Made by a program: the position numbers and the translations under genes. DNA of 64,000 nt, from positions 1-64,000 of the forward strand of contig NZMW01000017.1 in the NCBI GenBank assembly GCA_002694685.1. Reading direction: 5' to 3'. The notes under the pieces were generated by a model. The model made no database searches. It was not told the DNA's origin and saw nothing but the letters and a program-made list of their open reading frames with translations. Shown here one piece after another: positions 1 to 64,000 of this stretch. Source of the DNA: Balneola sp. (GTDB taxonomy: Bacteria > Bacteroidota > Rhodothermia > Balneolales > Balneolaceae). The number at the start of each line of letters is the position of its first letter. The stretch's first letter is position 1.

Positions 1-1
1 A

Positions 2-109
2 AGTGTAGAACTTATCCAGCCAGTGGCTATGGAAGAGGGATTACGCTTTGCGATACGCGAAGGTGGCCGTACCGTCGGTGCCGGAGTGGTAACTAAAATA
101 TTGGATTAG
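2..109 (+). CDS. tuf: Elongation factor Tu, C-terminal end (partial)
   Basis: The first bases encode the last 35 residues of EF-Tu, including [20 protein letters not shown] and ending in KILD before a TAG stop. This stretch belongs to domain 3 of EF-Tu, the GTPase that delivers aminoacyl-tRNA to the ribosome. The upstream part lies outside the window. The position before tRNA-Trp, secE and nusG matches the usual bacterial tuf-secE-nusG order, which supports the call. The reading frame is intact to the left edge. Confidence 0.93.
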
Positions 110-136
110 GTTATTACCTAAATAAGGCCAGTGCAA

Positions 137-161
137 AGAGCAGACGGATTCCGCCTGCTCT
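137..161 (+). terminator. Hairpin after tuf
   Basis: AGAGCAG pairs with CTGCTCT, and the stem extends inward with one mismatch. There is no clean U-run after it, so it may be a weak terminator, a processing site or an attenuator between tuf and the tRNA-Trp/secE transcript. Confidence 0.4.
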
Positions 162-173
162 TGTGCGCTTTAC

Positions 174-246
174 ACGGGTGTAGCTCAGTTGGCAGAGCAC
201 TGGTCTCCAAAACCAGGTGTCGGGAGTTCGAGCCTCTCCACCCGTG
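174..246 (+). tRNA. trnW: tRNA-Trp (anticodon CCA)
   Basis: A full cloverleaf can be drawn. The acceptor ACGGGTG pairs with CACCCGT and G is the discriminator base. The D-arm begins GCTC, the anticodon stem CTGGT/ACCAG closes the loop CTCCAAA (anticodon CCA), and the T-arm contains GTTCGAG. CCA is not encoded. It lies between tuf and secE, a common place for tRNA-Trp, and ends 18 nt before the secE start, so it is probably cotranscribed and cut out. Confidence 0.96.
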
Positions 247-264
247 CATATTCAAATAGATAAT

Positions 265-447
265 ATGAGCAAGATTAATAATTTTTTTGATGGAGTGGTT
301 AAGGAGTTCAAGAAAGTTTCTTGGCCTACTCAGCAAGAACTAATCGATAACACGATTATCGTTGTAGTTTTTACAATAATAGTATCGTTATTCATCTTTG
401 GTGTCGATCAAATGTATAGCACCATATTAGAAGCTATTTACAATTAA
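265..447 (+). CDS. secE: Preprotein translocase subunit SecE
   Basis: This 60-residue protein matches the short single-span SecE of most bacteria. An amphipathic N-terminal helix contains the conserved KKVSWPTQQEL stretch (about residues 14-25), followed by one membrane segment (about residues 30-52). SecE clamps SecY in the SecYEG inner-membrane channel. The reading frame is open further upstream into the tRNA, but the ATG at 265 (MSKINNFF) gives the usual family length and avoids the tRNA. nusG starts three bases after its stop codon, the standard arrangement. Confidence 0.93.
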   Translation: MSKINNFFDGVVKEFKKVSWPTQQELIDNTIIVVVFTIIVSLFIFGVDQMYSTILEAIYN

Positions 448-450
448 ATA

Positions 451-1008
451 ATGAGTAAAGAACAAACGCATGATTGGTACGTAGTTCGATGTTTTTCCAG
501 TCATGAAAAAAAGGTTAAAGAGTTTCTTGAGCGCGAAATAGAAGATCAGGGTTTGGAAGACAAGATTAGTGAAATCTTGATTCCTACTGAAACTGTGGTT
601 GAAATTCGTGCAGGAAAGAAGCGTACCAGAGAGAAGAATTTCTTTCCGGGTTATATCCTTTTAAATACTCATTATGATGAAGAAGTAAACAATTTAGTAC
701 AAAGTGCACCTTCCTGCCTTGGTTTTTTGAAGGTAGGTAAAAATGTAACGGTGCCATCACCACTTAAAGAGCACGAGGTCAAGCGCATCATTGGTAGAGT
801 GCAAGATAGTGGTGAAGAATCACGGAATATTGAAATTCCGTACAGCGAGGGAGACCTGGTTAAAGTGATATCCGGACCATTTAAAGATTTTGATGGTACT
901 GTTCAGGAAGTGAATCCTGAAAAACTAAAACTGCGAGTTATGGTAAGTATTTTTGGCCGTAAGACTCCGGTAGAAGTGGATGTTAGCCAAGTTGAATCCG
1001 CCAGCTAA
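451..1008 (+). CDS. nusG: Transcription termination/antitermination protein NusG
   Basis: The 185-residue protein has the NusG N-terminal domain (WYVVRCFSSHEKKV at residues 9-22, FFPGYILL near residue 64) and a C-terminal KOW domain (GDLVKVISGPFKDFDGTV, about residues 133-150). NusG binds the RNA polymerase clamp, suppresses pausing, and couples transcription to Rho or to ribosomal protein S10. It follows secE with a 3-nt gap and precedes rplK, as in most bacteria. The length is normal. Confidence 0.96.
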   Translation: MSKEQTHDWYVVRCFSSHEKKVKEFLEREIEDQGLEDKISEILIPTETVVEIRAGKKRTREKNFFPGYILLNTHYDEEVNNLVQSAPSCLGFLKVGKNVTVPSPLKEHEVKRIIGRVQDSGEESRNIEIPYSEGDLVKVISGPFKDFDGTVQEVNPEKLKLRVMVSIFGRKTPVEVDVSQVESAS

Positions 1009-1081
1009 AGAACCTAGTTGATGCACACTAGCTATTACGCAAAATAAACTGAAGTTATTAATTATAGGATCCTGAGAATCC

Positions 1082-1513
1082 ATGGCTAAAAAAGTTGATA
1101 AAATCCTGAAGCTCCAGATTGTTGGGGGGCAGGCAAACCCTGCGCCACCTGTAGGACCGGCACTCGGTCAGGCAGGAATCAATATTATGGAGTTTTGTAA
1201 AGCCTTTAATGCTAAGACTCAGGACAAGGCCGGAACTGTTGTTCCTGTTGAGATTACGGTTTATGCTGATAAGTCTTTTACATTCAAAACTAAGACTCCA
1301 CCAGCACCTGTACTTCTCAAGAAAGCAGCGAAAATCAAGTCCGGATCAGGTGAACCTAACCGAAATAAAGTAGGTACAGTAACCTGGAGCCAATGCAAAG
1401 AAATCGCAGAAGAAAAGATGGAAGACTTAAATGCGTTTGACATCGAAGCTGGTGCGGAAATGGTTGCAGGAACGGCTCGCAGTATGGGTCTTAGAGTAAA
1501 TCGCGAAAAGTAA
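1082..1513 (+). CDS. rplK: 50S ribosomal protein L11
   Basis: The 143-residue protein opens with the L11 signature [19 protein letters not shown] (about residues 21-39) and has the C-terminal rRNA-binding domain ending in [11 protein letters not shown]11 binds the GTPase-associated centre of 23S rRNA and is needed for RelA activation. The 73-nt gap to nusG holds no gene. The ATG at 1082 follows the purine-rich AGGATCCTGAGA. It forms one run with rplA, rplJ and rplL. Confidence 0.97.
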
Positions 1514-1525
1514 GGAATTGTGATC

Positions 1526-2224
1526 ATGGCAAATAGAGGAAAAAAATACCAACAGGCTGTGGCACTCGTGAATCCCGAGGTAGAGTATACTTTGGAAGAA
1601 GCGTGCGATCTGGTTAAAAAAACATCTAACGTAAACTTTGATGCTTCTGTGGACGTTGACGTCCGATTAGGAGTTGATCCCCGCCACGCTGACCAGATGG
1701 TCCGTGGTACTGTGAGCTTGCCTCATGGAACAGGGAAAGAAGTTCGCGTGCTGGCTTTGGTAAACGAAGCTAAGCAAGATGAAGCTAGAGAAGCTGGTGC
1801 TGACCATGTTGGTCTTGATGACTACATCACGAAAATTGAAGAGGGGTGGTCCGATATCGACGTGATTATCGCAACCCCTGACGTAATGGGTAAACTCGGT
1901 AAGCTTGGGCGCTTTTTAGGGCCCCGCGGACTGATGCCTAACCCTAAGAGTGGAACCGTAACAATGGATGTGGCTGATGCTGTTAAAACAGTTAAGGCCG
2001 GACAGATTGATTTCCGAGTTGATAAAGCCGGAATCCTTCATACATCGATTGGAAAAGTTAGTTTTGGAGCTAGCGACTTGAAGGAGAATGCTGAGTCATT
2101 CTTCCGAACCGTTATGAATCTGAGACCGGCTTCCGCGAAAGGGCTGTATGTGAAAAGTGTTTTCATAAGCAGCACAATGGGACCAAGCATCCCGATAAGC
2201 AGAACCGCAGTTACATCCCTATAA
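1526..2224 (+). CDS. rplA: 50S ribosomal protein L1
   Basis: The 232-residue protein has L1 features: [20 protein letters not shown] in the middle and GTVT shortly after. L1 builds the mobile stalk near the E site and in many bacteria represses its own operon. A GTG six bases upstream is in frame, but AAGGA (1512-1516) is correctly spaced for the ATG at 1526 and too close to the GTG, so MANRGKKY is taken as the start. It lies 12 nt after rplK and 16 nt before rplJ. Confidence 0.96.
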
Positions 2225-2240
2225 TAGGAGGAATTAAATT

Positions 2241-2762
2241 ATGCCTACTGCAGAAAAGCAAGCAGTTTTAGACGAGATTGCCGATAAACTAAATAGTTCA
2301 AGTGCTTTATATATCACGAACTATTCTGGAATGTCGGTACCTGAAGTTAATGAGCTGCGAGGTGCATTTCGTAAGGGAGATATTCGCTTCAAAGTATATA
2401 AGAACAAACTGATGAAGCTCGCAATGGAAAAGGCTGGTGGATATGATGAAATCATCCCGGCACTTGTTGAGCAAAATGCGTTTGCATTCGTTGAAGAAGA
2501 ATTATCTGCACCTGCCAAGGTACTTAAAGATTTTATCAAGGATAATAACAAGCCACAATTTAAAGCAGCTATCGTAGACGGAGATTTCTACGGGGAAGAT
2601 AAGCTGGACGTTCTTGCCGCTATGAAGTCGAAGAACGAGATTATTGGTGATATCCTTGGTCTGTTGATGGCCCCACTATCTAATGTAGTTGGTGCGCTTG
2701 AATCACAAGGATCTAACCTTGTTGGTGCTGTTAAAACCATCGCTGAAAAAGGCGAAGAGTAA
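2241..2762 (+). CDS. rplJ: 50S ribosomal protein L10
   Basis: The 173-residue L10 begins with the conserved EKQAVLDEIADKL helix and includes VYKNKLMKLAMEKA (about residues 52-65). The C-terminal helix should carry L7/L12 dimers. A strong AGGAGG (from 2227) precedes the ATG. The gap to rplA is only 16 nt, so the long L10 leader found in some bacteria is absent. Any autoregulation by L10 or L1 must act elsewhere in the transcript. Confidence 0.96.
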   Translation: MPTAEKQAVLDEIADKLNSSSALYITNYSGMSVPEVNELRGAFRKGDIRFKVYKNKLMKLAMEKAGGYDEIIPALVEQNAFAFVEEELSAPAKVLKDFIKDNNKPQFKAAIVDGDFYGEDKLDVLAAMKSKNEIIGDILGLLMAPLSNVVGALESQGSNLVGAVKTIAEKGEE

Positions 2763-2814
2763 CCCCTTTATACACAACTAGAATTTTTTATATCAAAACA
2801 ACTGGAGAAAAATA

Positions 2815-3192
2815 ATGGCTGACGTTAAAGATTTAGCTGAACAGCTTGTCAACCTGACAATTAAAGAAGCAAATGAACTTGCAAAAGTTCTTGAAGAAGA
2901 ATACGATATCAAACCTGCTCAAGCTGCTGTTGCAGTAGCTGGACCTGCTGGCGGTGGAGAAGCCGGTGGTGGAGAAGAGCAAACTGAGTTTGACGTAGTT
3001 CTGAAGAGTGCTGGTGCTAAGAAAATCGCCGTGATCAAAGAAGTACGCGGTATCACTGGTCTTGGGCTTAAAGAAGCCAAAGAATTAGTTGATGGAGCTC
3101 CTAATAATGTTAAAGAAGCAGTATCGAAAGATGAAGCTGAAGACATTAAATCCAAGCTTGAAGAAGCTGGTGCTGAAGTAGAGCTCAAGTAA
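2815..3192 (+). CDS. rplL: 50S ribosomal protein L7/L12
   Basis: The 125-residue acidic protein has the N-terminal dimerisation helices, an Ala/Gly hinge ([16 protein letters not shown], about residues 38-54) and the conserved C-terminal domain with [21 protein letters not shown]7/L12 forms the multicopy ribosomal stalk that recruits translation factors. The glycine-rich hinge is slightly unusual but within family variation. A stable stem-loop separates it from rpoB. Confidence 0.97.
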
Positions 3193-3214
3193 CTCATACT
3201 TACAAATTCGTTGG

Positions 3215-3244
3215 TAGCCAATGCCGTGAAAACGGTATTGGCTA
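3215..3244 (+). promoter_or_regulatory. rplL-rpoB intergenic stem-loop
   Basis: TAGCCAATGCCG (3215-3226) pairs over 12 bp, with one G-U, with CGGTATTGGCTA (3233-3244) around the loop TGAAAA. No U-run follows, so this fits a partial attenuator or RNase III-type processing site that sets the ratio of ribosomal protein to polymerase mRNA, as known between rplL and rpoB in enterics. The role here is inferred from position. Confidence 0.55.
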
Positions 3245-3263
3245 TTGGCGTCTATATAAATCG

Positions 3264-3282
3264 ACCCCGATAGCCTTGGGGT
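3264..3282 (+). promoter_or_regulatory. Second small hairpin before rpoB
   Basis: ACCCC (3264-3268) pairs with GGGGT (3278-3282) around a 9-nt loop. It lies about 45 nt before the rpoB start and just downstream of the larger stem-loop. Its role is unknown; it may be part of the same leader structure. Confidence 0.35.
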
Positions 3283-3325
3283 TTAGCCGTATCATTTACC
3301 TTCAATCTAAGAGGAGAGGTTCCTT

Positions 3326-6300
3326 TTGAGCAAGAAGATGCAAACTATTCCGAACACGGAACGCTTATCGTTTGGTAAAACCAAACATGTACTGGATTAT
3401 CCGGATTTTCTGGACATCCAATTAGAGTCATTCGAAAAATTTGTACAACTTGACATTGCTCCCAATGAGCGTGAAAGTCAAGGGCTACAACGAATATTTA
3501 ATGAAAACTTTCCGATTCAGGACAGTCGTGAGACTCACATACTTGAATTTCTATATTTCAATGTTGATGTGCCTCGTTATACGATTGCTGAATGTCAGGA
3601 TCGTGGTTTAACTTATTCCGTTCCGCTTAAAGCAAAATTGCGACTATCGTCTGTTGATGATAGTGACGAAGCCAGCGAAACTATTGAGCAGGAAGTATTT
3701 TTAGGCGACCTGCCCTGGATGTCAAATCGCGGAACATTTATAATCAATGGCGCAGAGCGTGTAATTGTAAGTCAGTTGCACCGTTCCCCCGGAGTTTTCT
3801 TTGGACAAAATGTCCACCCGAATGGAACACAATTGTATTCTGCACGAGTGATTCCTTTTAAAGGCTCATGGATTGAGTTTACAACGGATATTCGTGACGT
3901 ACTTTGGGCGTATATCGATCGTAAGAAAAAAGTTCCAGCCACTACACTATTACGTGCACTTGGTTATTCATCAGATATCGAGCTCCTTAGCTTGTTTGAG
4001 ATGTCTGAAGAAATCAAGTTTGGCAAGAAGGCTGATTACAACAAGAAATTAGTTGGGCGACGCCTTGCTGAGAATATTGTTGTTGAAAGCATGGAAGAAG
4101 TGGTTGATGATGAGACCGGTGAAGTTACCGAGGCACTGAATCGTCAGATAATCTTTGAACGTGATCATGAACTTACAGAAGATGACTTTGGATCCCTTCA
4201 GGAAGCAGAAGTAGAGAAAGTTCTGGTACAGAAAATTTCAGCTGAAGAGTCTGAGCGTTCTGTAATTATGAATACGCTTCGTAAGGATCCTACTTATGAT
4301 GAGTCAACTGCACTTGGAGAAATTTACCAGCAGATTAGATCAGGTGAAATGCCAGATCCTGAAACTGCACGTTCAATTCTTGAGCGACTGTTCTTCAGTG
4401 ACAAGAAATACGACTTAGGTGAAGTTGGAAGATACCGACTTAACAAACGACTTAAATTAGATCAGGATAACACCCTTCAGTATCTGACTAAAGAAGATAT
4501 TGTAGCGATTGTAAAAGAGGTTATCCGCCTTAAGAACATGAAGTCTCAGGTTGATGATATTGATCACTTGAGCAACCGTCGTGTACGTACGGTAGGTGAG
4601 CAGTTAGGTCAACAGTTTGCTATTGGGCTTGCCCGAATGGCGCGAACAATCCGCGAGCGTATGAACTCTCGTGATGCTGAGCAGCTAACTCCACAGGATC
4701 TTGTGAATGCACGTACCATTTCTAGTGTAATTAACACTTTCTTTGGTACTAACCAGCTTTCTCAGTTCATGGATCAAACGAATCCATTAGCTGAATTGAC
4801 TCACAAGCGACGTATGTCGGCCCTAGGACCTGGTGGTTTGACACGTGAACGAGCCGGTTTTGAGGTTCGTGACGTTCACTATACTCACTATGGTCGTCTT
4901 TGTCCAATTGAAACACCTGAGGGTCCAAACATTGGTTTGATCTCCTCTTTATGTGTGCATGCGAAAGTAAATGACTTTGGATTTATTGAAACTCCTTACC
5001 GAAAAGTGAAGGAAGGAAAAGTTTCCAAAGATGTAGAATATCTCGCGGCTGAGCAGGAAGATGAGACAGTAATTGCTCAGGCTAATGCAGAAATTGATGA
5101 TAAAGGGGTTTTTGAGAGTGAAGCTATTTTCTCTCGTACACGTGAGGGTAACTACCTGCGTGTGAAGCCTGAAGAAATTGAATATATGGATGTTGCTACT
5201 AACCAGATTACTTCTCTGGCGGCAGCGATGATTCCATTTATTGAACATGATGATGCTAACCGTGCCCTGATGGGTTCGAACATGCAGCGTCAGGCAGTTC
5301 CTCTTCTCCGTCCGGAGGCTCCTGTTGTGGGAACCGGACTTGAGCAACGTGCTGCCCGTGACTCACGTGCTATCATTACAGCAGATTCTGCTGGTGAAGT
5401 AGTATATGTAAGTGCGACTGAAATCAGAGTTAAATACAACCGTACCGAAGACGAGCAGCATTGCTACTTTGATGGTGGGGTGAAAACGTACAAGCTCGAT
5501 AAATTCATTCGTACCAACCAGGATACTACCATAAACCAGCGTCCGGTTGTTAAGATTGGCGACAAAGTTAAAGAAGGTCAGGCTCTTGCCGACGGTTGTT
5601 CAACCGATAAAGGTGAGCTTGCTCTTGGCCGTAACCTGCTCGTGGCTTTCATGCCTTGGAGAGGGTACAACTTTGAGGATGCTATTGTAGTGAGTGAGCG
5701 CATCGTTCAAGATGACATTTATACTTCCATTCACGTTACTGAATTCGAACAACAAGTTCGTGACACTAAGCGTGGTGAAGAAGAACTGACTCGTGAAATT
5801 CCTAACGTAAGTGAGGATGCAACCCGCAACCTTGACGAGCGTGGAATTATTCGCGTAGGTGCTAAGATTGAGCATGGCGATATATTAGTAGGTAAAATTA
5901 CTCCAAAAGGAGAAACAGATCCTACCCCGGAAGAAAAATTACTCCGCGCCATTTTTGGTGATAAAGCTGGTGATGTGAAAGATGCATCCCTTAAAGTACC
6001 TCCGGGTGTTGAAGGGACTGTTATCGACACTAAGCTTTTCAGTCGTAAGCGTGATGAGTTAGTATCTCGTAAAGAAGAGAAAAAACGTGTTGAGCAGGAA
6101 GAAGAACGTCATAAGCAGAAGCTGGCTGAATTGAACCAGCTTTGGGCCGACAAGATGTACTCACTGCTTCGCGATAAAACATCTCCAGGTGTATTGGACT
6201 ACAGTAATGTAGAGCTGATCCCGAAAGGCGAGAAATACAAGAAATCTGTATTTGAAGAATTAGATCCGGTAAACATCAACGAAAACATCGACTGGGCCAC

Positions 6301-7153
6301 TGATGGTGAGCTTGTGAAGATGGTTAAAGAGTTGTTTGCTAACTACCGCGAGCTTCGTCGTGAAATTGACACCGAAGCTAAGCGTCGTAAATTTGCCATC
6401 CAGGTAGGAGATGAACTCCCGCCAGGTATCATTCAGAAAGCGAAAGTTTATGTTGCTAAGAAACGTAAGCTTCACGTAGGTGATAAGATGGCCGGTCGTC
6501 ACGGAAACAAAGGTGTGGTTGCTAAAATCGTGCCTGCCGAAGACATGCCATTTATGGAAGACGGCACCCCGGTTGACATCTGTCTAAACCCACTGGGTGT
6601 ACCTTCTCGTATGAACCTTGGTCAGATTTATGAAACCATTCTTGGATGGGCTGCCAAGAAAATGGGTGTGACCTTTGCGTCGCCTATCTTCGACGGTGCA
6701 TCTATGGATGAAGTTAGAGAGAAACTAAAAGAAGCAGGATTACCTGAAGACGGTCGCGTAAATCTTTATGACGGACGTACAGGTGAGCCATTCGCACAGA
6801 AAACAACTGTAGGTTATATCTACATGTTGAAACTAAATCACCTGATTCAGGACAAGATGCACTCTCGTTCTATCGGGCCATATTCACTTATTACGCAGCA
6901 ACCATTGGGCGGTAAAGCTCAGTTTGGTGGCCAGCGACTTGGTGAGATGGAGGTTTGGGCACTGTACGCATATGGTGCATCCAGCATCTTGAAAGAAATG
7001 CTCACTGTAAAAAGTGATGACGTAAAAGGGCGCTCTAAAGTATATGAAGCGATCGTGAAAGGTGAGAACCTGCCCGATGGCGACGTGCCCGAATCATTCA
7101 AGGTATTGTTACGAGAGCTTATGGGTCTCGGCCTTGAAATGCACATTGAATAA
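3326..7153 (+). CDS. rpoB: DNA-directed RNA polymerase subunit beta
   Basis: The 1275-residue beta subunit forms one side of the polymerase cleft. The rifampicin region reads NQLSQFMDQTNPLAELTHKR followed by RMSALGPGG, so the Asp, His and Ser positions most often mutated in resistant strains carry the sensitive residues. Later landmarks are RPVVKIGDKV, the lysine-rich GDKMAGRHGNKGVV and the C-terminal GGQRLGEMEVWALYAYGA. The start is TTG at 3326 (MSKKMQT), placed correctly after GGAGAGG (3313-3319). The next ATG, at 3338, is too far from that site. It is followed by rpoC after 30 nt. Confidence 0.98.
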   Translation: MSKKMQTIPNTERLSFGKTKHVLDYPDFLDIQLESFEKFVQLDIAPNERESQGLQRIFNENFPIQDSRETHILEFLYFNVDVPRYTIAECQDRGLTYSVPLKAKLRLSSVDDSDEASETIEQEVFLGDLPWMSNRGTFIINGAERVIVSQLHRSPGVFFGQNVHPNGTQLYSARVIPFKGSWIEFTTDIRDVLWAYIDRKKKVPATTLLRALGYSSDIELLSLFEMSEEIKFGKKADYNKKLVGRRLAENIVVESMEEVVDDETGEVTEALNRQIIFERDHELTEDDFGSLQEAEVEKVLVQKISAEESERSVIMNTLRKDPTYDESTALGEIYQQIRSGEMPDPETARSILERLFFSDKKYDLGEVGRYRLNKRLKLDQDNTLQYLTKEDIVAIVKEVIRLKNMKSQVDDIDHLSNRRVRTVGEQLGQQFAIGLARMARTIRERMNSRDAEQLTPQDLVNARTISSVINTFFGTNQLSQFMDQTNPLAELTHKRRMSALGPGGLTRERAGFEVRDVHYTHYGRLCPIETPEGPNIGLISSLCVHAKVNDFGFIETPYRKVKEGKVSKDVEYLAAEQEDETVIAQANAEIDDKGVFESEAIFSRTREGNYLRVKPEEIEYMDVATNQITSLAAAMIPFIEHDDANRALMGSNMQRQAVPLLRPEAPVVGTGLEQRAARDSRAIITADSAGEVVYVSATEIRVKYNRTEDEQHCYFDGGVKTYKLDKFIRTNQDTTINQRPVVKIGDKVKEGQALADGCSTDKGELALGRNLLVAFMPWRGYNFEDAIVVSERIVQDDIYTSIHVTEFEQQVRDTKRGEEELTREIPNVSEDATRNLDERGIIRVGAKIEHGDILVGKITPKGETDPTPEEKLLRAIFGDKAGDVKDASLKVPPGVEGTVIDTKLFSRKRDELVSRKEEKKRVEQEEERHKQKLAELNQLWADKMYSLLRDKTSPGVLDYSNVELIPKGEKYKKSVFEELDPVNINENIDWATDGELVKMVKELFANYRELRREIDTEAKRRKFAIQVGDELPPGIIQKAKVYVAKKRKLHVGDKMAGRHGNKGVVAKIVPAEDMPFMEDGTPVDICLNPLGVPSRMNLGQIYETILGWAAKKMGVTFASPIFDGASMDEVREKLKEAGLPEDGRVNLYDGRTGEPFAQKTTVGYIYMLKLNHLIQDKMHSRSIGPYSLITQQPLGGKAQFGGQRLGEMEVWALYAYGASSILKEMLTVKSDDVKGRSKVYEAIVKGENLPDGDVPESFKVLLRELMGLGLEMHIE

Positions 7154-7183
7154 TTTCACTGTTAATAATTTGGAGGAACATCC

Positions 7184-10100
7184 TTGCCAGTAACTAAGAC
7201 ATTAACAGTCACGAAAGACTTCGACAGCATTGGGGTATCCCTTGCTTCCGCAGAGACGATTTTATCTCGCTCTCACGGAGAAGTCTTGACTCCTGAGACA
7301 ATAAACTATAGAACATTCAAACCGGAAATGGACGGTCTTTTCTGTGAAAAGATCTTCGGGCCGGTGAAAGATTACGAATGCCATTGTGGTAAATACAAGC
7401 GTATCCGCTATAAGGGAATTATCTGCGACCGTTGCGGTGTAGAAGTTACCCGGAAAGCTGTACGTCGTGAGCGAATGGGGCATATCACCCTTACCGTTCC
7501 TGTAGTACACATCTGGTATTTCAAATCTCTTCCTAACAAGATTGCCTATTTAATAGGTACATCATCTAAGAACCTTGATAAGATTGTTTATTACGAGACA
7601 TTCGTAATTATCAATCCGGGTGTGGCGCGTGACCTCGGTTATGCTCAGGGTGATATGATCTCGGAAGAAGAAAAATGGGATATTTTAGAACAACTCCCTG
7701 AAGACAACCAAGAACTTGATAATGACGATGACGACAAATTTATCGTTAAGGAAGGAGCAGATGCTTTAGAAGCACTTCTTGCTGATCAGGATCTTGATGA
7801 ATTGGCTTATCAGTTACGTTATGAAGTGAAGCATGAGACTTCACAGATGCGTAAGAAGAAAAAGCTGAAGCGTCTCCAGGTAATTGAGTCTTTCCGTGCA
7901 GCGAACCAGCATACTGAAAACCGTCCCGAGTGGATGGTTCAGAGTGTAATCCCGGTAATTCCACCAGAATTACGTCCGTTGGTGCCTCTTGAAGGTGGTC
8001 GTTTTGCAACGTCTGACTTGAATGATCTATATCGTCGTGTCATCATCCGTAACAATCGTCTTAAGAGACTGATTGATATTAAAGCTCCTGATGTAATTCT
8101 CAGAAATGAGAAACGTATGCTTCAGGAAGCGGTTGATTCACTTTACGATAACTCAAGAAAATCAAACGCAGTAAGAAACAACAACCGACCTCTTAAGTCA
8201 CTTTCAGATATGCTGAAAGGTAAGAGTGGCCGTTTCCGTCAAAACCTTCTTGGTAAGCGTGTTGACTATTCCGGCCGTTCTGTGATTGTGGTAGGACCCG
8301 AGCTGAAAATGCACGAATGCGGTCTGCCGAAAGAAATGGCGGTTGAGCTCTACAAGCCATTCATTATCCGTCGACTCATTGAGCGTGGATATGTGAAAAC
8401 GGTTAAGAGCGCTAAGAAAGTAGTAGACCGACGCGATGCCGTTGTTTGGGAAGTCCTTGAAAATGTAATTGATGGACACCCCGTAATGCTTAACCGTGCA
8501 CCAACCTTGCACCGTTTAGGTATTCAGGCATTCCAGCCGGTACTTATTGAAGAAAAAGCTATCCGATTACACCCGCTCGCATGTACAGCGTTTAACGCTG
8601 ACTTTGACGGTGACCAGATGGCTGTTCACCTTCCATTGAGCCATGATGCCGTACTTGAGGCTTCTGTGCTGATGTTAGGTTCTCACAATATTTTATCTCC
8701 TGCGAATGGTGGACCAATTGCGGTTCCTTCTCAGGATATGATTTTGGGTCTGTATTATCTTACCAAGCCGGATGATGGCCGTAAAGGTGAAGGCAAAACC
8801 TTCTCTTCTCCAGCAGAAGTATTGGTTGCTTTCGACCAAGGTAAGTTGGATACACACGCCAAAGTCAACGTTCGGATTCCTGTAATCAATGAAGACGGAG
8901 AAGTATCTAACGAAGTAATTAAAACTTCTACGGGACGTGTTCTCTTCAACCAGATTACACCTAAGGAAATCCCATTCATCAACAAAACTCTTGGTAAAAA
9001 AGAACTGAGAAACTTGATTGGTGATATTCATGCAATTGTAGGAACGGCTAAGACGGCTAAATTCCTTGATGACATGAAGAAAGTTGGTTATGAAGAAGCC
9101 ACCATTGGTGGTCTGTCTTTCAGCCTTGATGATATCATTATTCCGGATGCGAAAGCTGAGTTGATTACTAAAGCGAAGGCAGAAGTGAATGATATTCAGG
9201 GACGTTACGAGATGGGTTTCATTACCGACAACGAACGTTACAACCAGGTTATTGATAAGTGGACCAGTACCACAAACCGTGTTTCCGAAACCCTGTTTAC
9301 TGCCCTGCAGAACGACAGAGATGGTTTCAACCCGGTATATATGATGGCGGATTCCGGAGCTCGAGGTTCTAAAGAGCAGATTCGTCAGTTAGGTGGTATG
9401 CGTGGTCTGATGGCGAAGCCTCAGAAGAGTTCCATGCAGCAAGGGAATGAGGTAATTGAGAACCCGATTCTTTCTTCTTTCAAAGAGGGACTAACGGTAC
9501 TTGAATACTTTATCTCTACTCACGGTGCTCGTAAAGGTCTTGCCGATACGGCTCTTAAAACTGCCGATGCGGGTTACCTGACTCGTCGTCTAGTTGATGT
9601 GTCACAAGATGTGATCATTAACGAGAATGACTGTGGTACACTCCGTGGTATTAAGATGTCGGCATTGAAAGACAATGAAGATATCATTGAAAGTCTTGAG
9701 GACAGAATTATCGGGCGTGTTTCACTCCACGAAATTTATGATCCTATTTCTGATGATCTGATCTGCGAAGCCAATCAAATGATTGACGAAGTAGTAGCTC
9801 AGAAAATCGCTGAGACCTCCATTGAAGAAGTAGAAATTCGTTCAGTACTTACCTGTGAAACCGGACGTGGTGTATGTGCCAAATGTTATGGCCGTGACCT
9901 CGCTCGTGGAACCGTAGTTGAGAAGGGAGAAGCCGTAGGTGTTATCGCTGCTCAGTCTATTGGTGAGCCAGGTACGCAGCTGACCCTTCGAACTTTCCAC
10001 GTTGGTGGTACAGCTTCTCGACTTGAGGCTGAATCTCAGCATAAGACGAAATTTGAAGGTAAAGTAGAATTTGAAAACGTTCGCGTTGTGGTTTACAACG

Positions 10101-11500
10101 ACGGTGAAGAAGAGCATAGCGTTGTTCTTTCCCGTGCTGGTGAAATCAAGATCGTGAACGACGAAGGTAAAGTACTCATCAACTACAATGTGCCTTACGG
10201 TTCAGAGATGTTGGTTGAGGAAGGCGATATGGTGCCTAAAGGAGCTGTGCTCTGTAAGTGGGATCCATATAACGCACTTATCTTCTCTGAAATTGACGGT
10301 ACCGTTGAGTACAAAGATATCATTGATGGAGTAACATCTTCTGATGATACTGATGCTCAAACTGGTCACCGCGAAAAAGTTATCACGGATTCCAAAGATC
10401 GCTCGCTGGTACCAACCCTTGTGATCAAAGGAACCAAAGACCGAATCCGCGAAAGTACTCTGCCAGTTGATACACACATCGTTATTGATGACGGTGAGAA
10501 AGTTGAAGCCGGTCAGGTTATCGCTAAGATTCCACGCGCTACATCCAAATCGAAGGATATCACCGCTGGTCTTCCACGTGTAACTGAACTATTTGAAGCA
10601 CGTTCTCCAAGTGAACCTGCCGTTGTTTCTGAAATTGACGGTATTGTTGAAATGGGTGGACGTAAGCGTGGTTCACAAGAGGTATTTGTGAAATCCAAAG
10701 ACGGAACCGATGAGAAGAAATACCTGATCTCGCTCAGCAAGCATATCTTGGTTCAATCCAATGACTTTGTGAAAGCTGGACAGGCACTTTCAGACGGAAC
10801 TATTCCGGCTCAGGATATCCTAAACATCCTCGGACCTTATGCTGTACAGTCGTATCTCGTGAATGAAATTCAGGAGGTTTACCGACTACAGGGTGTGAAA
10901 ATCAATGACAAGCATATTGAAGTTATTGTACGCACCATGATGCAGAAGACCGAGATCACAGATCCCGGCGATACAATGTTCCTTGAAGGGGACAAAGTTG
11001 ATCGCTTTGAAGTGAACAAACGTAACGATGAGTTGATTGGTAAATTTGTAGTAACCAATCCGGGTGGCAGCGAACTTAAGAAAGGTGCTATCCTCGATCG
11101 TCGTGAAGTAAGAGATGTAAACAATGAGCTAATTAAAGAAGGCGTAGAAGAACTCGAAACCCGTGAAGCAGAACCGGCTATTTCTAAGCCAATTCTGTTG
11201 GGTATCACGAGAGCTGCTCTTTCAACTGATAGCTGGTTGTCAGCTGCTTCCTTCCAGGAAACAACGAAGGTACTTACTCAGGCTTCTATTGAAGCTAAGA
11301 AAGACTTCCTCCGCGGACTCAAAGAGAATGTGGTGGTTGGGCATAAAGTACCAGCAGGAACCGGTCTTCGAGACTACAACGACATTGTCGTTGGGTCTAA
11401 GAAAGACATGGAAGAAGGAGACGAAGAAATCGCTAAGGTATTTGAAGAACTTGGCGGTAGTGAAAATGGTGAAAGCGAAACCGCTGAAGCCGAAGATTAA
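7184..11500 (+). CDS. rpoC: DNA-directed RNA polymerase subunit beta-prime
   Basis: The 1438-residue beta-prime subunit has the N-terminal zinc ribbon ([20 protein letters not shown], about residues 67-86) and the catalytic magnesium loop NADFDGDQ with Asp473, Asp475 and Asp477. A second zinc site ([15 protein letters not shown]) lies near residue 890, followed by the bridge-helix/trigger-loop area [16 protein letters not shown]. The start is TTG at 7184 behind GGAGGA (7172-7177), so both rpoB and rpoC use TTG. The length is normal for Bacteroidota-type polymerases. A strong terminator follows about 50 nt downstream. Confidence 0.98.
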
Positions 11501-11550
11501 TCTTCATTTCACTGAGACTTCGTTAGCCGAAGTAGCATAAATAAAATTAA

Positions 11551-11585
11551 AGCCCTGTTCATTAAGTTGAGTAGGGCTTTTTTTT
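11551..11585 (+). terminator. Rho-independent terminator of the rpoBC operon
   Basis: AGCCCT (11551-11556) pairs with AGGGCT (11573-11578), followed directly by a run of eight T. It ends the long secE-rpoC transcription unit. Confidence 0.85.
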
Positions 11586-11669
11586 ATCTATTAATTACGG
11601 ATGCATTGTTGTTTCTTATCAAATAATTGTGCTTTTTCGCAAAAACAAACTCAAAATTCGTGGGGTGAT

Positions 11670-12182
11670 ATGGAATTATATTGGACAGTTTTGGCTGCTT
11701 GTCTTGCTGGTTTTTGGGCTTTAGTGACCAGGTACGGTGAAAGGAAAAGAATGGCAATTGAAGATAACAGAAGTTTAGTAAACCGGCTTCTTACATCAGA
11801 TCAGTTATTAATCGAACATCCAGAAGTAATTAAATATATTTCAGCTACCGCCCTTGAAAAAGAGGAATACTTTCGGGATCAAAAACGCTTAGAAGAAGAC
11901 CTATTTTATAAAGCTAAATCACATATCTATTCTCAATTAAACTTATATGATGAGATACTTTGTACTTCAAACCATAATAAAGCTAAATTTTTCTTTATTA
12001 ATTCACCAGCAATGATAGAAGTTGAAGACTGGGAAGAATATATGAAGTGTAAAATGACACATCCTTTCATTCAGTCTATTTTAAATAATGAAGCTCATAT
12101 TTTTGGTAAATCTCTACAAACATTTTGGAATGTTTATAGGAAGGAAATAACTGGGAAAACAACAGATAGGTTTTCTTGGTAA
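11670..12182 (+). CDS. Hypothetical membrane-anchored protein
   Basis: A 170-residue protein with no family recognised. It starts with a single hydrophobic segment (YWTVLAACLAGFWALVTRY, residues 3-21), then basic residues (GERKRMA) and a soluble, charged, helix-rich region. This suggests an N-terminal anchor with a cytoplasmic domain. The frame is open to 11601, but the ATG at 11670 follows GGGGTGA and puts the anchor at the N-terminus. Its codons are more AT-rich than those of its neighbours, and it lies alone between two terminated units, so it may be accessory. No function is proposed. Confidence 0.65.
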   Translation: MELYWTVLAACLAGFWALVTRYGERKRMAIEDNRSLVNRLLTSDQLLIEHPEVIKYISATALEKEEYFRDQKRLEEDLFYKAKSHIYSQLNLYDEILCTSNHNKAKFFFINSPAMIEVEDWEEYMKCKMTHPFIQSILNNEAHIFGKSLQTFWNVYRKEITGKTTDRFSW

Positions 12183-12223
12183 CTTACTTAGAATAGAAAC
12201 CAGGGCTAATAGAAATACAAAAA

Positions 12224-13090
12224 ATGGTGATGAAGATACTATCAATCCCTTTATTTTTACTCTTTTCAACACAGATCATTGCTCAACCAAATCCCGAAGT
12301 ATATGTAGGTGATTTCGAATATTCGGATGGAGGCATCACTATTCAGAATCTGAAGAACGTATCCCAGAGTCCCTTTTACGATAATCAGCCTTCGTTTCTG
12401 CCGGATGGTTCGGGGTTTCTTTATGCAAGTATTCGACCTGATGAAAGCAGTTTAGACATCAGGCAATACAATTTTGATTCAGATACAAATACCTGGATTA
12501 CTGATTTACCTGGTGGAGAATATTCCCCAACTGTTATGCCGGATCAGAACTACTTTTCGGTTATTCGAAGTGAGCCGGAGCAACTGCTCTGGAAAATTCC
12601 ACTTGCAGAAGGAGAAGCCTCCGTATTGGTTCCAAATGAGATTATTGGATACCATACTTGGTACGATGAAAGCACTCTTTATACGTTTGTACTGTCTGAG
12701 CCTTTTACTTTTGTAGAATTTAAGCTCGGAGATAAAATTCAGCGAGAAGTAATAGCTGAAAACCCCGGCCGGTCCATTCATAAGGTGCCGGGCAAAAACG
12801 AAGTCAGTTTTGTAGATAAAAGTGATTCCACCAACTGGGTGGTTAAAACCTATTCTCCTGGGGAACAGATGTTCAAAACCTTAGTTTCAACACCAGAAAT
12901 TTCAGAGGATATGTTCTGGATTGACGGAGAGACCTTTTTGATTGGAGAAGGAAATAACCTGATGGTTTGGAATGAGGTTGCCGGATATACCGGGCCTTAT
13001 AAGATTTTCGATGATGAGTCAGGGCAAATTACCCGCCTGGCCTTAAGTCCGAATCGGGATAAAATTGCACTCGTTTTTGTAACAGAATAA
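12224..13090 (+). CDS. Secreted TolB/PD40-type beta-propeller-like protein
   Basis: The 288-residue protein begins with a signal peptide (MVMKILSIPLFLLFSTQIIA, cut before QPNP). The mature part has repeated blades like those of TolB or PD40 propellers: QPSFLPDGSGFLYASIRPD, EYSPTVMPDQNYFSVIR, and near the end ITRLALSPNRDKIALVFV. Such propellers usually bind peptides or proteins in the envelope. No enzymatic motif is visible. It has no partner gene in the same orientation, and a hairpin follows its stop codon. Confidence 0.7.
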   Translation: MVMKILSIPLFLLFSTQIIAQPNPEVYVGDFEYSDGGITIQNLKNVSQSPFYDNQPSFLPDGSGFLYASIRPDESSLDIRQYNFDSDTNTWITDLPGGEYSPTVMPDQNYFSVIRSEPEQLLWKIPLAEGEASVLVPNEIIGYHTWYDESTLYTFVLSEPFTFVEFKLGDKIQREVIAENPGRSIHKVPGKNEVSFVDKSDSTNWVVKTYSPGEQMFKTLVSTPEISEDMFWIDGETFLIGEGNNLMVWNEVAGYTGPYKIFDDESGQITRLALSPNRDKIALVFVTE

Positions 13091-13103
13091 TCAGGCTTAA
13101 TAG

Positions 13104-13137
13104 AAAAAAGACCACCCTGAGTTTAATCAAGGTGGTC
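13104..13137 (-). terminator. Terminator of the DoxX gene
   Basis: GACCACC (13110-13116) pairs with GGTGGTC (13131-13137). On the minus strand the hairpin is followed by a T-run (complement of AAAAAA at 13104-13109), so it mainly ends the DoxX transcript. It may also act on the convergent plus-strand gene. Confidence 0.8.
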
Positions 13138-13147
13138 AAGATTGGGT

Positions 13148-13543
13148 TTATTCTTCAGAAGGTTTATTCAACATCGAATCAAGGGAATAACTACCAGTGC
13201 TCATCATAGCTAAGGCTAAACTGGTAAGCATTAAAATGATTTCAAGGCGCATACCTCTGAAGCCGCCGTCTCCACCCATTTTTACGGTGAAAATAGCAAC
13301 AAGCATGGTTATAGACAGAAGAATACCGGGCACCTGAACTTTATAACCTATAAGGATCATAATTCCGCCAACAAACTCAACAAGGGCAACAACCCAAGCC
13401 ATAAAACCTGCCATGGGAATTCCGATATTTCCGAAAAATCCCTGAACTCCTTCAATTCCGGTTAGCTTCCCCCAACCGGCTACAATAAAGATTATACCTA
13501 CTCCAATACGAAGCAGTAAAACTGCAATATTTTTGTTATTCAT
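13148..13543 (-). CDS. DoxX family membrane protein
   Basis: A 131-residue integral membrane protein with four predicted segments and the DoxX start pattern LLRIGVGIIFIVAGWGKLTG (residues 10-29). A membrane helix with VEFVGGIMILIGY follows. DoxX proteins are small inner-membrane proteins, variously linked to thiosulfate:quinone oxidoreduction or oxidative stress. The specific substrate cannot be told from sequence. It is a single-gene unit with its own terminator. Confidence 0.88.
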   Translation of the reverse strand: MNNKNIAVLLLRIGVGIIFIVAGWGKLTGIEGVQGFFGNIGIPMAGFMAWVVALVEFVGGIMILIGYKVQVPGILLSITMLVAIFTVKMGGDGGFRGMRLEIILMLTSLALAMMSTGSYSLDSMLNKPSEE

Positions 13544-13664
13544 ATGTACTCCAATTAGTTAAGAGGGTAGCTCAATCTATTTTAAAAGAGCTGAATTTCA
13601 AAGAAAAAGTTTAATGTTAAACTAAATTTACATTTGAAACTCCTTCATAGACTGAGATAGAAAT

Positions 13665-13696
13665 AAAAAAGCCATCTTGACAAATCAAGATGGCTT
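13665..13696 (-). terminator. Terminator of the M28 peptidase gene
   Basis: A perfect stem, AAGCCATCTTG (13669-13679) with CAAGATGGCTT (13686-13696), encloses a six-base loop. Read on the minus strand it ends in TTTTTT. It lies just downstream of the peptidase stop codon. Confidence 0.9.
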
Positions 13697-13729
13697 CGAT
13701 ACTAGCTTTGTGTAAATTCAACTTTAGAT

Positions 13730-15280
13730 TTAATTCCCGCCATCCCGGTTAGCGGTACGAGGGGTAGGCCAGGTCATTTGTTCGCCTGTTCTTCGGCTGA
13801 TTGGAAGTACTGCTTTATCACGAGGGAATGTTTCAGGATCTTCACTTGCCATATAGGTAAGAACTGCGGTAAGAATTGCGTTATTCCGGACATCATCAAA
13901 AACAATTTTGTCGTAGGTATCACGATTAGTGTGCCAGGTGTAGTTCCAGTAGCTCCAGCTGAGAGAACTCAATGAAAATCCTGGAGCCCCTGCTGATACG
14001 AATGAAGCATAATCAGAACCACCACCACCGGGAGTTCCAGGGAAAGTTGTCTCAATATGTTGACTTACATCTCGGGGAACAGCTTCAAGCCATCTTCCTA
14101 AAAACTCATAAGCGTGCAAGAAACCTTGTCCTGAGATACGAACTACTCTACCCGTTCCATTATCCTGATTGAATAGAGCCTGCATGTTGTCAACGATTTC
14201 GGGATTGTCTGCTACAAATGCTGCTGAACCATTCAGGCCTTGCTCTTCACTACCCCATAATCCAACAATAATGGTGCGTTTAGGGTTAGGATACACTTCC
14301 TTTAAAATGCGGGCAGTTTCCATCATAGTTATAGAACCGGTTGCATTATCTGTGGCTCCGGTTCCGCCATCCCATGAATCATAGTGAGCAGAAAGAATAA
14401 TATATTCGTCCGGTTTTTCTGATCCCGGTATGGTTGCAATGGTATTAAAAGTAGGCACTTTACCTAACTTAGTGGATTGGGCATTTACTTTTATAACCGG
14501 TTGATCTCCGTATTCTACCATTCTATAAAGCATACCATAATCTTCAAGAGCAAGGTCAATGACCGGTACTTTTTCCGTTCCTGCACTAAAAATCTTATTC
14601 ACCCCAAAACCGCTGGACCAACGTGACTGTATGATTCCCGCAGCTCCTGCTTCTTCAAGAACCCCTAATACTTCTCGTGAATTATAGCCTATTTTAGTGA
14701 AGCGTTCTCGCCATGCATCTTCCATAGCATCACGCTCTTGTCTCATTTTTTCAAAAGACTCTTCGGTTGCAAACTCTTGCCAGTTGTAGTCAGGTCGCCC
14801 GGTAGGCTGCATCATCGAAACCAGAATGAACTTCCCTTTGATGGTCTTAAGCCATTCTTCAAAAGCTGCTTTATTCTCAACGTTCGGAATGATGTCTAAT
14901 TTTCCTTCTACGCCACCCTTTTTGGTAGAAGGGCTCCAGGCAAGCTGCATCCCTTCCAGTGAGACTACACGCGGCGAAATGAGGTCTACATGCGTAATGC
15001 CGCGCTCCCATCCTTGCCACTGTCCAAATTGTTGGTTTTCAGCAGAAATACCCCATTGATTAAATTGGGCTACCGCCCATTCGTGAGCATTTTGCATTTG
15101 CGGTGTTCCCACTAAACGTGGTCCAATAACATCTGTAAGCTGATGTGCTAAGTATTCCAGCTGAGAGTTTTCAGTAGCTTCCTTTACAATAGCATCTACC
15201 ATGTCGTCTGTGGTTTGGGCATTAACAAAGCCCGGCACAGCTACCATCACCATACATAAAACAAATATGATTCTTTTCAT
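13730..15280 (-). CDS. Secreted M28 family zinc peptidase with PA-type insert
   Basis: The 516-residue protein has a signal peptide (about 22 residues, ending VNAQ). The M28 metal and catalytic residues are present in order: His299 in HYDSWDGG, Asp311 in GATDNATG, the Glu345-Glu346 pair in GSEEQGLNG, Asp373 in NQDNGTGR, and His450 in WHTNRDTYD. A region before the catalytic domain fits the protease-associated insert. The closest type is the carboxypeptidase Q/aminopeptidase group that releases amino acids or dipeptides outside the cytoplasm. It is a single gene with its own terminator. Confidence 0.9.
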   Translation of the reverse strand: MKRIIFVLCMVMVAVPGFVNAQTTDDMVDAIVKEATENSQLEYLAHQLTDVIGPRLVGTPQMQNAHEWAVAQFNQWGISAENQQFGQWQGWERGITHVDLISPRVVSLEGMQLAWSPSTKKGGVEGKLDIIPNVENKAAFEEWLKTIKGKFILVSMMQPTGRPDYNWQEFATEESFEKMRQERDAMEDAWRERFTKIGYNSREVLGVLEEAGAAGIIQSRWSSGFGVNKIFSAGTEKVPVIDLALEDYGMLYRMVEYGDQPVIKVNAQSTKLGKVPTFNTIATIPGSEKPDEYIILSAHYDSWDGGTGATDNATGSITMMETARILKEVYPNPKRTIIVGLWGSEEQGLNGSAAFVADNPEIVDNMQALFNQDNGTGRVVRISGQGFLHAYEFLGRWLEAVPRDVSQHIETTFPGTPGGGGSDYASFVSAGAPGFSLSSLSWSYWNYTWHTNRDTYDKIVFDDVRNNAILTAVLTYMASEDPETFPRDKAVLPISRRTGEQMTWPTPRTANRDGGN

Positions 15281-15370
15281 GAACCCATTCTCCGATTCTT
15301 TCAGTTAAGATTGATCGAAGAATATATTCTATAAAGGGGTAAAAGGGATTAACCGTAATTTCTTTTTACG

Positions 15371-15399
15371 AAAAAAAAGCCGCCTCATGCGAGACGGCT
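15371..15399 (-). terminator. Terminator of the rhodanese gene
   Basis: AGCCGCCTC (15378-15386) pairs with GAGACGGCT (15391-15399), with one mismatched pair, around the loop ATGC. On the minus strand eight T follow the stem. Confidence 0.88.
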
Positions 15400-15425
15400 T
15401 TCTTCAATATTAAGTGAATTAAAAA

Positions 15426-15773
15426 TCAGACTTCAGAACCGATTAAATCATATCCGGCTTCTCTCCATCCTGCAAGCCCCTCTTCAAAATCACTGACGTT
15501 TGTATAACCCATTTCTTCGAGCTTTTGAGCCAGGTTTGGAGAAGCATCGCAGTCAGCATTGGCACAGTAAACAATGATTTCAGCATCCATATAAGGGATT
15601 ACTTCTTTAGCCCTTTCTGCATTTTCAGTTTGAATATTTATAGATCCGGGAATATGCTTGGCCACATAGGCATCTTGCGATAATGCATTTATGATTATCG
15701 GTGAATGTTCACCGGTCATTTTACGATATAAAGTTTCTGCGTCTACTCGTTGAAGTGTTGCTGTAGCAGTCAT
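15426..15773 (-). CDS. Rhodanese-like domain protein
   Basis: A 115-residue single-domain rhodanese with no signal peptide, so probably cytoplasmic. The active-site loop reads YCANADCDAS, with Cys70 as the likely persulfide-forming cysteine. The substrate region HIPGSINI (residues 40-47) and the final AGWREAGY are typical of GlpE/PspE-like proteins. The loop is longer and less basic than in classical thiosulfate sulfurtransferases, so the sulfur acceptor is uncertain. It stands alone between the peptidase and the M20 gene. Confidence 0.88.
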   Translation of the reverse strand: MTATATLQRVDAETLYRKMTGEHSPIIINALSQDAYVAKHIPGSINIQTENAERAKEVIPYMDAEIIVYCANADCDASPNLAQKLEEMGYTNVSDFEEGLAGWREAGYDLIGSEV

Positions 15774-15837
15774 AATCTTTAAGATTAGATTCGACTTCTA
15801 AGTTCATTTCTATAAACAAATCATAGTCTGTTGTCAT

Positions 15838-16974
15838 TCAGAGGAGCTTTTCGGAATAAATGGAATAGAAGATGTTTGCGGCAGGATCGATAATATCATC
15901 AGGGAAATCATAGCTGGGGTTATGTAAAGGAGGAAGACCTTTTCCTGAACCAAACCCAAATTGGGCACCTTTATTGGTAGCAGTGAAATAGGCAAAATCC
16001 TCCGACCAATTATTAGGTTTGTCCATTTGCTGAACCGTTAATTTTTGTGTTTTTGATGCCTGACTTACCATGTCTACACAAGTTGGATCGTTTTCGGTGG
16101 CGGGATAGATTTCAGAATAGCTCCATTCAAAATCCAGGCCATTCTTTTGGGCAAGTTCTTTGACTATGGACTCTGACTTTTCACATAGCAGATCAAGATC
16201 ATCGTTCTCATAGGCACGTAAGGTTATGCCCATTTCGAGGCTACCCGGAGATATTCCAAAAGAAATTTCCCCTAATCGAATAAATATGAGGGTAGCAATG
16301 GTGTGATCAGAAAAGGCAGCTCTATTATTATTTGCAAGCTCCAGAATTTGATGCACAATTTGATTGGCTGTGCCGTAAGGATTAAGCCCATTCTGAGGTT
16401 CCGCTGCATGAGAAGTCTGTCCTTCAAGCTTTATAGTCATTCCACAAGAGGCGGCAGAAAAACTTCCTGTTTTCAAAAGAACGGTATTCTTTTCTACACC
16501 GGGAATGTTATGAAGGGCAAAAATATAGTCAGGAGAAAGTGCATGGAATTGCGGGGATTCAACGACATCTTTAGCTCCCAGATAGGTTTCTTCTGCAGGC
16601 TGAAACAGCAGTACGGCTTTTCCTGATTTGGGGCGGTTCTCTGCAATCAGTTGCCCGAGTCTTGCAATGACTGCCATATGACCGTCATGTCCACAAAGGT
16701 GTGCCACACCGGGAGTCGAAGAGCGATAGGCTTTAGTTGATTTTTCCTGAATCGGTAGGGCATCAAGTTCACAACGAAATACTAAGGTTTCGCCGGGTTT
16801 TTTGCTATCAAATACAAAGGCTTTGCCTGTATCTGAAATAGAGATCTCTTCATCAGGCTTATGCTCTTCGAAGAAAGAGGAAATTCTTTTTGAGGTTTCA
16901 AACTCCTGATTGGAAAGCTCTGGATAACGGTGAAGAGTACGTCTCAGGTTAATAACACTTTTTAAGTCAGACAT
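15838..16974 (-). CDS. M20D family amidohydrolase (hippurate/N-acyl-amino-acid hydrolase type)
   Basis: The 378-residue metalloenzyme has the M20D landmarks: Cys94 and His96 in HLCGHDGHMAV, the PAEE pair Glu128-Glu129, and HNIPG near residue 154. The family removes acyl groups from N-acyl amino acids or cleaves related amides in the cytoplasm. No signal peptide is present. It starts two bases after the end of the RidA-like gene and is surely cotranscribed with it and with the class V aminotransferase. That suggests one amino-acid-derived substrate route, but the substrate is unknown. Confidence 0.88.
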   Translation of the reverse strand: MSDLKSVINLRRTLHRYPELSNQEFETSKRISSFFEEHKPDEEISISDTGKAFVFDSKKPGETLVFRCELDALPIQEKSTKAYRSSTPGVAHLCGHDGHMAVIARLGQLIAENRPKSGKAVLLFQPAEETYLGAKDVVESPQFHALSPDYIFALHNIPGVEKNTVLLKTGSFSAASCGMTIKLEGQTSHAAEPQNGLNPYGTANQIVHQILELANNNRAAFSDHTIATLIFIRLGEISFGISPGSLEMGITLRAYENDDLDLLCEKSESIVKELAQKNGLDFEWSYSEIYPATENDPTCVDMVSQASKTQKLTVQQMDKPNNWSEDFAYFTATNKGAQFGFGSGKGLPPLHNPSYDFPDDIIDPAANIFYSIYSEKLL

Positions 16975-16976
16975 AA

Positions 16977-17474
16977 CTAATTTTTTACTGCTGTAACCAT
17001 AATTTCTACTTTGGCATCAAGGGGAATGCGGCTGACTTCAACGACAGCTCTCGCCGGGGGATTTTCAGAAAAATATTGAACATATACATCATTAAAAGCA
17101 CTGTAGTCATTCAAATCAGATAAGTAAACCTGAGCCTTTACCACATCAGAGAGAGTAAAATCGGCAGCCTGAAGAACAGACTGTATGTTTTTGAGAGTTT
17201 GATGTGATTGTGACTCTAAATCATCGCCGGCAAGCTCGCGTGTTTCAGGGATGAGCCCAATTTGACCGGATAAATAGATTGTATTTCCGGTTTGAACTGC
17301 CTGCGAATAAATTCCGACAGCAGCAGGTGCGCTTTCGGTATTTATGATTTTCTTTTGCTGGGATGAGTTCGTCTCAGATTCGAATTTTACGCAAGAGGTA
17401 ATAAGGCCTGCGGCAAGCAGGCTTAAAACGATTGGTTTCCAAAACATAGTTTTCTCTGTTTGAGTGGTTTTCAT
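16977..17474 (-). CDS. RidA/YjgF-family protein with lipoprotein signal
   Basis: The 165-residue protein is a RidA (2-iminobutanoate/2-iminopropanoate deaminase-like) domain behind a lipoprotein leader. The N-terminus has a hydrophobic stretch and lipobox LITSC with Cys28, then a Ser/Asn/Gln-rich linker. The RidA domain starts near IINTESAPAAVGIYSQAV. The catalytic-type Arg142 (PPARAVVEV) and Glu157 (AKVEIMV) are kept. RidA proteins are usually cytoplasmic, so an envelope-anchored form is unusual. A start at Met10 would give a shorter leader but the same lipobox. It is sandwiched in an operon with the aminotransferase (23-nt gap) and the M20D hydrolase. Confidence 0.88.
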   Translation of the reverse strand: MKTTQTEKTMFWKPIVLSLLAAGLITSCVKFESETNSSQQKKIINTESAPAAVGIYSQAVQTGNTIYLSGQIGLIPETRELAGDDLESQSHQTLKNIQSVLQAADFTLSDVVKAQVYLSDLNDYSAFNDVYVQYFSENPPARAVVEVSRIPLDAKVEIMVTAVKN

Positions 17475-17497
17475 GATGAACTGATAGCTGTAGTTGC

Positions 17498-18787
17498 CTA
17501 AACTTTTTTAACCTGATCTTTCATTGCACCAATAAAGCGATCGATTTCTTCCAGCGTCGTATACACGTTAGGAGTAACACGGATACCCTGAAATTGTGCA
17601 TGGTTAATAGGGGTGGTTATGATACGATAATCTCTCCAAAGGGTACCGTTTAGTTCATTAGGCTCCAATCCCTTAATCTGAACAGTAGCAATTCCACAAG
17701 CATATTTGGGATTTCGGCTGGTGTGAAGAACTACCTTATCTCCATCCACAAGTTCATCAATCCACAAGTCATTGAGATATTTTAGCCGAGCTTCTTTTCT
17801 GGCAGACCCAATACCTTCATGGAAAGTAAGAGCTTCACCAATTGCGAGGAAATTAGCAGCGGGGTGAGTCCCAATCTCCTCAAACTTACGGACGTCATTA
17901 TCCTGAGATTCTGCTGCTGCCATGAGGGGCCAAAGATCTTTGATCTTGTTTTTTCTTACATATAACATTCCGGTTCCATGAGGGGCAAAAAGCCATTTAT
18001 GAAGGCTTGTTGTGTAATAATCGCAATCGAGGTCAGCGTGGTTAAACTCAAAATGAGCGTATGCGTGGGCACCATCAACAATAACAGGGATTCCCTTTTT
18101 ACGAGCCATTTGTACCACCTTTTTGACCGGTAAGATTTGGCCCGTCAGGTTAATGATGTGGCACATCAAAATGAGCTTTGTATTTGGGGTGATGGCTTCT
18201 TCAAATCGGCGTACGATTTCTGTATCATCTTCAGCAGGAACGGGAATGCTAATTTGGTTGAGTTTGATACCCTCACGCCGCTCACGCTGTTTAAAGGTGT
18301 TTATCATACGCGGGTAATCCTGATCGGTGGTTAAAACCTCATCGCCTGCCTTCAAATCAAACCCAAACTGACAAATCTGTAAGCTTTCTGAGGCATTTCT
18401 AGTGATGGCGATTTCTTCTGTATCTACCCCAAAATTCTTGGCTAGTCGCTGGCGAACACCTTCTCTTCGTGGTTCAAGAATACGCCACATATTATAAACG
18501 GGGGCCTGATTCGAGAAATCCAGATGCTTTTTCATTGCTGCCTGAACGAACTCAGGAGACGGACTGACTCCGCCATTGTTTAGGTTGATCAAGCTGCGAT
18601 CTACCGTAAATGCTTGTTGGACCGTTGACCAGAAATCTTCATTTATTGCAATTTCTTGAGCCGTTCCCGAATAGCTATTTAATTCTTCCTGAAGCTGTTG
18701 AGATTTTAGAGGATTAAAAAAGGCGCCTGCAGTTAATGCAGCAGCTCCGCTTCCGATTTTTTTTAAGAATTGTTTACGTGTGTCCAT
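17498..18787 (-). CDS. Class V aminotransferase with export-type leader (isopenicillin N epimerase-like)
   Basis: The 429-residue PLP enzyme has Asp238 in VDGAHAYAHF (pyridine nitrogen contact) and the Schiff-base lysine Lys264 in TTSLHKWLFAPHG. It resembles the isopenicillin N epimerase/cysteine desulfurase group. The N-terminus, TRKQFLKKIG followed by an Ala-rich stretch, resembles the Tat leaders common on Bacteroidota enzymes of this group, with Arg-Lys in place of twin Arg. Export is therefore likely but not certain. It is the first gene of a minus-strand operon with the RidA-like lipoprotein and the M20D hydrolase. The substrate is unknown. Confidence 0.85.
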   Translation of the reverse strand: MDTRKQFLKKIGSGAAALTAGAFFNPLKSQQLQEELNSYSGTAQEIAINEDFWSTVQQAFTVDRSLINLNNGGVSPSPEFVQAAMKKHLDFSNQAPVYNMWRILEPRREGVRQRLAKNFGVDTEEIAITRNASESLQICQFGFDLKAGDEVLTTDQDYPRMINTFKQRERREGIKLNQISIPVPAEDDTEIVRRFEEAITPNTKLILMCHIINLTGQILPVKKVVQMARKKGIPVIVDGAHAYAHFEFNHADLDCDYYTTSLHKWLFAPHGTGMLYVRKNKIKDLWPLMAAAESQDNDVRKFEEIGTHPAANFLAIGEALTFHEGIGSARKEARLKYLNDLWIDELVDGDKVVLHTSRNPKYACGIATVQIKGLEPNELNGTLWRDYRIITTPINHAQFQGIRVTPNVYTTLEEIDRFIGAMKDQVKKV

Positions 18788-18860
18788 AGCTAATACCCGT
18801 TAATGCTTTTTTGGGAGTTAGCTAATGAATAGGAAAGATGCAAGGAGAAGAAATTCGCAC

Positions 18861-18897
18861 AAATAAAAAACCCACTACTTTAATCAGCAGTGGGTTT
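18861..18897 (-). terminator. Terminator of the YtxH gene
   Basis: AAACCCACT (18868-18876) pairs perfectly with AGTGGGTTT (18889-18897). On the minus strand the stem runs into TTTTTTATTT. Confidence 0.85.
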
Positions 18898-18922
18898 AAA
18901 TTCATAAACTTTCTAAAGTTGT

Positions 18923-19231
18923 TTAAGCTTTTTTCTTAGCTGTCTCGATAGATTCTAGTAAATCCTCGGCTTCTTTGATTAAGCCTTCTGCTTTTTCTTT
19001 AGCATCTAAAACAACTTTATCGCCCTTTTCTTTGGCTTCAGAAACCAAGAGCTCTTTTTCTTCCTTCAGCTGATCGATAAGCTCATTCAGCTCATCGTAA
19101 TAATTGCTGAGTTTGTAAGAAAGACGGTCTCTCGTATTCTTTCCAGTATCGGGTGCATAAAGCAATGCAATGGCAGCTCCAACGAGAGCTCCTGAAATAA
19201 TGCCTGATAAATAATCTGATGATCTACTCAT
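18923..19231 (-). CDS. YtxH domain-containing small membrane protein
   Basis: The 102-residue protein has an N-terminal glycine-rich membrane segment (SGIISGALVGAAIALLYAP, about residues 9-27) followed by DTGKNTRDRL, the classic YtxH pattern. A long charged coiled coil rich in Lys and Glu follows. YtxH proteins are associated with general stress responses in other bacteria; their molecular role is not established. It is a single-gene unit with its own terminator and an AGGAGAAAA ribosome site. Confidence 0.88.
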   Translation of the reverse strand: MSRSSDYLSGIISGALVGAAIALLYAPDTGKNTRDRLSYKLSNYYDELNELIDQLKEEKELLVSEAKEKGDKVVLDAKEKAEGLIKEAEDLLESIETAKKKA

Positions 19232-19340
19232 AATTTTTCTCCTTTTTATATTCTAAACAAGTATAGCGTAAACAAGTTCCAAATTCCAAGCTTATAACTA
19301 CATTTTAAGGAAATTATTTAAACTAAACAGGTCTGTGTAA

Positions 19341-19367
19341 CCCTTAATCTCGCATTGAGATAAAGGG
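19341..19367 (-). other. Hairpin downstream of the RND operon
   Basis: CCCTTAATCTC pairs imperfectly with GAGATAAAGGG around a short loop. It lies just after the stop codon of the last RND permease. There is no T-run on the minus strand, so termination here is only possible. Confidence 0.35.
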
Positions 19368-19383
19368 AAATCTTTTTATGAAT

Positions 19384-22300
19384 TTAGGCCTGTGTAGCCG
19401 CTTTATTTCTTCGGAAAAGTTCTTTAAACCACTCAATAGTCATACTTAGCGACACAGAGATGACGGGGGTAATGAAGAGGGTCAAAATTGATCCAAACAT
19501 TAAACCGCCAATCACGGCTTTTGCAAGTGGAGACCATGTTTCTGCACCGGAACCAATTTCAAGCGAAAGAGGAATCATAGAACAAATGGTTGTGATAGCA
19601 GTAAGTAAAATAGGGCGCATTCTGCGGCGACAAGCTTCTGTTATTTGTTTGAGAAGTTCAGAGTTCTTAGCGGTAGGTTTCACTTTCCAGAAGAAGACAG
19701 GGATAAATAGATTATGCCATCTTACAGAATCCTTGTTCAGCATATCATAATCAATACCTTTGGTATAAAGGTGCATATAATCAACTAAGACAATCCCGTT
19801 ATTCACGATGATACCGACCAGCATAAAGATTCCAATTTGGGAAGTTGTGCTAAGTGGATCACCTATTGTAAACAGGTAAGCAAGCGCTCCAAACATTGCC
19901 AAAGGAATGCATAACCATATCACGAAAGGATCTCTGAAGTTTTCGAACAGGGAGGCCATAATCATAAACATGAGTAATAGTGCTGCCAATAGTGCAAAAC
20001 CAAACTCAGACTGCCCCTGCTGAGTCTCACGTGTGCCACCCGTAAATTCATATCGATATCCTTCAGGAAGAACCACTTCGGTTTTAAGGAAATTTCTGAT
20101 TACAGGTTCATACTCCAAGGCATTACCTTGCACCTGAATGTTTACATCCAGTAGAGTCTCACGGTCTCGCCGGCTGAAAGAATCTACACCTTCAGTGGGT
20201 ACAAATTGACCAACAGCAGCAATAGGAATTCGTTGATCTCCAACTTGAAAAACCTCAAGATCAAAAAGATCTTCTCGACTGGTTAAAGCTTGTTTTTGAG
20301 TTCGCACTTCAATCGGAATTTCTCGTCCATCGGCTATATAGTACCCTGCCTGGTTCCCTAAGGTTTGCGTTCTGAGATTTCCGGCAATGGTGTTCAAGTT
20401 TGTGCCAAGTTTTCCAAGACGTTCACGGTCGGCATAAAAGTGTAGTTCAGGGGTTGGATCTGTACGGCCATTATCGACAGAAACCACGGTTGGATCATCT
20501 AAGAGCTTCGCTTCAATTTTAGCGGAGATAGCTACGAGCTCTTGAATCTCAGGTCCAATGAGGCTAAGTCGAATAGAGCCACCACCTGAATTCCAGCCTC
20601 GGCCAAAGCGAAGTCCACCACCTTCAACCCGAACCCGAACATCTACGCCAGGGGAGGTTAATTCTTCTCGTAGAAGGACTGCGAAATCAGTACTGCTTTG
20701 CTCCCTTTCTGTTTCAGGAACGAGTGTTAGACTAATTTCTCCCCGGTTACTTTGAGTATTCCAGCGACTCCGGCCAATAGAGGTAATCATAGTCTCAACC
20801 TCTGGCATGTTACCAATACGGTCGCTGAAATTCTCCATCACGTTAGCGGTACGGGTGAGTTTACTCCCCTCTGGTAGGCTAATATCAATATCGATTTGTC
20901 CGGAATCAGCTTCGGGGAATCCTTCCTTAGAAATGTTCGTGTATAAGTAGAAAGTGCCTGCTAAAATGCCAACCATAGCAAGTAACGGAACCCATTTATG
21001 GTGGAAAAACCAGCCGAGTATTTTTGTATATCCACGTTCAATTTTTGAAATGCCTCTGAACGCAAGGTTTTTAGCATTAAACTGATTGGCATCTAAGGTT
21101 AGTAAAGAGATAACCGGAACCAAAATAATGGATGATAAGAATGAGAAGCCAATAGCAAAACAGATGGTGTAGGCGAACTCACGGAAAAAAGCCCCCTGCG
21201 TACCTGATATCAAAATAATAGGAATAAAAACTCCAAGGGTCGTGAGGGTTGAACCAAGAAGTGCTCCGATAACTTCATTTGTCCCTTCCAATGCAGCTTT
21301 AAAACGTGGGGTTCCCTCTTCCAGTTTTCGTGCAATACTTTCAGTAACTACGATAGAGTTATCAACCAAAAGTCCGATCGCCAGTGCCAGAGCAGAGATA
21401 GTTAAAATATTAAGTGTTAGATCTGCAGCATACATAGCGGCAAAACTGGCAGCTATGGAAACCGGGATAGAGGAAGCCACAACAAGTGAAATTCGCCATC
21501 CACCCATAAACAATAGGATTACTAAAATAACAACAACAAGTGCCGCCGTAGCCGACTGTGCAAGGTTATTAACAGAGTCTTCAATGGTTTTTCCTTCATC
21601 TGAAAGTACTTGAAGAACCACACCCGGTGGAAGTATGTCGTTAATTTCAGGGACAACCGCTTTTACGGCATTTACCACATCAAGCGTATTGGCATCTGAA
21701 TTTTTTTGGACTTCTACCGAAACACTATTGCGGCCGTTTACCTTCACCAAACTGGTTACTTCTGTAAATCCATCACTTACATCAGCCACATCTTTAATTC
21801 GAATTGGGACACCGTTCTCAGAGATGTTGACAATAGTATTGGCAATTTGATCTACGGTTTGATAGGTAGATTGAGCTCTTACACTGTAATTAATCCGGTC
21901 TGCTACAACATTACCTATGGGGAGCTGTACGTTGTTCTGGCGAAGTGCATTTTGAATGTCAGCAGGAGATAGGTTATGCTGAGCCAGTTTCATTGGAGTC
22001 ACATCGATATAAATACGTCGCTCAAGTCCGCCCTGAGTCTCCGCTGATGCAAGCCCTTCAATACGTTCTAGTCTGGTTTCAACGGTTTCAATACCAATGT
22101 TTCTTAGTTCATCAAGACCTCGGTTGTCAGCGTCAATACTCAGCCTCATAATGGGCCTGCTTTCGGGGTCAAATTGAAAGATAACCGGTTCCTGAGCCTG
22201 ATCCGGGAGTTCACCCCGAATTTGGTCAATAGCTTTACGGACTTTAAGTTCCGTTTTGCGGATATCAGAGCCTTCTCTTAACCGCAGGATTACAAATGCA

Positions 22301-22572
22301 TTTCCGCGGCTTACCCGTGCTTCAAGAGTTTCAATTCCTTCAATCGCAGAAACGGCTCCTTCAATAGGGTTTACTATTAACCGATTAATATCTTCCGGGG
22401 ATACATTATTGTACCCGGATGAGACGGCCAGGACCGGGATATTCAATGAAGGATACAGCGTAACCTTTAGGTTGGTTAATGAAAAAACACCAAAGCCAAT
22501 CACGATGAGTGTCATCATAATGACGGTAATGGGGCGCTTTAAAATACCTCCGGCTACACTGAACTGTTTCAT
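19384..22572 (-). CDS. RND efflux permease, second of the pair (AcrB/MdtC class)
   Basis: The 1062-residue inner-membrane permease has the RND layout: one N-terminal helix (RPITVIMMTLIVIGFG), a large porter domain, a TM2-6 block, a second porter domain and a TM8-12 block. In TM4 the proton-relay pair reads Asp404-Asn405 (LLVDNSIVV) where most relatives have Asp-Asp. In TM10 the AcrB-type lysine is replaced (GIIVNNGIVLVDY), as is common in this subfamily. Its ATG overlaps the end of the preceding permease by four bases (ATGA), so the two are translationally coupled. Substrates cannot be predicted. Confidence 0.93.
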   Translation of the reverse strand: MKQFSVAGGILKRPITVIMMTLIVIGFGVFSLTNLKVTLYPSLNIPVLAVSSGYNNVSPEDINRLIVNPIEGAVSAIEGIETLEARVSRGNAFVILRLREGSDIRKTELKVRKAIDQIRGELPDQAQEPVIFQFDPESRPIMRLSIDADNRGLDELRNIGIETVETRLERIEGLASAETQGGLERRIYIDVTPMKLAQHNLSPADIQNALRQNNVQLPIGNVVADRINYSVRAQSTYQTVDQIANTIVNISENGVPIRIKDVADVSDGFTEVTSLVKVNGRNSVSVEVQKNSDANTLDVVNAVKAVVPEINDILPPGVVLQVLSDEGKTIEDSVNNLAQSATAALVVVILVILLFMGGWRISLVVASSIPVSIAASFAAMYAADLTLNILTISALALAIGLLVDNSIVVTESIARKLEEGTPRFKAALEGTNEVIGALLGSTLTTLGVFIPIILISGTQGAFFREFAYTICFAIGFSFLSSIILVPVISLLTLDANQFNAKNLAFRGISKIERGYTKILGWFFHHKWVPLLAMVGILAGTFYLYTNISKEGFPEADSGQIDIDISLPEGSKLTRTANVMENFSDRIGNMPEVETMITSIGRSRWNTQSNRGEISLTLVPETEREQSSTDFAVLLREELTSPGVDVRVRVEGGGLRFGRGWNSGGGSIRLSLIGPEIQELVAISAKIEAKLLDDPTVVSVDNGRTDPTPELHFYADRERLGKLGTNLNTIAGNLRTQTLGNQAGYYIADGREIPIEVRTQKQALTSREDLFDLEVFQVGDQRIPIAAVGQFVPTEGVDSFSRRDRETLLDVNIQVQGNALEYEPVIRNFLKTEVVLPEGYRYEFTGGTRETQQGQSEFGFALLAALLLMFMIMASLFENFRDPFVIWLCIPLAMFGALAYLFTIGDPLSTTSQIGIFMLVGIIVNNGIVLVDYMHLYTKGIDYDMLNKDSVRWHNLFIPVFFWKVKPTAKNSELLKQITEACRRRMRPILLTAITTICSMIPLSLEIGSGAETWSPLAKAVIGGLMFGSILTLFITPVISVSLSMTIEWFKELFRRNKAATQA

Positions 22573-25500
22573 GCTAAGGCCTCTTTTTGGTTTGCTAAGG
22601 GATCAACTTTATGGACGGCATCAAAGCCAAATTTCTCTACCCAACTATTTATGATATTATAAAAACAAGGAACTACAAAAAGCATCAGCAGAGTACTCAT
22701 TGTTAAACCGCCGATAACAGTTCTTGCCATGGGGCTCCAGGTCTCTGAACCAGAACCTAACTCAAGAGCTAAAGGAACCATTGATAGAATAGTGGTGAAT
22801 GCAGTCATCAAAATTGGGCGCAATCTACGGGTGGCACCATCAGCAATTGCTTGGTGACGTTCTATACCACGAGATTGTAATATTTTGATGTAGTCAATCA
22901 TCACGATACCGTTGTTAACTACAATTCCTGTAAGTAAAATCAACCCTACCATTGATGTTACACTAACGCTGGTTCCTGTAATCCAAAGCATAATTAATAC
23001 ACCTGTTAACGCAAGAGGAATGGTTAGTATGATAATAAAGGGCTCAACCAGGCTCTCAAATTGTGAAGCCATGACCATATAGGTTAGAATGCCGGCAATC
23101 ATGAAGGCAATCAGTAAAAAGTTGAATGACTCTGTTTGTTCCTCGGCAGTACCGGCAATTTCATAGCGGTATTCATCCGGCCAGTCCACATCATTCAGCA
23201 AAGCACGTGCGCCTGCGGTTGCTGTTTTTAAGTCAGTTCCTGTAAGTTCTGCTGTAACTTCTGTTACGCGTTCCTGATCAATACGAAGGACGTTCGTAGG
23301 ACCTGAATACCTTTCCACACGGGCAAGGTTCTTCAATGGCATCCAGTTTCCGTCAGGGGTTTGAATTTGAATGTTGGCTAAATCGACAGACTGAGATTTA
23401 TCCATTGGATCCAGCTCTACTACTACCTCAAATTCCACACCTTGATCTACAAAAGCAGTAGCAACATTCCCTTTTACGGCATTACTTACTGCTGTGGCTA
23501 CCTGATTGGTATTCATTCCAACTCTTGAAATTCTCTCGCGATCCATGATTAATCGCAATTCCGGTCTGCCCTGATCAGAAGTACTGAATACGCTATTAAT
23601 TCCATCAACCTGAAGTAATTTCTCCTTTACTCCATTAGCCAGTTCTTCCTTAATTGCAGGATCGTAGCCAAAGATTTGAACAATCAGTCCATTTTCTCCA
23701 TCTGGACTTAGCGGATCAATAATTATTTCCTGAATCTGAACTCCGGGGACAATTTTGAGTTCTTCGAGTAGGGAGGAAGTGATTTCAAATTGAGTTCGGT
23801 CTCGCTCGTTTTGTGGGACTAGCTCGATACGAACCGTTCCTGTAAAACCACCCGGATCGTCTGCACCTTCAATTCCTTCCTTGTCGCCATAATCAGAAAC
23901 TACCAAACGGGCTTCGGGGACTTCCTGCTCAATAATACTTTCAACCTGAGAGATTGAGCGTTCAAGCTCAAATAAATTCACACCCGGCTCTCTTTGTACC
24001 TGAAGAGTGAAGGCATTTTCATCAACACGCGGAAAAAATTCACCCCCGATGAAGTAGAACAAAGGAAGGCTGATTACAAAAAGGAGAACCGCACCGGTAA
24101 CAACCATGCCACTTCTGTTTAGAGCTGCATCAAGCTGTTTGTTATAGGTAGATTCAATTTTGTTCAATAGGTTGCTGAAAAAGACGGCAATCTTATTCTT
24201 GGCTTCAAAAGACTGAGCCTTCTCTTTGAAAAATTGCGAAGTCATTAGTGGGATAAGAGTCAGCGCCACTAAGGAAGAAATAGATAAAGAGAAAGAAATT
24301 GTCAGTGCCAAATCACGGAATAGGAAACCGGCAATACCCGGAACAAACAATATGGGTAAGAAAACAACCAGTGTGGTAAGGGTTGAAATTACCACGGGAA
24401 CGGCCACCTCTTTAGCCCCTTTTACTGAGGCCTCATTCCGACCCGCACCTTGCTCCCTAAACCTGAAAATATTCTCCAGAACAACCACCGCATCATCAAC
24501 TACCATACCAACGGCAAGCGTAAGACCGGAGAGAGATATGATATTCAAGCTCAAGTCTGCGATATCCATCACCGTAAAGGTTGTGATAATAGATACCGGA
24601 ATAGAAATAGCGATAATGAGAGCAGAACGCCCGGACCGAAGAAAAGCGAGCAGAATCAGAACCACTAGCAGAACGGCTTGAACTCCCGTTAGTAATAGGT
24701 TGCTGATAGATTCTTCAATGAAATCAGCTTTATTGGTCAGTACTGAAATTTCTATATCGTTGGGCAGGCTTCTCTTAATTTCGTCAAGGCCTCCAACTAC
24801 TGCGTTTGCTGAAGAAACAACGTTGGCATCACTTTGGCGATATACATTCAATATCACGCCATTTTCACCATTAATGTGGACATTACCGATGGGCTGAGCG
24901 ATACCATCTTCAACTTTGGCAATATCTTTCAAAAGCAAAGGCTGCTCATTTCGAACGGTTATGATGGTATTTCGAATCTGATCTACATTCTTAAATTCAC
25001 CAATAGTTCTCAGTGAATAGATGGTATTTCCTTCTGTGAGCTGACCGGCTGGTACTTGTATATTTTCTTGCTGAAGCTTAGAGGCGATGTCAGCAATAGT
25101 GATGTTGTACAGACGCATCTTTTCATTGTCGATCTGTACATTAATTTGCCGTTCTAAGCCGCCGGAAGTCTCTACGGAGGCAATTCCATTGATACGCTCT
25201 AAACGTTGCTCTAAAACCTGTTTTGAGTATGTACGTAGCTCACGTGGACTTCGTGCGTTGGAGGTAACCGTCAGTACTACAATAGGCTCTTGGTTGGGGT
25301 CATAAGAGAAAACCAGAGGAGTTTCAGCATCATCAGGAATAGAGCGTTCTACAAAACCCAACTCCTTACGGACGTCATTTTCGGCTTCATAAAGATCCGT
25401 TCCCCATTCAAAATTCAGTTTTACAACAGAAGCACCCTGACTGGATAGAGACCGAACTTTACGAATACCGCTAATACTGCCAACGGATTCTTCAATAGGT

Positions 25501-25697
25501 CGGGTTACCAGTGTTTCGATATCCTCCGGAGCTACACCTTCGTAGCTGGTGTAAACCGTAATAGTAGGGAAGGAAACATCCGGGTATAGGTTTAACCGAA
25601 GATTTTGTAATCCATAAAACCCAAATCCTAAAAGGATGAGGGTGGTCATTAAAAATGTAATTGGGCGATCAACCGCCAGTTTGGATAAAGATCCCAT
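22569..25697 (-). CDS. RND efflux permease, first of the pair (AcrB/MdtB class)
   Basis: The 1042-residue RND permease has the same layout as its downstream neighbour but clearly diverged sequence. The TM4 relay is complete, Asp401-Asp402 in VVDDAVVVLENIF. TM10 reads GIVVNNGIVMIDY. It starts five bases after the adaptor gene and overlaps the next permease gene by four bases, so adaptor and two permeases form one operon. Two unlike permeases behind one adaptor recall the MdtABC heteromeric pump. No TolC-like gene is present. Confidence 0.93.
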   Translation of the reverse strand: MGSLSKLAVDRPITFLMTTLILLGFGFYGLQNLRLNLYPDVSFPTITVYTSYEGVAPEDIETLVTRPIEESVGSISGIRKVRSLSSQGASVVKLNFEWGTDLYEAENDVRKELGFVERSIPDDAETPLVFSYDPNQEPIVVLTVTSNARSPRELRTYSKQVLEQRLERINGIASVETSGGLERQINVQIDNEKMRLYNITIADIASKLQQENIQVPAGQLTEGNTIYSLRTIGEFKNVDQIRNTIITVRNEQPLLLKDIAKVEDGIAQPIGNVHINGENGVILNVYRQSDANVVSSANAVVGGLDEIKRSLPNDIEISVLTNKADFIEESISNLLLTGVQAVLLVVLILLAFLRSGRSALIIAISIPVSIITTFTVMDIADLSLNIISLSGLTLAVGMVVDDAVVVLENIFRFREQGAGRNEASVKGAKEVAVPVVISTLTTLVVFLPILFVPGIAGFLFRDLALTISFSLSISSLVALTLIPLMTSQFFKEKAQSFEAKNKIAVFFSNLLNKIESTYNKQLDAALNRSGMVVTGAVLLFVISLPLFYFIGGEFFPRVDENAFTLQVQREPGVNLFELERSISQVESIIEQEVPEARLVVSDYGDKEGIEGADDPGGFTGTVRIELVPQNERDRTQFEITSSLLEELKIVPGVQIQEIIIDPLSPDGENGLIVQIFGYDPAIKEELANGVKEKLLQVDGINSVFSTSDQGRPELRLIMDRERISRVGMNTNQVATAVSNAVKGNVATAFVDQGVEFEVVVELDPMDKSQSVDLANIQIQTPDGNWMPLKNLARVERYSGPTNVLRIDQERVTEVTAELTGTDLKTATAGARALLNDVDWPDEYRYEIAGTAEEQTESFNFLLIAFMIAGILTYMVMASQFESLVEPFIIILTIPLALTGVLIMLWITGTSVSVTSMVGLILLTGIVVNNGIVMIDYIKILQSRGIERHQAIADGATRRLRPILMTAFTTILSMVPLALELGSGSETWSPMARTVIGGLTMSTLLMLFVVPCFYNIINSWVEKFGFDAVHKVDPLANQKEALA

Positions 25698-25702
25698 CAG
25701 TA

Positions 25703-27082
25703 CTACTCGTTTGTGGTTGAATCAGCAGAAGAAGCTTGTTGCTGGCGTAACTTTTGTAGGTAAGCCATACGTTCTTGTTGCGACATGCCTTGCATTTCTT
25801 CACGCGCTTTTGTTCGCTCTTCTTCACTCATATTGGCTAAAGGATTTTGTCTTCCTTGAGGGCGATTGCCTTGTTGAGCTTGTTCTTCCTGCCCCTCTTG
25901 TCCGCCGATTTGACGTTCCTGGGGAGCCTGAAATTGGTCTCCAGATGCTACGGCGATACGAGCTCCATCTTCAAGCCCGCTTTGACCGGTGATAATAATT
26001 TCATCGTTGGGAAGTAAGCCGCTTAACACTTCAATACGGTCGCCTTGTTCGATGCCTAATTCCAATTGGCGTCGTTCTGCAACAGAATCACCCCGCGAAA
26101 CAAAAACAGAATAGGTTCGCTCCAGTTCAATAGTATTAGATTCCGGATTGATAACGGTTTCAACCTGTTCAACCAATGCACTTCGAGGAACGATCAAGGC
26201 TTGGTCTTTGGTGGTGATATTAATAACATTTTCAGCCAGCACTCCTGGGTAAATTGAATTACCCATACTAGTAAGTGTGATAACTACTTCTCCCAAACCT
26301 GTAGTAGCGTCTAGTTGAGGACTTTTTCTAGAAACAATTCCTCTTGCGCTAACGCTACTTTCATTAGAAAGGCGCAGATTAACTTCTTGACCTACAGCAA
26401 CGGCCCGCCAGTCTTGTACTGGTAAATAAATGCGGGATTCATATCCATTTGTACTGGCAACCTGAAATAGTTCCGTTCCGGTTGTCGCTAAATCGCCAAC
26501 TTCCAAAGCACGTGATGTAATCACACCGGTAACAGGGGCGCGTACAACGGTATTATTAAAGTCTTCTTGGGCTTGTGTGAGTGATGAACGGGCTGACTCA
26601 AATTGAGCTCGGGAACTTTGGTAAGCAGCCTGAGCGATGTCCATTTCAGACTCACTGGTAAGGTCGCGCTCCATTAAACTCTTTTGTCGCTCGTATTCAG
26701 AACTATCTCTTCGTACCGCAATTCTGGTCTGTTGTAGTTGAGAGCGGGCCTGGCTAAGCTGGTCCCGGAATGTAGCATCATATATCTTAGCAAGAGCCTG
26801 CCCTTGACGGACGGTATCTCCAAGATCCACATAAATTTCAGTGAGTCTGTTACTAACTTGAGGGAGAACTGAAATCACGTTTTGTGCTTTTACGTTACCG
26901 TAAGACCTAACCTGATCGGCAATGGAGCCAAGCTGGATATTTTGTGTTTCAACACTTGTTGCAGGTCGGCCTCCATTTCCTCCAAATCGAGAAAAGGGTG
27001 AACTGCTTTCGCTGGAATCATCACTTCCACAGCTTATTGTTAGAACAGCCAGTAAAGCAATTAAAAAGAAAGAGTTTTTCAC
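25703..27082 (-). CDS. RND pump periplasmic adaptor lipoprotein
   Basis: The 459-residue adaptor (membrane fusion protein) has a lipobox (LLAVLTISCG, Cys18). A biotinyl-lipoyl half-motif (LGDTVRQGQALAKIYD) is followed by a helical hairpin of about 90 residues and the second half-motif VRAPVTGVITSRALEVGD. A beta-barrel and membrane-proximal domain come next. The C-terminal tail is long, Gln/Glu/Arg-rich (about residues 385-459) and low in complexity, which is unusual for this family; its role is unknown. It is first in the operon, upstream of both permeases, and would link them to an outer-membrane channel encoded elsewhere. Confidence 0.92.
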   Translation of the reverse strand: MKNSFFLIALLAVLTISCGSDDSSESSSPFSRFGGNGGRPATSVETQNIQLGSIADQVRSYGNVKAQNVISVLPQVSNRLTEIYVDLGDTVRQGQALAKIYDATFRDQLSQARSQLQQTRIAVRRDSSEYERQKSLMERDLTSESEMDIAQAAYQSSRAQFESARSSLTQAQEDFNNTVVRAPVTGVITSRALEVGDLATTGTELFQVASTNGYESRIYLPVQDWRAVAVGQEVNLRLSNESSVSARGIVSRKSPQLDATTGLGEVVITLTSMGNSIYPGVLAENVINITTKDQALIVPRSALVEQVETVINPESNTIELERTYSVFVSRGDSVAERRQLELGIEQGDRIEVLSGLLPNDEIIITGQSGLEDGARIAVASGDQFQAPQERQIGGQEGQEEQAQQGNRPQGRQNPLANMSEEERTKAREEMQGMSQQERMAYLQKLRQQQASSADSTTNE

Positions 27083-27268
27083 TATTGTAGATTAAATTTA
27101 TTTTTATTGGTGTAATTATACTCAACTGTACAAGTTCATGATAAAGTTCGTTTATACAAGATCTTATTTTGTAAAAAAAAGAAATGAATAGTTACGAATT
27201 GTAACAAGAATGGGAGTAAGCGAATTATTATCTTGGATGACAAATAACAACTAAACTTTCGCTCACTC

Positions 27269-27928
27269 ATGAAATTTTTTATAGACACTGCTGATCTTGA
27301 CGAAATTAAGGAAGCCAATGATCTTGGCGTACTTGACGGAGTAACTACAAACCCAAGTTTATGTGCTAAAATTGGAGTCCGTGACTTTGAAGGACACATC
27401 GCTAAAATATGTGATATCGTAGATGGAGACGTATCTGCTGAAGTTGTTTCAACAGAATATGATGCCATTGTAGAAGAGGGGCGAAATATCTCCAAAATTG
27501 CTGACAATGTAGTCGTAAAAGTCCCTCTGATTAAAGACGGGATTAAAGCAATTAAAACCTTTTCCGAAGAAGGAATTAAAACAAATTGTACACTTTGCTT
27601 TTCACCCACCCAAGCTTTGATTGCCGCAAAAGCAGGAGCCACTTATATATCTCCATTCTTAGGTAGGCTGGATGACATCTCTACCGATGGAATGCAGCTG
27701 ATTCGCGATATCGTACAAATTTATGATAACTACGGGTATGAAACAGAAGTACTGGCAGCAAGTATTCGCCATCCAATGCACTTGCTTGAATGTGCTAAAG
27801 AAGGCGCTGATGTTGCAACCATGCCTCTTAGTGTTATCAAAGGCTTGCTGAAACATCCATTGACTGATTCCGGCCTTGAGCGTTTCTTGGCTGATTGGGA
27901 TGATCTTCAAAAAAGCCTAAACGACTGA
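27269..27928 (+). CDS. Transaldolase / fructose-6-phosphate aldolase family enzyme
   Basis: The 219-residue protein is of the short TalC/FSA type. It begins [20 protein letters not shown], has DGVTTNPSL (residues 23-31) and the Schiff-base lysine Lys84 in [11 protein letters not shown]. Short members act either as transaldolase in the non-oxidative pentose phosphate route or as fructose-6-phosphate aldolase; sequence reading alone does not decide which. It is divergent from the RND operon and ends in a bidirectional terminator shared with the amidase gene. Confidence 0.92.
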
Positions 27929-27954
27929 CACTTGTCTTATAACATATTGATACA

Positions 27955-27983
27955 AAAAAGGCCCACGAAAATGGGCCTTTTTT
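27955..27983. terminator. Bidirectional terminator between aldolase and amidase genes
   Basis: AAAAAGGCCCA pairs with TGGGCCTTTTT around CGAAAA. A-run before and T-run after make it work on both strands for the convergent genes. Confidence 0.92.
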
Positions 27984-28011
27984 ATGTAAAGGAATTCTTT
28001 CCGGGCATTAA

Positions 28012-29574
28012 TTACATGTCAGCATTTTTAAACTGAGGCGCTTTTCTAACATTGGTAGCTTGTTCAAAAGCATAAGCTATTTCAAGAAGTTGAGGTTCAC
28101 TCCACGCTCTCCCAAAGAAAGAAATCCCAACAGGAAGTCCATCAATATATCCCATGGGAACGGTAATATTGGGATAGCCGGAACGAGCAGCAGGAGAGCT
28201 GGAAGAAACCGCAAAGTTATCGCCATTGGTAAGATCCGTTTTCCATGCAGGTCCTCCCGTTGGCCCAATAATAGCATCTAAATTATTCTCATCCATAACT
28301 TTGTCGATACCTTCTGTACGGGTGAATTTCATCATTCGTTCTAAGGCATCGGTATATTCCTCGGAGGTCAGATCGCCTTTCTCACTTGCTTCAATGAGCA
28401 AGTTATGATCAAAATAACGCATCTCTAAAGAATCAGCTAAGGTAGAATCGACAAGTTCAGCCATTGTTTTAACGGGGGCGTCATCACCCAAAGAGGTAAA
28501 GTATTTGTTTAGCCCATCTTTAAATTCATAGAGCATAACCTGGAAAGAGTTACCACCAACATTCGCACCTGAAATTCGGTCAACTTCAACAACAGTGGCT
28601 CCCTGACTTTCCAAGAACCGGACTGTTTCATGCATTAAAGTATCAACCCGGAAATGTCCGCCTAAAGATCCCGTCCAAAGCCCGATTCGTTTTCCTTCAA
28701 GTCCGTCAGCATTTAGAAATTGAGTATAATCGGTGTGGAAGTTTCCTTCGCTTGCCGCGGTTTTAGAGTCAGCTTCATCAACTCCAACCATCGTTCCTAA
28801 AGCAATAGCAGCATCAGTTACGGTACGAGCCATAGGTCCGGGCGTATCCTGGGTGTGGGAAATGGGGATGATTCCGGATCGGCTCAATAGTCCAACTGTA
28901 GGCTTAATACCAACTAACCCATTGGCAGAAGAAGGACAGGTTATGGAACCATTGGTTTCTGTACCGATAGAAAATACCGTTAAGTTTGCAGAAGCGGCAG
29001 CACCAGAACCGGCGCTTGAACCACAAGGGTTTCGGGTCAGATCATAGGGATTGTGAGTTTGCCCACCCAACGCACTCCATCCACTTGACGAAAAGCTACT
29101 ATGGAAATTCGCCCACTCACTAAGGTTTGCTTTGCCAAGAATAACAGCACCGGCATCTCTTAATTTTTGAGTGATAAAAGCATCCTGGTTGGGAATTGAG
29201 CCGTCTAAAATTCGGGCACCAGCGGTGGTAGGCATATCATAGGTATCAATATTATCCTTCAAAACAACAGGGATTCCATGTAAAGGCCCTCGTTTATTTC
29301 CAGCCTGTAATTCTGCATCCAGCCCCCGTGCAACTTCAGTTGCTTTAGGGTTGATATAGATCATTGAGTTGAGCTGAGGACCGAATTCATCAATCGCACT
29401 GATGCGCTTTAAATAGGCATCGGTTACATCTTCAATAGTGAAAGCGCCATTGTCATAACCGGCTTGCAGTTCCGAGATCGTAATTTCTTCAAGCTCCAGC
29501 TGGTGGTACTCAGATTGGGGCTTGCAGCCAAGAATGATAAATGGAAGTAATAGAGAGAGCAGTATTCGTTTCAT
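28012..29574 (-). CDS. Amidase-signature lipoprotein
   Basis: The 520-residue enzyme has a lipobox (IILGC, Cys17) and the full amidase-signature catalytic set: Lys106 in PVVLKDNID, cis-Ser186 in NPCGSSAGSGAA, and nucleophile Ser210 in GTETNGSITCP. The family hydrolyses amides, from glutamine in GatA to peptide amides and fatty acid amides. The lipoprotein signal rules out the cytoplasmic GatA role and points to hydrolysis of external amides or peptides in the envelope. It is monocistronic. Confidence 0.9.
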   Translation of the reverse strand: MKRILLSLLLPFIILGCKPQSEYHQLELEEITISELQAGYDNGAFTIEDVTDAYLKRISAIDEFGPQLNSMIYINPKATEVARGLDAELQAGNKRGPLHGIPVVLKDNIDTYDMPTTAGARILDGSIPNQDAFITQKLRDAGAVILGKANLSEWANFHSSFSSSGWSALGGQTHNPYDLTRNPCGSSAGSGAAASANLTVFSIGTETNGSITCPSSANGLVGIKPTVGLLSRSGIIPISHTQDTPGPMARTVTDAAIALGTMVGVDEADSKTAASEGNFHTDYTQFLNADGLEGKRIGLWTGSLGGHFRVDTLMHETVRFLESQGATVVEVDRISGANVGGNSFQVMLYEFKDGLNKYFTSLGDDAPVKTMAELVDSTLADSLEMRYFDHNLLIEASEKGDLTSEEYTDALERMMKFTRTEGIDKVMDENNLDAIIGPTGGPAWKTDLTNGDNFAVSSSSPAARSGYPNITVPMGYIDGLPVGISFFGRAWSEPQLLEIAYAFEQATNVRKAPQFKNADM

Positions 29575-29638
29575 GAGAAAAAATATTTAGTCCGTAATTA
29601 GACGGGGAATATATCATGCTTTCAGAGTAATTCCAGTT

Positions 29639-29959
29639 TTATGAAATAGAAATGAGCAAGAGAATAGCGAAGATGATGTTTGGAAGGGTTCCAAACTTGG
29701 CGTCTTTCCAGGATTGTATGATCAAGACCTGTGAAACCAGAATACCTACAAAACCGGTTCCTAAGTAGAAGCTAATATTGACCAAATAAAGATTTACAGT
29801 AATCGCAAAAAGAATGAATGAAACCAGCCAGGCGATAGCAGCCGGCTTTGAGATGGGGACGTTTAGTTGCTCAACCTTAGCAAGTTCAAACCCTTTTAAA
29901 AAGCCAAGCAGGTGTATAATTCCATGTAGAGACATGAATATCAGGATGGCAGTTTTCAT
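29639..29959 (-). CDS. Small hypothetical membrane protein
   Basis: A 106-residue hydrophobic protein with about four membrane segments, starting with SLHGIIHLLGFLKGF (about residues 10-24). The His/Gly/Phe-rich first segment recalls small uncharacterised membrane proteins seen in other Bacteroidota, but no named family is claimed. It is flanked by short gaps and lies on the same strand as the amidase and T9SS genes without clear operon linkage. Confidence 0.72.
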   Translation of the reverse strand: MKTAILIFMSLHGIIHLLGFLKGFELAKVEQLNVPISKPAAIAWLVSFILFAITVNLYLVNISFYLGTGFVGILVSQVLIIQSWKDAKFGTLPNIIFAILLLISIS

Positions 29960-30027
29960 AAAATCTCCCCTTCATTAAAACTTTGCACATTCTAATGCTT
30001 TCAGATAAAGATTTTATGAATGTTCAC

Positions 30028-32409
30028 TTATTTTACCAGTGAAAGCTTGCGGGAATAAGAGTAATTCTCCGTTTTCATACGATAAATATAAAAGCCACTC
30101 GAAAGCTTGGAAGCATTGAACGTTACCGTATGCCATCCCGCTGATTTATAGCCGTCTTCAAGTGTGGCTACAGTTTGCCCTAACATATTTAGTACGTCTA
30201 TTTGAACACGGGTAGCTTCGGGGATACTGTAGCGGATGTAAGTGGTTGGGTTAAAAGGATTGGGATAGTTTTGTTCGAGAGTATAATTCAGTCCTGTAGA
30301 AGAGGCTCTCTTAGTTGGTTCTGATATAGGAATAAAGCTCCGTATATCAGACCAGTCAGATGCACCGCCAACATTTGTTGCCTGCATGCGCCAGAAAAAT
30401 TGTTGTTTGGATGGGAGGTCACGTTCCAGAGTTAGCGAAGAATCTAATGCAGTTATGGTAGTATCAAATACAACTTTTTCAAATTCGTCATCCGAGGAAA
30501 TTTCAAGCTTATAATTTTCAGCACGCTTTGTTTCTGACCAAAAGAATGTTGGGCGTGTTAAGGCGTCTTCAGTTTCATCTAAAGGAGCTTTTAAGGCTAC
30601 TTTTTCAGGGCGTTCAATAATTGAAATAAATGGCCAGCTTTCGCTCCAGGGTCCTTTTTCATCGGCATTTACACCACGAACCCGCCAGTGATAATAGGTA
30701 TCATGCTTTAAGGTATAGTTTAGCTCAAAAGTGGTTGTGTCAATATCTGAAACGTTGATTAGAATCGGGTCAAAGTTTTCATTTTCTGAAATTTGCAACT
30801 GATAGGAATCAGCAAGAAATGCAGGGTTCCAGGTAAAAGCAGGAGAAGTTTCGATATCCTCCTGAAGCTCGAATGGTTTTTCCAGTTCAACCTGATCAGG
30901 CATTCTCAGAACGGTTAATGGGAAAACTCTACTGAATTGCTGGGTTCGAAACTCAAGCTCAAAATTTCCTTTATCATCGGTGGTAGTTTGCCAACTCAGA
31001 ACGGCTGTGGTGTCTTCATTAGGGCTGAGGGTTATGTTGTCTATGCGATCAAGTTCAGTGTCTTTTCCATCCCATAAAATGAGATCGTTGGTGTCTTTTT
31101 TCTTTCCGGAATTCTTAAGGCTGACTTCGAAGTAGATAAAGTCACCACTGGTAATGGTTGATGTAGGTGAAAAAACTTCCCGAATTACAAAATAGGAAGT
31201 GGTCCACAAAAGCTGAGGGGTTTTGTCAGGAACATATCCCCATATCGAATTGAAGGAAAACCCGGACATATTCTCATAACTTAGGTTTCCGGTGATTTCA
31301 TCTGAATTCAAGGCCGTGATGCCTTCGGCGTTACCTGTGCTTACGGCAATTGATTGCCCTGACTTTTCTTTATCCCAGTACCCGGCTTTCACAGGATCAC
31401 GGTTCACCCCGATGAAGCCCCCGGTTTCTAAAGTTCCGGTTACTTTGCTTACGGTGTAGGTCTCTTCAATTTTTCCATTTCTCCGGTTAACTCCGGCAAG
31501 TCCTCCGACAAGATTGAACCCGGATACCGTTCCTGTTGAATACGACCATTTTATTTCCCCGGAATGATTATTCCCAACCAGACCTCCCACGTAAGATTTT
31601 CCAGATACATCAGCTGTGGAATAAGAGCGGGTAATAAGTCCACCATTACTTCCGGATAATCCGCCAATGGAAGAGGCTTTCTCACCAGTTACCGTTCCTT
31701 CAGCAATAGACTCAGAAATAAGCCCGTCATAATTATTACCGACCAATCCGCCAGCATTATGTCCGGTTCCATTTACTTTTGATGAAGATTTGCTTTGAAT
31801 GATTCGCCCCCGGTTAATGCCAGCCAATCCTCCAATGTATGAGGTGCCGGTTGCTTCTACCTTAGCTTCATTATTTTCAATCCGCCCTCGGTTAAACCCG
31901 ACAAGACCTCCAACATGAGTTCGGCCCTTTATTTTACCTTCTACTGAGCTGTTTTGGATTTCACCACTCGTGACTTTTCCTGTCAGCCCACCGGTAATAT
32001 TTTCACCCTGCACGGAGATCTCGGTAAGGTGTAGATCGCTGATACTTCCTTTGTTAATATGGCCAAATAGCCCATTGTATGCTTTGTTTGGCCGGTTAAT
32101 TTGTAGTCCGGAAATAGTAAATCCTTGTCCGTTGAGGTGCCCAGAGAATGCATTCGCTTCGTCTCCAATTGGAATGAACCCTTGCCCCGAATTCCATGAA
32201 GTTGTTTCTGAGGCGTCAATATCCTGTAGAAGAATGAAGTGCTTATCCAGGTGATTGCTTATTTCCTGAAGTTGTTGAAGGGTTGCAACCTGGTAAGGAT
32301 TAGCCAGAGAACCATTTCCGCCCGCAAACTGCGCACTAAGACTTGCCGAATAAATCAGGCAAAACTGGAAGGTTATAAAAAGAGCCCTAAAAAAGATTGT
32401 ATTGATCAC
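30028..32409 (-). CDS. T9SS-exported GLUG-repeat protein with fibronectin III-like domains
   Basis: The 793-residue protein has a signal peptide (about residues 1-26, ending SLSAQ). From about residue 105 to 350 come nine GLUG-type repeats of 26-28 residues, for example VGGLVGNNHSGEIKWSYS, predicted to form a beta-helix. A CARDB-like beta domain and two fibronectin III-like domains follow (YHWRVRGVNADEKGPWSESW is one core). The C-terminus is a T9SS type A sorting domain (YPNPFNPTTYIRYSIPE ... KLSLVK). It is probably attached to or released from the cell surface as an adhesin or glycan-binding protein. No catalytic motif was seen. Confidence 0.9.
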   Translation of the reverse strand: MINTIFFRALFITFQFCLIYSASLSAQFAGGNGSLANPYQVATLQQLQEISNHLDKHFILLQDIDASETTSWNSGQGFIPIGDEANAFSGHLNGQGFTISGLQINRPNKAYNGLFGHINKGSISDLHLTEISVQGENITGGLTGKVTSGEIQNSSVEGKIKGRTHVGGLVGFNRGRIENNEAKVEATGTSYIGGLAGINRGRIIQSKSSSKVNGTGHNAGGLVGNNYDGLISESIAEGTVTGEKASSIGGLSGSNGGLITRSYSTADVSGKSYVGGLVGNNHSGEIKWSYSTGTVSGFNLVGGLAGVNRRNGKIEETYTVSKVTGTLETGGFIGVNRDPVKAGYWDKEKSGQSIAVSTGNAEGITALNSDEITGNLSYENMSGFSFNSIWGYVPDKTPQLLWTTSYFVIREVFSPTSTITSGDFIYFEVSLKNSGKKKDTNDLILWDGKDTELDRIDNITLSPNEDTTAVLSWQTTTDDKGNFELEFRTQQFSRVFPLTVLRMPDQVELEKPFELQEDIETSPAFTWNPAFLADSYQLQISENENFDPILINVSDIDTTTFELNYTLKHDTYYHWRVRGVNADEKGPWSESWPFISIIERPEKVALKAPLDETEDALTRPTFFWSETKRAENYKLEISSDDEFEKVVFDTTITALDSSLTLERDLPSKQQFFWRMQATNVGGASDWSDIRSFIPISEPTKRASSTGLNYTLEQNYPNPFNPTTYIRYSIPEATRVQIDVLNMLGQTVATLEDGYKSAGWHTVTFNASKLSSGFYIYRMKTENYSYSRKLSLVK

Positions 32410-32495
32410 AAATTTAGACGTTGAGCTTGAGTCTTACCGTACCAAAAAATATGATTTTAAGCTGTTGTAGCCAACCTGTAATTAAGATAATTGGC

Positions 32496-33563
32496 TTAAG
32501 GAAAAGTGAGGGTAAAAGTAGTCCCCTTATTCTCTTCACTCTTAACCGAAATAGAACCGCCCAAGCTAGTGATGTGGTTGTAAACCAAATAAAGTCCTAT
32601 GCCCTTACTATCGGCATGGTCATGAAAGCTTTGGTTGAATTTAAAAAGCCGGTTTTTATTCTTTTTAGAATCAAAACCAATTCCATTATCAGAAAAAATA
32701 AGCTTCTTCTGTCCACTTTCTTCAACACTTTTTATGGTGATAACCGGGTTTCGATTAGGGTGAGCATACTTTATTGAATTAGAAATGAGGTTCAGGAAAA
32801 CACTTTCCAGATATATCTTGCTAAACGGAACGGTGTCAAATGCTGAAAGGTCAATATTAAATTCAGTTTCTGTTTCTTTTATCAGAGAGTCAATTGAAAT
32901 GAATATGTTTTGTAAGACCTCGGGCAGATTTATTTCAGCAATAACTGGTTCGAGATTCTCTTTCTTCTGATGATCAACATATTCATCGAGTTTGCTCTTT
33001 ATGTTTTTTGAAGCTTTTTCAAGTAACTCAACAAATTCCCTTGTTTCTTCATCCTCGATGGTTTCTATATCCATTAAAGAAAAGATGCTTAAAATACTGT
33101 TGAGAGGTGAGCGAAGGTCGTGTGTGGTGCTGAAACGAAGTTGCTTGAGGTGTTTATTGGATTTTGTGAGCTCCGATAATAACCTGTTTCGTTCGTCTTC
33201 ATGTGTTTTCTTATGAGTGATGTCTCTTGCTATGGCATAAACCAGTTCCTTCTCCTTTACTGATTTAGCAGCCCATGAAAGCCATAATACATCACCATTT
33301 TTTGTGATGTATCGATTTTCAAAGTTGACCAACTTTTTGCCTTCGTATAAGTGTTCCCTTTTCTTTTCCGTTATTCCAACATCATCAGGATGAATGAACG
33401 TATTGATGGGGCGGGAGAGTAATTCTTCTTCAGTATATCCTAAAACTTTGCACAAAGCAGGATTGATCCTTTTCAAGTATCCATCAAAACCTGCTACACA
33501 AAATAAATCAGATGATAAATCAAAAAAGGGTCGCAGAGAATATTCTGCTGATTCATTATTCAT
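32496..33563 (-). CDS. PAS-domain sensor histidine kinase
   Basis: The 355-residue soluble kinase has a PAS domain with a PAC-like tail (residues 10-118, ending in YAIARDITHKK) and a short coiled coil. The H-box carries His148 (STTHDLRSPLNS), the N-box reads NLISNSIKYAHPNRN, and the G-boxes DNGIGFD and GIGLYLVYNHI follow. No membrane segment is present, so the signal is sensed inside the cell. No response regulator gene is adjacent. Confidence 0.92.
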   Translation of the reverse strand: MNNESAEYSLRPFFDLSSDLFCVAGFDGYLKRINPALCKVLGYTEEELLSRPINTFIHPDDVGITEKKREHLYEGKKLVNFENRYITKNGDVLWLSWAAKSVKEKELVYAIARDITHKKTHEDERNRLLSELTKSNKHLKQLRFSTTHDLRSPLNSILSIFSLMDIETIEDEETREFVELLEKASKNIKSKLDEYVDHQKKENLEPVIAEINLPEVLQNIFISIDSLIKETETEFNIDLSAFDTVPFSKIYLESVFLNLISNSIKYAHPNRNPVITIKSVEESGQKKLIFSDNGIGFDSKKNKNRLFKFNQSFHDHADSKGIGLYLVYNHITSLGGSISVKSEENKGTTFTLTFP

Positions 33564-33711
33564 TGGCTGTCTAACTTAAAAAAATAACCTAAAGCTATGC
33601 CTCCCAAGTTATAGGAATGCACGGAATTTTCTAGTGTTTTTTTAAGCTCAATTAATATTGAAAAGAAAGTAAGGCGTGTCGCTCTTTTATATAGAATTTA
33701 GAATCACATTA

Positions 33712-35190
33712 TCAGGCTTTACCAATTAAATCCTGGGCAATAATGGACGAAGAAAGTACGCCGGGCAGACCTGCTCCCGGATGAGTGCCAGCTCCTACAA
33801 AGTAGAGATTGTCAACATCCTCTGACTTATTATGAGGCCGAAACCAAGCTGATTGAGTCAGTATCGGTTCCACTGAAAAAGCTGATCCCTTATAGCTGTT
33901 CAATACATTTTGAAAGTGGAGAGGGTCAATGTAATGTTCAGCAATAATGTTTTCCTGTAAATCAGGTAAGTAATTTTCTTCGAGGAAATTCATGATGGCA
34001 TCTCGGTATTTAGGAGCCATTTCTTCCCAGTCAGTTCCGCTGTCTAAATGGGGGACAGGCGAAAGCACATAGAAACCTTCACATCCTTCCGGTGCCATTG
34101 AAGGATCTGTGATGGTAGGCATGTGGAGGTACAGAGAGAAATCTTCAGCAAGCTTTTTATCATGAAAGATATCTTCCAATAATTCTTTGTAGCGTTCACC
34201 CAAGATGATATTGTGGTGAGCGAGTCCTGAATCGGTGTACCGCTTTTTAGTTCCGAAATAGATAACAAAAAGAGACATGCTATACTTGGTACGCTCAATT
34301 TTGCGGTCGGTGTATTTCTTCCGGTGTTTTGGGTTGATGAGATTTTTATATGTGAAAGCAACATCAGCATTAGAAACGACTTCATCAGCTTTTACTACTT
34401 CTCCATTCTTCATCCTTACACCGATGGCCTTCCCGTTCTCTACTAAAATTTCATCAACTTCGGCTTCAGTTTGAATTTTTCCGCCTTGCTCGAGAATAAG
34501 TTTTTCTAAGGCATTCACAATAGCCCCGGTTCCTCCCATAGCATAATGAACTCCCCATTCTCTTTCGAGGTAGTGAATCATCGCATAAATAGAAGTGGTG
34601 TCGAAAGGATTCCCGCCAACCAGTAAAGGGTGGAAGGAGAAACACTGCCGCAAGAAGTCGTCTTTTATGAATTGAGAAACATATTTATAGACCGTTTTGT
34701 AAGACTGAAGTTTGATCAAGTCTGGGGCCACCTTTAGCATATCTGTAAACTTAAGGAATGGCTGGTCTGCCAGCTCTACAAATCCTTTGTCAAAAATAGC
34801 CTTCGTGGTACCGAGAAATTTTTCATAGCCTTCAATATCCTCGGGACTTCGCTTACGAATCTCTTCAAGTGTAAATTCATGATCATTGTTATAGTCGAAG
34901 TGTTTACCGTCAGCGTCGAAAATACGGTAAAAAGGATCACAGGGGACAAATTCCACATATTCTTCCCGCTTCTTTCCCGCCGCTTCGAATATATCATCGA
35001 ACATAAATGGAGCGGTGATTACGGTAGGTCCGCCATCAAATTTAAAGCCGTTTTTCTCATAGACGTAAGCCCGTCCGCCAAGCTTATCTCTTTTCTCTAA
35101 AATGGTTACATCGTGACCGGCAGAAAGGAGGCGTGATGCAGCACCTAAACCGCCAAATCCACTTCCTATAACAATGATCTTCTTTTTCAT
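33712..35190 (-). CDS. crtI: Phytoene desaturase (CrtI family)
   Basis: The 492-residue flavoprotein has the FAD-binding start [20 protein letters not shown] and [15 protein letters not shown] (residues 6-45), then [14 protein letters not shown]. The typical CrtI C-terminus is [20 protein letters not shown]. CrtI enzymes desaturate phytoene toward lycopene; close homologues act on diapophytoene, and others are ketolases, so substrate and step number are inferred. No phytoene synthase, cyclase or hydroxylase gene lies in the window. It may supply membrane carotenoids, as in pigmented marine relatives. Confidence 0.85.
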
Positions 35191-35254
35191 TCAACAATTG
35201 ATTTTGTGTTCTGTGCGAAAAACGGAAAATCAGGAATAATCAATCCCGAAAAAA

Positions 35255-35920
35255 TCAATTATTTTCAATTTGCTTCACAAAGCCGGCGTATCCATTTCTA
35301 TTAAGCCGATTCATTTCTTGCTTCGCTTTTTCAGGATCTGTGTATCGTCCAAAGTATACCCGGTAAAATGTCTGCCCTTTCACTTTGATATTCTCAACTC
35401 TGGTTCCCTCTATTTCTGCAGAATGCTTCTCAGCTTCTTTCTTATCCTGATAAGAGCCAAGCTGAACCGTGTAGTTAGGAACTTTAATGTCAGTAATGCG
35501 TGAATTTTCTAAATCACCTTCTAACAAATATAGCCGAACCCTTGCGGTACCCGGGCCAATCATTTCGATTTGCTTAGCAGCAGCTCTTGATAAATCTATA
35601 ATGCGGTCTTTGGCATAAGGTCCTCGATCATTAATGCGAACCTGAACGGTTTTGCCATTATCCAGATTTTCAACCAATAAGATGGTTCCGAAAGGAAGTG
35701 TTCGGTGAGCGGCAGTGACCCCGTCCATATCATATATTTCACCATTGGCGGTTAATTTGCCATGAAAGTTTGGTCCATACCAGCTGGAAACGCCGGTTTC
35801 AATAGCTTCCGCATTTTCAGAAGAGTAATCAGCAAAGTCAGCGCCCCTTTTCGAGACACCACAGGCAGAGATAAAAATAGCCGTTAAAACAAAAAGAAGC
35901 GTTTTGGTAAATATATGCAT
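35255..35920 (-). CDS. rlpA: RlpA-like septal lytic transglycosylase lipoprotein with SPOR domain
   Basis: The 221-residue protein has a lipobox (AIFISACGVS, Cys20). The double-psi beta-barrel RlpA domain (SSWYGPNFHGKLTANGE through VRINDRGPYAKDRIIDLS) carries the His and Asp typical of active RlpA. A C-terminal SPOR domain (YTVQLGSYQDKKEAEKH ... FYRVYFGRY) binds denuded peptidoglycan at the septum. The frame is open to 36046, but the ATG at 35920 puts the signal peptide at the N-terminus. The ribosome site is weak, and the ATG at 35941 is an alternative. It follows the upstream sensor kinase by about 50 nt. Confidence 0.88.
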   Translation of the reverse strand: MHIFTKTLLFVLTAIFISACGVSKRGADFADYSSENAEAIETGVSSWYGPNFHGKLTANGEIYDMDGVTAAHRTLPFGTILLVENLDNGKTVQVRINDRGPYAKDRIIDLSRAAAKQIEMIGPGTARVRLYLLEGDLENSRITDIKVPNYTVQLGSYQDKKEAEKHSAEIEGTRVENIKVKGQTFYRVYFGRYTDPEKAKQEMNRLNRNGYAGFVKQIENN

Positions 35921-35972
35921 GGAGATGATTTGATTTAGCATCTCAAAATATATCTCGCTTTGATATGAAATG

Positions 35973-36974
35973 CTATTTGGCTTCTTCCAAAATAACAGAA
36001 AAAACAGACCCTTCACCTGGAGTAGAGTCCAAGTGAATGCTGCCATTCATTCTTTCAACTAAATTATGAACAATAAATAAACCTAGTCCGGTAGTTTTTT
36101 CGCCACCGGTTGGAGCAGCGGAAAGCTTAGAAAATTTTTGATAAAGCTTTTTTCGATCGTCTTTCGTGAAACCGGGCCCCTCATCACTAATACTAAATTT
36201 AACTTTCCCTTCTTTTTTTAGATGCTCAACAGCAATTTTCACTGTTGAGTGCTTGTCTGAAAACTTATAGGCATTGTTGATGAGGTTTTCTAAAATCCGT
36301 TTCAATCCATCCTGATCAGCCACTACCCTCGGAAGGTTATCCTGAATACTTAAAGTCGTTTTTATTCTTTTTTTATTGCCTAAAACGTTGAGGGAGTCAT
36401 AGGCTTCTTTGGCAATAGCCTCAGCTTTAACAGGCTTTAATTCTAGTTTAACTTCCCCATGGTCAATATTGTTAATGTCTTTCATATTACTCACCAGATT
36501 ATTTATTCGCACAGTGAGGTCATAAATATTGCCGGCATATTCTTTGATCTCTTCAGGAGGCAGTTGATCGGCATCCATAGTCATGATTTCCGAAATGGCA
36601 GAAATAGAATTGAGGGGGCTGCGAATATCATGTGACACAACTCCAATAAAGCGATGAACATCATCATTTACGGAGGTGGAACTTGTTGAGCGAGAACTCA
36701 AAGTATCATTCAAAGTGTCCAGGTTTTTTCTATCCTTTTGGTAATTCATAATTCTATTACCCAAAAAGATGATAACTACTAGACTGACTCCAAGCAGAAT
36801 CAGGAGTGTTTCGTGAGTAAGCCATTGCAGGTTATTAACCATCAATGGGCCATAGAAGATATTAGAGATTTGCCGGTTCAATATGCCTATAGCGTGTGGC
36901 AGTGATGCATAGTCTTGCATCGTTACCACAAAAGTGCTAACAAACATACCTTGGTGGCATGCTGAGCCAATCAT
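35973..36974 (-). CDS. Membrane-associated sensor histidine kinase
   Basis: A 333-residue kinase with a short N-terminal region, one clear membrane helix (about residues 56-73) and a linker. The H-box has His115 (GVVSHDIRSPLNS), the N-box reads NLINNAYKFSD, and the G-boxes DEGPGF and TTGLGLFIVHNLVERM follow. The N-terminal 45 residues contain no recognised sensor, and the true start may be the in-frame Met46. It has no adjacent response regulator. The closest downstream gene is the RlpA lipoprotein on the same strand. Confidence 0.88.
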   Translation of the reverse strand: MIGSACHQGMFVSTFVVTMQDYASLPHAIGILNRQISNIFYGPLMVNNLQWLTHETLLILLGVSLVVIIFLGNRIMNYQKDRKNLDTLNDTLSSRSTSSTSVNDDVHRFIGVVSHDIRSPLNSISAISEIMTMDADQLPPEEIKEYAGNIYDLTVRINNLVSNMKDINNIDHGEVKLELKPVKAEAIAKEAYDSLNVLGNKKRIKTTLSIQDNLPRVVADQDGLKRILENLINNAYKFSDKHSTVKIAVEHLKKEGKVKFSISDEGPGFTKDDRKKLYQKFSKLSAAPTGGEKTTGLGLFIVHNLVERMNGSIHLDSTPGEGSVFSVILEEAK

Positions 36975-37069
36975 TTATTACCCTTAAAAGCTGTATTTCC
37001 TAAAGTTGTGGCTAATATACTTTAACAAATGGTAAATATCATTCGGAAGAAAGGAATTTTATGGAACTG

Positions 37070-37141
37070 AGCCGAAGATCGGATTTGAACCGACGACCTA
37101 TTCTTTACGAGAGAATTGCTCTACCCCTGAGCTACTTCGGC
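37070..37141 (-). tRNA. trnT: tRNA-Thr (anticodon CGT)
   Basis: On the minus strand the acceptor GCCGAAG pairs with CTTCGGC. The anticodon stem ATTCT/AGAAT encloses CTCGTAA (anticodon CGT, reading ACG), and the T-arm contains GGTTCAAATCC. The discriminator is T and CCA is not encoded. It has a plausible promoter of its own and is not next to another tRNA. Confidence 0.95.
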
Positions 37142-37155
37142 TTGTCTTGAAACTA

Positions 37156-37185
37156 ATAGTACTATTCTTTTTGATTCTTATGCAA
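37156..37185 (-). promoter_or_regulatory. Possible promoter of tRNA-Thr
   Basis: On the minus strand TTGCAT (37180-37185) and TACTAT (37156-37161) are 18 bp apart. The second box ends 14 nt before the mature tRNA 5' end. The fit to a -35/-10 pair is moderate and based only on position and similarity. Confidence 0.35.
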
Positions 37186-37223
37186 GAGTAGAGTAATCAA
37201 CGTACCTTAAAAAGAAAAAATAG

Positions 37224-37817
37224 ATGTCGGTAACTCTTATCCTGATTGTGGCGAACGTACTGGTTTCGATGTTAGCCCTTTATGTAGTCCCGCAAGTTTT
37301 TGAGAAAGGAATGATGATGCCTTATCGGGTCGTTCGCGAAAACACCTGGTATGAACTGATTAGCTCAGGCTTTATACATGCGGGAATTGGCCATTTATTT
37401 TTGAATATGTTCGTGCTGTTCTTTTTCGGGCTTGTACTGGAAAGGTCAGTTGGGAGAGAGCATTTTATTGCGCTTTACCTCACCGGTCTTATCATTTCGA
37501 GTTTGCCTTCATTATTTCAACACAAGGATAATCCCGACTTTGCAACAGTGGGGGCTTCAGGAGCCGTAGAGGGAGTGCTATTCGGATTTATAGTTCTATT
37601 CCCCCTTGACCCTATATATATCATGTTCATCCCCTTTGGGATACCTGCTATTGTTTTCGGAATTTTATTCCTGATTTACAGCGTCTATGCAAGTCGCAGG
37701 GAGGGCAAGGTAAACCATGAAGCACATATAGCAGGCGCTGTTTGGGGTGTGCTGTACATGATTATTTTTGTTCCCAACACCATTGATCACTTTTTGACCG
37801 TACTTGGGTTACTTTAA
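37224..37817 (+). CDS. Rhomboid family intramembrane serine protease
   Basis: The 197-residue, six-helix protein has the catalytic serine Ser112 in VGASGAVEGVLFG and the partner His168 in HEAHIAGAVWG. The oxyanion-side His57 and Asn61 lie in HLFLNMFVLFFFG. All rhomboid active residues are therefore present. Rhomboids cut membrane proteins within the bilayer; the substrate here is unknown. It is convergent with serC, with only nine bases between the stop codons. Confidence 0.93.
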   Translation: MSVTLILIVANVLVSMLALYVVPQVFEKGMMMPYRVVRENTWYELISSGFIHAGIGHLFLNMFVLFFFGLVLERSVGREHFIALYLTGLIISSLPSLFQHKDNPDFATVGASGAVEGVLFGFIVLFPLDPIYIMFIPFGIPAIVFGILFLIYSVYASRREGKVNHEAHIAGAVWGVLYMIIFVPNTIDHFLTVLGLL

Positions 37818-37826
37818 GAGGTGGTC

Positions 37827-38906
37827 CTAGCCATTTTTTGAGCGGAAGTCCTTCATGAAATCTGTTAAAGCCTGCACGGACTCTAGCTCACAAGCATTAT
37901 AGATACTGGCTCTGATACCACCCATACTGCGATGACCTCTTAAAGCTACGAGATCATGTTGTTTTGCCTCTTGAAGAAACAGCTCTTCCAACTCTTCTGA
38001 AGGTAATCGAAAAGTAACGTTCATTTTGGAACGGGATGCTTTCTCGGCAGCACCTCTGTAAAACTCATCAGAATCAATGGTGCTGTAAAGCAGATCTGCT
38101 TTTTTATTATTGATATCTACGAAATGAGGGATGCCGCCTTTCTCTTCCACCCATTTCAAAACAAGATTCACCATGTATACTGCAAAGGTGGGAGGTGTAT
38201 TGAAAATCCTCTCGGCATGCGAATGGAAATCAAGAAAACTGGGGATGTCTTTTTTATTGGCTGTTTGAAGAAAGTCTTTTCGAACAATTACAACGGTAAC
38301 CCCTGATGGGCCCAGGTTTTTTTGTGCACCTGCATAAATCAATCCATAGCGGTCGATGTCAATCGGGCGGGAGATGAAATCTGAGGAAGCATCACAAATA
38401 AGAGGAGCTCCATTCGATTCCGGTTCAGAAGAAAATTGAGTTCCATAAATGGTATTGTTTGAAGTAAAGTGAACATATCTTGGATCTTCTGAAAGATTCA
38501 GCTCACTATTTTCAGGGACCCTTGAGAACTTTTGATCCTCGCTGCTAAAAGGCACATGAACCTTGCCAAACAGCTTAGCTTCAGCGATAGCTTTTTCTGA
38601 CCAAACCCCGGTATTAATAATATCTGCGGTATCATTCTTAGAAAGAAAATTAAGCGGGATTTGCATGAACTGAGCTGTGGCTCCGCCCTGTAAAAACATG
38701 ATGTGGAAATCATCACCAAGTCCTAAAATTCGTGTAAGCCGTTCTTTTGCCTCGGTATCGACTTGAGTGTAAGAGGGGCCGCGGTGACTTTTTTCCATGA
38801 TGGAAGTCCCAGTTCCTTTATAATCGAGAAGTTCTTCCTGTACAGTTTCTAAGACTTCAAGAGGCAAGGCAGCAGGGCCGGCACTAAAATTGTGAACTCG
38901 TTTCAT
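37827..38906 (-). CDS. serC: Phosphoserine aminotransferase
   Basis: The 359-residue PLP enzyme starts KRVHNFSAGPAALPLEVLE, the SerC signature. It has the lysine that binds PLP, Lys196, in YAGAQKNLGPSG, and ends with RGHRSMGGIRASIYNA near the C-terminus. It converts 3-phosphohydroxypyruvate plus glutamate to phosphoserine in serine synthesis, and the equivalent step in vitamin B6 synthesis. It lies 38 nt downstream of a DUF1015 gene on the same strand, a pairing seen in other genomes. serA is not in the window. Confidence 0.96.
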   Translation of the reverse strand: MKRVHNFSAGPAALPLEVLETVQEELLDYKGTGTSIMEKSHRGPSYTQVDTEAKERLTRILGLGDDFHIMFLQGGATAQFMQIPLNFLSKNDTADIINTGVWSEKAIAEAKLFGKVHVPFSSEDQKFSRVPENSELNLSEDPRYVHFTSNNTIYGTQFSSEPESNGAPLICDASSDFISRPIDIDRYGLIYAGAQKNLGPSGVTVVIVRKDFLQTANKKDIPSFLDFHSHAERIFNTPPTFAVYMVNLVLKWVEEKGGIPHFVDINNKKADLLYSTIDSDEFYRGAAEKASRSKMNVTFRLPSEELEELFLQEAKQHDLVALRGHRSMGGIRASIYNACELESVQALTDFMKDFRSKNG

Positions 38907-38944
38907 CGGGTTAGAGAAATAAGAATGTTAGAACTAAAATGAGA

Positions 38945-40159
38945 TTAGTTAAAGGTATGAATTAAAAGCCCTGAGCGCAGTTTTGGCTCAAACCATGTCG
39001 ATTTGGGGGGCATTAACAGACCTGCATCAGAAACGTCCAGGAGCTCCTCTATGCTGGTTGGATATAAGCTTATGCCGAGTGCTGCTTCACCATTATCTAC
39101 CAACTTCTCTAATTCGTCAGTGCCACGAATTCCTCCTACAAAATCGATATTTGGATCTGTCCGTTGATCTTTAATTTCCAGTAATGGTCCTAAAATCTGT
39201 TCCTGGAGGAGCGAAATATCTAACGCCGATGCAGGGTCATTTTCAACGGGAGACTTCAGGGTAATTCCATACCAATTGTCATTCAAATAAAAGGAAACCA
39301 TGCCTTTTTTAGGAGGGGTGGGTTTTGCTTTTTTCTGAACAGTAAACTTCTTGCCCAACAGTTCAATAAAGTTATCAGGAATAGAAAATACGATCCTGTT
39401 ATAGGCCAGAATTTCCATTTGGTCCATGGGGAAAAGAACAGCCGGAAAGAAATTGTAGCCATCTTCTTTATCGTGATCCGGGTTCTGTGATGCATACTCT
39501 TTAGCTGCTCTGGCAGCACTTGCACAACGATGGTGCCCATCGGCTATGTACAATTTTGGAATTCTGGCAAAGGCTGAGACAAGCTCATCAGATGAGTCAA
39601 CTTTCCAGATAGTGTGCCTGATTTCATCAGAAGTTTCGATATCATAAAGAGGGTCCCGTGAATCCATATAATCGTTCATGAACGAAGTAACTTCGCCCGG
39701 GTCTCGAAATGTAAACATCACCGGTTCAGCATGGGCTTCCTGAGTAATGATATGCTTGGTCCGGTCATCTTCTTTGTCAGGCCGGGTCAGCTCGTGTTTT
39801 AGGATAACATCGTTTTCATAATCATCAACACTTACACAGCCAAAGATTCCCGCTTGAGAGCGCCCGTCCATTATTAGCCGGTAGATGTATAACGATTCGG
39901 TGTCTTCCTGTTCCATAAAGCCGGAAGACAAAAGCTCATTCAGGTTTTCCCGTCCTTTTTGGTAGACCTTTGTATCATATGATGAGGTTTTATCAGGAAG
40001 GTCTATTTCAGGTCGTATAACATGCAAAAAGCTATTTGGTTTGCCATTTGCCAGTGCCTTTGCTTCTTTTGTGTTGATGACATCATAAGGAACGCAGGCT
40101 ACTTCTTTCGCAGATTCGGGTTTAGGTCTCCATGCCTTAAAAGGCTTAACAACGGCCAT
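38945..40159 (-). CDS. DUF1015 family protein
   Basis: The 404-residue cytoplasmic protein has the DUF1015 landmarks: an N-terminal FKAWRPKPE and VPYDVINTKEA (residues 24-34), NSFLHVIRPEID, and the central YIADGHHRCASAARA. DGHHR recalls the nucleotide-binding box of ParB/sulfiredoxin-fold proteins, including archaeal serine kinase, but the biochemical function of DUF1015 is not established. Its position directly upstream of serC suggests a role around serine metabolism. That is an inference from neighbourhood only. Confidence 0.88.
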   Translation of the reverse strand: MAVVKPFKAWRPKPESAKEVACVPYDVINTKEAKALANGKPNSFLHVIRPEIDLPDKTSSYDTKVYQKGRENLNELLSSGFMEQEDTESLYIYRLIMDGRSQAGIFGCVSVDDYENDVILKHELTRPDKEDDRTKHIITQEAHAEPVMFTFRDPGEVTSFMNDYMDSRDPLYDIETSDEIRHTIWKVDSSDELVSAFARIPKLYIADGHHRCASAARAAKEYASQNPDHDKEDGYNFFPAVLFPMDQMEILAYNRIVFSIPDNFIELLGKKFTVQKKAKPTPPKKGMVSFYLNDNWYGITLKSPVENDPASALDISLLQEQILGPLLEIKDQRTDPNIDFVGGIRGTDELEKLVDNGEAALGISLYPTSIEELLDVSDAGLLMPPKSTWFEPKLRSGLLIHTFN

Positions 40160-40281
40160 AAAAAAGTATTTGATTTTAGTTATCCTTGAGAGCGTATAAT
40201 GTACACAAAAATGAACTTTATTTAACTGGAAAGCCCTTTACTTTAATAAGTCAAAACAATCAATTTTAAGTAAACAAAATT

Positions 40282-40608
40282 ATGAGTGAGAACGGAAATA
40301 AATTGAATGAAGAACAGCAAGAGCAACTTCTCTTTATGATGCTTGTTCAGCAACATCAGCAAATTGCGATGATGGGTTTAGGAAAAATCCAGAATCCACA
40401 AACCGGTGAATCTGAAACAGATCTTTCTTCCGCAAAGTATGCGATTGATACCCTCGGAATGCTAAAGAAATTCACCAAGGGAAACCTGTCTAAGGAATCA
40501 GCTAACTATCTGGAGCAAGCTCTTACAAATTTAAGACTGAATTACGCGGAAGAGTCAAAAAAGGGAAAAGAATCTGAAGGCAGCGAACCGAAAAAAGCTG
40601 ATGAGTAA
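40282..40608 (+). CDS. DUF1844 domain protein
   Basis: The 108-residue acidic protein has the DUF1844 core: QLLFMMLVQQHQQIAMMGLG (residues 16-35), then the KYAIDTLGMLKKFTKGNLS region and a final ALTNLRLNY. The function of this family is unknown. The charged C-terminal tail (KKGKESEGSEPKKADE) is likely disordered. Its end overlaps the start of the Nudix gene by eight bases, so the two are translationally coupled. Confidence 0.88.
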   Translation: MSENGNKLNEEQQEQLLFMMLVQQHQQIAMMGLGKIQNPQTGESETDLSSAKYAIDTLGMLKKFTKGNLSKESANYLEQALTNLRLNYAEESKKGKESEGSEPKKADE

Positions 40609-41032
40609 AACTAAAATTAAACCGGTTAGCGCTGCAGGTGGTATTGTCTGGAGGTATCCTGAAAACTCATCTGAGCCTGAGGTTTTAATGATTTTCAGGA
40701 ACGGATACTGGGATCTACCCAAAGGTAAACTGGATAAAGGCGAAACGATAGAGATGTGTGCTGTTCGTGAAGTCTCAGAAGAAGTTGGCAGTGGTATTCC
40801 TGCTATTATCTACAAGATTGGCACCAGCTATCATGAATACACCGAAAAGGGAAAGAAGAAAACCCGAGGCAAAACAACCCACTGGTATTCAATGATTTTC
40901 ACTAAAGAGGAAGAGTTGACTCCTGAAGAAGAAGAAGGAATTGATGAAGTTAGATGGGTTGGACTAGGGGAGGCAATTGAATTAGCCGGATTTGAAAACC
41001 TGAAGAATGTTTTAAGAACCTTTCAGAAATAA
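40601..41032 (+). CDS. Nudix hydrolase
   Basis: The 143-residue protein carries a complete Nudix box from Gly42 to Gly63 (GKLDKGE, then REVSEEVG) with Glu57, Glu60 and Glu61 as metal ligands. WDLPKGKLDKGE is the pattern of the diadenosine polyphosphate/ADP-ribose type hydrolases. The substrate is likely a nucleoside diphosphate derivative but cannot be fixed. It starts inside the end of the DUF1844 gene and ends near a hairpin shared with tonB. Confidence 0.9.
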   Translation: MSKTKIKPVSAAGGIVWRYPENSSEPEVLMIFRNGYWDLPKGKLDKGETIEMCAVREVSEEVGSGIPAIIYKIGTSYHEYTEKGKKKTRGKTTHWYSMIFTKEEELTPEEEEGIDEVRWVGLGEAIELAGFENLKNVLRTFQK

Positions 41033-41061
41033 AAAAAGGTGTGATCAAATGATCACACCTT
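41031..41061 (-). terminator. Terminator of the tonB gene
   Basis: AAGGTGTGATC (41036-41046) pairs perfectly with GATCACACCTT (41051-41061) around AAAT. Read on the minus strand it is followed by seven T. It overlaps the stop codon of the convergent Nudix gene and may also act on that strand. Confidence 0.88.
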
Positions 41062-41084
41062 AAATCTATATCAAATCGTATTTG

Positions 41085-41738
41085 TTAGTTCTCTAATCGG
41101 AAATTGATTGAGAGTGCGTACTGAACACGAACCGGACGACCACGCTGCATTCCTGGTGAAAATTCAGCTTTCTGTACTGCTTTTAGAGCTTCTTCATCAC
41201 AACCGCCGCCAATACCACGAACAACCTGGGCATTTTCGACTTTTCCTTGCTCATTCACAATAAACTGTACAGTTACTCGACCTTCAATTCCAGCACGTCG
41301 TGCCATTTCAGGATACTTAACACTTCCCTGAAGTTTCGCCATGCCACCTTTGAGGTCAGGCATTTGCTCTACAACAACGAAGAAATCTTCTTCTTCCTCT
41401 TCTTCAGGAGGGGGAGGAGGTAGATCCATTGGTGCATCCATGTCAAGTTCAGCATCCAGATCAATCATCTCATCTTCAATGATCTCATCGTTGGGAACTT
41501 CTACCGGGACCGGTGGACGCGGAGGTGGTGGAGGTGTTTCAATTTGTTTCGTTTGTACTACTTCCTCCATCTCGACTACATCCTGTTCATCAAGAGCAAT
41601 AGCTTTTGGGGGTTCAGTTTCGAGGGTGACCTTTACAGCAGTAATCATAAAGAGAAGTGCAATAATCAAACCTGCCTCTAGATAGACAGTGTACGATCTC
41701 TTAAGATCTGCTTTAGGTGTTTTTCTTTCTTTTGTCAT
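41085..41738 (-). CDS. Energy transducer TonB
   Basis: The 217-residue protein has an N-terminal anchor (about residues 18-38), a proline/acidic-rich periplasm-spanning linker (PPPPPRPPVPVEVP and PPPPPEEEEEED), and a C-terminal TonB domain. That domain includes GSVKYPEMARRAGIEGRVTV and ends in QYALSINFRLEN. TonB couples the inner-membrane proton gradient to outer-membrane receptors. The acidic insert (EDEMIDLDAELDMDAP) is typical of Balneolota/Bacteroidota. ExbB and ExbD are not in the window. Confidence 0.9.
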   Translation of the reverse strand: MTKERKTPKADLKRSYTVYLEAGLIIALLFMITAVKVTLETEPPKAIALDEQDVVEMEEVVQTKQIETPPPPPRPPVPVEVPNDEIIEDEMIDLDAELDMDAPMDLPPPPPEEEEEEDFFVVVEQMPDLKGGMAKLQGSVKYPEMARRAGIEGRVTVQFIVNEQGKVENAQVVRGIGGGCDEEALKAVQKAEFSPGMQRGRPVRVQYALSINFRLEN

Positions 41739-41936
41739 GGTTCAAATACGATGTTTACCAGTTAAAATGATAAGTTGAAAAGAACGGCATTTTATAAGTA
41801 CTGTGCAAGTAGTAGCACGAATATTTAACTATTGAAACAAACTTTTAGTCTTTATCGTTTTTTGCAGTTTGTTAATACCGGCTCTTTCAACGGCCTGTGA
41901 TCAACTAACTAAAGTGCAATGCTAATCTCTATCGCA

Positions 41937-42350
41937 TTATAATGCGGTGTCTGCTTTAAATTCTGAAACCCTTTTGGAAAGTATATAAAGGACTATTAGC
42001 GCTAATCCGGTTCCGGTAATATCAGCCAGAAAATCCATTACCTCAGGCGTTCGTTGTGTCGGTAAAAGATATTGTAGTACTTCGATGAGCAGTCCAAAAA
42101 ATGCTCCAACCAAAAATACAGGAAAGAGCTTGTATTTCTTTTTTAAAAACCGAACAAGGCCATAAAATAAAGTCCAGGCTCCAAACATCAACAAATGGAC
42201 GAGCTTGTCCATACCGACTAAAGAGTTTGGAACTTTATAGCTAACAGGAAATAGTGTCCCGTAAAGAATAACTCCGGTAGAAAGTATCAAAAGAGTAATA
42301 TAAAGCTTGACCGATCGGGTCAGGAGTTTAGTCGGTTTTTTCATTTTCAA
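41937..42350 (-). CDS. VanZ family membrane protein
   Basis: The 137-residue protein has four membrane segments and the VanZ-like pattern DKLVHLLMFGAWTLFYGLV (about residues 48-66) followed by a second pair of helices with EVLQYLLPTQRTPEVMDFLAD. VanZ homologues in other bacteria affect teicoplanin resistance, but most have no known role. It overlaps the end of the nnr gene by four bases. A short palindrome, CGCATTATAATGCG, covers its stop codon. Confidence 0.82.
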   Translation of the reverse strand: MKMKKPTKLLTRSVKLYITLLILSTGVILYGTLFPVSYKVPNSLVGMDKLVHLLMFGAWTLFYGLVRFLKKKYKLFPVFLVGAFFGLLIEVLQYLLPTQRTPEVMDFLADITGTGLALIVLYILSKRVSEFKADTAL

Positions 42351-43846
42351 ATAATATCAATAGGTGCTAGTGAACCGGAATTCTTAGAGTGAAATTGCTG
42401 AGACTTTTCAAATCCGTCCAATAAACCATGGCAGCAAGCGAGCTCAGGTGATGAATATGTTAGCCAATAAGCGCCGATCTTTCCTGCTAAAACATCGCCA
42501 AAACCGGCGCGGGAAAAAATTCGGGTTTCGTATCCTGTTAAATAAGAATCTCCTGATTGTGTTCCAATAATAGAAGGCATTCCTTTTGATAAAATAGTAA
42601 TATTTGTTTGACCGGCTTTTTCTTTAATCAGTTTAAGCCGTTCAAAATCATCACTTACATCTTTCTTGAATAATGATTTTAGTTCTCCTGGATGAGGAGT
42701 TAAAATCCAATTTGAAGAGTCGGGTTTTTCCCAGGAGTCCAGTTGAGAAAGCGCAAAAAGCCCATCGGCATCAATGAGTACATCGCCTTGAAGCTTCTGT
42801 ATCAAGCTTTGGGTAAACTGAATGGTTTCTTCCAGCCTGCCTAATCCGGGGCCTATCAAAACTTTTCCAGGTTTTTCCTGGATAATCTCTGTTACCTGAT
42901 CGAGATGCTTCTTTTTGAAATACATATCATCCCGATCACCCACCGGTTTTTTAATAATCTGGATTAGCTGCTTTTCATAAACCTCCAGTAGTCCTTTTGG
43001 AGTGATAAGAACTACGGCTCCCAGCCCTGCCGACCAAGCACTTTTAGCTGCTAGAATACCGGCACCGGTCAATCCCTCCGAACCAGCTATTATATATAGT
43101 ACACCGCCGTCATATTTGTGTTCAGGTATGTTCCTGGAGGGAGAATTATGGTCTACCCAATCCCTTGAAATCAGGCTGGCAGTAGGTTCTTTGTATTTAT
43201 TCGGGAAGGAAAGCTCACATAAAATAACTTCCCCGGCAGTTTCAAATCCTTGGTTTAAATAGAAGCCGGCTTTCAAGGCTCCAAAACTTAAGGTGAAATC
43301 AGCCTCAACTGCTATTCCTAAGATTTGGCCTGAATCAGCATGAAGTCCGGTTGGTATGTCTAAAGCAAATACGGGACTTTCTTGTTTATTTATCCATTCA
43401 ATGGCATCAGAATAGGGAGAACGAACATCTGAGTTGAGGCCGGTTCCCAGCATTCCATCAACAACAAAGTCATAATCTGTTGGGGTGAAGTCATCCCAAT
43501 CCAGAATCTCAAATTCTTCGTCCAGTTTTTGAATGAGCTCCAGATTCTTTCGAGTGTCCGGGCTCAGTTCACTCCTTCCGGAAAGTAAGCAAATAGAGAT
43601 TTTATAGTCCTGCTGTGAAAGTAACCGGGCAATGACTAAAGCATCCCCGGCATTATTTCCTTTCCCACAAAAAAAGATCCCGTGCGAACCCGGCTCAACT
43701 TCAGATTGAATGAAGTCAGTGGCTCTTGTTCCCGCAATTTCCATCAGCGTAAATCCGTCGATACCGAATTCAGAAATGGTTTTCTCATCCATAGAGCGAC
43801 ACTGTTCGGCCGAGCACAAATAATATGGATGAGGAACCCTGATCAT
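42347..43846 (-). CDS. nnr: Bifunctional NAD(P)H-hydrate epimerase / ADP-dependent dehydratase
   Basis: The 499-residue protein joins an N-terminal YjeF epimerase (GKGNNAGDALVIARLL) to a C-terminal YjeF/ribokinase-fold dehydratase (LIGPGLGRLEET, LTPHPGELKSLF and SRAGFGDVLAGKIGA). It repairs hydrated NADH and NADPH, using ADP in the dehydratase step. Some normally invariant Gly residues are replaced (NNAGDA for NNGGDG, RAGFGD for GTGD), as seen in some relatives. The frame is open to 43921 inside proS, but the ATG at 43846, one base after the proS stop, fits better. Confidence 0.92.
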   Translation of the reverse strand: MIRVPHPYYLCSAEQCRSMDEKTISEFGIDGFTLMEIAGTRATDFIQSEVEPGSHGIFFCGKGNNAGDALVIARLLSQQDYKISICLLSGRSELSPDTRKNLELIQKLDEEFEILDWDDFTPTDYDFVVDGMLGTGLNSDVRSPYSDAIEWINKQESPVFALDIPTGLHADSGQILGIAVEADFTLSFGALKAGFYLNQGFETAGEVILCELSFPNKYKEPTASLISRDWVDHNSPSRNIPEHKYDGGVLYIIAGSEGLTGAGILAAKSAWSAGLGAVVLITPKGLLEVYEKQLIQIIKKPVGDRDDMYFKKKHLDQVTEIIQEKPGKVLIGPGLGRLEETIQFTQSLIQKLQGDVLIDADGLFALSQLDSWEKPDSSNWILTPHPGELKSLFKKDVSDDFERLKLIKEKAGQTNITILSKGMPSIIGTQSGDSYLTGYETRIFSRAGFGDVLAGKIGAYWLTYSSPELACCHGLLDGFEKSQQFHSKNSGSLAPIDII

Positions 43847-43847
43847 A

Positions 43848-45314
43848 TTAGTATGATCTTGCGAATAAGACTTTTTGCTTCGAAAGCTTTCCGGTAACCA
43901 TGCATTCTCCAGCTTCGCCATCTTCCAAAGGAATTAAGCGAACCGTAGCTTTGGTTTCATTTTTAATCTTTTCTTCGGTCTCAGGAGTGCCATCCCAGTG
44001 TGCCCATACGAAGCCACCTTTATTTTCTATCACTCTCTGGAATTCATCATAAGAATCCACCTCTGAAGTCATTTCTTCGCGACGGGTTTTTGCTTTATTA
44101 AACAGCTCATCCTGAATGTCGGTAAGTAGTTTTTGGATACGCTCACTTAAACCTTCTCGGGATTCGATGTTCTTCTCTTTCGTATCACGTCGGGCCAATT
44201 CCACATTGTTGTTTTCAAGATCACGGGGTCCCACGGCAATTCGTAATGGAATTCCGGCAGCTTCATGCTCAGCAAATTTATAGCCGGGATTCTGGTTGTC
44301 ACGGTCGTCCACTTTAATCCGAACTCCGAGTTTTTTCAACTCATCATAGATGCCATCTGCATATTCGAGTACGGCTTCACGTTGCTCATCACTTCTGTAA
44401 ATAGGCACAATCACAACCTGAGTAGGAGCCAATTTCGGAGGAAGGACTAATCCTTGATCGTCAGAGTGTGTCATAATCAATCCACCAATAAGTCGGGTAG
44501 AAACACCCCAGCTGGTTGCCCAAACAAGTTTGTGTTCGCCGTCTTTATCCTGAAATTTCACATCAAAAGCTTTGGCAAAATTCTGTCCCAGGAAGTGGGA
44601 GGTACCGGCTTGAAGTGCTTTTCCGTCTTGCATCAATGCTTCAATGCAATACGTTTCAACAGCTCCGGCAAAACGCTCACTGGCTGTTTTCACTCCTTTG
44701 ATGACCGGCATAGCCATAAATTCTTCCGCAAAAGTAGCATACACATCCAGCATCTGGCGAGTTTCTGCTTCTGCTTCTTCTTGAGTGGCGTGAGCCGTGT
44801 GGCCTTCTTGCCATAGGAATTCCATGGTTCGAAGAAAGAGTCGTGTACGCATTTCCCAGCGGACAACATTTGCCCATTGGTTAATTAGAAGCGGAAGGTC
44901 GCGGTAGGACTGAATCCAGCCGCGGTAAGTATCCCAGATAATAGTCTCGGAAGTGGGACGTACAATCAGCTCTTCTTCGAGTTTCGAATCGGGATCAACT
45001 TCTACTCCGCCATCTACACTCTTGAGTCGGCTGTGAGTTACAACCGCACATTCTTTAGCAAAGCCTTCTACATGCTGGGCTTCTTTTGATAAAAATGATT
45101 TAGGGATGAAAAGAGGGAAGTATGCATTTTCATGGCCGGTATCCTTGAACATAGTATCGAGGGCGTCTCGCATATTCTCCCAAAGTGCCATTCCGTTCGG
45201 ACGAATCACCATGCTGCCACGCACTGGAGAATGTTCTGCAAGTTTAGCTTCCCGGATTACATCCAGATACCATTGTGAATAATCTTTTTCTTGTGAAGTT
45301 ATTTTTTGTGCCAT
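43848..45314 (-). CDS. proS: Prolyl-tRNA synthetase, archaeal/eukaryotic type
   Basis: The 488-residue class II synthetase is of the short type without the editing insert. The N-terminus [19 protein letters not shown] leads to class II motif 2 ([20 protein letters not shown]) and motif 3-like residues. It ends with a zinc-binding-like domain and the C-terminal RSY typical of the archaeal/eukaryotic form. Many Bacteroidota have this form instead of the bacterial INS-containing one. It is first in the proS-nnr-vanZ run on the minus strand. Confidence 0.95.
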
Positions 45315-45430
45315 GAACCTGTTTAATGTGATTTTTAACTAAGAGGTGGAAGTTAAGAAACTTAGCTTAGAGAATAAGGCGTGGGAGGGGAAAATCTTTT
45401 ATAGCAGCTGACTACTTTAACTCTCGTTAT

Positions 45431-45470
45431 GAAGCTCCGGCTTCCCGTTCTTTTGTGCCGACAAAAGAAC
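45431..45470. repeat. Pair of tandem palindromic hairpins
   Basis: Two stem-loops lie three bases apart: a 5-bp stem with loop TCCG and a 10-bp perfect stem with loop GCCG. Neither has a T-run, and no gene ends nearby on the plus strand, so they look like intergenic palindromic repeat units, not terminators. Confidence 0.45.
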
Positions 45471-45676
45471 CAAAAACTCCCGGCTGTGAAAAAAAAGCTA
45501 AAGCTGACTCCATTACACTAAAATAAATCAAAGTTCCATCTCTATAATTGCCTTCAGTCAGTCACTTGTGCGGAGTGATTTATTTCTTAACGCTCCATTT
45601 CGTCATCTTTTTAACGCTCATTTTTCTAAGGCCGATTTGATTAAGCTGGATTGCCTAAATCAGACTTAAAAAATGT

Positions 45677-45706
45677 TTTACCCTTTGTTATATAATGCCG
45701 TATATT
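45677..45706 (+). promoter_or_regulatory. Possible promoter of tRNA-Met
   Basis: TTTACC (45677-45682) and TATATT (45701-45706) are 18 bp apart, and the -10-like box ends 20 nt before the mature tRNA. An alternative -10, TATAAT, lies at 45691-45696. The match is modest. Confidence 0.3.
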
Positions 45707-45726
45707 TAAGGCCTTTGAAAAAAGAC

Positions 45727-45800
45727 GCCGTGGTAGCTCAGATGGTTAGAGCGCACGACTCATAATCGTGAGGTCGACGGTTCAATTCCGTCCCACGGTA
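45727..45800 (+). tRNA. trnM: tRNA-Met (anticodon CAT), probably elongator
   Basis: Acceptor GCCGTGG pairs with CCACGGT (one G-U) and the discriminator is A. The anticodon stem CACGA/TCGTG encloses CTCATAA, giving anticodon CAT, and the T-arm contains GGTTCAATTCC. The first acceptor pair excludes an initiator-like C-A mismatch. A lysidine-modified tRNA-Ile2 also has CAT and cannot be fully excluded. CCA is not encoded. A terminator follows at once. Confidence 0.9.
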
Positions 45801-45801
45801 C

Positions 45802-45837
45802 AAAAAGCTCAGCTTGGAAACAGGCTGAGCTTTTTTC
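45802..45837 (+). terminator. Terminator after tRNA-Met
   Basis: AAAAAGCTCAGC (45802-45813) pairs with GCTGAGCTTTTT (45824-45835) and continues in T. The A-run on the other side lets it also end the convergent minus-strand gene. Confidence 0.9.
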
Positions 45838-45851
45838 TTTTCAGTTCATGT

Positions 45852-46316
45852 CTAAAAATAATACCGAAACCCAAACCCGCCATTTCCTGCGAAGGCAATA
45901 TCAGGGGTCACATCAAGGATTGGGGCGATTTCGACAAACATATCAAAAGGGATGTTTGGAAAGATGTAGGTCAATCCCAGCGGAGCGCGAATTCCAACCT
46001 TGGCATTACTGGCAAAAAGAACGCGGGCACCCACACCATGATAAAAGAACAGGCTCGGGTTCTTAGTGATGTTATCCTGAAAGAGCAGGTTTGCGTGAAT
46101 GTGCAGCGCTTCATTTTGATTAGCCAGCGACCAGGCAGCGCCAATATCAAAAGCGCCACGTTCGCTCATGTATTTTTTTACGGAAACTCCGGTCGGTTCG
46201 CCAATCATTACCCCAACACCTAGTGAAGGGCGTTCAGCTTGGGCAAAAAGAGAGGAGGAAGAAATAATGGTGATGGTAAAGAGTAGTATCCCCGGTAAAT
46301 AAAGTTTTTTGAGCAT
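45852..46316 (-). CDS. Small outer-membrane beta-barrel-like protein
   Basis: The 154-residue protein has a signal peptide (about 25 residues, ending SSLFAQA). Its alternating strands with small and aromatic residues (PSLGVGVMIGEPTGVSVKKY, FDIGAAWSL, FFYHGVGARVLF) end in GFGFRYYF, an outer-membrane barrel-type C-terminal Phe. It resembles small uncharacterised barrel proteins of Bacteroidota. The role is unknown. It is monocistronic, sharing a terminator hairpin with tRNA-Met. Confidence 0.78.
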   Translation of the reverse strand: MLKKLYLPGILLFTITIISSSSLFAQAERPSLGVGVMIGEPTGVSVKKYMSERGAFDIGAAWSLANQNEALHIHANLLFQDNITKNPSLFFYHGVGARVLFASNAKVGIRAPLGLTYIFPNIPFDMFVEIAPILDVTPDIAFAGNGGFGFRYYF

Positions 46317-46474
46317 GAGTGAGTCTGTAGAAAATTTAGTTCAGAGAAGATAAATTTAGCCGAGCCAAAATCCACAAAAATATTACAGTTCGCATCAAAT
46401 AAAATATTCTGCCGTACCTGTTCGACAGATTGAAGAATTATTCGTTACTTGAGCGGGTATAAAATAGATTGGTG

Positions 46475-47107
46475 ATGAAAAAATCAGAGCAATACGAAAT
46501 GGCGCTTTTGGCTGAGAAAGCGCTGGAAAAAGCTTATCAGAAGTACGATGAGTTAGTATCGGAGCTGCAACAGAGTATAGATTATAAAGAAACGAACCTT
46601 CAGGTATCTGTGGAAGACTCCATCCGGAACCTTTCCCGAAAAGTAGAGGCTTATCTGCACGAACGCATCACGATGAATAAACTGCTGGATGAGTTTGTGT
46701 TCGAGTATGATATTATTGACGGGGAGATGGAAATCGAGAAGGAGGCGTCGCCTAAAATTAAAAGGCTTGCAAAAAGGCTCCTCTCGAGTTACGAAGACTT
46801 CATTGTTCAAGTAGGCGGAAGAAGAAGATTAAAGAATAGAGTAAAAGAAGCCGCACTCACATACCCAAAGAAGTCTAAAGGGAAGGCTTATCTATTTTGG
46901 CTGGTTGGTTTTTTTGGAATTTTAGGCTTTCACCGATTTTATTTGGGGCGAACAGGAACGGGAATTGGCTGGCTATTGAGTGGAGGTTTGCTAGGTTTTG
47001 GAGCTGTTTATGATTTGTTTGCCCTGTCAAAAATGGTGGAAGAGCAGAATATGTATAATGAATTAAGAGCCGTAAAGCTGAAACAACTGGCTGGTAAAAA
47101 AGACTAA
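46475..47107 (+). CDS. TM2 domain protein with N-terminal coiled coil
   Basis: The 210-residue protein has a charged helical N-terminal part (about residues 1-135, likely coiled coil) and a C-terminal TM2 domain. TM2 is two membrane helices with FWLVGFFGILGFHRFYLGR (about residues 140-158) and the conserved D in GAVYDLFALSK. TM2 proteins are widespread and of unknown function. An in-frame TTG lies two codons upstream; the ATG at 46475 is chosen. Confidence 0.85.
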   Translation: MKKSEQYEMALLAEKALEKAYQKYDELVSELQQSIDYKETNLQVSVEDSIRNLSRKVEAYLHERITMNKLLDEFVFEYDIIDGEMEIEKEASPKIKRLAKRLLSSYEDFIVQVGGRRRLKNRVKEAALTYPKKSKGKAYLFWLVGFFGILGFHRFYLGRTGTGIGWLLSGGLLGFGAVYDLFALSKMVEEQNMYNELRAVKLKQLAGKKD

Positions 47108-47125
47108 TCTAGAAAGTATCGACAT

Positions 47126-47160
47126 AAAAAAAGCTGACGCCAAATCAATGGACGTCAGCT
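47126..47160 (-). terminator. Terminator of the LuxR-type regulator transcript
   Basis: AGCTGACG (47132-47139) pairs with CGTCAGCT (47153-47160). On the minus strand it runs into TTTTTTT. It lies about 310 nt past the stop codon of the regulator gene, leaving a long 3' untranslated region. Confidence 0.75.
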
Positions 47161-47285
47161 AATATCATCTACAGACGGCTATTACCCCATTTGCACTATA
47201 AACATACATTTATGTGTGAAATGCGTCAATGGAGGGATATACGTAATTTTTGTACGTGTTTTTACGTAGGGCATTTTTTTAAATA

Positions 47286-47348
47286 CCAAGTCCCAATGAC
47301 CAATGACCAAGTCCCAAATCCCAAATCCCAAATCACAATGACCAATAT
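47286..47348 (+). repeat. Left heptad array (9 units, CCAANNN)
   Basis: Nine contiguous 7-base units: CCAAGTC, CCAATGA twice, CCAAGTC, CCAAATC three times, ACAATGA, CCAATAT. The period is exactly seven throughout. The array faces an inverted array at 47412-47456. Confidence 0.9.
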
Positions 47349-47411
47349 TGTCTGACTTCGCGGTAAATATCGTTTACTTAGGGTTACTTAAGACACTCAG
47401 GATGACAAAGC

Positions 47412-47456
47412 TGGTCATTGGTCATTGGTCATTGGTCATTGGTCATTGGTCATTGG
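47412..47456 (-). repeat. Right heptad array (6.4 units of TGGTCAT)
   Basis: Six perfect tandem copies of TGGTCAT plus a final TGG. The reverse complement reads CCAATGA repeats, so it is an inverted partner of the left array. Perfect copies suggest recent expansion by slippage. Confidence 0.93.
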
Positions 47457-47472
47457 AAATTAAACCCTGTAC

Positions 47473-48129
47473 TTACTGCAACAACGCCTGTTCGTTTTCC
47501 ATTGCGAAACGAACCAGGGCAGCTGTATTTTTGAGCTTCAGCTTTTTAAGCAAGTTGGTGCGATGCTTTTCTACCGTTCTGGGGCTGATAAATAACTTAG
47601 AGGCGATTTCGGTACTCGTCATTCCTTCCACCAATAGTCCCAGAATTTCCCGTTCTCGGTTAGTGATAGATTTAACCGGATCGGGCCGCTTCTTTTTCTT
47701 GGCCAGCCGCATATACTCTTTGGTCATCATGCGTGAGAACTGTTTACCAAGATAACGTTCGCCCGATGCTACTTTTTCAGCGGCATCAATAAGTTCAATG
47801 TGATGTGCTGATTTATGAATGAGACCAAATGCACCGGAATCCAGAAATTCGTTAAGGGTCTTTTGGTCGGTGTCGTCAGCTAAAAGTAAGATGTTGGCGT
47901 TGGGATCTTTATCGATGATTTTCTTGGCAATGATGATGCCTTCCATTTCAGGCATAGAAAAAGAGAGGATACACAGTTTAGGCTTCACGCTTTCATAAGC
48001 GGTAAGTACCAGAGCACCATTATCAATCTCGCTGCAAATATTGAATGTACCTTGTTCGCGCAAGATGGAACTTAAGCCGTATCTGAATATTTCGTTGCCG
48101 TCCGCAACGATGGTATCAATGTTGGTCAT
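47473..48129 (-). CDS. LuxR/NarL-type regulator with degenerate receiver domain
   Basis: The 218-residue protein has an N-terminal receiver-like domain and a C-terminal LuxR helix-turn-helix (ITNREREILGLLVEGMTSTE then IASKLFISPRTVEKHRTNLL). The receiver lacks the phosphorylation site: the usual acidic pair is Asp10-Gly11, and the phosphoacceptor Asp is Ser56 (CILSFSMPEMEG). Lys106 (IHKSA) is kept. It is therefore probably not controlled by ordinary phosphorylation. The frame is open to 48216, but GGGGAGG just before the ATG at 48129 fixes the start. Confidence 0.9.
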   Translation of the reverse strand: MTNIDTIVADGNEIFRYGLSSILREQGTFNICSEIDNGALVLTAYESVKPKLCILSFSMPEMEGIIIAKKIIDKDPNANILLLADDTDQKTLNEFLDSGAFGLIHKSAHHIELIDAAEKVASGERYLGKQFSRMMTKEYMRLAKKKKRPDPVKSITNREREILGLLVEGMTSTEIASKLFISPRTVEKHRTNLLKKLKLKNTAALVRFAMENEQALLQ

Positions 48130-48298
48130 TTTACCTCCCCAGGTAGAAATGGTTTTCCTCCGACCCACTCGGAGAAAGGACAAATAATGTAGGTAAAAAA
48201 GGGATAAGTTCGCCAATTAAAATTTTTAGGCGGGTTTTTATGGTGAAAACTGCTCTGAAGGCTAGCACTAAGTCCAGGCTTATTTCAAAATAAAAAAG

Positions 48299-48730
48299 TT
48301 AAGAAATCAGATTCATCAGCAACCAGAAAGTAATTCCTGACTTTACTGTCCATAGAAGAGTTCGTATCCAATTTGTAGAAACAAGCTTTGAAATGGCGTT
48401 TTCATCTTTGCCGGATTCCAGCTTAGAATGTTCGGGGACGGAGAAAAGCCCCGTGGCTGCCCAGATCAAAATCACCACATAAAAACCAACTGCATTAAGG
48501 GATAACCAGCCGTCCATCCACGCTAAACCAAAGGAAGAGGTGATTTCTGCGACCATTACAGGGATCACAATCTTATCAATACTGTTGACATGGTGCTTCT
48601 GAAATGCCTCAAAATTAGTGTTGCCTACAAAATGAAAAGAAGGGTAGTGAACCAGCTGAACAATCCAGATGAGTCCCGTCATGAAGAAGGAAGAGAAGGT
48701 ATTGATCAAAAAAATGAGTTCATATGACAT
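48299..48730 (-). CDS. Hypothetical four-helix membrane protein
   Basis: The 143-residue protein has four predicted membrane helices, at about residues 5-25, 57-76, 81-98 and 119-139. A loop with VQLVHYPSFHFVG and FQKHHVNSID is rich in histidine. The His-containing loop recalls small membrane proteins of unknown function in other Bacteroidota. No family is assigned. It is divergent from aspS. Confidence 0.75.
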   Translation of the reverse strand: MSYELIFLINTFSSFFMTGLIWIVQLVHYPSFHFVGNTNFEAFQKHHVNSIDKIVIPVMVAEITSSFGLAWMDGWLSLNAVGFYVVILIWAATGLFSVPEHSKLESGKDENAISKLVSTNWIRTLLWTVKSGITFWLLMNLIS

Positions 48731-48812
48731 TGGAGTAAGCGATTCGTTTACATTATGTGTATTTTCAGCGCCTCAATAACCAAAAGTTATCACTCACGAT
48801 TCACTTATTCGA

Positions 48813-50597
48813 ATGACGCTCAAAAGAACACATACCTGCGGAGAACTTACAGCAGAAAATATTGACGATGAAGTAATTTTAAATGGATGGGTTGGCCCCC
48901 GCCGTGACTTAGGCGGCGTTATATTTATTGATTTGAGAGATCGGTATGGCGTAACCCAGGTTGTTTTCACAGAAGAAGACGATCAGCTCCACGAAAAAGC
49001 TGAACAGTTGCGGTCAGAATATGTGATTGGGATTAAGGGAAAGGTTATCAGCCGTGGTGAAGGAAACATCAACCCAAACCTGCCTACCGGTGAAGTTGAA
49101 ATTGAAGCTTCTGACTTGGTGATTTACTCGGAAGCAGAGACTACTCCTTTTGAAATCAAGGACGACATTAAGACCAACGAAGATGTTCGTCTTAAATATC
49201 GGTACTTGGATCTTCGCCGTCCTGAAGTTCAGGAAAGAATGATGCTGCGCTCAAAATTTTATCAGTCTGTGCGTTCTTTCTATCACAACCTTGATTTTGC
49301 AGAAGTAGAAACTCCGGTTCTGATGAGAAGTACCCCGGAAGGTGCTCGTGACTATTTGGTGCCAAGCCGTGTTAATGCGGGGAAGTTTTTTGCGCTGCCT
49401 CAAAGTCCTCAGACGTATAAGCAGCTACTGATGGTTTCAGGATACGACCGATATTTTCAGATCGTGAAATGTTTTCGGGATGAAGATTTACGCGCTGATC
49501 GCCAGCCTGAATTCACTCAGATTGATGTTGAGATGAGTTTTGTGGATGAGGAAGATGTGTACGCTCATCACGAAGAATTGATGAAGAAAATATTTAAGGA
49601 AACCGTAGGGTATGAAGTAGAAACTCCATTTCCTCGGATGACCTACGAAGATGCCATGAATACTTACGGCTCTGATAAACCTGATATTCGGTTTGGGTTA
49701 GAGTTCGCTGACTTCTCCGAAATTGTTAAAGATGCCGAGTTCAAGGTATTTTCCGGAACCGTCAAAAATGGCGGAGGCGTAGTTGGAATTACGGTGCCCG
49801 GACAAGGAGAAATGGGCCGAGGAGCCATTGACCGCCTAACCGACAGAGTGAAAGTAGAAACCGGAGCAGGTGGATTGATTTACATCAAGATGCAGGAAGA
49901 TGGACCTCTTTGTAGTGTGGCCAAATTCCTGACGGATGAGATTGTGGATCAGATGGTGGAGAAATCAGGAGCTGAGAAAGGTGATCTGGTGCTGATTCTT
50001 GCCGGACCAAAACCGGATGTACTAAAACAACTGGGTCAACTACGGTTAATGATGGGTAAGGAGTTTGACCTTATTGATGAGTCGGCTTATAACTTTTTAT
50101 GGGTAACAGAATTTCCGCTCCTGGAGTGGGATGAAGAAACTCGCCGTTATCATGCAATGCATCACCCGTTTACATCTCCAAAAGCAGAAGATGTAGAACT
50201 GATGGATTCAGATCCGGCAAACGTACGTGCCCGGGCTTATGATTTAGTGCTGAACGGGAATGAAATTGGTGGTGGATCGATTAGAATTCATGATCAGGAA
50301 ATGCAGAGCAAAATGTTTGAGCTGCTTGGAATTGGTGAGAAAGAAGCCCGAGAGAAATTCGGTTTCTTGCTGGATGCTTTTAAATACGGCGCTCCTCCTC
50401 ATGGTGGAATTGCCTTTGGAGTTGACAGACTGGTAATGCTGCTGACCGGAGCGAAAAGCTTACGTGATGTCATCGCATTCCCTAAAAACCAGAAAGCTCA
50501 AAGTATGATGGACAACTCACCGGACGTGGTTGATAAGCATCAGCTTGATGAGCTGCATATTTCCATAAAGAAAAATATTAAAGACGAACTATCGTGA
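48813..50597 (+). CDS. aspS: Aspartyl-tRNA synthetase
   Basis: The 594-residue bacterial-type enzyme has an N-terminal OB domain (VILNGWVGPRRDLGGVIFID), class II motif 2 with FRDEDLRADRQPEFTQID, a GAD insertion (about residues 280-410) and motif 3 (GAPPHGGIAFGVDRLVMLLTG is one residue long beyond the core HGGIAFGVDRLVM). It charges tRNA-Asp. Its end overlaps the GTG start of the DUF429 gene by four bases, so the pair is translationally coupled. The length is normal. Confidence 0.97.
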   Translation: MTLKRTHTCGELTAENIDDEVILNGWVGPRRDLGGVIFIDLRDRYGVTQVVFTEEDDQLHEKAEQLRSEYVIGIKGKVISRGEGNINPNLPTGEVEIEASDLVIYSEAETTPFEIKDDIKTNEDVRLKYRYLDLRRPEVQERMMLRSKFYQSVRSFYHNLDFAEVETPVLMRSTPEGARDYLVPSRVNAGKFFALPQSPQTYKQLLMVSGYDRYFQIVKCFRDEDLRADRQPEFTQIDVEMSFVDEEDVYAHHEELMKKIFKETVGYEVETPFPRMTYEDAMNTYGSDKPDIRFGLEFADFSEIVKDAEFKVFSGTVKNGGGVVGITVPGQGEMGRGAIDRLTDRVKVETGAGGLIYIKMQEDGPLCSVAKFLTDEIVDQMVEKSGAEKGDLVLILAGPKPDVLKQLGQLRLMMGKEFDLIDESAYNFLWVTEFPLLEWDEETRRYHAMHHPFTSPKAEDVELMDSDPANVRARAYDLVLNGNEIGGGSIRIHDQEMQSKMFELLGIGEKEAREKFGFLLDAFKYGAPPHGGIAFGVDRLVMLLTGAKSLRDVIAFPKNQKAQSMMDNSPDVVDKHQLDELHISIKKNIKDELS

Positions 50598-51301
50598 AAA
50601 CTGCTGGAATAGATGGCTGTAAAGCCGGTTGGTTACTAATCACTTTTGATGAAGGTGAAGAAAAATATGAAGTGCTTAGAGATCGTGAAGCTTTAAAAGA
50701 AGCTTTTGAAACGTATGATCGCATCTTTATCGACATGCCCATTGGCTTGGAAGATGAGGAATACACACGTGAAGCCGATGCTTTACTTCGTAAGAAAGTA
50801 GGAGGTGAATATTCCTCCAGTGTATTTAGTCCGCCGATACGGCCTGCTTTAACAGCGCCTTCTTATGTAGAAGCAAATATGATTAGCCACGAATACACCG
50901 AGAAAAAGCTAACGCTTCAGTCGTGGAATATCACTCCAAAAATACAAATGGTTGATGAACTGCTGAGAGCAGATAATGAACTCATCGATAAGGTATTGGA
51001 AAGTCATCCTGAACTTCTTTTTCAAAAGCTTAATGGTGGAATGATCTACCAGAAAAAGAATCTGAAGAAAGGAATAAAGCACCGCTTAAAAATCATTGAA
51101 GACCGTGAGCCGATTGCGGAAGATTTTTTCCGTGATATCAAGGAAGACTTCCGAAGAAATGAGGTTGAAGAAGATGATATTGTAGATGCAATGGTGCTAG
51201 CCTATTGCGCTAAAATTTCAGAAGAAGAAGGCATTAAAACCCTTCCGGAAGAATTTGAGTATGATTCGGAAGGAATGCGAAAAGCTATTCACTACGTTTG
51301 A
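50594..51301 (+). CDS. DUF429 domain protein
   Basis: The 235-residue protein has the DUF429 pattern: AGIDGCKAGWLLI (residues 4-16), a central FIDMPIGL, KIQMVDELL and ESHPELLFQKLNG, and a final DDIVDAMVLAYCAK. It resembles RNase H-fold nucleases (Asp6, Asp48, Asp199-like acidic residues), but no activity is proven. The GTG start overlaps the aspS stop by four bases. A hairpin between it and the convergent sthA gene probably ends the transcript. Confidence 0.87.
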   Translation: MKTAGIDGCKAGWLLITFDEGEEKYEVLRDREALKEAFETYDRIFIDMPIGLEDEEYTREADALLRKKVGGEYSSSVFSPPIRPALTAPSYVEANMISHEYTEKKLTLQSWNITPKIQMVDELLRADNELIDKVLESHPELLFQKLNGGMIYQKKNLKKGIKHRLKIIEDREPIAEDFFRDIKEDFRRNEVEEDDIVDAMVLAYCAKISEEEGIKTLPEEFEYDSEGMRKAIHYV

Positions 51302-51312
51302 AAAGGATGAAT

Positions 51313-51346
51313 ATTGAACACTGAATTTTTTATTTCAGTGTTCAAT
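51313..51346. terminator. Hairpin between DUF429 and SthA-like genes
   Basis: A perfect 13-bp stem, ATTGAACACTGAA with TTCAGTGTTCAAT, has an eight-base A/T loop. The long stem lies between convergent genes and may end both transcripts, although flanking T-runs are short. Confidence 0.6.
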
Positions 51347-51354
51347 GCCCTTTC

Positions 51355-52815
51355 TTACTCTTTGTTCTTTAGGATTTTCTTGTACTTCACACCGGCTTTG
51401 TATACTCGGTTAATCCCGTTGAAAGCTGCAATTCGGTAGGCTTCACTGTAAGAAGGGTAGTTCAATACGTGATTAATGAAATATCTGATATCTCCATCAA
51501 AAGACATTACAGCCTGGCCAAGGTGAATAAGGTCACTGGCGCGCTCTCCAATAATATGTACGCCTACTAATTTGAGCGTATCGGTTTCAAAAACCAGTTT
51601 AAGCAAACCGTCCTGCTGATTACTGATATCACCTTGGGTAATATTTTTGTAATAAGCCCGGCCAACGGTCACATCGAGTCCTTCCGCTTTGGCATCCTTT
51701 TCAGTAAGACCAATATTGGATATTTCGGGTATTGAGTAAATGGCATAAGGAATCTCTGATTTAAGATCCTGAGCTTCGATGCCAAACATTCGGCAAGAAG
51801 CCATACGCCCCTCTGAAAATGCAGAAGAAGCCATTGCAGGAAACCCTTTCACATCACCGCCGGCATAAATATTAGAAACGGAAGTTTGGTAATCGCTATT
51901 AACTTCGACGTAGCCTTCCTTATCCACTTTCACTCCTAATTTTTCAAGGCCAATATTCTTTGTATTAGGAACTTTTCCACCAAGATAAAGTACGTGTTCG
52001 GTTTCAATAACACGGTCGCGGCTATCTTCATTATCATTGCGAAGATTATATTTCACCTCAATAGTGTTACGTAAGGTGTTACTTCGGATCTCGATGTTCT
52101 CAGCTTTTGAAAAGATTTCAATTTTATCTTTTTCCAAGACCTGCTGGAGTTGCTCTGAAATCTCATTATCCAGAAAAGTCATAAATGAGTCATTCTCGTT
52201 CAAAATCGAGACTCGACTTCCAAGATTTGAAAAGGTTGTTGCGTACTCAAGTGCACGCACGTCGCCACCAATAATAAGAAGCTTACGAGGAATATGGGAC
52301 AGGGAAAGAATTGAGGTGTAGTCAAACACCTTGTCGTGGTCAAGCTCAAAACCTTTTGGTTTAACCGGTCTGGTACCTGTTGAAAGAAGTATAAACTCTG
52401 CGGAGTAGGTTTTCTTTTCGCCATCACCAGTTTCAACTTCGACTTCATGTTCGCTTACTAACTTACCTAAGCCACGAACGGTGTCTATTTCATTCTTATC
52501 AAAGTCAGCTTTTACTTTTGAGTTTTTGCTCTCCAGAATCTCATTCTTATAAACAAGCAACTCATCCATCTGATGGTGCTGGTATGCTTTTTCTTTGGCC
52601 AAATCTTTAAACTGATTCTGAAAACGCTGGATAATGCGGGCAGTTTCGCGAAGGGCTTTACTGGGAATAGTTCCTGAGTTAATCCAGGTCCCTCCAAACG
52701 AATCTTCGTTTGCTTCTACTACCAATACTTTCTTGTCGAATTTTGAGCTTTGCATCGCACAAGAAAAACCTGCGGGTCCGCTTCCAATAACAATAACGTC
52801 GTAATCGTATTTCAT
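51355..52815 (-). CDS. sthA: SthA-like pyridine nucleotide transhydrogenase flavoprotein
   Basis: The 486-residue protein is of the dihydrolipoamide dehydrogenase superfamily. FAD binds at VIGSGPAGFSCAMQ (residues 9-22), the NAD(P) fold is at IIGGDVRALEYATTF, and the C-terminal dimerisation domain has the His-containing NHVLNYPSYSEAYRIAA. Around the redox site it reads GGTWINSGTIPSKAL, where disulfide enzymes have CxxxxC. Trp44 replaces even the single Cys of SthA. A disulfide mechanism is therefore excluded, and soluble transhydrogenation between NADPH and NAD is the best guess. It is convergent with DUF429. Confidence 0.85.
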   Translation of the reverse strand: MKYDYDVIVIGSGPAGFSCAMQSSKFDKKVLVVEANEDSFGGTWINSGTIPSKALRETARIIQRFQNQFKDLAKEKAYQHHQMDELLVYKNEILESKNSKVKADFDKNEIDTVRGLGKLVSEHEVEVETGDGEKKTYSAEFILLSTGTRPVKPKGFELDHDKVFDYTSILSLSHIPRKLLIIGGDVRALEYATTFSNLGSRVSILNENDSFMTFLDNEISEQLQQVLEKDKIEIFSKAENIEIRSNTLRNTIEVKYNLRNDNEDSRDRVIETEHVLYLGGKVPNTKNIGLEKLGVKVDKEGYVEVNSDYQTSVSNIYAGGDVKGFPAMASSAFSEGRMASCRMFGIEAQDLKSEIPYAIYSIPEISNIGLTEKDAKAEGLDVTVGRAYYKNITQGDISNQQDGLLKLVFETDTLKLVGVHIIGERASDLIHLGQAVMSFDGDIRYFINHVLNYPSYSEAYRIAAFNGINRVYKAGVKYKKILKNKE

Positions 52816-53032
52816 AAATAGGCTGAGTGAGTGTGAGCCCTAAAGATACTTCAATTTTAAGAGGATTTCAGAGCAACATTTACTGATAGTGTTAACAAAT
52901 CTAAAAGATAGATTGTATAGATGAGGGGGTGGAACGAATTTTAGCACCGTTATGCTTATGTTTAGGAACGATAAATGAAAGGCGCACAAGTTGTAAGCGT
53001 CAATTAAATCAGAATCTAATTTGGAGGAACAA

Positions 53033-53641
53033 ATGGCTTATTCATTACCGGATCTATCATATGACTACGATGCACTCGAACCTAATATCGATGCCCGTAC
53101 CATGGAGATCCATCACACTAAGCATCACCAAGGGTATACAAACAAAGTAAACGCTGCTTTAGAAGGTCACGATTTTGCAGATCTTGATATTGAAGAAGTG
53201 TTGCAGCGAATTGATGAAGTGCCTGCTGATAAGAAGCAAGCAGTGATCAACAACGGTGGTGGATATGCAAACCACAAGCTATTCTGGACTATTCTTTCCC
53301 CTAATGGTGGAGGAGAACCTGAAGGCGACCTCGCGGATGCTATCAATGACACTTACGGTAGCTTTGACAAATTTAAAGAAGAGTTTGCTGCTGCAGCTGG
53401 TAGCCGTTTTGGTTCAGGCTGGGCATGGCTTTCTGTTGATGGAAGCGGAGCACTTCAAGTGCACTCAACTCCGAACCAAGACAGTCCGCTGATGAAAGGA
53501 TTTACTCCAATTTTAGGTCTTGATGTATGGGAACATGCATATTATCTGAATTATCAGAATCGTCGTCCAGATTATATTGGTTCTTTCTGGAACGTAGTTA
53601 ACTGGGATCAAGTAGCTGAATATTACGAAGCTGCTAAGTAA
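53033..53641 (+). CDS. sodA: Superoxide dismutase, Mn/Fe family
   Basis: The 202-residue protein has the four metal ligands His27, His81, Asp164 and His168 ([12 protein letters not shown]). Gly77 before the second ligand and Gln149 in TPNQDSPL are the pattern of the Mn-preferring form. It removes superoxide in the cytoplasm. An in-frame TTG lies four codons upstream, but GGAGGA (53023-53028) is correctly spaced for the ATG at 53033. The stop codon is directly followed by the left arm of the heptad element. Confidence 0.95.
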
Positions 53642-53681
53642 GTACGACGGTTGACAATCGACTAATGACCAATGACGATGG
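53642..53681 (+). repeat. Left heptad arm of the four-helix-bundle element
   Basis: Starting with GTAC directly after the sodA stop, this contains 7-base units ending TGA or GA: CGGTTGA, CAATCGA, CTAATGA, CCAATGA. It mirrors the right arm at 54122-54158. Its last bases form part of the sodA terminator stem. Confidence 0.75.
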
Positions 53682-53704
53682 GATAGTTCCATCGTCATTT
53701 CTTT
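53671..53704 (+). terminator. Terminator of sodA
   Basis: AATGACGATGG (53671-53681) pairs perfectly with CCATCGTCATT (53689-53699) around GATAGTT and runs into TTTCTTT. The left half of the stem is continuous with the heptad arm. Confidence 0.88.
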
Positions 53705-53715
53705 ATATAAGTACT

Positions 53716-54135
53716 ATGCCTTTTAAGTTTGAAAAATTAGAGGTTTGGCAGTTGTCAATAGACTTGTCAGCAAAGGTTTATTCTTTGATTGAGAATATGC
53801 CCAAATCGGAGCAATTCAATCTTAGCTCGCAGATCAGGAGAGCTGTAACTTCAATTTCATTGAATATAGCAGAAGGTTCAACGGGACAAAGTGATCCTGA
53901 GCAGACCCGTTTTATTGGGTATGCTCATCGTTCTTTGATGGAAGTTGTTGCTTGTCTCATGCTGATGAAGGATAGAAATTATCTTGATCAGAGTTCTTAT
54001 GATAATCTGTATGCCGATACCGAAAAGCTTTCTGCTAAATTACTTGCTATGAAAAATTATTTAAGAAGAAATAGCAGTGTTAGTGAAGAAGGTGAAAGCT
54101 ATAATTTTGAGGATGAGAGTGACATTGGTCAGTAG
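53716..54135 (+). CDS. Four-helix-bundle protein (23S rRNA IVP/Avd-like)
   Basis: The 139-residue protein has the signature of the four-helix-bundle family: FEKLEVWQLSIDLS at the start, QIRRAVTSISLNIAEGS (about residues 39-55) and FIGYAHRSLMEV. Relatives are encoded in 23S rRNA intervening sequences, or serve as the Avd accessory protein of diversity-generating retroelements. No reverse transcriptase or variable repeat is near. The frame is open to 53665, but MPFKFEKLE is the family start. The C-terminal tail and stop codon run into the right heptad arm, so the coding end and the repeat overlap. Confidence 0.9.
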   Translation: MPFKFEKLEVWQLSIDLSAKVYSLIENMPKSEQFNLSSQIRRAVTSISLNIAEGSTGQSDPEQTRFIGYAHRSLMEVVACLMLMKDRNYLDQSSYDNLYADTEKLSAKLLAMKNYLRRNSSVSEEGESYNFEDESDIGQ

Positions 54136-54158
54136 TCATTGGTCAATTGTCAGAGTAC
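54122..54158 (-). repeat. Right heptad arm of the four-helix-bundle element
   Basis: Units ACATTGG, TCAGTAG, TCATTGG, TCAATTG, TCAGAGT in a 7-base phase, followed by AC, so that GTAC ends the arm (54155-54158). Read in reverse complement they match the left arm (CAATTGA, CCAATGA, CTACTGA). The first units lie inside the end of the CDS. Confidence 0.75.
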
Positions 54159-54216
54159 AAAGTTTGTATCAATAATTAGTATATTTAATTGAATTAAAAA
54201 CGACAGAGGTAATATT

Positions 54217-54672
54217 ATGCAATTTGGATTTGGAGTAGGACCCGACACTTCGTGGATGAGAGAAGAGCTTACACAATTTGGAGTTGAGGAATTGAAAACT
54301 CCCGAAGATGTGGACAAAGCAATGAAAGAATATAAAGGTACGATGTTACTTGCCATTAATTCCGTTTGTGGCTGTGCAGCCGGTAATGCCCGACCCGGAC
54401 TTGGAATTGCTCTTGAGCAATCAGAAGTGAAGCCGGATCATATGGTTACCGTTTTTGCAGGTCAGGACAAAGAAGCAACTGCTCATGCCAGAGATTACTT
54501 TTCTGAATACCCGCCATCATCGCCGGCCTTCGCATATTTTGTGGATGGAGAAATTAAAGCAATGATTCCTCGCCACCGCATTGAAGGTCGCACCAAAGAT
54601 GAAGTAGCAGGCGACCTGAAAATGGTATTTGAAGCTTTTTCAGGCGAGAAAGAAGAAGCGGAGAAGGAATAA
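54217..54672 (+). CDS. Bacilliredoxin (BrxA/BrxB, YphP/YqiW family)
   Basis: The 151-residue protein has the CGC redox motif Cys51-Gly-Cys53 in INSVCGCAAGNARPG, typical of bacilliredoxins, then YPPSSPAFAYF and IPRHRIEGR. These proteins remove bacillithiol from mixed disulfides on proteins, suggesting this organism makes bacillithiol; the bsh genes are not in the window. The C-terminus has an extra Glu/Lys-rich tail. It stands alone with its own terminator and an AGAGGTAATATT ribosome site. Confidence 0.92.
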   Translation: MQFGFGVGPDTSWMREELTQFGVEELKTPEDVDKAMKEYKGTMLLAINSVCGCAAGNARPGLGIALEQSEVKPDHMVTVFAGQDKEATAHARDYFSEYPPSSPAFAYFVDGEIKAMIPRHRIEGRTKDEVAGDLKMVFEAFSGEKEEAEKE

Positions 54673-54705
54673 CGACCGCTTATTTCATAGATTACATTGA
54701 ATATT

Positions 54706-54737
54706 AAAAGCCGACTCAATCGAGTCGGCTTTTTTTT
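54706..54737 (+). terminator. Terminator of the bacilliredoxin gene
   Basis: AAAAGCCGACTC (54706-54717) pairs with GAGTCGGCTTTT (54722-54733) around AATC and continues in T. Confidence 0.93.
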
Positions 54738-54924
54738 GTTTAATAAGTTATAGCTGAAGCGTTCACAAAGTTCTTCAACGAATAAAGTGAAGTTAGCTTT
54801 GTTGCCTTTCCAATCTTCAGACAGCTAAGAGATCTAATTCTGATTATGCACTTTACTAAAGCGGTCGGACGAGTATGGGGTTGTTCTCTAACTTTTAATG
54901 AAACTCAGATTATTCGGGAATTTT

Positions 54925-56622
54925 CTATTTACTTGCCCCAAAATCTACTTCTTCTCCATTCTTGAAAATGCGGGTTCCTTCTGCACTTTTCTTATCGCCT
55001 TCAGGTCCAAAGCTATATACAGCGGATGCCAATTCTTCTTCCGATCGCTGCTCGCCAACTTCACGAGGCTGATCTTTATGGAAACTATCCATGTGCAGTG
55101 TTTGAGTTGGGAAGGCAAACTCGACACCGACTTCTTTAGCTAACTTCAGCACTTCCAGTAGGAAATTATGCCGCTGTTGAAGTTCAGTGCTCCAGTCAGG
55201 CACTTCAAAAAATACATATACTAATACATCTAAGGAGTGAGCTCCAAATGAATTAAAGTGAACTTCATAGACATCCTGACGAAAATGTTTGTTTGCCTTA
55301 ACAAGCGCCTTGATTCCTTCCACAAAAGCTTCCATTTGCTCCGGTGTAGTCGAGTAAGTTAGGTTCAGTACCGTTTTCAATCGACGGTACTTCCGAAGCC
55401 CCAAGTTGTCAATATCTGTATTGGCAAGGTTTGAATTGGGGACGCTTACCAGCGAGTTGTAAAACGTACGAACCCGAGTTGAACGAAAACCGACTTCTTC
55501 AACGGTTCCTTCTACATTACCAACTTTAATCCAATCCCCAATTTTAAAAGGCCGATCCATAAAAATAGTGATGGAGCCAAAGAAGTTAGCCAGTGTTTCC
55601 CGAGCAGCCAGAGCCACAGCCAAACCACCAATTCCGAGTCCGGCAATAAGGGAAGCAACGTTGTATCCGTTGTTCTGAAGGATAGCAATCACTCCCATTA
55701 TGACTACAAAAAAGCGGAGCGTTTTCCGGATCAGGGGAACCAGCTGATCGTCGAGTTCCGTTTCTGTTTTTGAAGTTAAAACGCTAAGATATTTTGAAAA
55801 TACATCAGCGAGATTGTATATCAACCAAACCACACCCACCGACACTGCGATTTCAAGAATAGCCGATAGGTAGTAACTGATGGTTACCGAAAACTTGAGG
55901 TTGGAATAGGTGAGTAATAAAAACACCATCAGGAAAATAAAACCGGAAGGCTTATCAATACTTTTGACAAGATCATCATCCCAGGTGAACTTTGTTTTCT
56001 CAGCCAGTCTTTTTACGTAGTTATCGAGGATGAACTCGAATAGTTTCATCAAAACAAGTCCGATCAGTAACCAAAAGAATACGGCGATGTATTGCCAGAT
56101 CTCAATTCCCAGCCACTCACCATGAGCCCAATTCGGGAGGTTATCAGTGATGATGGTCACAAAACCCGAAAATGTATTCTCATATAAGTCAGGAATTCGG
56201 TTTATCGTGGCTTCCGAAAACACCCATTGATTCTGATCCGTTTTTACAAGATAAACTTCGGGTAGCGTTGAAAATAAAATGTATTGCTGAAGTCCTGAAA
56301 GGCTATCAGTATAGTTTGGGTTAGACGGGATTCGCTCGTAATCAATCATTAAACCGCGCGCATCCAAAACACTTAACAGTTCGTTTGCCAGCTCCAGCTT
56401 TTCTTCAGCATTGCCATCCGAGAGCTTCATGGTGGTTATTACATTCTCATCATTTTGGTGGCCTGCTTGTTGCCAGTGCAGGAACGTATGAATGGCTCTG
56501 CGAGGACTATTCAGTAAGTTTTGGTCTGAAAGCTGTGGCTGGCTCTGAAGTGCTGAAAGACTCGGTGCCAAAAACAAGGCAGCTGAGAGAAGTAAAAACC
56601 CGGATCGTAATCTATGGTACAT
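54925..56622 (-). CDS. MscS family mechanosensitive channel with large N-terminal region
   Basis: The 565-residue protein has a signal peptide (about residues 1-24) and an N-terminal periplasmic region of about 150 residues. Several membrane helices follow, then the MscS pore helix and beta domain: GLGIGGLAVALAARETLANF, FMDRPFKIGDWIKVG, VSVPNSNLANTDI. The pore lines the inner membrane and releases solutes on hypo-osmotic shock. The periplasmic region is larger than in E. coli MscS and may be a sensor. It is a single-gene unit. Confidence 0.92.
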   Translation of the reverse strand: MYHRLRSGFLLLSAALFLAPSLSALQSQPQLSDQNLLNSPRRAIHTFLHWQQAGHQNDENVITTMKLSDGNAEEKLELANELLSVLDARGLMIDYERIPSNPNYTDSLSGLQQYILFSTLPEVYLVKTDQNQWVFSEATINRIPDLYENTFSGFVTIITDNLPNWAHGEWLGIEIWQYIAVFFWLLIGLVLMKLFEFILDNYVKRLAEKTKFTWDDDLVKSIDKPSGFIFLMVFLLLTYSNLKFSVTISYYLSAILEIAVSVGVVWLIYNLADVFSKYLSVLTSKTETELDDQLVPLIRKTLRFFVVIMGVIAILQNNGYNVASLIAGLGIGGLAVALAARETLANFFGSITIFMDRPFKIGDWIKVGNVEGTVEEVGFRSTRVRTFYNSLVSVPNSNLANTDIDNLGLRKYRRLKTVLNLTYSTTPEQMEAFVEGIKALVKANKHFRQDVYEVHFNSFGAHSLDVLVYVFFEVPDWSTELQQRHNFLLEVLKLAKEVGVEFAFPTQTLHMDSFHKDQPREVGEQRSEEELASAVYSFGPEGDKKSAEGTRIFKNGEEVDFGASK

Positions 56623-56708
56623 AAAGCGGCATTTTTAAGTGATTGATCAAGTATGAAATCTAAGAAAAGTGGAGCTCGTTCTGAAAAGCTATTGGCAAAA
56701 ATAAAAAA

Positions 56709-56733
56709 GGCACCTACGCAGAGCATCGGTGCC
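56709..56733. repeat. Hairpin with ACGCAGAGC core, copy 1
   Basis: GGCACC (56709-56714) pairs with GGTGCC (56728-56733), enclosing TACGCAGAGCATC. It is preceded by a run of A, so on the minus strand it resembles a terminator. Confidence 0.55.
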
Positions 56734-56895
56734 AGATTTAGTTCGTTTTCTTCCTAAAGAAAGAAGGTCCAAGCGGGACGCTTGAACTAGTTTCTTATTA
56801 AATGAAATAATATGCCAAAAATAACTGTCGAGCCAGAAGAAGAGATAATTGAAAAAGGTTGCGGTGGTCAAGGTAATTAATTGACCATTAAATGT

Positions 56896-56922
56896 TAGCT
56901 CTGACGCAGAGCGTCGGAGCTA
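56896..56922. repeat. Hairpin with ACGCAGAGC core, copy 2
   Basis: A 12-bp stem with one G-T pair, TAGCTCTGACGC with GCGTCGGAGCTA, around loop AGA. This is the most stable of the cluster. Confidence 0.6.
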
Positions 56923-56993
56923 GGTGATGCTTAGTAAAAGAGAAGGTTATAATTCGAAAAGTTGTTAAGTCTCGAATTAAAGAATTAAAAACC

Positions 56994-57021
56994 TCGTGAC
57001 GAACGCTCTGCGTCATCACGA
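56994..57021. repeat. Hairpin with ACGCAGAGC core, copy 3 (inverted)
   Basis: TCGTGA pairs with TCACGA, and ACGC with GCGT inside, around TCT. It carries the reverse complement of the shared core and lies just after the slipin gene, where it may end the NfeD-slipin transcript. Confidence 0.5.
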
Positions 57022-57038
57022 ACTATTTAAAGCCTTAG

Positions 57039-57872
57039 TTATTCGTCGTCATTATTCTTCTCTTTGTCATCTCCTTTATCTTGCTTTCTGATCAGGTCGG
57101 AAGGATCTCTTTTCTTGAAAGCCTCCAGGAAATCCATAGGTAGTGGTAAAAATGCAAAGGTGGCATTCTCTTCACTAATCTCATTCATGGTTTGAAGGAA
57201 GCGAAGTTGTAGAGCGGCCGGTGCAGTTTCAATCATTTTGGCTGCATCAACCAGTCGTTGTGCGGCTTGATATTCACCTTCCGCATTAATGACTTTAGCA
57301 CGACGATCACGTTCCGTTTCAGCCTGGCGAGCCATTGCACGCTTCATGTTTTCAGGAAGTACAACATCTCGAACTTCAACCGAAACAACTTTAATACCCC
57401 ATGGGTCTGTTTGAGTGTCAATATTTTGCTGGATCTGCTTGTTGATTTTTTCACGATTCGCAAGTAGTTCATCCAGTTCAACCTGACCAATAATACTTCT
57501 CAATGTGGTCTGTGCCAGCATAGAGGTTGCATGTACATAACGCTCAACTTGTATGACGGCGGCTTCCGCATCAACAACCCGGAAGAAGGTGATAGCATCA
57601 ACATTTACGGTAACGTTATCTTTGGTGATAACTTCCTGCCGATCCACATTAATAGTGAGTACACGTAAATCCACGCGCTCAATTTTATCAATAAAAGGAA
57701 TAAGGATGATAAGCCCGGGTCCTTTAACTGATTGAAACTTACCGAGCCTGAATACTACGGCACGTTCATATTCACGCAGAATTTTGAAAATTTGTGGGGC
57801 TAATAACACAAGAAATACGACAAGTGTAATTACCCATGTTATATATCCGGAAAAAATCTCAGTTGACTCCAT
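57039..57872 (-). CDS. Slipin (SPFH/band 7 membrane protein)
   Basis: The 277-residue protein has an N-terminal membrane hairpin (about residues 9-28) and a band 7 domain (FRLGKFQSVKGPGLIILIPF, then VNVDAITFFRVVDAEAAVIQ). A coiled-coil region follows (ARQAETERDRRAKVINAEGE). Slipins form oligomeric rings in membrane microdomains and are cut by NfeD-type proteases. An in-frame TTG lies at 57878, but AGGAG suits the ATG at 57872. It overlaps the nfeD gene end by 14 bases, a standard pair. Confidence 0.94.
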   Translation of the reverse strand: MESTEIFSGYITWVITLVVFLVLLAPQIFKILREYERAVVFRLGKFQSVKGPGLIILIPFIDKIERVDLRVLTINVDRQEVITKDNVTVNVDAITFFRVVDAEAAVIQVERYVHATSMLAQTTLRSIIGQVELDELLANREKINKQIQQNIDTQTDPWGIKVVSVEVRDVVLPENMKRAMARQAETERDRRAKVINAEGEYQAAQRLVDAAKMIETAPAALQLRFLQTMNEISEENATFAFLPLPMDFLEAFKKRDPSDLIRKQDKGDDKEKNNDDE

Positions 57873-59187
57873 TGTCAATCTCCTTATTTGGTGTGTACGG
57901 TTTTACGGTGACGGTTAGCCCTTCAAACTGGACAATCTCGCACCATTCGTTAGATTTAATTTTTTGATCAGAAATGGCGTTCCAGTATTCACCGGAAATA
58001 AGCACCCGGCCGCCATCCTGACTTACGGTATCAATAACTTTTGCTTTCTTTCCAATCAGTGCCTCCAGGCCGGTCCTATGCCCGGTAAATTGAGCTTTAA
58101 TCCCGGACGTGGCTATCCATCCAAAAAAGATAACCATCATGATGGTTGCAGGAACCAGCCAATACCAATCCAGTTGCATATCCTTGGGAAATTCCTGGAA
58201 AAGCATCAATGCTCCAAGGAAAAATGAGACGGCTCCGCCAGTCATTAAAATTCCAAAAGTTGGCGTGAAGGCTTCAATAATAAAAAGGGCTACTGCCAAT
58301 CCGATTAAGACAAATCCAGCAACGTTAATAGGCATGGTGGCCGAGCCATAGAGTAACAGAATCAGGGAAATGACTCCGGCAACTCCGGGTACAATTGCTC
58401 CGGGATTGGTGACCTCGCCTACAATCCCATAAATAGCGACCATAGTTAAAATCAGCATAATTTCAGGGCGCATAATGAAGCTGAAAAACTTCTCAGCAAA
58501 GCTCTCCTCAAGCCGGTTGATATTTGCCTGAGCTGTTTGCAAAGTGTCTCCTTCAAACTCCATTCCATCCATTTGAATCAATAGTTCGTTTAGGTCCGTG
58601 GAAATGAAATCAATTACATTAAGTTCGAGTGCTTCAGCTTCAGTAACGGCTTCACCATCTCTTACTGCAGATTTTGCCCATTCCGCATTTCGTCCCCGTT
58701 CTTTAGCGATGTTTTCTATGAAGCTTTCGGAGTAGTTAAAAATCTTTTTCTGCATCACCGAATCTTGCTGTCCGCCCCCCATAGAAACCGGAGAAGCTGC
58801 ACCAATGGTTGTTGTAGGCGCCATAGCTGCAACGTGAGCGGCTAAAGTGATAAAGGTGCCTGCACTACCCGCATTTCCACCCGAAGGCGTTACGTACACC
58901 ACAATCGGCATCTCCGAGGCCAACATGTTTTGTACAATGTCTTGGGTTGAAGTTAAGAGTCCGCCGGGGGTATCTAGTTCAATAATCAGGGCTTCATCCC
59001 CTCGTTCATTGGCAGTCTCCAATCCGCGGTTAATGTAATTGGTTGTGGTAGGCCCGATAGTTCCTTGAATAGAAATAACGGTAACTGAAGATGTTGAAAC
59101 ATCAGACTGAGCCAGGGCTGATAACGAAAAAACCGTAGCAGAAATCAGCGCCAGAATAAACAGTGATATATTTTTGATCATGTTCAT
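57859..59187 (-). CDS. NfeD family ClpP-like serine protease
   Basis: The 442-residue protein has a signal peptide (to about residue 27) and a ClpP-fold N-terminal domain with LDTPGGLLTSTQDIV and PSGGNAGSAGTFI, where Ser108 is the likely nucleophile and a Lys near 147-148 the base. Four membrane helices and a C-terminal OB-fold NfeD domain follow. Members cleave slipin-type proteins. It is immediately upstream of the slipin gene and translationally coupled to it. Confidence 0.92.
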   Translation of the reverse strand: MNMIKNISLFILALISATVFSLSALAQSDVSTSSVTVISIQGTIGPTTTNYINRGLETANERGDEALIIELDTPGGLLTSTQDIVQNMLASEMPIVVYVTPSGGNAGSAGTFITLAAHVAAMAPTTTIGAASPVSMGGGQQDSVMQKKIFNYSESFIENIAKERGRNAEWAKSAVRDGEAVTEAEALELNVIDFISTDLNELLIQMDGMEFEGDTLQTAQANINRLEESFAEKFFSFIMRPEIMLILTMVAIYGIVGEVTNPGAIVPGVAGVISLILLLYGSATMPINVAGFVLIGLAVALFIIEAFTPTFGILMTGGAVSFFLGALMLFQEFPKDMQLDWYWLVPATIMMVIFFGWIATSGIKAQFTGHRTGLEALIGKKAKVIDTVSQDGGRVLISGEYWNAISDQKIKSNEWCEIVQFEGLTVTVKPYTPNKEIDNGVN

Positions 59188-59255
59188 ATAAACCTAATGT
59201 AAGAGGTTGCTGAATGGTTCCTTATTGTAAGCAATCAGCGTAAAAGAACAAAAAT

Positions 59256-61718
59256 CTATTCGTTTCGGATAGCCTGGACTGGATTGATCAGTGCTGCTTT
59301 AACAGAATGATAGCCAACGGTAACAAGAGCTATAATTACAATAATTATTCCTGCCCCAATAAAAATTAACGGTGCGCTGGAAAGGAGGTCGAAACGATAG
59401 GAGAAGTTTTCGAGCCAAGTGGAAGCAAAATAATAAGTAACCGGCCAAGCGATGATATTAGCAATTAAAACCAGGAGCAAAAAGTCCTTAGAAAGTAGCG
59501 TGACAATATTTGATACAGATGCGCCAAGGCTTTTTCTTATTCCAATTTCCTGCTTTTTCAGTTGGGCTGAATATGATGCTAAACCTAATAAACCAAGGCA
59601 GGCGATTAAAATACACAGGAATGAAAATGCCGTTGCCAATGAACTAATTGTATTTTCAGTTTCATAAATTTTATCGAGGCGTTCATCCAGAAAAGTATAC
59701 TCAAAGGGATCAATCGGGTTAATTTCCTTCCAGACCTTTTCAAGATGAGCCAGTGCTGCCGAAGGATTGCCGGGAGCTAGCTCAACAGCAGTGTGTTCTA
59801 TATACCCAAGGATAGGTTGAGTGCCTTCAACCAAGCGAAGGATTAGCGGCTCAATTTCTTTCTTCAGTGAGGTATAGTTGAAATCTTCCAAAACCCCAAT
59901 TACTGTGAAAGGCTGCCGGTCACCGGTTGGCGGGTAGAAATAGAAAGTCTCTCCAATAGCATCTGCAGGAGTTTCTACATCGAGTTGGGACAGCATTTTC
60001 CGGTTGATGAGTATAGCATTATCGGCATCTGTCGAAAAATCTCGGGAGAATGATCTGCCGGCTAGAATCTCTAGGTCAAAGGTTTCGCTGACATCGTGGG
60101 TGACATGCAGAACGAGGTTTAATCCGTCTTGTGATTCTCCTGTACCTGCCGGCGTGTAGCGATAGTATTCTTGTTTTTCGGATCCCGGAATTTTACCTAA
60201 TCCGGTTACAGATTCAACCTGAGCGTGGGATAAAGCTTGTTCTTTAAAGTTTGGAAACTCCCAGGCGGTCAGGTTTTGGTAGGTAGGTAACATGACCACA
60301 AAATTCTTATCAAAGCCAAGGTCTTTGTCTTGTATGTACTGAAGCTGAAGGTAGATTACCGCGGTTCCGATAATAAGTATAACGGACAAAGTGAATTGAA
60401 AAGTGACCAATGCCTTTCTGAAGAAGGTAGCGCCACGTCCATTTTGGGCATTTCCTTTTAAGACTTTTACCGGTTCAAACGAAGAAAGAAAAATAGCGGG
60501 ATATGAACCAGCGAGTATTCCGACAAATGCTGTTAGCAGTAATAAACCCGGTATGGTCCACATATTTTGGAACAGGCCAAAAGTAAGCTCTTTATTAGTG
60601 AGCTCGTTGAAAAAAGGTAGTGCCAATACTACTAAAACAACTCCAAGTGTAATGGCGATAAAGGATACCAAAAAAGACTCTCCCATGAACTGGTAGAAGA
60701 GTTGCTTTCTGTGACCTCCTAAAACTTTCCGCATCCCAACTTCGCGACTGCGTTCAAGTGATCGTGCCGTCGATAGGTTCATGAAGTTGATGCAGGCAAT
60801 AATCAGAATAAAACCGGCGACAGCCAGCAAAATGTAGATATAAGTGATTGAGCTATTTACCTCCATTTCCTGATCCCGATTTGAATAGAGATGGATGTCC
60901 TTGATGGGTTGAAGGTCAAGTTCAACCGATTCAGCAGTGGGCCAGCCTGAATAAGCGTAATAATAATTGTTTGCGATAGCTGGAAATTGAGAAACAAGTC
61001 CTTCCGTACCGGCTCCGTCTTTAATTTTTACATAGGTCCAGATGGGATTCCAAAGCCAGCTTTGATCGTAGTTTGGGCTCCCGGAATAAATTTCGTTCAG
61101 GCTGGTGAATGATGCTAACACATCAATCTTCATATGTGATTGATTTGGCCACGGTTCCATCACTCCGGTAACTGTCATATCGCGAATACCCTTATAACTC
61201 AGGGATTTACCAATTGGATTTTCTTCTCCAAAATATTTTTGAGCAAGTTCTTCAGTTATGACCAGTGAAAGAGGATTTTTAAGTGCTTCGGAAGGGTTGC
61301 CCTGAATCAGTTCAGCAGAAAAGACATCAAAGAAAGTGGAATCAACAAAGTAGAAATTGCTTTCCCGAAAAGAGATTTGATCTTCGCGATTCAGGAAGGT
61401 GTGGTTAGCTTCCTGCATGTCAAAAAAGCGAACGGTTTTGTCAATCAGGTTAGGGTAATCGGCCTGAAGGATCGGTGCCAAAAGGAAGGGTGTACTTGCT
61501 TGTTCTTCAGTACGGTCTTCAGAATCCATGGTTTGCACAACCCTGAATATGTTATCCGAATCGGTGTAAAACTCATCATAGCTTGATTCATTCAGAACAT
61601 ATAAAACAATAAGAAGGCTCGTTGCCAGCCCTATTGCCAACCCAAATATATTTATAAGAGAATACACCTTATTCTTAAGGAGATTCCTTATCGCAATCTT
61701 AACGTAATTTTTAAACAT
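59256..61718 (-). CDS. ABC transporter permease, MacB/FtsX type (duplicated)
   Basis: The 820-residue protein has the duplicated MacB periplasmic core plus FtsX layout: an N-terminal helix (NKVYSLINIFGLAIGLAT, about residues 16-33), a periplasmic domain and a block of three helices containing RSLERSREVGMRKVLGGHRK. The same pattern is then repeated, ending with QEIGIRKSLGASVSNIV. Such permeases work with an ATPase in export or signalling by antimicrobial peptide sensors, but no ATPase gene is nearby. The ATG at 61718 (MFKNYVKIA) is preferred to the TTG at 61730. Confidence 0.9.
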   Translation of the reverse strand: MFKNYVKIAIRNLLKNKVYSLINIFGLAIGLATSLLIVLYVLNESSYDEFYTDSDNIFRVVQTMDSEDRTEEQASTPFLLAPILQADYPNLIDKTVRFFDMQEANHTFLNREDQISFRESNFYFVDSTFFDVFSAELIQGNPSEALKNPLSLVITEELAQKYFGEENPIGKSLSYKGIRDMTVTGVMEPWPNQSHMKIDVLASFTSLNEIYSGSPNYDQSWLWNPIWTYVKIKDGAGTEGLVSQFPAIANNYYYAYSGWPTAESVELDLQPIKDIHLYSNRDQEMEVNSSITYIYILLAVAGFILIIACINFMNLSTARSLERSREVGMRKVLGGHRKQLFYQFMGESFLVSFIAITLGVVLVVLALPFFNELTNKELTFGLFQNMWTIPGLLLLTAFVGILAGSYPAIFLSSFEPVKVLKGNAQNGRGATFFRKALVTFQFTLSVILIIGTAVIYLQLQYIQDKDLGFDKNFVVMLPTYQNLTAWEFPNFKEQALSHAQVESVTGLGKIPGSEKQEYYRYTPAGTGESQDGLNLVLHVTHDVSETFDLEILAGRSFSRDFSTDADNAILINRKMLSQLDVETPADAIGETFYFYPPTGDRQPFTVIGVLEDFNYTSLKKEIEPLILRLVEGTQPILGYIEHTAVELAPGNPSAALAHLEKVWKEINPIDPFEYTFLDERLDKIYETENTISSLATAFSFLCILIACLGLLGLASYSAQLKKQEIGIRKSLGASVSNIVTLLSKDFLLLVLIANIIAWPVTYYFASTWLENFSYRFDLLSSAPLIFIGAGIIIVIIALVTVGYHSVKAALINPVQAIRNE

Positions 61719-61971
61719 CAGCGATACCAATCACTTTTTTCAACCCACAAAACTTTATTGCATTCCCAAAGAATTTTTTAAAAGCCAAAATGCAGCGTTC
61801 TTTGGCTCAACGTATCACACTATTAGAGTAGCTAGCTCTTCGTTTGTTACAAAATACTTTATCTAATCTAGTCTTTAGGTACGAATGTGTTTAAAACTGA
61901 TAGTTGGCCCTTTGTTTTTAATAATATTTAGAATAGCTTAAAAGGGTTAAGTAAAATAAAATAAGGTACAA

Positions 61972-62559
61972 ATGAGATTTCAAAATATTCTATTATTCAT
62001 CGTTGCGGGTACACTAATTACAGCATGCAGTTCAAGCAAGCAAACCTCTAACAAAACAACATCTGAACAACAAGCTAACTGTTCGTTGTCTGATTATGCA
62101 GAGTATTATAACAAGATCTCTCAAAATGCAGTTTGCGGAGAGAAGTATGAGGAAGGTTCCAACCTGTACGGATTAGGAGATATGAATGGCCCTGAAAGAC
62201 AATCGGAAAGACTAGAAAGAATTGCACAATCAAATGCAAGAATGGAGCTTGGTCAAAAGGCTGCTGCATTTCAGAATAAAATTAAGGGCAGTATTACTGA
62301 AGTTCAGAACGCTGATGGTACAACTTCTTCAATTTTTAGTATGGAAATTGATGTACAGCTTAATAAAGTGTCAGAAGTGGCAAGTGCTTGTGAAGAAGGA
62401 TCCAGAGGATTTGCATGCTACTCTCTTATGGAGATGCCAAAATCTGTACTTTTGGAATCCACAGCGACAGCACTTCAGGAAGAAAATGAAGAGCTTTATC
62501 AGAAATGGATGGCTTCTGAACAATACCAATCTCTATTGGCCGAGTCGACCGGTAAGTAA
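61972..62559 (+). CDS. Hypothetical lipoprotein, LPP20-like
   Basis: The 195-residue protein has a lipobox (VAGTLITACSSS, Cys19). The mature part has a Thr/Ser/Lys linker, then RLERIAQSNARMELGQKAAA, a pattern like the LPP20 lipoprotein domain. The C-terminal part is acidic and helix-rich. The function is unknown. Its stop codon directly abuts the stop codon of the convergent beta-lactamase-like gene, with a 20-bp palindrome across both ends. Confidence 0.78.
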   Translation: MRFQNILLFIVAGTLITACSSSKQTSNKTTSEQQANCSLSDYAEYYNKISQNAVCGEKYEEGSNLYGLGDMNGPERQSERLERIAQSNARMELGQKAAAFQNKIKGSITEVQNADGTTSSIFSMEIDVQLNKVSEVASACEEGSRGFACYSLMEMPKSVLLESTATALQEENEELYQKWMASEQYQSLLAESTGK

Positions 62560-62577
62560 TCAGGAAGCTTCCTGATT
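62558..62577. terminator. Perfect palindrome across two convergent stop codons
   Basis: AATCAGGAAG followed by CTTCCTGATT is a perfect 20-bp palindrome that starts in the stop codon of the lipoprotein gene and covers the last codons of the serine hydrolase gene. It may act as a shared terminator, though no T-run follows. Confidence 0.5.
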
Positions 62578-63582
62578 CAGGTATGGGATGATATAACTTC
62601 CCAGTAAATCAAAAATGGGCTCTTTATACGACCGGCGCTGAGTAGCTGTAGTTAATGAATTTGTGATGACTACCACGCTGTTTAGTTCCGGGATCATAAA
62701 AATGTATTGCCCGCCGTATCCCCAGGCGAAGAATACTTCTACTCCGTTAACGGGGCGATTCCACCACATATAACCATAATCATAGGGGTTGTAGTTACTG
62801 CGGGTGTAGCTTTTAAAAGAATCGGCTACCCATTGTTTAGACACAATACGTTGACCGTCGTAGGTGCCTCCGTTTAACATCATCTGACCAATTCTGAGTA
62901 AACCAGTGGGAGTGAGAGCTAAATTATTTCCTCCCATATAATAACCCTGAGGATCACGATCCCAGCCTCCAACTCTGACATCCAAAGGATCAAAAAGATT
63001 GGCCTCGGCAAAAGCTTTCGTACTCATCCCCGTAGCTTTTGTGAGGATAACGGAAAGCAGATGAGAGACTCCGGTGCTATATACCATAGTTCCACCCGGT
63101 TCTTCTTGAAAAGGCTGGTCTAACTGAAATTCTGCCCAATTATCACTAATAACCCAGGCGCCATAGTTATAAAAACTTGTGGTTTCTAAACCCGCCTGCA
63201 TAGAGAGTAACTGCCGAACGGTAATTTCTTCTTTTTTGGGATTTGGGTTCTTTTCAAAATACTCCGGGAAATAATCACCGAGCGTTTCATCAGTAGAAAT
63301 TTTGTTCTGATCTACTGCTATCCCAACCAACAGGGAGGTGACACTTTTTGAAGCCGACTTGATGTTATAAGGATGACTGGCGGAAGCATTTCTGAAATAT
63401 TCACCACCCAGTAATTCTCCATCTTGTTGAATCAATACACTCCGGAGAGAAGAAATAGATTCAGCTTGTTTAAATACCTCGTCTAAGCTTAATGATTTTG
63501 CCGGAGCCTGAGCTTTGAGCGGTAAAGTCTGGATGATAAAAAGGCTAAGAAGCAGAAGTACCTGTTTTAAAAAAGGATTCAT
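62560..63582 (-). CDS. Serine hydrolase, class C beta-lactamase family
   Basis: The 340-residue protein has a signal peptide (about residues 1-25). The SxxK motif is Ser76-Ala-Ser-Lys79 (NIKSASKSVTS), the second motif is VYSTGVSHLL, and the conserved WGYGGQYIFMIPEL lies near the C-terminus. Family members include beta-lactamases, D-amino acid peptidases and esterases; nothing marks a true beta-lactamase. It starts inside the end of the small upstream gene (four-base overlap), so the two are coupled. Confidence 0.88.
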   Translation of the reverse strand: MNPFLKQVLLLLSLFIIQTLPLKAQAPAKSLSLDEVFKQAESISSLRSVLIQQDGELLGGEYFRNASASHPYNIKSASKSVTSLLVGIAVDQNKISTDETLGDYFPEYFEKNPNPKKEEITVRQLLSMQAGLETTSFYNYGAWVISDNWAEFQLDQPFQEEPGGTMVYSTGVSHLLSVILTKATGMSTKAFAEANLFDPLDVRVGGWDRDPQGYYMGGNNLALTPTGLLRIGQMMLNGGTYDGQRIVSKQWVADSFKSYTRSNYNPYDYGYMWWNRPVNGVEVFFAWGYGGQYIFMIPELNSVVVITNSLTTATQRRSYKEPIFDLLGSYIIPYLNQEAS

Positions 63583-63842
63583 TCGTTAGTTTTATATCGA
63601 AAAGTTACCGGGATTCTATCATCAAACGGAGAGCCGATGTGATAGAGTTCCCATTCCGAATCGTAATTCATAATTCGTTCTCTGAGAATGGTGATGAGAT
63701 CTTCGGAGCTGCCATTTTCGGAATGCCACTCAAAAGTCTCTACACGAAACTTCATATTTCGCTTTTCACCGTTTACGTGTACATCCAGATTGACAACGCT
63801 TTCTACATTTGGGACCGTAAATTGAACTCGTACATTATGCAT
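63579..63842 (-). CDS. Small hypothetical protein
   Basis: An 87-residue protein without a recognised family. It is mixed alpha/beta in appearance (VRVQFTVPNVESVVNLDVHV at the start, then an acidic helix around EDLITILRERI). It overlaps the serine hydrolase by four bases (ATGA-type), which supports it being a real, translated gene. No signal peptide. The function is unknown. Confidence 0.65.
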   Translation of the reverse strand: MHNVRVQFTVPNVESVVNLDVHVNGEKRNMKFRVETFEWHSENGSSEDLITILRERIMNYDSEWELYHIGSPFDDRIPVTFRYKTNE

Positions 63843-63885
63843 AGCTTTTAGTCTTAAAGTTAGCTTTCCAGTGAGGCACCTCTAC

Positions 63886-63999
63886 TCATAGCTCAAGAAT
63901 AGTGCCATATTCACCTTTTAAAGCCCAAACGCCTTTCAGAACATATCCTGCAAGTGGATATGTCCGAAAGTGATACAGCAAGTGTGCATTTACGAACAG
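63886..63999 (-). CDS. Unidentified gene, C-terminal end only (partial)
   Basis: An open frame enters from the right edge on the minus strand and gives 37 residues, including YHFRTYPLAGYVLKGVWALK and ending ILEL before a TGA stop. The composition (aromatic, Gly, Lys) looks like a real protein end. No family could be named from so little. It is 43 nt upstream of the small hypothetical gene. Confidence 0.45.
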   Translation of the reverse strand: MFVNAHLLYHFRTYPLAGYVLKGVWALKGEYGTILEL

Positions 64000-64000
64000 A

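What the first reader, a model, noticed from the sequence alone, without database searches (positions are those of the whole stretch)
53642..54158. Four-helix-bundle gene enclosed by inverted arms of 7-base repeats
The four-helix-bundle (23S-IVP/Avd-like) gene at 53716-54135 lies between two inverted arms built of 7-base units with the pattern NNNNTGA. The left arm reads CGGTTGA, CAATCGA, CTAATGA, CCAATGA. The right arm in reverse complement reads ACTCTGA, CAATTGA, CCAATGA, CTACTGA, CCAATGT. Both outer ends carry GTAC (53642-53645 and 54155-54158). The unit sits exactly between the sodA stop codon and the bacilliredoxin gene, and the CDS end runs into the right arm. Such proteins are known from 23S rRNA intervening sequences and as Avd in retroelements, but here there is no rRNA or reverse transcriptase. 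The layout suggests a small mobile unit whose ends are heptad arrays, perhaps mobilised by a protein that recognises the repeat.
Basis: partly seen in the sequence, partly recalled or inferred. Interest (0 to 1): 0.72.

Follow-up and report, generated by a model that had tools for sequence, protein, structure and literature searches.

The report
Gene-in-hairpin elements with 7-base arms
The gene between sodA and the next gene belongs to a very widespread, apparently undescribed family of tiny mobile-looking DNA units, each a single four-helix-bundle protein gene enclosed by two mirror-image arms of imperfect 7- or 8-base repeats, and in this bacterial family about a third of them carry a promoter motif shared with DNA-uptake and single-strand-DNA genes.

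Summary
The genome (genus Gracilimonas) has 13 four-helix-bundle (PF05635/TIGR02436) genes. Essentially all sit between inverted arms of degenerate 7/8-base repeats, each subfamily with its own motif (GACNNNN in the window). Over 171 such genes from many phyla, the flanks show periodicity at exactly 7 and 14 bases, and the arms are complementary in register. Protein clade and arm motif go together: the window's clade carries GACNNNN arms at two unrelated sites (sodA-bacilliredoxin, ccmB-holB). At the second site relatives show the full unit, an internal-deletion derivative that keeps both arms, a left-arm remnant, and a clean empty site. Gene-less hairpins with the same motifs are scattered in the same genome. 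In this family 31 of 92 units carry an upstream motif (TGTAAGGA-N15-CTCTTAC; about 0.1 expected) shared with comEC, ssb, recQ, an integron integrase, REP-type transposases and GIY-YIG nucleases. Best reading: compact hairpin elements, built like 23S rRNA intervening sequences and behaving like REP/RAYT systems, probably moving as single-stranded DNA. Not shown: movement itself, an enzyme, a target duplication, or arm binding. The window copy is an old resident and lacks the promoter motif.

The parts
53646..53675 (+). left arm: heptads CGGTTGA CAATCGA CTAATGA CCAATGA (phase GACNNNN)
   Evidence: sequence; inverted partner of 54123-54151; GACN4GACN4GAC occurs in 6 of 92 units, five of them the window's own clade
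53671..53705 (+). sodA intrinsic terminator (stem AATGACGATGG/CCATCGTCATT, 7-base loop, T-rich tail) overlapping the last left heptad
   Evidence: sequence; equivalent terminator at the gene-less site of relatives
53716..54135 (+). four-helix-bundle (23S_rRNA_IVP / S23-type) protein gene, 139 aa
   Evidence: PF05635 118 bits, TIGR02436 111 bits; solved homologues 2GSC and 2RLD, five chains each; third codon positions vary most in orthologues of the family, i.e. purifying selection
54123..54154 (-). right arm, read as reverse complement: ACTCTGA CAATTGA CCAATGA CTACTGA CCAATGT; overlaps the last codons of the CDS
   Evidence: sequence; pairs with the left arm in the predicted RNA fold, z -4.26
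47285..47456 (.). gene-less inverted CCAATGA-type arrays: relic or non-autonomous unit of the same motif
   Evidence: tandem repeats, inverted pair score 50, best match among own arms is L014 = the window unit

Best explanation
The unit is one member of a family of compact hairpin elements: a four-helix-bundle gene in the loop of a long imperfect stem whose arms are degenerate 7/8-base repeats. Gene and arms travel together. The gene-encoded protein (homologues crystallise as five chains) most likely binds its own subfamily's phased arm motif when the arms are folded. Movement most likely happens when the element is single-stranded and folded back, during DNA uptake or lagging-strand exposure, with nucleases or recombinases supplied in trans. 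Loss of the gene leaves solo hairpins, which may be mobilised in trans or simply decay. Shown here: the architecture, 7-base phasing, in-register complementarity, clade-motif linkage, dispersal to non-homologous sites, deletion derivatives, an empty site, and sharing of a promoter motif with ComEC, SSB, RecQ, integron integrase and RAYT genes. Inferred: protein-arm binding, ssDNA as the moving form, and the enzyme that cuts and joins.
For: Flank complementarity exceeds mismatched pairs in two sets (median 32 vs 20; 36 vs 18 in 79 named loci) and exceeds other small genes of the same genome (p 2e-5). Autocorrelation peaks only at lags 7 and 14 (0.374, 0.349 vs 0.28), and not in the outer flanks. 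In-register identity is 0.80 vs 0.65 after unit shuffling (86 units); paired arms change motif together. Non-syntenic proteins 60-80% identical share arms far more often (about half of 41 pairs) than background (about 5%). The GACNNNN clade sits at two sites. The ccmB-holB site shows full, internally deleted, left-arm-only and empty states. Solo hairpins match own-genome arms (11 of 15, p 6e-5). The promoter motif is upstream in 31/92 units, 0 antisense, 0 downstream, with a 16-site regulon. The own genome has no reverse transcriptase hit.
Against: No near-identical copies at different sites were found (highest non-syntenic protein identity 76%). In one large genus the element stays at one site in 28 of 29 loci. 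No target duplication or fixed ends are seen. No nuclease or transposase domain is in the gene. The window unit itself lacks the promoter motif, as do all 79 distant named loci. Compensatory change across orthologues is only moderate (87 double changes vs 60 expected, not independent). The regulon is inferred from a motif, not from expression data.
Confidence: 0.6

Rival explanations
1. RNA-level element like a 23S rRNA intervening sequence: the arms pair in the host transcript, RNase III cuts the stem, and the four-helix-bundle mRNA is released; spread is by rare copying of RNA.
For: Same protein family and gene-in-stem body plan as IVS elements, whose termini form a stem cut by RNase III (PMC4990558). 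The whole unit folds with arms paired (z -4.26). One subfamily is almost always in sense inside co-directional operons (65 of 75 named loci), and motif-less units are mostly co-oriented with the upstream gene (39/52).
Against: Many units lie antisense to both neighbours and carry their own promoter motif (16 of 36). No RVT_1 hit in a 99.7% complete genome. Gene-less hairpins occur between convergent genes. Excision is not testable here.
Confidence: 0.2
2. Stable regulatory module, not mobile: the protein binds phased repeats at operon ends and tunes mRNA stability or termination; the distribution reflects old vertical descent plus losses.
For: Purifying selection on the gene (codon-position differences 0.08/0.05/0.25). 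Long residence at one site in a whole genus. Hairpins are depleted between divergent genes and enriched at 3' ends.
Against: Related units sit in unrelated neighbourhoods, including between nrdB and nrdA or cas6 and cas4 on cyanobacterial plasmids. The same collinear site holds different units, in opposite orientation, in different species. Deletion derivatives and an empty site exist.
Confidence: 0.15
3. The arms are unrelated slippage microsatellites that accumulate in any intergenic space, and the association with this gene is coincidence.
For: Perfect one-sided CCAATGA arrays exist without genes. Heptamer arrays are known in several bacteria (PMC4679880).
Against: Control small genes lack the feature. 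The pattern recurs across phyla with different motifs. Arms are mirror images in register and motif follows protein clade.
Confidence: 0.03

Closest known systems
23S rRNA intervening sequences (IVS) with an S23p/IVP ORF (Salmonella, Leptospira, Coxiella)
   Same: Same protein family; a single ORF enclosed by complementary ends that form a stem; similar size (Coxiella IVS 428 nt, PMC4990558).
   Different: Here the units lie in protein operons and intergenic gaps, not in rRNA; arms are phased 7/8-base repeats with subfamily motifs; solo hairpins; many with a promoter motif shared with ssDNA genes.
REP elements with RAYT (REP-associated tyrosine transposase), 'REPtrons'
   Same: One small gene flanked by inverted copies of a repeat, with gene-less copies dispersed in the same genome; in Gracilimonas both kinds carry the same promoter motif.
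   Different: No Y1 transposase domain in the gene; arms are periodic arrays rather than short tagged palindromes.
Diversity-generating retroelement accessory protein Avd
   Same: Same fold superfamily (weak NCBIfam match, 21.8 bits).
   Different: Far below the Avd cut-off (80 bits); no reverse transcriptase found in the genome.
Heptamer repeats: cyanobacterial STRR (from my own knowledge) and Beggiatoaceae TAACTGA repeats (PMC4679880)
   Same: 7-base intergenic tandem repeats. Cyanobacterial plasmid copies found here have GGGAGTA, GGGAACA and GGGTGTA arms around S23 genes.
   Different: No mobile gene was assigned to those repeats in the paper read; here arrays come as inverted arms around a specific gene family.

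Membership tests
PF05635 / TIGR02436 four-helix-bundle (S23/IVP) protein | profile match over the curated cut-off | tested here: met
   118 bits vs 33.8 and 110.9 bits vs 24
23S rRNA intervening sequence (IVS) | located inside an rRNA gene | tested here: not met
   lies between sodA and a bacilliredoxin gene; no Rfam match in 46-56 kb
23S rRNA intervening sequence (IVS) | S23-type ORF between complementary ends able to form a stem | tested here: met
23S rRNA intervening sequence (IVS) | RNase III excision of the stem | not testable with these tools
   needs RNA
Diversity-generating retroelement (Avd) | reverse transcriptase with template/variable repeats and an Avd-grade protein | tested here: not met
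   no RVT_1 in own genome; Avd model 21.8 bits vs cut-off 80
REP/RAYT system | Y1 tyrosine transposase gene flanked by REP palindromes | tested here: not met
   only PF05635 in the protein
REP/RAYT system | body plan: gene between inverted repeats plus dispersed gene-less copies of the same repeat | tested here: met
MITE / insertion sequence | terminal inverted repeats with target-site duplication | tested here: inconclusive
   inverted arms yes; the empty site in G004 shows no duplication, but arms drift and flanks are short

The most novel reading that the evidence does not exclude
A new class of ssDNA hairpin element: S23-type pentamers recognise self-specific phased 7/8-base arms and drive, or protect, the spread of gene-bearing and solo hairpins, in some lineages tied to natural competence. 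23S rRNA intervening sequences and cyanobacterial heptamer repeats would be special cases or relics of it.
Probability: 0.4. Interest if true: 0.93.

Novelty: new variant of a known kind. Interest (0 to 1): 0.8.

Why it matters
Four-helix-bundle genes are extremely common (220 of 296 sampled genomes of the phylum, often 10 or more copies) and have no assigned role. Showing that they sit inside self-specific hairpin arms would turn thousands of 'hypothetical' genes and unexplained heptamer repeats into one element family. It would offer a common origin for rRNA intervening sequences and make protein-repeat recognition and competence-linked movement directly testable. These units also land inside operons (between nrdB and nrdA, or cas6 and cas4), so they can mislead gene-association surveys.

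Tried and rejected
GTAC ends as a target duplication: rejected, the left GTAC belongs to the sodA flank in a gene-less relative. Reverse transcriptase in trans from the same genome: none found. A simple presence/absence reading of collinear sites failed because most relatives carry a different hairpin there rather than an empty site; ccmB-holB gave a clean one. Search for recent transposition in a species-rich genus gave one conserved site instead. Phages: no match. An alignment of all 13 proteins was too divergent for a collection scan, so a four-member subset was used, which biases the named set to one subfamily. Literature searches with repeat strings and family names found no description of the association; the library holds open-licence papers only.

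Full report
WHAT WAS CHECKED. The window lies in a 3.95-Mb genome (G000:C17:1-64000). A congener's contig has the same length (45,812 bp) as a named Gracilimonas contig, so the genus is Gracilimonas. An unbiased inverted-repeat scan recovers the pair. The last left heptad overlaps the sodA terminator hairpin. The predicted RNA of the whole unit folds with the arms paired, z -4.26.

IT IS A FAMILY FEATURE. The genome has 13 such genes. Reading their flanks shows inverted arms of 7- or 8-base units with different motifs: TAGTATT, GAATTCA, TTAAATG, TTCGTTA, AGTGATG and others. For 92 units from Balneolales relatives, the local complementarity of the two flanks has median 32 against 20 for mismatched pairs; 64% exceed the 95th percentile of that null. 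In 79 named loci from many phyla the medians are 36 and 18, and 67% exceed the 95th percentile. Examples come from Planctomycetota, Clostridia, Deltaproteobacteria, Ignavibacteriae, Verrucomicrobia and candidate phyla. Over all 171 units the flank autocorrelation peaks only at 7 (0.374) and 14 (0.349), baseline 0.28, and the outer flanks show nothing. Other small genes of the same genome do not show the feature: Mann-Whitney p about 2e-5 for complementarity and for periodicity, and the only 'control' passing both cut-offs was itself a four-helix-bundle gene. In the phylum, 220 of 296 genomes carry the family, often 10 or more copies.

THE ARMS ARE A STEM AND A SIGNATURE. In register the two arms agree at 0.80 of positions against 0.65 when the 7-base units of one arm are shuffled; 99% of 86 units exceed their shuffles. 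The best register was chosen by maximum in both real and shuffled cases. At one conserved site in another genus, both arms change motif together (CTAAGNTN to CAAAGGTN): own pairs score 40.7 against 28.8 for arms of distant orthologues, though not above close orthologues. Double changes in paired positions are more frequent than independence predicts (87 vs 60, 52 complementary), but the ortholog pairs are not independent. So the stem is maintained, loosely, while the phase is strict.

GENE AND ARMS TRAVEL TOGETHER. Among pairs with non-homologous neighbourhoods, arm sharing rises from about 5% to about half when the proteins are 60-80% identical. The window protein belongs to a clade of six (support 100/100) found at two sites: sodA-bacilliredoxin (G000, G008 and, in another genus, G013) and ccmB-holB (G001, G005, G007). 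The pattern GACN4GACN4GAC occurs in the arms of all five clade members with full flanks and in one of the other 87 units. At ccmB-holB G001, G005 and G007 have the full unit. G000 has both arms with an internal deletion of the gene that leaves its first and last codons. G006 keeps only the left arm, with what looks like a deletion joining the first codons of the lost gene to holB. G004 has a clean empty junction (ccmB stop, six bases, holB start). At sodA the gene is absent in most congeners; G018 keeps both arms without a gene and others keep GACNNNN traces at the terminator. The window copy is therefore an old resident with repeated loss, not a recent arrival.

SITES ARE SHARED BY DIFFERENT UNITS. 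In collinear regions of four congeners, places holding a unit in one species hold a different gene-less hairpin, or a unit of another subfamily in the opposite orientation, in the others. In 924 kb of the own genome, intergenic inverted repeats are enriched between convergent genes (p 0.007) and depleted between divergent genes (p 0.0004). Of 15 gene-less 7/8-periodic hairpins there, 11 match arms of an own-genome unit better than all 40 random sets of distant units (Wilcoxon p 6e-5).

A SHARED PROMOTER MOTIF WITH ssDNA GENES. Reading the upstream regions exposed TGTAAGGA-N15-CTCTTAC. The genome has 16 copies, all with spacing exactly 15 although 14-22 was allowed, and none of the reversed control. 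Downstream lie four of the four-helix-bundle genes, an integron integrase (TIGR02249, 449 bits), SSB, RecQ, ComEC, REP-type tyrosine transposases, three small GIY-YIG-type nucleases and two other genes (the third transposase and two of the three nucleases are judged by sequence resemblance only). In the 92 units the motif (up to 2 mismatches) is upstream and in sense in 31, antisense in 0, downstream in 0, against about 0.001 expected per window. Units with the motif often lie antisense to the host operon, while units without it are mostly co-oriented with the upstream gene (13/36 vs 39/52, p 0.0004, up to 3 mismatches). The window unit has no motif. Calling this a competence regulon is an inference from its gene content.

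MECHANISM. The own genome has no RVT_1 reverse transcriptase and the gene has no catalytic transposase domain. Solved relatives have five chains per entry, in line with the pentamers known for this family (own knowledge). The model that fits best: a protein that binds its own phased arms in folded single strands, with movement during ssDNA exposure and enzymes supplied in trans, and solo hairpins as by-products or passengers. The IVS-like RNA model is the main rival and may hold for the promoter-less, sense-oriented subfamily. Cyanobacterial plasmid copies, between nrdB and nrdA, between cas6 and cas4, and in transfer operons, carry GGGAGTA or GGGAACA arms. One of them (Pseudanabaena) has direct rather than inverted arms, and one (Calothrix PCC 7716) shows no clear arms.

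LIMITS. No recent transposition, fixed ends or target duplication was seen. One genus shows long vertical residence. The named set is biased to one subfamily by the search pattern. Literature coverage is partial.

Noticed in passing
G000:C1:244, C1:704208, C2:82588, C4:657857, C5:61013, C10:441496, C11:156595 and others (L379-L394): A 16-site promoter-like motif TGTAAGGA-N15-CTCTTAC with invariant spacing precedes comEC, ssb, recQ, an integron integrase, REP-type transposases, small GIY-YIG-type nucleases and four-helix-bundle genes: a candidate competence/ssDNA regulon of this family.
   Followed up: partly
L385, L390, L393 (GIY-YIG genes) and L383, L386 (Y1 transposase genes): These small genes are also bracketed by inverted hairpins of other REP-like types (e.g. 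GATCCTGAAACAAGTTCAGGATGAC), so several single-gene hairpin element types seem to share one promoter motif.
   Followed up: partly
window 47285-47456: Gene-less inverted CCAATGA / CCAAATC arrays next to a response-regulator gene.
   Followed up: partly
G000:C4 around 797744 (L039): An array drifts within itself from GACCAAT units to TAACGAA units, a possible snapshot of motif turnover.
   Followed up: no
G000:C17:87800-87884 and collinear sites: Hairpins of 9-base type (GAACGCGGATGACACTGATT; CGCAAAGA/CGCAGAG) occupy the same slots as four-helix-bundle units in sister species.
   Followed up: no
L368 (Pseudanabaena plasmid, cas6-cas4): A unit inside a cas operon; may explain the CRISPR association of '23S rRNA IVP' listed in PMC10910872.
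   Followed up: no
L336-L365: In another genus one unit stays at a single site in 28 of 29 loci with an intact gene under purifying selection, i.e. domesticated or very stable.
   Followed up: partly
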